Assembly: GCA_943325355.2 (NCBI GenBank)
Contig: CALPPA020000019.1
Span: 1 to 13,436, forward strand
DNA: 13,436 nt
Direction: 5' to 3'
From: Klebsiella pneumoniae
GTDB lineage: Bacteria > Bacteroidota > Bacteroidia > Flavobacteriales > Flavobacteriaceae
Below, in pieces: positions 1 through 13,436 of the stretch. The translations under genes and the position numbers were made by a program. A model generated the notes under the pieces. It searched no databases and was not told where the DNA came from. It saw only the letters and a program-made list of their open reading frames with translations. Position 1 is the first letter of the stretch. Every line of letters begins with the position of its first letter.

Positions 1-2
1 AA

Positions 3-500
3 ATTGACACTAAATATTTTCCTTATAAAACGTCATACAATAAGACAAAATACCTAAAACAAGTTACCATTTATACCGATAGCAGAATAGAAGAGGCCAT
101 TATTAAAATTCATTTTTATGAGGTTGCCCCAAATGGTTCTCCTGGAGAAGAATTGTTGGACAAAGATTTTGTTGTCACTGTAAAAAAAGGGACAAGAATT
201 AACCGATTTGATTTAAAGGAGTTTAATTTAAAATTTCCAAAAAAAGGGCTTTTTGTTGGATTTGAAAAATTAATGATAGAAAAAAACAAAACCGAAAAAA
301 CCATAACAGATTCAAACACGAACATATCACAAACACAAAAGACCTATTTCCCTTTTGTGCTGTACAATTACGTGGAAAGAGATTTTTTATACACTTTTTC
401 AGGTGGAAAATGGAATAGACAAACAAAAAAGGGCGAAAGTGAAACATCAGCTAAAATCATGATAAACGAACCGGCAATAACGCTAATACTAACCAACTAA
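3..500 (+). CDS. C-terminal part of a probable carboxypeptidase-like regulatory-domain surface protein (5' end outside window)
   Basis: The frame is open from the first bases of the window to TAA at 498-500, giving 165 residues, so the gene starts upstream; the TTG at 153 is internal. The visible part reads like the C-terminal beta-rich portion of a Bacteroidota family often labelled carboxypeptidase-like regulatory domain protein. Marks are the stretch IKIHFYEVAPNGSPGEELL followed by FVVTVKKGTRI and FPKKGLFVGFEKL, i.e. alternating beta strands around a GxPGEEL turn. A lysine/threonine-rich linker follows, then a last strand pair ending in ITLILTN. No membrane segment is visible here, and a signal peptide would lie outside the window. 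Such proteins are probably exported or outer-membrane associated, but their role is unknown. The family match is from memory; coding status is secure because of the long open frame and protein-like composition. Confidence 0.7.
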   Translation: MDTKYFPYKTSYNKTKYLKQVTIYTDSRIEEAIIKIHFYEVAPNGSPGEELLDKDFVVTVKKGTRINRFDLKEFNLKFPKKGLFVGFEKLMIEKNKTEKTITDSNTNISQTQKTYFPFVLYNYVERDFLYTFSGGKWNRQTKKGESETSAKIMINEPAITLILTN

Positions 501-513
501 CGCAAAAAAACCA

Positions 514-521
514 TACATTTG
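514..521 (+). promoter_or_regulatory. possible Bacteroidota -7 box (TACATTTG)
   Basis: TACATTTG matches the TAnnTTTG consensus. It lies just upstream of the 68-bp repeat, 64 nt before the ATG at 586, so the transcript would carry the repeat as its leader. There is no TTG at the usual -33 distance, so support is weak. Confidence 0.25.
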
Positions 522-523
522 CA

Positions 524-591
524 GGTTACAAAAAGTAAACTAAAATAAGGATGAAGATTGCTTCGTTCCTCGTAATGACAAAAAAATGAAA
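524..591 (+). repeat. copy A of a 68-bp inverted dispersed repeat (ORF6N-tail plus leader)
   Basis: Matches the minus strand of 6035-5968 at 64 of 68 positions with no gap; differences are at 544, 546, 573 and 583. The left end is GGTTACAAAAAGTAA, which in the other copy is the last four codons (GYKK) and stop of the ORF6N gene. Here it follows no ORF6N gene. The core is GATTGCTTCGTTCCTCG followed by TAATGAC, a motif resembling short repeats scattered in many bacterial genomes. ATTGC and GTAAT can form a short stem, with a G-T pair where copy B has G-C. The right end reaches the ATGAAA that starts the gene at 586. Confidence 0.9.
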
Positions 592-2271
592 GAAATAAAA
601 AACATATCAAGATCAAGAGCTCAAGAATCATCGGCGGCAATCGAAAAAATGTACATCACGATGCGCCATTTATTCAACCGTGGGTTTTATAAACCAATGG
701 GAGTTTCTGGCGATACATTGCGAGAAGCATTATTAACCTTGCGCCCAGAAATTTACGGAAATATTGGAGATGATAAGGTGGAACTCAATGGACTTTTATA
801 CGTTATTGAGCGTCTTCCGATAGGAATTGAAGAATGTCGATTTATTAATTTAACTTCGGATGAAGGCTACTCAAAATCACATTTTCAAGCCATTGTTCCT
901 CCAAAAAGAAAAAGAAATTGTTACCGCATTGACGAAGAGCAAATGAATGTCGAAATCACACGCGGAAGATCAGACATCTATGATATTTTGACACATTTAA
1001 CTTTTATTTTTATCGAATCTCATAAGATACGAAATAGAGTATTACTAGATGATGCAGGCGAAGTTTCTCGCGATTGGCAAAAATTAGGTTTAGCGGTTTC
1101 ACAAAAGAAAAAGCTGTCACAAAACGAAAAGGAGAAAGCGGTTTCACATACTGCAAATATTCTAGGAAGAACATTTATCGAAGTTTTAGAGATTTACGAT
1201 GCTTTTGGTTCCGAAGCTGCTCCTGATCGATTTTTGGATGTAATCTATTGGTTAGGAAAATTAGCGATAGAAGAGGTGGTTGATGACAACAAAAGAACCA
1301 TAACATTCAGTCCTATTCTAAGAGAACGATTAGGACATCATATTCACGGCGAAATTTGGGCAACAAATATTAAGGAAGTATTAATAAAGAGCCAACTTTT
1401 AGACCGACCAATCCACGTGATTAGTGCTAATATGCACAGTGTAATGAATTCTATTTTTGCAACAACAGTTTTAAAATCCAAGTTTAAAGACCAATCTGAT
1501 TTCTTTATTTATGAAGAATTGAGCAAATCTGGAGCTTATGATGTTAGGGATAAAGTTTCAGCGTTTGCAGAACAACACGGAATGATTTCGCTTCCAGATG
1601 CTGCTTCTGGAACCAATATTGACGTGCAAATTTTTGATACTGCAAAAATAGATTGGGCTAAAACTTCGTTTCCAACAGCGAAAATAGGAGATAAAAAACC
1701 AGTATTAATTGTAATGGATTACGCTTTTGGGGAACAAGCTTATGAAACCATAGATGAATTATTGAAGCCTTTCAAGAAAAACAATAGCTTACTTAACGTG
1801 GAATCGGTTTCTATAATGGGAAAAGCGGGAATTCTTCAAGGTGGAAAAGGGGATATTATGATTCCAACAGCACATATCAACGAAGGAACAGCAGATAATT
1901 ATTTTTTCCATAACGAGTTATCTGCATCAATGTTTGAAGGCGATGGCATTCCAGTTTTTGAAGGCCCAATGGTTACCGTTTTAGGCACATCTTTGCAAAA
2001 CAAAGATTTATTAAAGTTTTTCCACGAATCGACTTGGGGTGTAATTGGACTGGAAATGGAAGGTTCTTATTATCAAAAAGCCATTCAATCGGCATCTAAA
2101 ATTAGAAAAAGTATTCCGCTTGATGTGAAAGTAAGATATGCTTATTATGCATCAGATAATCCATTGGAAACAGGAAGCACATTAGCTTCGGGTGGTTTAG
2201 GAACAACAGGTGTAAAACCTACTTATTTGATAACCATCAAGATTTTAGAACAAATTTTTAATGTGAAATAA
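586..2271 (+). CDS. conserved protein with nucleoside phosphorylase-like C-terminal half (DUF6909-like)
   Basis: 561 residues with no signal peptide or membrane segment, so probably cytoplasmic. The N-terminal ~270 residues are mostly helical, rich in Arg and His, and not assignable from motifs. The C-terminal part (about 275-561) resembles the purine nucleoside phosphorylase/nucleosidase fold. PVLIVMDYAFGEQ is a buried strand; MGKAGILQGGKGDIMIPTA starts near residue 411; GLEMEGSYY near 488 corresponds to the MEs/t motif that binds ribose in that superfamily; YYASDNPLETG resembles the S-D-x-P loop before the last helix. AMP nucleosidase is also an N-terminal domain plus phosphorylase domain, but the sequence here is clearly different, so I do not assign a substrate. 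I recall the family as DUF6909 of Bacteroidota. The ATG at 586 lies at the very end of the 68-bp repeat, which forms its leader. The neighbours do not explain its job. Confidence 0.75.
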   Translation: MKEIKNISRSRAQESSAAIEKMYITMRHLFNRGFYKPMGVSGDTLREALLTLRPEIYGNIGDDKVELNGLLYVIERLPIGIEECRFINLTSDEGYSKSHFQAIVPPKRKRNCYRIDEEQMNVEITRGRSDIYDILTHLTFIFIESHKIRNRVLLDDAGEVSRDWQKLGLAVSQKKKLSQNEKEKAVSHTANILGRTFIEVLEIYDAFGSEAAPDRFLDVIYWLGKLAIEEVVDDNKRTITFSPILRERLGHHIHGEIWATNIKEVLIKSQLLDRPIHVISANMHSVMNSIFATTVLKSKFKDQSDFFIYEELSKSGAYDVRDKVSAFAEQHGMISLPDAASGTNIDVQIFDTAKIDWAKTSFPTAKIGDKKPVLIVMDYAFGEQAYETIDELLKPFKKNNSLLNVESVSIMGKAGILQGGKGDIMIPTAHINEGTADNYFFHNELSASMFEGDGIPVFEGPMVTVLGTSLQNKDLLKFFHESTWGVIGLEMEGSYYQKAIQSASKIRKSIPLDVKVRYAYYASDNPLETGSTLASGGLGTTGVKPTYLITIKILEQIFNVK

Positions 2272-2340
2272 AAAATTGGCCTCACAAACGGAAAGAAATA
2301 ACAATCCATTTATAACCGCTTAAAAAATAAATCTACACAT

Positions 2341-3693
2341 CTGAAAACAAAAACAGCAAGATACTCAGGCTATATTCGCCCTTTTTCCTACTTGATTGAT
2401 TTAATCATCATCAATGTATTGGCAATTTATATAATGCCCTTTCATTCTAACCAAATTCTTTATTCCATTTTAATAAGTTCCTCTTGGTTTATTATTTCAG
2501 TTTATTTAGGGTTTTATGAGGTCTACAGATATACAAAAGTAATTGCAATCCTAAATTGTGCTTTAAAACAATTTATTTTATTTGCTTTATTTTGTTTGGC
2601 TTTAGAGCTGAATTATTCGGAATTATTGAATCAAAAAAGAGTTGTATTATTTGTTTTCAGTTCTCTAGTAATAATCGTTTCGGCTAAAATTTTTATTTAT
2701 TATTTTCTAAGAAGATATAGGATTTTAGTTGGTAGGAATTTCAGGAGTGTAGTATTATTAGGAAAGATTAAAAACATCGAACCTTTAAAATTATTTTTTA
2801 CAGACAACCCAGATTATGGGTATAAATTAATAAAAGTATTTACACCAGAAGAATATAAAAAAGAAATAGTAGAAAAATGCTTGTCATTTGTACTAGAAAC
2901 AAAGACCGATGAAATATACTGTGCTACAGCTGATTTAACAGACAATCAAATTAGAGAAATTATAAATTTTTCTGATAATAATTTTAAGACTTTAAAGTTT
3001 ATTCCAGACGAAAAGCAATTTTTAACTCATAGAATGAAGTTCGAATATTACGATTATATCCCGGTTATTCCGTCAAGAAATATTTTGCAGGATGAAACCA
3101 TAAATAAAATGGTAAAAAGGATATTCGATATTGTTTTTTCTATAATAATAATAATAGGAATATTATCCTGGCTTGTGCCAATTATGGCAATAATAATAAA
3201 ATTAGAATCAAGAGGGCCTGTGTTTTTTATCCAAAAAAGGAATGGATTAAATTATAAAGTTTTTAATTGTTATAAGTTTCGTTCTATGGAGATTAACAGC
3301 CAGGAAGACATAGATTTAGCTTTGATAAACGATTTAAAAATAACTAGGATTGGTAAATTTATTCGGAAAACAAGCCTGGATGAATTACCACAATTCTTTA
3401 ATGTTTTTTGGGGCGAAATGTCAGTTGTTGGACCAAGACCTCACCCAATAAGTCATAATAATAAATATGCTAAAATGACAAATACATTTATGGCTCGGCA
3501 TTTTGTTAAGCCAGGAATCACTGGATTGGCTCAATCCAAAGGCTTCAGAGGCGAAATTGAAACCGATGACGACATCATAAATAGGGTAAAATACGATATT
3601 TTTTATATAGAGAATTGGTCCATTTTATTGGATATTGAAATTGTAATTAAAACGATTTTTAACACGTTTAAAGGAGACAATAAAGCATACTAA
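2341..3693 (+). CDS. undecaprenyl-phosphate sugar phosphotransferase (exopolysaccharide/O-antigen initiating enzyme), probable CTG start
   Basis: Inner-membrane enzyme that transfers a sugar 1-phosphate from a UDP-sugar to undecaprenyl phosphate, the first step of lipid-linked polysaccharide assembly. The N-terminal half has hydrophobic helices (LIDLIIINVLAIYIM, then ISSSWFIISVYLGFYEVY, FILFALFCLALEL, VVLFVFSSLVIIVSAKIF). A soluble CoA-binding-like region follows, then the bacterial sugar transferase domain: KRIFDIVFS, the membrane segment IIIIIGILSWLVPIMAIII, RGPVFFIQKRNG, YKFRSM, TRIGKFIRKTSLDELPQFFN, MSVVGPRPHP and KPGITGLAQ. These are the family's full diagnostic set. No ATG, GTG or TTG precedes the conserved N-terminus KTARYSGYIRPFSYLIDL. 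The frame opens after TAA at 2299-2301, and CTG at 2341 is the best start (450 aa). TTG at 2392 would cut into the first helix. The 3' end overlaps the opposing GT4 gene by 26 bp. Sugar specificity cannot be read. Confidence 0.88.
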   Translation: MKTKTARYSGYIRPFSYLIDLIIINVLAIYIMPFHSNQILYSILISSSWFIISVYLGFYEVYRYTKVIAILNCALKQFILFALFCLALELNYSELLNQKRVVLFVFSSLVIIVSAKIFIYYFLRRYRILVGRNFRSVVLLGKIKNIEPLKLFFTDNPDYGYKLIKVFTPEEYKKEIVEKCLSFVLETKTDEIYCATADLTDNQIREIINFSDNNFKTLKFIPDEKQFLTHRMKFEYYDYIPVIPSRNILQDETINKMVKRIFDIVFSIIIIIGILSWLVPIMAIIIKLESRGPVFFIQKRNGLNYKVFNCYKFRSMEINSQEDIDLALINDLKITRIGKFIRKTSLDELPQFFNVFWGEMSVVGPRPHPISHNNKYAKMTNTFMARHFVKPGITGLAQSKGFRGEIETDDDIINRVKYDIFYIENWSILLDIEIVIKTIFNTFKGDNKAY

Positions 3694-4873
3694 AAACACC
3701 TTTATTGATTAATTCCTTTATTTGAAAATCAAGGTTGAATTTTTGTTCTGCAGATTCAAAAACGGTTGTTTTCATATTCTGAATTTCACTTTTTCCTATT
3801 TTTGAGATTTCGATTAAAGTCGAATTCAAGCTTTCGAAATTTCCAACTTGCGCAACCCAACCTAGTTTATTTTCTCTTACAATGGTTTCTCCTTCTCCAC
3901 CACCAAAATAAAGAATAGGAAACCCCAAAGCACCATATTCGAATATTTTTGAAGGAACAGATCCATAAATCCTTGTTTTTAATGGTACAATGGCAATGTC
4001 AAAAGTTTTCAGTTTTTCGTGTAAAATGGTGCGTTCTAACATACCGTGAAAAAATATTTTTCTCTCCGGATGTTGCTTAATTAAATCTTCGATTTGGGAT
4101 TTTTCGGCACCATCTCCAAAAATGTGTAATTCAATGTTCAATTTTTGCAATTCAATGTTTTTGCACAATTCATAAACACCTTGCGCAACGCCCAATAATC
4201 CTGCATAAAATAGTTTTATTGGTTCATTAATTTTTGTTTCAAAAACCATTTCTGCCACTTGATGGTCTGGAAAATTACGGTATAAATAACATTTTTTCGC
4301 TGGAAAAATAGAATGAATATGTGTAATGATTTCGTTAGATTGACCCAAGATTGAATTTGCACTCGAATAGATAAATTGTTCAAAATACAAAGAAATTTTA
4401 TGCGAAAAACTGTTTTTTTTCAAAGCATTTAATTCAATGGCCGCCAATGGCCATAAATCAGAAATATTTAAAATTATTTTCTTTCGCATAAGTGAAAGCA
4501 CAAACACCGATACAAACGATAACAATAGCGGTGGTGATTGAACAACAACTTTATTAGGTGTTTTTTTGCTCAATAAGTAGAAAAAAAGAACAGTCGAAAA
4601 CGACAAAACCGAAAGCGATCTTTTAAATATGTTTTTACTAACACTAGGATAAATCCAAAGTCGTTTTACGGTAATGTTTTGAAGATTTTCAGTCACCGAA
4701 AATTTCCCTTTGTATTCGGGAAATAATTCACCTTTAGGATAATTTCCCAGTGGACAAAGCACCGTAACTTTGTAATTATTATGATGTAATTTCAAAGCCA
4801 ATTGCTCTATTCTATTGGCGGCTGCACCTTTTTCTGGTGGATAATAATTCGATATGATGAGTATGTCGCCCAT
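3668..4873 (-). CDS. glycosyltransferase family 4 (WbuB-like)
   Basis: 401-residue GT-B glycosyltransferase expected to act at the cytoplasmic face of the inner membrane, adding a sugar to a lipid-linked glycan. The N-terminal domain begins MGDILIISNYYPPEKGAAANR, the usual nucleotide-sugar GT4 opening with a glycine/alanine-rich loop. A hydrophobic stretch around residues 95-130 (VLFFYLLSK, LLLSFVSVFVLSL) fits membrane association, and NISDLWPLAAIEL resembles the WbuB subgroup. The C-terminal donor domain shows LFYAGLLGVAQGV, LHIFGDGAE, FFHGMLER, then SKIFEYGALGFPILYFGGG and GEGETIV, the E-x7-E region. ATG at 4873-4871 overlaps the wecB stop by one base (TAATG), pointing to translational coupling. 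The last residues (VFSMLYCLL) are encoded opposite the end of the sugar transferase. WbuB proteins of other species transfer N-acetyl-fucosamine, but substrate identity here is inference only. Confidence 0.87.
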   Translation of the reverse strand: MGDILIISNYYPPEKGAAANRIEQLALKLHHNNYKVTVLCPLGNYPKGELFPEYKGKFSVTENLQNITVKRLWIYPSVSKNIFKRSLSVLSFSTVLFFYLLSKKTPNKVVVQSPPLLLSFVSVFVLSLMRKKIILNISDLWPLAAIELNALKKNSFSHKISLYFEQFIYSSANSILGQSNEIITHIHSIFPAKKCYLYRNFPDHQVAEMVFETKINEPIKLFYAGLLGVAQGVYELCKNIELQKLNIELHIFGDGAEKSQIEDLIKQHPERKIFFHGMLERTILHEKLKTFDIAIVPLKTRIYGSVPSKIFEYGALGFPILYFGGGEGETIVRENKLGWVAQVGNFESLNSTLIEISKIGKSEIQNMKTTVFESAEQKFNLDFQIKELINKGVFSMLYCLL

Positions 4874-5973
4874 TATTTTTGAAGCAAAATTTCAATAATT
4901 CGTTCCGAAGCTTTTCCGTCCCATAGTTCTGGAATTCCTGCTTTTCGGGCTTTCTCCCGATTGTTATCGGTATTAAGAAATTCTCCAAATAGTTTTTTTA
5001 AATTTTCAATCGAAGTTCCCACTAAAGTATTGGTTCCAATACTTTGGGTTTCGGGTCTTTCGGTATTGTTTCGCATCGTAAAACACGGAATTCCCATAAC
5101 GGTAGTTTCTTCTGAAATTCCGCCAGAATCCGTAATAACTGCAAAACTATTTTTGATGAGGTACATAAAATTCAAATAGCCTTGTGGTTCCACAAAAAGA
5201 ATGTTTTTCAATTTTAAATTTGTTTCGCCTAAAATAGCTTTTGTCCTTGGATGAATCGGGAAAATGACTTTTTTGCCGCCAGCCATTGCATCAATTCCTT
5301 GGAGTAATTGAATTAAGGATTGTTCTTCGTCCACATTTGACGGGCGATGTAATGTTAGAATAATATAATTTCCAGTTGCTAATTGGAATTCATTCCAAAA
5401 AACGGGTTCAAAAATTCTATCCAAATTTTGATATAAAGTATCAATCATCACATTGCCCACGAAATGGATATTGCTTGCATCAACACCATATTTCAATAAA
5501 TTTTCAGATGCTGATGTCGAGGTTGTAAAGAAATAATCCGTGATGCTGTCAGTCACAATTCTATTGATTTCTTCGGGCATTGTCATATCGCCTGAGCGAA
5601 TTCCAGCTTCGACGTGGGCGACTTTTATATTTTGTTTTTTAGCTACAATCGCACAAGCCATCGTCGAATTGACATCACCAACTACCAAAACCAAATCGCA
5701 ATGATTTTGTTGTAATTCTTTTTCAAAAGCGACCATAATCGCTCCAGTTTGTTCCGCTTGCGAACCACTTTTTACCTCCAGATTACTGTTGGGTTTCGGA
5801 ATATTCAATTCTTCAAAAAACGTATCGCTGAGATTTTTGTCATAATGCTGACCTGTATGCACCAAACGATAGGAAATAGTAGCTCCTTCGTTTTGCTTTT
5901 TTTCAATCGCTTTGATGATGGGTGCGATTTTGATAAAATTAGGTCTTGCGCCAGCAACTATGGTTATTTTCAT
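4873..5973 (-). CDS. wecB: UDP-N-acetylglucosamine 2-epimerase (non-hydrolysing)
   Basis: 366 residues, normal for the family. It interconverts UDP-GlcNAc and UDP-ManNAc in the cytoplasm, supplying ManNAc-type precursors for surface polysaccharide. Motifs in order: GARPNFIK (8-15), HTGQHYD (39-45), GDVNS (99-103), HVEAGIRSGDMTMPEEINR (120-138), HRPSNVD (209-215), then ITDSGGISEE, the UDP-binding loop, and NNTERPET. The acidic residues D100, E122 and E134/E135 and His209 match catalytic-site positions known for this family. Related epimerases act on 6-deoxy-aminosugars (FnlC/WbjD type); the EAGIRSGDMTMPEEINR form favours the WecB type. The ATG is preceded directly by the 68-bp repeat and the ORF6N gene 47 bp upstream. 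The stop shares a base with the next gene's ATG. Likely co-transcribed with the CapK-like and ORF6N genes. Confidence 0.95.
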   Translation of the reverse strand: MKITIVAGARPNFIKIAPIIKAIEKKQNEGATISYRLVHTGQHYDKNLSDTFFEELNIPKPNSNLEVKSGSQAEQTGAIMVAFEKELQQNHCDLVLVVGDVNSTMACAIVAKKQNIKVAHVEAGIRSGDMTMPEEINRIVTDSITDYFFTTSTSASENLLKYGVDASNIHFVGNVMIDTLYQNLDRIFEPVFWNEFQLATGNYIILTLHRPSNVDEEQSLIQLLQGIDAMAGGKKVIFPIHPRTKAILGETNLKLKNILFVEPQGYLNFMYLIKNSFAVITDSGGISEETTVMGIPCFTMRNNTERPETQSIGTNTLVGTSIENLKKLFGEFLNTDNNREKARKAGIPELWDGKASERIIEILLQK

Positions 5974-6035
5974 TTGTTTGTCATTGCGAGGAACGAAGCA
6001 ATCTTCATCCTTTTGTTAGTTTACTTTTTGTAACC
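5968..6035 (-). repeat. copy B of the 68-bp inverted dispersed repeat
   Basis: Read on the minus strand, it starts with the ORF6N codons GGT TAC AAA AAG and TAA, runs through AGGATGAAGATTGCTTCG and CTCGCAATGAC, and ends on the ATGAAA of wecB. ATTGC/GCAAT forms a 5-bp stem around TTCGTTCCTC. It is the inverted partner of 524-591 (64/68 identical), about 5.4 kb away. Confidence 0.9.
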
Positions 6036-6572
6036 AATTTTTGTTCTTGGCGTTTGCTTCGCCTGTTCGCCAAAAAGGCTCGGGTCATTTTCTTTTTTCT
6101 CGGACAATTCATCCAAATAAGAAAAAACCAATTCAATATTTTTGTCGTGATTCTCTAATTTTTTCTGAATTTGAAGAATGTCTATTTTTAAATTGGTGGT
6201 GTCCAAAAGCATTTGTCTCACCTTTGAAAATATCCGCATAATCTGAATATTGGTTTGAATGGCTTTGTCGCTATTGATTACACTTGACAACATCAAAACT
6301 CCGTGTTCGGTAAACACAGAAGGTAATTTTCTAGCGCCTCCCCAACTTGAAGTCACAATTTGTGACTTCAATTTTTGGAATTCAATTACAGTAAGTTGAA
6401 ACATAAAATCTTCAGGAAACCGAGAAATATTACGTTTAACAGCTTGATTTAGAACTTTAGTTTCAATCCCGTAAAGCGTTGCCAAATCACGATCCAGCAT
6501 CACTTTTTGATTTCTAATAAAGTAAATTTTATTAGAAATCAATTCTTCAGAAAGCAGTATTTCGTTTGCCAT
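6021..6572 (-). CDS. ORF6N domain-containing DNA-binding protein
   Basis: 183 residues. Residues about 12-118 form an ORF6N domain, a KilA-N-related putative DNA-binding module common in phages and abundant in Bacteroidota chromosomes. Diagnostic stretches: IYFIRNQKVMLDRDLATLY, VLNQAVKRNISRFPEDFMF, LKSQIVTSSWGGARKLP and VFTEHGVLMLS. The remainder (KIDILQIQKKLENHDKNIE, then YLDELSEKKE) looks like a coiled coil, followed by a short basic tail ending GYKK. An in-frame TAA two codons before ATG 6572-6570 fixes the N-terminus. It sits between the CapK-like gene (48 bp) and wecB (47 bp), an odd place in a polysaccharide operon. Its last codons and the spacer downstream form the repeat also present at 524-591, and a self-matching palindrome lies in and before it. 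No other phage genes are near. Function unknown; cassette-like insertion is inferred. Confidence 0.9.
   Translation of the reverse strand: MANEILLSEELISNKIYFIRNQKVMLDRDLATLYGIETKVLNQAVKRNISRFPEDFMFQLTVIEFQKLKSQIVTSSWGGARKLPSVFTEHGVLMLSSVINSDKAIQTNIQIMRIFSKVRQMLLDTTNLKIDILQIQKKLENHDKNIELVFSYLDELSEKKENDPSLFGEQAKQTPRTKIGYKK
6347..6371. repeat. 25-nt perfect palindrome inside the ORF6N coding sequence
   Basis: TTGAAGTCACAA, one central base, then TTGTGACTTCAA: 12-bp perfect arms. On the minus strand it encodes LKSQIVTS, a conserved part of the ORF6N domain. Sixteen bases of it (6356-6371) recur exactly at 6603-6618, upstream of the same gene. Confidence 0.9.
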
Positions 6573-6602
6573 AAATTATGTTTTTTAATTTCTTCAAGGA
6601 CG

Positions 6603-6618
6603 CAATTTGTGACTTCAA
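6603..6618. promoter_or_regulatory. repeated half-palindrome upstream of the ORF6N start (possible operator)
   Basis: CAATTTGTGACTTCAA is an exact 16-nt copy of 6356-6371 and lies 31-46 nt before the ORF6N ATG. The other arm (TTCAAGGACGCAA at about 6593-6605) is only a degenerate partner. Spacing suits an autoregulatory site, but there is no direct evidence of binding. Confidence 0.35.
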
Positions 6619-6620
6619 GA

Positions 6621-7934
6621 TTATTTCATCAACGAAATAAACTGCTTCAATTTTCCGCTTTTGCCTCGTTCTAATTTTTCTTTTCGGATGAATGTAAATG
6701 CCAATCCTTTTTCCAAATATAAGGTTATTGCCGCTTCAATTTTCTTGATTTGTGCCAAATTTAATTCGGTTGCGCTCACATATTCAATTTCAAAAGCATC
6801 AATTTTAGTTTGTTTGATGATAAATTCTTTTACATTGCCATCGTCTTCGATGATGCTTTTGGTCACGTAGTAAAAAGTTAATCCTGGCGACTTTTTTCCG
6901 CTTGGCAAAATGGCGATGTCATTAGTTCGACCAATTAGTTGTTGCAAAATTGGTTTTTTTGGTGTGCTTTTTTCGTCCAAAATCCCAATGTCTCCAATGT
7001 CGTATCGAATAAACGGATGCGCTTTATTGAACAATGACGTAATTACAACGCGACCTGCTGCACCGTAAGGCAAAACGTTGTTGTTTTCGTCCAAAATTTC
7101 TACAAAAAGAGTTTCAGAATTCACTTGCCATTCTCCGTCTATATTTTGAAAAGCAATCAAATCCAGTTCCGAAGCTCCGTATTCATTAACAACAGGCACG
7201 CCAAATTGTTTTTCTAGCAGCATTTTGTCATTATCAAAAAGCATTTCAGAAGTAACCACACATACTTTCAAAGTTGGGCAAATATGTTTTAATATTATAT
7301 TTTTTTGCTGTAAAAATTTGGCCAACAAAACAATAGAACTGGTATAACCGTTGATGTAATCGAATTTTTTTGTTTCAAATTGCTGTAAAAAACTTTCTAA
7401 GACTACATCCGATAAATCGAAAACAGAAAACCGGTAGCGATTACTCAAAAAATCCTTAAATCGTTCTTTTTTGTTGTCCAAAAAGGTCAACGGAATTCCA
7501 TAAAAACGAGCTTGATAAGAGGTGTTAAAATCAATTCCGTACCAGCCAAAACGATTGATGTTTGTCGCCCAAGTTAAGGCGTGCGAAAATTTGTCTTTGG
7601 CAAAAATAAAAGGATCACCACTAGAGCCGGAAGTTTTATTAATATAAACATTTTTTAGAGTAAACCCTCTTGAAAGTCTTTCCTTTAAAGGTTTCTGAAA
7701 GGCTGCCTTGGTCATTATTGGTAAATCGTTCCATTTATTAAAAGTAGTTTTGCCAACAATTTTTTGATAGGATGGATTATTTTTTAAATGAAATTCAACA
7801 ATTTCTTGTTTTTTATTTTCAATAAAAGCTTCAAATTCGTGTTCGGGAATAGACTGAATATTTCGCAATTCGGCTTTGGCCTTCTTCATTGGAAAACCAT
7901 TTATTTGGAGCGATAAATCAAAAAGTGGAAACAT
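6621..7934 (-). CDS. CapK/PaaK-like adenylate-forming enzyme (phenylacetate-CoA ligase family protein)
   Basis: 437 residues from the ATG at 7934-7932. An in-frame TTG at 7955 would add seven residues but lies inside a -7 promoter box, and MFPLFDLSLQINGFP is the expected N-terminus. It is a member of the ANL/AMP-binding superfamily in the branch of phenylacetate-CoA ligase and capsule protein CapK. Features: the P-loop-like NKTSGSSGDPF (about 99-109), NEYGASELD in the adenylate-binding region, FIRYDIGDIG with the ribose-binding Asp, then LIGRTNDIAILPSG and a small C-terminal domain with KLERGKSGKLKQF carrying the likely catalytic lysine. Enzymes of this branch in polysaccharide loci are thought to activate or attach acyl or amino acids; the substrate here is unknown. 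First gene of the minus-strand run with ORF6N, wecB and GT4. Confidence 0.85.
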   Translation of the reverse strand: MFPLFDLSLQINGFPMKKAKAELRNIQSIPEHEFEAFIENKKQEIVEFHLKNNPSYQKIVGKTTFNKWNDLPIMTKAAFQKPLKERLSRGFTLKNVYINKTSGSSGDPFIFAKDKFSHALTWATNINRFGWYGIDFNTSYQARFYGIPLTFLDNKKERFKDFLSNRYRFSVFDLSDVVLESFLQQFETKKFDYINGYTSSIVLLAKFLQQKNIILKHICPTLKVCVVTSEMLFDNDKMLLEKQFGVPVVNEYGASELDLIAFQNIDGEWQVNSETLFVEILDENNNVLPYGAAGRVVITSLFNKAHPFIRYDIGDIGILDEKSTPKKPILQQLIGRTNDIAILPSGKKSPGLTFYYVTKSIIEDDGNVKEFIIKQTKIDAFEIEYVSATELNLAQIKKIEAAITLYLEKGLAFTFIRKEKLERGKSGKLKQFISLMK

Positions 7935-7952
7935 TATTGTAAATATATTTAC

Positions 7953-7960
7953 CAAAAATA
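7953..7960 (-). promoter_or_regulatory. -7 box (TATTTTTG) for the CapK-like gene
   Basis: Minus-strand TATTTTTG is a full TAnnTTTG match 18 nt before the ATG at 7934, giving a leader of roughly 10-15 nt. The nearest upstream TTG lies at 25 nt spacing, slightly beyond the usual 17-23. It probably drives the four-gene minus-strand unit. Confidence 0.4.
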
Positions 7961-8034
7961 ATATTTACCAACAACTAATGACCATCAACCAACAACTTTT
8001 TAAAAATTAATTATTTTTTAAGTTCAAAAGCAAT

Positions 8035-8042
8035 TATTTTTG
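8035..8042 (+). promoter_or_regulatory. possible -7 box (TATTTTTG) for purD
   Basis: A full TAnnTTTG match 43 nt before the purD ATG. No TTG is found at the -33 distance, so it is a weak candidate. Confidence 0.3.
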
Positions 8043-8047
8043 CCAAA

Positions 8048-8062
8048 TCCTCCTACGGCGGA
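8048..8062. repeat. small imperfect hairpin in the purD leader
   Basis: TCCTCC-TAC-GGCGGA pairs at five of six positions. The GC-rich TACGGCGGA stands out from AT-rich surroundings and resembles short GCCG-type repeats seen in flavobacterial spacers. No function assigned. Confidence 0.3.
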
Positions 8063-8085
8063 CAAGCAACATAACAACACAATAT

Positions 8086-9363
8086 ATGATAATTTTACTA
8101 CTGGGTTCAGGAGGAAGAGAACACGCTTTTGCTTGGAAAATGATTCAAAGTCCGCTTTGCGATACACTTTTTGTAGCACCAGGAAATGCAGGAACCGCTT
8201 CGATAGCTAATAATGTTGACATCAGTCCAACGGATTTTGATGCCGTAAAAGCATTAGTGCTTCAGGAAAAAGTGGAAATGGTGGTTGTTGGGCCAGAAGA
8301 TCCATTGGTAAAAGGAATTTTCGACTTTTTCAAAAATGACAACGAATTAAAAGATATTCCGGTTATTGGGCCATCAAAATTAGGTGCTACCCTCGAAGGA
8401 AGTAAAGAGTTTGCCAAAGAATTTTTAATAAAACATAACATTCCAACAGCAGCTTATGACAGTTTTACTGCCGAAACGGTAGAGAAAGGATGTGATTTTC
8501 TAGAAACTTTACATCCGCCTTATGTTTTAAAAGCCGATGGATTGGCGGCAGGAAAAGGCGTTTTAATTATTCACGATTTGGCAGAAGCTAAAGAAGAATT
8601 ACGAAATATGTTGGTCAACCAAAAATTTGGTGCGGCAAGTTCAAAAGTGGTTATCGAAGAATTCTTAGATGGAATTGAATTGAGCTGCTTCGTATTGACA
8701 GACGGGAAAAGCTATAAGATATTACCAACAGCTAAAGATTACAAACGAATTGGCGAAGGGGACACAGGCTTGAATACAGGCGGAATGGGAGCCGTTTCTC
8801 CAGTTCCTTATGTAGATTCTGTTTTGATGGAAAAAATAGAAACACGCATCGTAAAACCAACCATTGAAGGTTTTCAAAAGGACGGAATCGAATACAAAGG
8901 ATTTGTTTTTATTGGTTTGATTAACGTCAATAATGAGCCAATCGTTATAGAATACAATGTGAGAATGGGCGATCCCGAAACCGAAGTGGTAGTTCCAAGA
9001 ATGAAATCGGATTTAGTGGAATTGTTTTTGGCTGTAGCCTATGAAAAACTAGACGAATTCAAACTTGAAATTGATGAAAGAAGTGCGACTACAATTATGC
9101 TTGTTTCTGGCGGTTATCCGGAAGATTTCGAGAAAGGAAAAATAATTTCAGGGTTGGAGGAGAGCATTGAAGATTCGATTGTTTTTCACGCAGGAACTAA
9201 ATTGGATAACGGAAATGTTGTTACCAATGGAGGAAGAGTTTTGGCGGTGACATCTTATGGAAATGACTTTCAAGAGGCTATAAAAAAATCTTATCAAAAC
9301 ATAGACAAGCTACATTTTGATAAGATGTATTTTAGAAAAGATATTGGCTTCGACTTACTTTAA
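8086..9363 (+). CDS. purD: phosphoribosylamine-glycine ligase (GAR synthetase)
   Basis: 425 residues, the normal length. It joins 5-phosphoribosylamine and glycine using ATP to form GAR, the second step of de novo purine synthesis, in the cytoplasm. Visible motifs: N-domain LLLGSGGREHAFAWKM (4-19) and APGNAGTA; VVGPEDPLVKGI; GPSKLGATLEGSKEFAKEF; ATP-grasp lysine region YVLKADGLAAGKGVLI; VVIEEFLDGIELS; the signature AKDYKRIGEGDTGLNTGGMG; and EYNVRMGDPETEVV with the metal-binding Glu and Asn. The C-terminal part has MLVSGGYPEDFEKGK. Nothing is missing. It stands alone on the + strand, divergent from the CapK-like gene, with no other de novo purine gene beside it. The last nine bases overlap the opposing small membrane protein gene. 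Confidence 0.97.
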   Translation: MIILLLGSGGREHAFAWKMIQSPLCDTLFVAPGNAGTASIANNVDISPTDFDAVKALVLQEKVEMVVVGPEDPLVKGIFDFFKNDNELKDIPVIGPSKLGATLEGSKEFAKEFLIKHNIPTAAYDSFTAETVEKGCDFLETLHPPYVLKADGLAAGKGVLIIHDLAEAKEELRNMLVNQKFGAASSKVVIEEFLDGIELSCFVLTDGKSYKILPTAKDYKRIGEGDTGLNTGGMGAVSPVPYVDSVLMEKIETRIVKPTIEGFQKDGIEYKGFVFIGLINVNNEPIVIEYNVRMGDPETEVVVPRMKSDLVELFLAVAYEKLDEFKLEIDERSATTIMLVSGGYPEDFEKGKIISGLEESIEDSIVFHAGTKLDNGNVVTNGGRVLAVTSYGNDFQEAIKKSYQNIDKLHFDKMYFRKDIGFDLL

Positions 9364-9585
9364 GAAAGAATGAGCCGTTGTATCTTGGTCTTCTTGACCT
9401 TCGTCTTTATGTAATTTCAATTGCTTGCACCAATATACTATCGCAACGGAACAGATAATCATAAAACCCCAGTTGATAATATTAGCAGCAAACCAATGAG
9501 TAAGCTCTAATTGTCTCAGAAAATCGTGTAATGCGAAAAAAATTGTTTCAAATAACCATTGAATTCCTTCAAAAAATGCTTTCAT
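9355..9585 (-). CDS. small single-pass membrane protein (DUF6341-like)
   Basis: 76 residues with one hydrophobic segment at about 33-53 (FAANIINWGFMIICSVAIVYW), preceded by an amphipathic N-terminus (MKAFFEGIQWLFETIFFALHDFLRQLELTHW) and followed by a charged cytoplasmic-type tail ending QDTTAHSFLK. I recall this sequence type as a short family restricted to flavobacteria, possibly DUF6341, with the tail motif AHSFLK. Function unknown. It converges with purD, overlapping by nine bases at the stop codons, and is divergent from the membrane protein gene at 9720. No clear -7 box is visible in the 134-bp divergent spacer for this strand. Coding status rests on the family-like sequence and the conserved tail. 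Confidence 0.8.
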   Translation of the reverse strand: MKAFFEGIQWLFETIFFALHDFLRQLELTHWFAANIINWGFMIICSVAIVYWCKQLKLHKDEGQEDQDTTAHSFLK

Positions 9586-9719
9586 CTCATTAATTTTATT
9601 TGTTAATTGTATTCGATGTAACTCGCTATTGTATTTATTTTAATGAAAAAAAATTACTTGGCTCGTTTCATCTTTGTACAAGTATTATATTTACAGTCAC
9701 AAAAGTATAAAATATCCTT

Positions 9720-10649
9720 ATGATAACAAGTGTTTTTAAAAAATCTACACCATTAAATTTAATTTTGGTTGTAATTTTAATACTGGTTTTCTTTTTATTG
9801 TATCAATTTCAAGATTTAACTTGGGCAAGTTCTGCAAGTTCAATTTTGAACAAAGTAATGATTTTTACTATTATATTAGCTTCAGTTTTTATAACAAATT
9901 TTATTGCAAAGAAGAATGGATTAAGCAAGGACAGTAGCTACACAGTTTTTTTCTTTTTTTTATTGCTGCTTTTTTTTCCATCAATTTTTGACAATGTTAA
10001 TTTAATAGCGTCTAACTTTTTTATTCTTCTATCGCTTCGAAGATTAATTTCACTTCAATCATTAAAAGCTTCCAAAGAAAAAATATTTGACGCTTCTTTA
10101 TGGATATTTGTTGCTGCTTTATTTCACTTCTGGAGTATACTTTATATTGTTTTGGTTTTTATTTCCATCATTTTTCACGTTGCCAGAGATTATAGAAACT
10201 GGGTATTGCCTTTTGTCGCTTTTTTTGCCGTTGGAATTACGTCTATGCTTTTTTCGCTAATTTTTCACAAAGATGTTTTCGGACATATCAATGCAAATGC
10301 GATTACCAACTTTAACATAGATTATTTTACCAATAATTATCAAAACGCAGCATTTTCAATTTATTTGACAATTGCTTTGTTTTTCGTAATTTCTATGCTA
10401 GTATCGTTGCCAAATAGGCCATTAGTATTGAACACTTCCTATAAAAAAATCATCGGTTCTTTTTTTATAGGAATTGTGATTTTTGCAATGTCTTCAAACA
10501 AAAGCAATGATTTATTGGTTTATACAATAGCGCCTTTGGCAATGATGGCGACAAGCCATATTGAAGTGAAGCAACTACAACTGAAACAGGAAATGGTTTT
10601 AGGTGTGCTAATTATGTGTAGTTTATTTGCTTTTTTCTCCCAGTTATAA
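9720..10649 (+). CDS. polytopic inner-membrane protein (DUF6427-like)
   Basis: 309 residues with about ten or eleven hydrophobic helices, e.g. LILVVILILVFFLLYQF, VMIFTIILASVFITNFI, TVFFFFLLLLFFPSIF, ILYIVLVFISIIFHV, VLPFVAFFAVGITSMLF, IYLTIALFFVISMLV, IIGSFFIGIVIFAM and VLGVLIMCSLFAFF. No catalytic motif can be recognised. A basic loop (SLRRLISLQ) and the pair FHFWSILY are the most distinctive soluble parts. I recall it as DUF6427 of flavobacteria. Some polytopic glycosyltransferases and flippases have a similar layout, but nothing here proves that. The ATG at 9720 gives a normal first helix with KK before it. A near-consensus -7 box, CATCTTTG at 9669-9676, lies upstream. Its 3' end overlaps the opposing upp gene by six bases. 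Confidence 0.82.
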   Translation: MITSVFKKSTPLNLILVVILILVFFLLYQFQDLTWASSASSILNKVMIFTIILASVFITNFIAKKNGLSKDSSYTVFFFFLLLLFFPSIFDNVNLIASNFFILLSLRRLISLQSLKASKEKIFDASLWIFVAALFHFWSILYIVLVFISIIFHVARDYRNWVLPFVAFFAVGITSMLFSLIFHKDVFGHINANAITNFNIDYFTNNYQNAAFSIYLTIALFFVISMLVSLPNRPLVLNTSYKKIIGSFFIGIVIFAMSSNKSNDLLVYTIAPLAMMATSHIEVKQLQLKQEMVLGVLIMCSLFAFFSQL

Positions 10650-11297
10650 TTTATTACCGTAAGCTAAATCACCAGCATCACCCAGACCTGGAACAATGTA
10701 TTTTTGATCATTTAATTTTTCGTCTAAAGTTGCTACCCATAAATGGCAAGAATCCGGCAAATATTTTTCAAGATAGGCGACACCTTCAGGAGCAGCGATG
10801 ATAACAGCAATGTGTATTTCTTTAGGCAACCCTTTCTCCATTAATTTGTTAAAAACAGCAACCATCGATTGTCCGGTAGCAAGCATAGGATCAATTAATA
10901 ATAAAGTCTTATTTTCAATATTGGGAACAGCTTGATATTCTACTAAAATATCAAAAAACGCATCATTGTTGGGGTGATGTCGGTAGGCAGAAACGAAACC
11001 ATTTTCAGCACTGTCAAAATAATTCAAAAACCCCAAATGAAGGGGTAATCCTGCACGAAGAATAGAACATAAAACCAATTGGTCTGCTATTTCAGTGGTT
11101 TTTTTGATGCCAAGCGGTGTTTGAATTTCGATAGATGCATACTGTAAATTTTTACTTAACTCCAATGCCATAACCTCGCCAATGCGTTCAATATTTCTAC
11201 GAAAACGCATACTGTCGTGTTGAACATTCACATTTCTTATTTGACCAAGAAAGTGATTTAGAATACTGTTTTCTTCTGATAAATAATGGGTTTGCAT
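10644..11297 (-). CDS. upp: uracil phosphoribosyltransferase
   Basis: 217 residues. It salvages uracil by condensing it with PRPP to UMP in the cytoplasm. Key marks: RRNIERIGEVMALELS near the N-terminus; CSILRAGLPLHLGF (about 77-90), the loop before the active site; LIDPMLATGQSM (about 134-145), the PRPP-binding motif with its DPMLATG core; and VPGLGDAGDLAYGNKL at the C-terminus, the uracil-binding GDAGD segment. All catalytic segments are present. This is the slightly long flavobacterial form with a short N-terminal extension. It is divergent from the DUF4254 gene across 82 bp. No full TAnnTTTG occurs on its strand, only 7-of-8 matches (TACTTTTT, TACTTTTA). Confidence 0.95.
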   Translation of the reverse strand: MQTHYLSEENSILNHFLGQIRNVNVQHDSMRFRRNIERIGEVMALELSKNLQYASIEIQTPLGIKKTTEIADQLVLCSILRAGLPLHLGFLNYFDSAENGFVSAYRHHPNNDAFFDILVEYQAVPNIENKTLLLIDPMLATGQSMVAVFNKLMEKGLPKEIHIAVIIAAPEGVAYLEKYLPDSCHLWVATLDEKLNDQKYIVPGLGDAGDLAYGNKL

Positions 11298-11305
11298 AAA
11301 ATGTT

Positions 11306-11330
11306 GTTTAAAGTTTAAAGGTTAAAGTTT
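11306..11330. repeat. short tandem repeat of GTTTAAA
   Basis: GTTTAAA occurs at 11306-11312 and 11313-11319, followed by the degenerate third unit GGTTAAAG, in the divergent spacer between upp and the DUF4254 gene. It lies in the likely leader/promoter area of upp. No function assigned. Confidence 0.5.
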
Positions 11331-11332
11331 CA

Positions 11333-11358
11333 TTGTAAAAGTATAAAAAGTATCTTTG
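11333..11358 (+). promoter_or_regulatory. Bacteroidota-type promoter for the DUF4254-GT9 operon
   Basis: TATCTTTG at 11351-11358 is a perfect TAnnTTTG -7 box, with TTG at 11333-11335 in the -33 region. The 15-nt spacer is a little short of the usual 17-23. Transcription would begin about 15 nt before the ATG at 11380. Confidence 0.5.
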
Positions 11359-11379
11359 TATTTATAAAATATAAAAGAT

Positions 11380-11985
11380 ATGTTTTCAAAATTAGCGTAT
11401 TCCGTTTTCGAACAAAGTATCAAGGATTATCATCAATATGATAATGTAAACCAACCCATAAACAATCCTTTTCCGAAGGAGAAATTTGAACATTTATTAT
11501 ATCTAAAAAACTGGATTGACACCGTGCAATGGCATTTTGAGGATATTATTCGTGATCCTAATATTGACCCAGTTGTAGCATTGACCTTGAAAAGAAGAAT
11601 CGATGCATCCAATCAAGAACGTACTGATATGGTGGAATATATTGATGGATATTTTCTTCAAAAAAATGCTCATGTCACTGTGAAAGACAATGCTAAAATT
11701 AATTCGGAAAGTCCTGCTTGGGCATTTGACAGGTTGTCTATTCTAGCCTTGAAAATTTATCACATGAACGAAGAAGCCACTCGAGCCAAAGCTTCGCAAG
11801 ATCACAGAGACAAATGCCAGGCAAAATTAAATATTTTATTAGAGCAAAGAACCGATTTATCAACAGCAATTGATGATTTGCTAACCGACATCGAAAACGG
11901 TGATAAATTTATGAAAGTGTACAAACAAATGAAAATGTACAATGACGATGATTTGAATCCAGTTTTGTATCAGAACAAGAAATAA
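11380..11985 (+). CDS. DUF4254 domain-containing protein
   Basis: 201 residues, soluble and largely helical, with no signal or membrane segment. Recognised as DUF4254 from the pattern NNPFPKEKFEHLLYLKNWID, WHFEDIIRDPNIDP, LKRRIDASNQERTDMVE, SPAWAFDRLSILALKIYHM and the C-terminal MYNDDDLNPVLY. Conserved His, Asp and Arg residues in the helices (WHFEDIIRD, KRRIDASNQ) hint at a binding or catalytic site, but the function is unknown. It is first in a likely two-gene operon: a family 9 glycosyltransferase starts 17 bp after its stop, suggesting a role linked to an envelope glycan. A good -7 box stands 22 nt before the ATG. Confidence 0.9.
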   Translation: MFSKLAYSVFEQSIKDYHQYDNVNQPINNPFPKEKFEHLLYLKNWIDTVQWHFEDIIRDPNIDPVVALTLKRRIDASNQERTDMVEYIDGYFLQKNAHVTVKDNAKINSESPAWAFDRLSILALKIYHMNEEATRAKASQDHRDKCQAKLNILLEQRTDLSTAIDDLLTDIENGDKFMKVYKQMKMYNDDDLNPVLYQNKK

Positions 11986-12002
11986 TTCCTGACAAGATTC
12001 AA

Positions 12003-13055
12003 TTGTCAAAAAAAATCCAACATATAGCCGTTATGAGACTTTCCGCAATGGGAGATGTCGCCATGACGGTTCCTGTTTTAAGGGCTTTTGTAGCACAACA
12101 TTCTGAAATAAAAGTTACCGTAATTTCACGACCGTTTTTTAAACCCTTATTTGAGGGTATTCCTAATGTTTCTTTCTTCGAATTTGACGAAAAACAACGC
12201 CACAAAGGCTTCTTTGGATTGTTGCGATTGTTCCAAGATTTGAAAGCTCTACACATTGACGCTTTTGCTGATTTGCATAACGTTTTGCGGTCTAAAGTTA
12301 TTCGAACACTTTTCGCACTGAATGGAAAAAAAACTGCTTTTTTCGATAAAGACAGAACTGGAAAAGCGGCATTAACTCGTTCTGAAAATAAAATTTTCAA
12401 ACCTTTGCCTACAATTTTCGAAAGACATACAAAAGTGTTTGAAGAACTTGGTTTCACAGTAGATTTGTCCAATCCAAAATTTCCTGAAAAAGCAGTTTTA
12501 GACGCAGAAATAATTCAAGTAATAGGAAGAATCCCGATAGTTATTGGGACGAAACTTATTGGAATCGCACCTTTTGCACAATACAAGTCTAAGGTCTATC
12601 CTTTGGATTTAATGCAGGAAGTTATCGACCAATTAGCATCAACTAAAGCTCATAAAATCTTGCTTTTTGGTGGTGGAAAAAAGGAAATTGAACTGTTGGA
12701 TTCACTTTCAAAAGACAAAGAAAATGTGATTGTCGTTGCAGGGAAACTTAAGTTTAAGCAGGAATTACAACTCATTTCCAATCTTGATCTAATGCTTTCG
12801 ATGGATTCTGGGAATGCTCACATTGCGGCGATGTTGGGTGTAAAAGTCATTACACTTTGGGGAGCAACACATCCGTTTACGGGATTTTTACCTTTCAATC
12901 AACCTTTAGAAAATGCGTTAGTTTCGGATAGAAATTTGTTCCCAAAATTACCCACTTCAGTTTATGGGAATAAAAAGGTGGAAGGCTATGAAGACGCGAT
13001 GAGAACTATTTCAGTTGAAAGTGTAGTGAAAAAAATCAATTCGGTAGTTGAATAA
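12003..13055 (+). CDS. glycosyltransferase family 9 (ADP-heptose:LPS heptosyltransferase-like), TTG start
   Basis: 350 residues from TTG at 12003. The first in-frame ATG (residue 10) would remove the first beta strand (IQHIAVMRLSAMGDV), so TTG is preferred. GT9 enzymes transfer heptose or related sugars from an ADP-sugar onto the LPS core at the cytoplasmic face of the inner membrane. Evidence: RLSAMGDVAMTVPVLRAF with the acceptor-side glycine loop and Asp, VTVISRPFFKPLFEGIPNV, DLHNVLRSKVIRTLF, IGIAPFAQYKSKVYPL, ILLFGGGKKEIELL, and the donor motif SMDSGNAHIAAMLGVKVITLWGATHPFTGF. Length is typical. It follows the DUF4254 gene by 17 bp. Flavobacteria often lack classical heptose core, so the exact sugar is uncertain. 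A minus-strand decayed gene lies directly downstream, convergent. Confidence 0.9.
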   Translation: MSKKIQHIAVMRLSAMGDVAMTVPVLRAFVAQHSEIKVTVISRPFFKPLFEGIPNVSFFEFDEKQRHKGFFGLLRLFQDLKALHIDAFADLHNVLRSKVIRTLFALNGKKTAFFDKDRTGKAALTRSENKIFKPLPTIFERHTKVFEELGFTVDLSNPKFPEKAVLDAEIIQVIGRIPIVIGTKLIGIAPFAQYKSKVYPLDLMQEVIDQLASTKAHKILLFGGGKKEIELLDSLSKDKENVIVVAGKLKFKQELQLISNLDLMLSMDSGNAHIAAMLGVKVITLWGATHPFTGFLPFNQPLENALVSDRNLFPKLPTSVYGNKKVEGYEDAMRTISVESVVKKINSVVE

Positions 13056-13056
13056 A

Positions 13057-13090
13057 AATCCGCGTTTGAAAATCCGTTTGATCTGCGTCC
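13057..13090. repeat. degenerate short tandem repeat (AATCCG/TTT type)
   Basis: Three related units follow each other: AAAATCCGCGTTT, GAAAATCCGTTT and GATCTGCGTCC. This kind of AATCCGTTT/ATCTGCGTCC array resembles spacer repeats common in flavobacterial genomes. It fills the gap between the convergent ends of the GT9 gene and the decayed gene and might help termination, though no strong hairpin is visible. Confidence 0.5.
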
Positions 13091-13091
13091 T

Positions 13092-13436
13092 TTACAAATA
13101 AATCTTCTCATCCTGACACCGTTGCAAAATATACCGTTGCAAGTTCGAAATAGTTTCTTGATAATTAGGAGCTTAGTAACCAAAACGCTCGTGTTCCATT
13201 TGTTATTTCTGGATGGCATTGCAGCATTTGATGACTTCTTTGAGCATATCGAGCATCGCCAATTCTTTATTGTTTGTTTTCTGAAATTTAAACTCCACGA
13301 TTTCATCCTGCAATTGCTCGAAATAGTCCAAAATTTGCGCTACTTCGGGTTCGTCAAGAAGGGAAGGGTTGGTTTTGAATAGTTCTTGGGTGGATTTTAT
13401 AATAATGTAGATTAAAAAACGATTTGCTTTTATACA
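13092..13436 (-). pseudogene. 3' part of a conserved-looking gene interrupted by two in-frame TAA codons
   Basis: Read from the right edge, one minus-strand frame is open for 77 codons (13436-13206). It encodes a protein-like stretch: FLIYIIIKSTQELFKTNP, LLDEPEVAQILDYFEQLQDE, NKELAMLDMLKEVIKCCNA, IQK. TAA follows at 13205-13203. The same frame then continues QMEHERFGY, a second TAA at 13175-13173, then APNYQETISNLQRYILQR, CQDEKIYL and a final TAA at 13094-13092. The tail after both stops is helical, acidic/basic balanced and protein-like, and to me completes a familiar small flavobacterial protein ending. Both stops are one base from GAA (Glu). No start codon is in the window, so the 5' end lies beyond. 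In a genome this AT-rich, two stops in 38 codons is not surprising by chance, so the alternative is a genuine protein ending at 13203 with non-coding sequence after it. Function unknown. Confidence 0.6.

Follow-up and report, generated by a model that had tools for sequence, protein, structure and literature searches.

A 68-nt inverted repeat at a flavobacterial polysaccharide locus as a probable leader copy within a dispersed repeat family

Invertible promoters and segments occur at Bacteroidota polysaccharide loci, and a pair of inverted repeats flanking polysaccharide genes raises the question of whether the DNA between them can flip. Such a pair is present in the window analysed here, a whole contig of 13,436 nucleotides from an incomplete MAG (2.06 Mb in 321 contigs, 64% complete) whose genus is most likely Flavobacterium, as loci of this genome align with Flavobacterium contigs at 87% identity over 1396 nt and 81% over 1453 nt. 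The initial annotation of the window proposed that recombination between the repeats could invert segment 586-5973 and thereby switch the expression of polysaccharide genes, or that the pair records a past rearrangement. Here, we describe how the apparent polysaccharide switch is explained away through the history preserved in related genomes: on the sequence evidence, the inverted repeat most probably arose by recent copying within a dispersed family of leader repeats, and the switch is unsupported.

The first repeat precedes a gene at 586..2271 (+), whose protein, 561 aa long and conserved in the genus, has PF21850 (DUF6909) in Pfam as its sole family match, at E 1e-4; searches against NCBIfam (1e-5) and PDB sequences (0.01) gave no match. 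It was initially labelled "phosphorylase-like", and we call it the DUF6909 gene; the name AMN (AMP nucleosidase) was also considered and was unsupported by any search. The second repeat precedes wecB, encoding a non-hydrolysing UDP-GlcNAc 2-epimerase (4873..5973, -; TIGR00236 over cut-off), and lies next to an ORF6N-domain gene (6021..6572, -; PF10543). The identities of wecB and the ORF6N gene were borne out by profile scores over cut-offs, as were those of the sugar transferase and GT4 genes (bacterial sugar transferase and group-1 glycosyltransferase), and the ORF at 3-500, initially described as a surface protein, gave no family match in Pfam or NCBIfam. In the window, the DUF6909 gene and the sugar transferase gene are 0.1 kb apart (2271-2392); in many relatives this interval holds from ~1 to >20 kb of other, variable sequence, and in the relative G295, like in the window, there is almost nothing between the two genes.

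The two arms of the repeat, arm A (524..591, +) and arm B (5968..6035, -), were found on re-alignment to be identical at 64 of 68 bases over 68 ungapped nucleotides, as first reported, and a BLAST search of the whole genome with one arm as query recovered the other at E=3.4e-24, so the pair is not due to chance. It was also correctly observed that the arms reach the ATG of the next gene; both continue through ATGAAA and, including the ATG and three further bases, therefore overlap each gene by 6 nt. Arm B additionally takes in the 3' end of the ORF6N gene, four codons plus the stop (6035-6021 on the - strand, GGT TAC AAA AAG TAA, encoding G Y K K and stop), the letters of which recur in arm A; the presence of this coding end within the (-) arm was missing from the initial annotation.

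Several features can be read within the arms. A 24-nt core lies at 556..579 (+) in arm A and at 5980..6003 (-) in arm B, with one and zero mismatches to the family pattern, respectively, and RNA folding predicts a leader hairpin at 548..570 (+), where AGGATGAAG pairs with CTTCG.TCCT, and at 5989..6011 (-). From the element's own ATG, a putative mini-ORF extends over 575..589 (+; ATG ACA AAA AAA TGA) in arm A and 5970..5984 (-; ATG ACA AAC AAA TGA) in arm B, and its stop codon overlaps the start codon of the DUF6909 gene and wecB, respectively, as ATGA. Just outside arm A, the DUF6909 gene has a -7 box of the TAnnTTTG type (TACATTTG, 514..521, +; consensus from PMC9723704), and a box resembling TACATTTG is found at the corresponding leader position in several relatives.

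The reasoning that a crossover in the arms would preserve both reading frames is sound, and the end of the ORF6N gene would be preserved as well. A flip of 586-5973 would give the DUF6909 gene and wecB each other's leaders and upstream transcription and could in this way bring about polysaccharide phase variation; arms that are 68 bp long, 94% identical and inverted are in keeping with such a flip, as is the earlier copying described below, which would show that both places can exchange sequence. The initial annotation suggested comparing the orientation of the segment in relatives, and this comparison speaks against an invertible segment. Relative to a purD or paaK anchor, the DUF6909 gene was oriented as in the window in 13/13 relatives (a fourteenth, G001, had neither anchor within the stretch fetched), and relative to an ORF6N gene on the same contig in 10/10 (G083, G162, G202, G208, G287, G289, G295, G327, G365 and G368; 22 genomes entered this test and the other 12 were without an anchor among the matches listed). 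None of the relatives with orientation read carries both arms, so their constant orientation bears on this pair indirectly; the window assembly has a single arrangement, and no recombinase was found among the 8 proteins from 3-9360 scanned with Pfam and NCBIfam profiles. The arms, further, do not stand out within the dispersed family to which they belong. Inversion between the arms is possible in principle and unsupported, as is a resulting switch in expression in view of the dispersed family, the copy origin of arm A and the constant orientation, and we regard an invertible segment as very improbable.

The arms are members of a dispersed repeat family of ~35 nt that is often found in Flavobacterium gene leaders, a few nt 5' of the start codon, and the arm repeat is not a dedicated inversion site. 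At E up to 10, one arm as query hit 34 places in the window's own genome. For the 24-nt core GATTGCTTCGNNCCTCGCAATGAC, 22 copies at up to 3 mismatches were counted in this incomplete genome (reversed control 0), one of them inside a long ORF as called by a simple ORF caller. The exact core was present in 62 of 121 genus genomes (reversed control none), and a scan of named genomes gave at least 120 core stretches, the 80 listed being mostly from Bacteroidota (Mucilaginibacter, Pedobacter, Flavobacterium, Tannerella and others) and the core matches listed including a few MAG records under other names. Numerous core copies are located just 5' of start codons, and numerous copies in other genomes are distant from them. 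In the window's own genome, the element also precedes pdxJ, GHMP kinase, rseP, trpS and groEL genes, as well as an acyl-CoA dehydrogenase-like and a fabF-like gene; the names of these other element-led genes come from NCBIfam, where several fell below curated cut-offs because the proteins were cut at 300 residues. Variants and other placements were also seen: loci L020 and L022 carry a sister repeat, GTCATTTCGACGAAGGAGAAATC, sharing the GTCAT...ATC frame, and near position 1500 of L082, L090 and L101, from three genomes, the core is situated at the end of apparently the same gene, providing the G of its TAG stop. Inverted core pairs, tens of nucleotides apart, BIME-like and off start codons, occur in G122 and G137 (L144, L163-L166, L169-L171).

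How this family came to be present twice in the window can be traced in relatives, with the order of events informed by three close genomes (G162, G295 and G315). The core was found before the DUF6909 gene in 0 of 35 relatives scanned and before wecB in 1 of 15 (G162; G295 counted twice). G162 has the element between ORF6N and wecB, with the spacer AAACAA before the ATG as in the window, and no element before the DUF6909 gene; G295 has it before neither gene, its empty junction being ORF6N-GGTTACAAAAAATAATAGCATA-wecB, and in G315 the arrangement 5' of wecB differs. At the sites where the arms differ, G162 matches arm B in 4/4, and one extra site differs in G162 alone. The tail of arm B, GGTTACAAAAAGTAA, is the end of the ORF6N gene, and the identical letters in arm A are noncoding; the ORF6N protein ends in KIGYKK in 5 of 7 relatives compared, with KIGYK in G005 and a disturbed frame in G017. 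The agreement of G162 with arm B at all four sites and the ORF6N codons in arm A thus point to arm B, in the ORF6N/wecB interval, as the source and to arm A as the derived copy. Copying in the other direction, from the DUF6909 gene to wecB and perhaps via RNA, since the start of arm B is close to the DUF6909 transcription start, was also considered and is reversed by the ORF6N conservation and by G162.

We therefore consider, with good confidence, that the pair arose when a leader was copied between genes within the dispersed family and that the inverted repeat followed as a by-product. The ORF6N-wecB junction would first have acquired the element, as in the empty G295 and filled G162 states, and in the window lineage the DUF6909 leader, at a distance of 5.4 kb, would then have received a copy of the stretch from the last ORF6N codons to the wecB start in place of part of its native sequence. 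As the route we consider ectopic gene conversion or template switching probable, and conversion itself is something that we infer. In G295, native microhomology exists as GCAGGTTACAAAAC in the DUF6909 leader and AATTGGTTACAAAA at the ORF6N end, and the DUF6909 gene and wecB both start with ATGAAA; since this DUF6909 leader already has GGTTACAAAA, the exchange may have been guided by short homologies at its two flanks, GGTTACAAAA and ATGAAA. The copy is an inverted repeat because the DUF6909 gene and wecB face each other, and the repeat would be a product of copying and not of inversion machinery. The initially offered alternative of a past rearrangement thus comes close: a past event is probably recorded, in the form of copying and not of inversion. 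The effect would be a small hairpin added ~14 nt 5' of the AUG while the promoter box and start codon stay, so at most the translation or mRNA stability of the DUF6909 gene may have been tuned.

Two other explanations for the similarity of the arms deserve consideration. Similar leaders could result from two independent mobile-element insertions before the two genes, and the core family does appear to be mobile over evolutionary time, being present or absent at orthologous leaders. The core was found in 0/29 relatives scanned for the pdxJ leader and in 1/29 for the rseP leader (G315), where the -7 box and start codon are retained and the intervening leader is altered; at the empty sites of wecB, pdxJ and rseP, the leaders are replaced or diverged, and the target-site duplication expected of a transposon-derived MITE was not seen in clean form by eye. 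The arms, however, share 20 nt past the hairpin, including the ORF6N codons, and it is because these letters are present in arm A that we reject independent insertion, which the G162-like state also argues against and which we consider unlikely. Alternatively, one arm could have been misassembled from the other, as might be suspected of a MAG with 321 contigs and 64% completeness. This is hardly credible given the 4 differing sites between the arms, the joining of arm A to a native promoter box and a native DUF6909 start, the match of arm B to G162 in place and a gene order that agrees with relatives.

The start-codon-linked subfamily of the repeat in Flavobacterium is of more interest than the window pair. 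Copies unselected for ATG were counted as start-abutting when an ORF of 80 codons or more started 0-12 nt from the copy. In the window's own genome, this was the case for 9/19 copies on the 3' side versus 0/19 on the 5' side (Fisher P 0.001), and in other genus genomes for 17/114 versus 4/114 (Fisher P 0.005). In other named genomes, the counts were 7/121 versus 1/121 with no peak at 6 nt, and the spacing pattern is thus not seen outside the genus sample. A search for core-N{0,20}-ATG in 398 genus genomes gave 153 with a match, and among the 150 matches listed, which are non-independent as orthologues and double ATGs were retained, 66 had the ATG at 3, 6 or 7 nt (21, 26 and 19, respectively). 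The opposite-side control had 4/150 rows at these distances and peaks of its own at 2, 5, 9 and 18 nt, and we read these 5'-side peaks as flank sequence of paired copies. Among 35 distinct genes from a set of 168 copies, including 30 loci fetched because of an ATG within 20 nt, the spacing was 6 nt in 11 and 3 nt in 8.

The start-abutting copies also differ in their upstream letters. In the 168-copy set, AGGATG is found directly 5' of the core in 15/39 start-abutting copies versus 1/129 others (Fisher P 4e-10), and AGGATG-bearing copies have a predicted RNA hairpin that ends ~14 nt before the AUG. In the comparison of the leader subfamily, the core together with the 12 nt upstream of it had a mean predicted energy of -6.9 against -4.7 kcal/mol, with no hairpin covariation clear by eye. 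For 34 distinct genes with the element ATG, the mini-ORF ends ahead of the gene ATG or overlaps it as ATGA in 19 (17 plus 2), stops within 25 nt in 5 and shares the frame of the gene in 8. Longer out-of-frame overlaps were seen in 2 of these genes versus 8 expected under randomised frames (P=0.004), where one or two A were added per spacer and the cut-offs of 4 and 25 nt were picked after viewing the gene list. Translation of the mini-ORF would account for this frame bias, and so would simple selection against long overlaps. The base after the gene ATG is A in 27 of 35 genes. Adenines at -3, -6, -12 and -13 are positive determinants in F. johnsoniae (PMC6847099), and element-led genes have A at -3 in 30/35 and at -6 in 19/35, the base at -3 of the window wecB being C; start-codon context would be a second, simpler force acting on element-led starts. 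We tentatively suggest, as a possibility that we hold to be rather less than even, a start-locked mobile leader element of Flavobacterium, with a hairpin (AGAGGATGA plus core), its own ATG and a mini-ORF that ends at or beside the gene ATG (usually as ATGA) or is in frame, which would serve as a ready-made translation leader, perhaps through termination-reinitiation, and spread by short-homology copying between leaders.

Ribosomes of the Bacteroidota group do not use Shine-Dalgarno pairing (PMC6847099), and a dispersed repeat at preferred AUG distances is thus met here in a group without such pairing. Should the element AUG be translated, start-codon choice and upstream-ORF tolerance in Bacteroidota could be tested on thousands of natural copies, and leader copying between genes, if it occurs, could spread regulation without a transposase.

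Any claim that the core family is new would rest on literature searches: a search with the exact core letters gave no match and other literature listings gave no family description. The RepRanger catalogue (PMC12306157) assigns large numbers of REPs to Flavobacterium urumqiense and F. ginsenosidimutans, which may or may not include this family. Flavo-1 RNA (RF01705) is likewise a dispersed, structured repeat in flavobacteria, with no clear function according to PMC9723704; it encloses the core at three loci (L034:1471-1554, L039:317-406 and L048:1475-1568; 3/7 sources given to Rfam). Rfam gave no match to Flavo-1 or any other family in the window, at the gathering threshold or at E up to 1, and the leader unit is not itself Flavo-1. 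Like invertible promoters and segments at Bacteroidota polysaccharide loci, the window has inverted repeats near surface-polysaccharide genes; it differs from them in having a dispersed repeat, a constant orientation in relatives and no recombinase among the proteins scanned. The core family is REP-like in copy number, palindromic character and intergenic position; like REP and BIME repeats, it is short, dispersed, imperfectly palindromic and mostly intergenic, and in several other genomes it forms close inverted pairs as BIMEs do. A link to REP-associated RAYT genes was not seen, with the core in 0/30 PF01797 loci (up to 4 mismatches, ~1.5 kb on each side; more than 30 PF01797 matches existed), and in G061, at 99% completeness, 8 exact cores were found alongside no match to PF01797. 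Start-codon spacing and one-sided orientation are to our knowledge not part of the description of REPs, and it is in these features that the core family differs from them.
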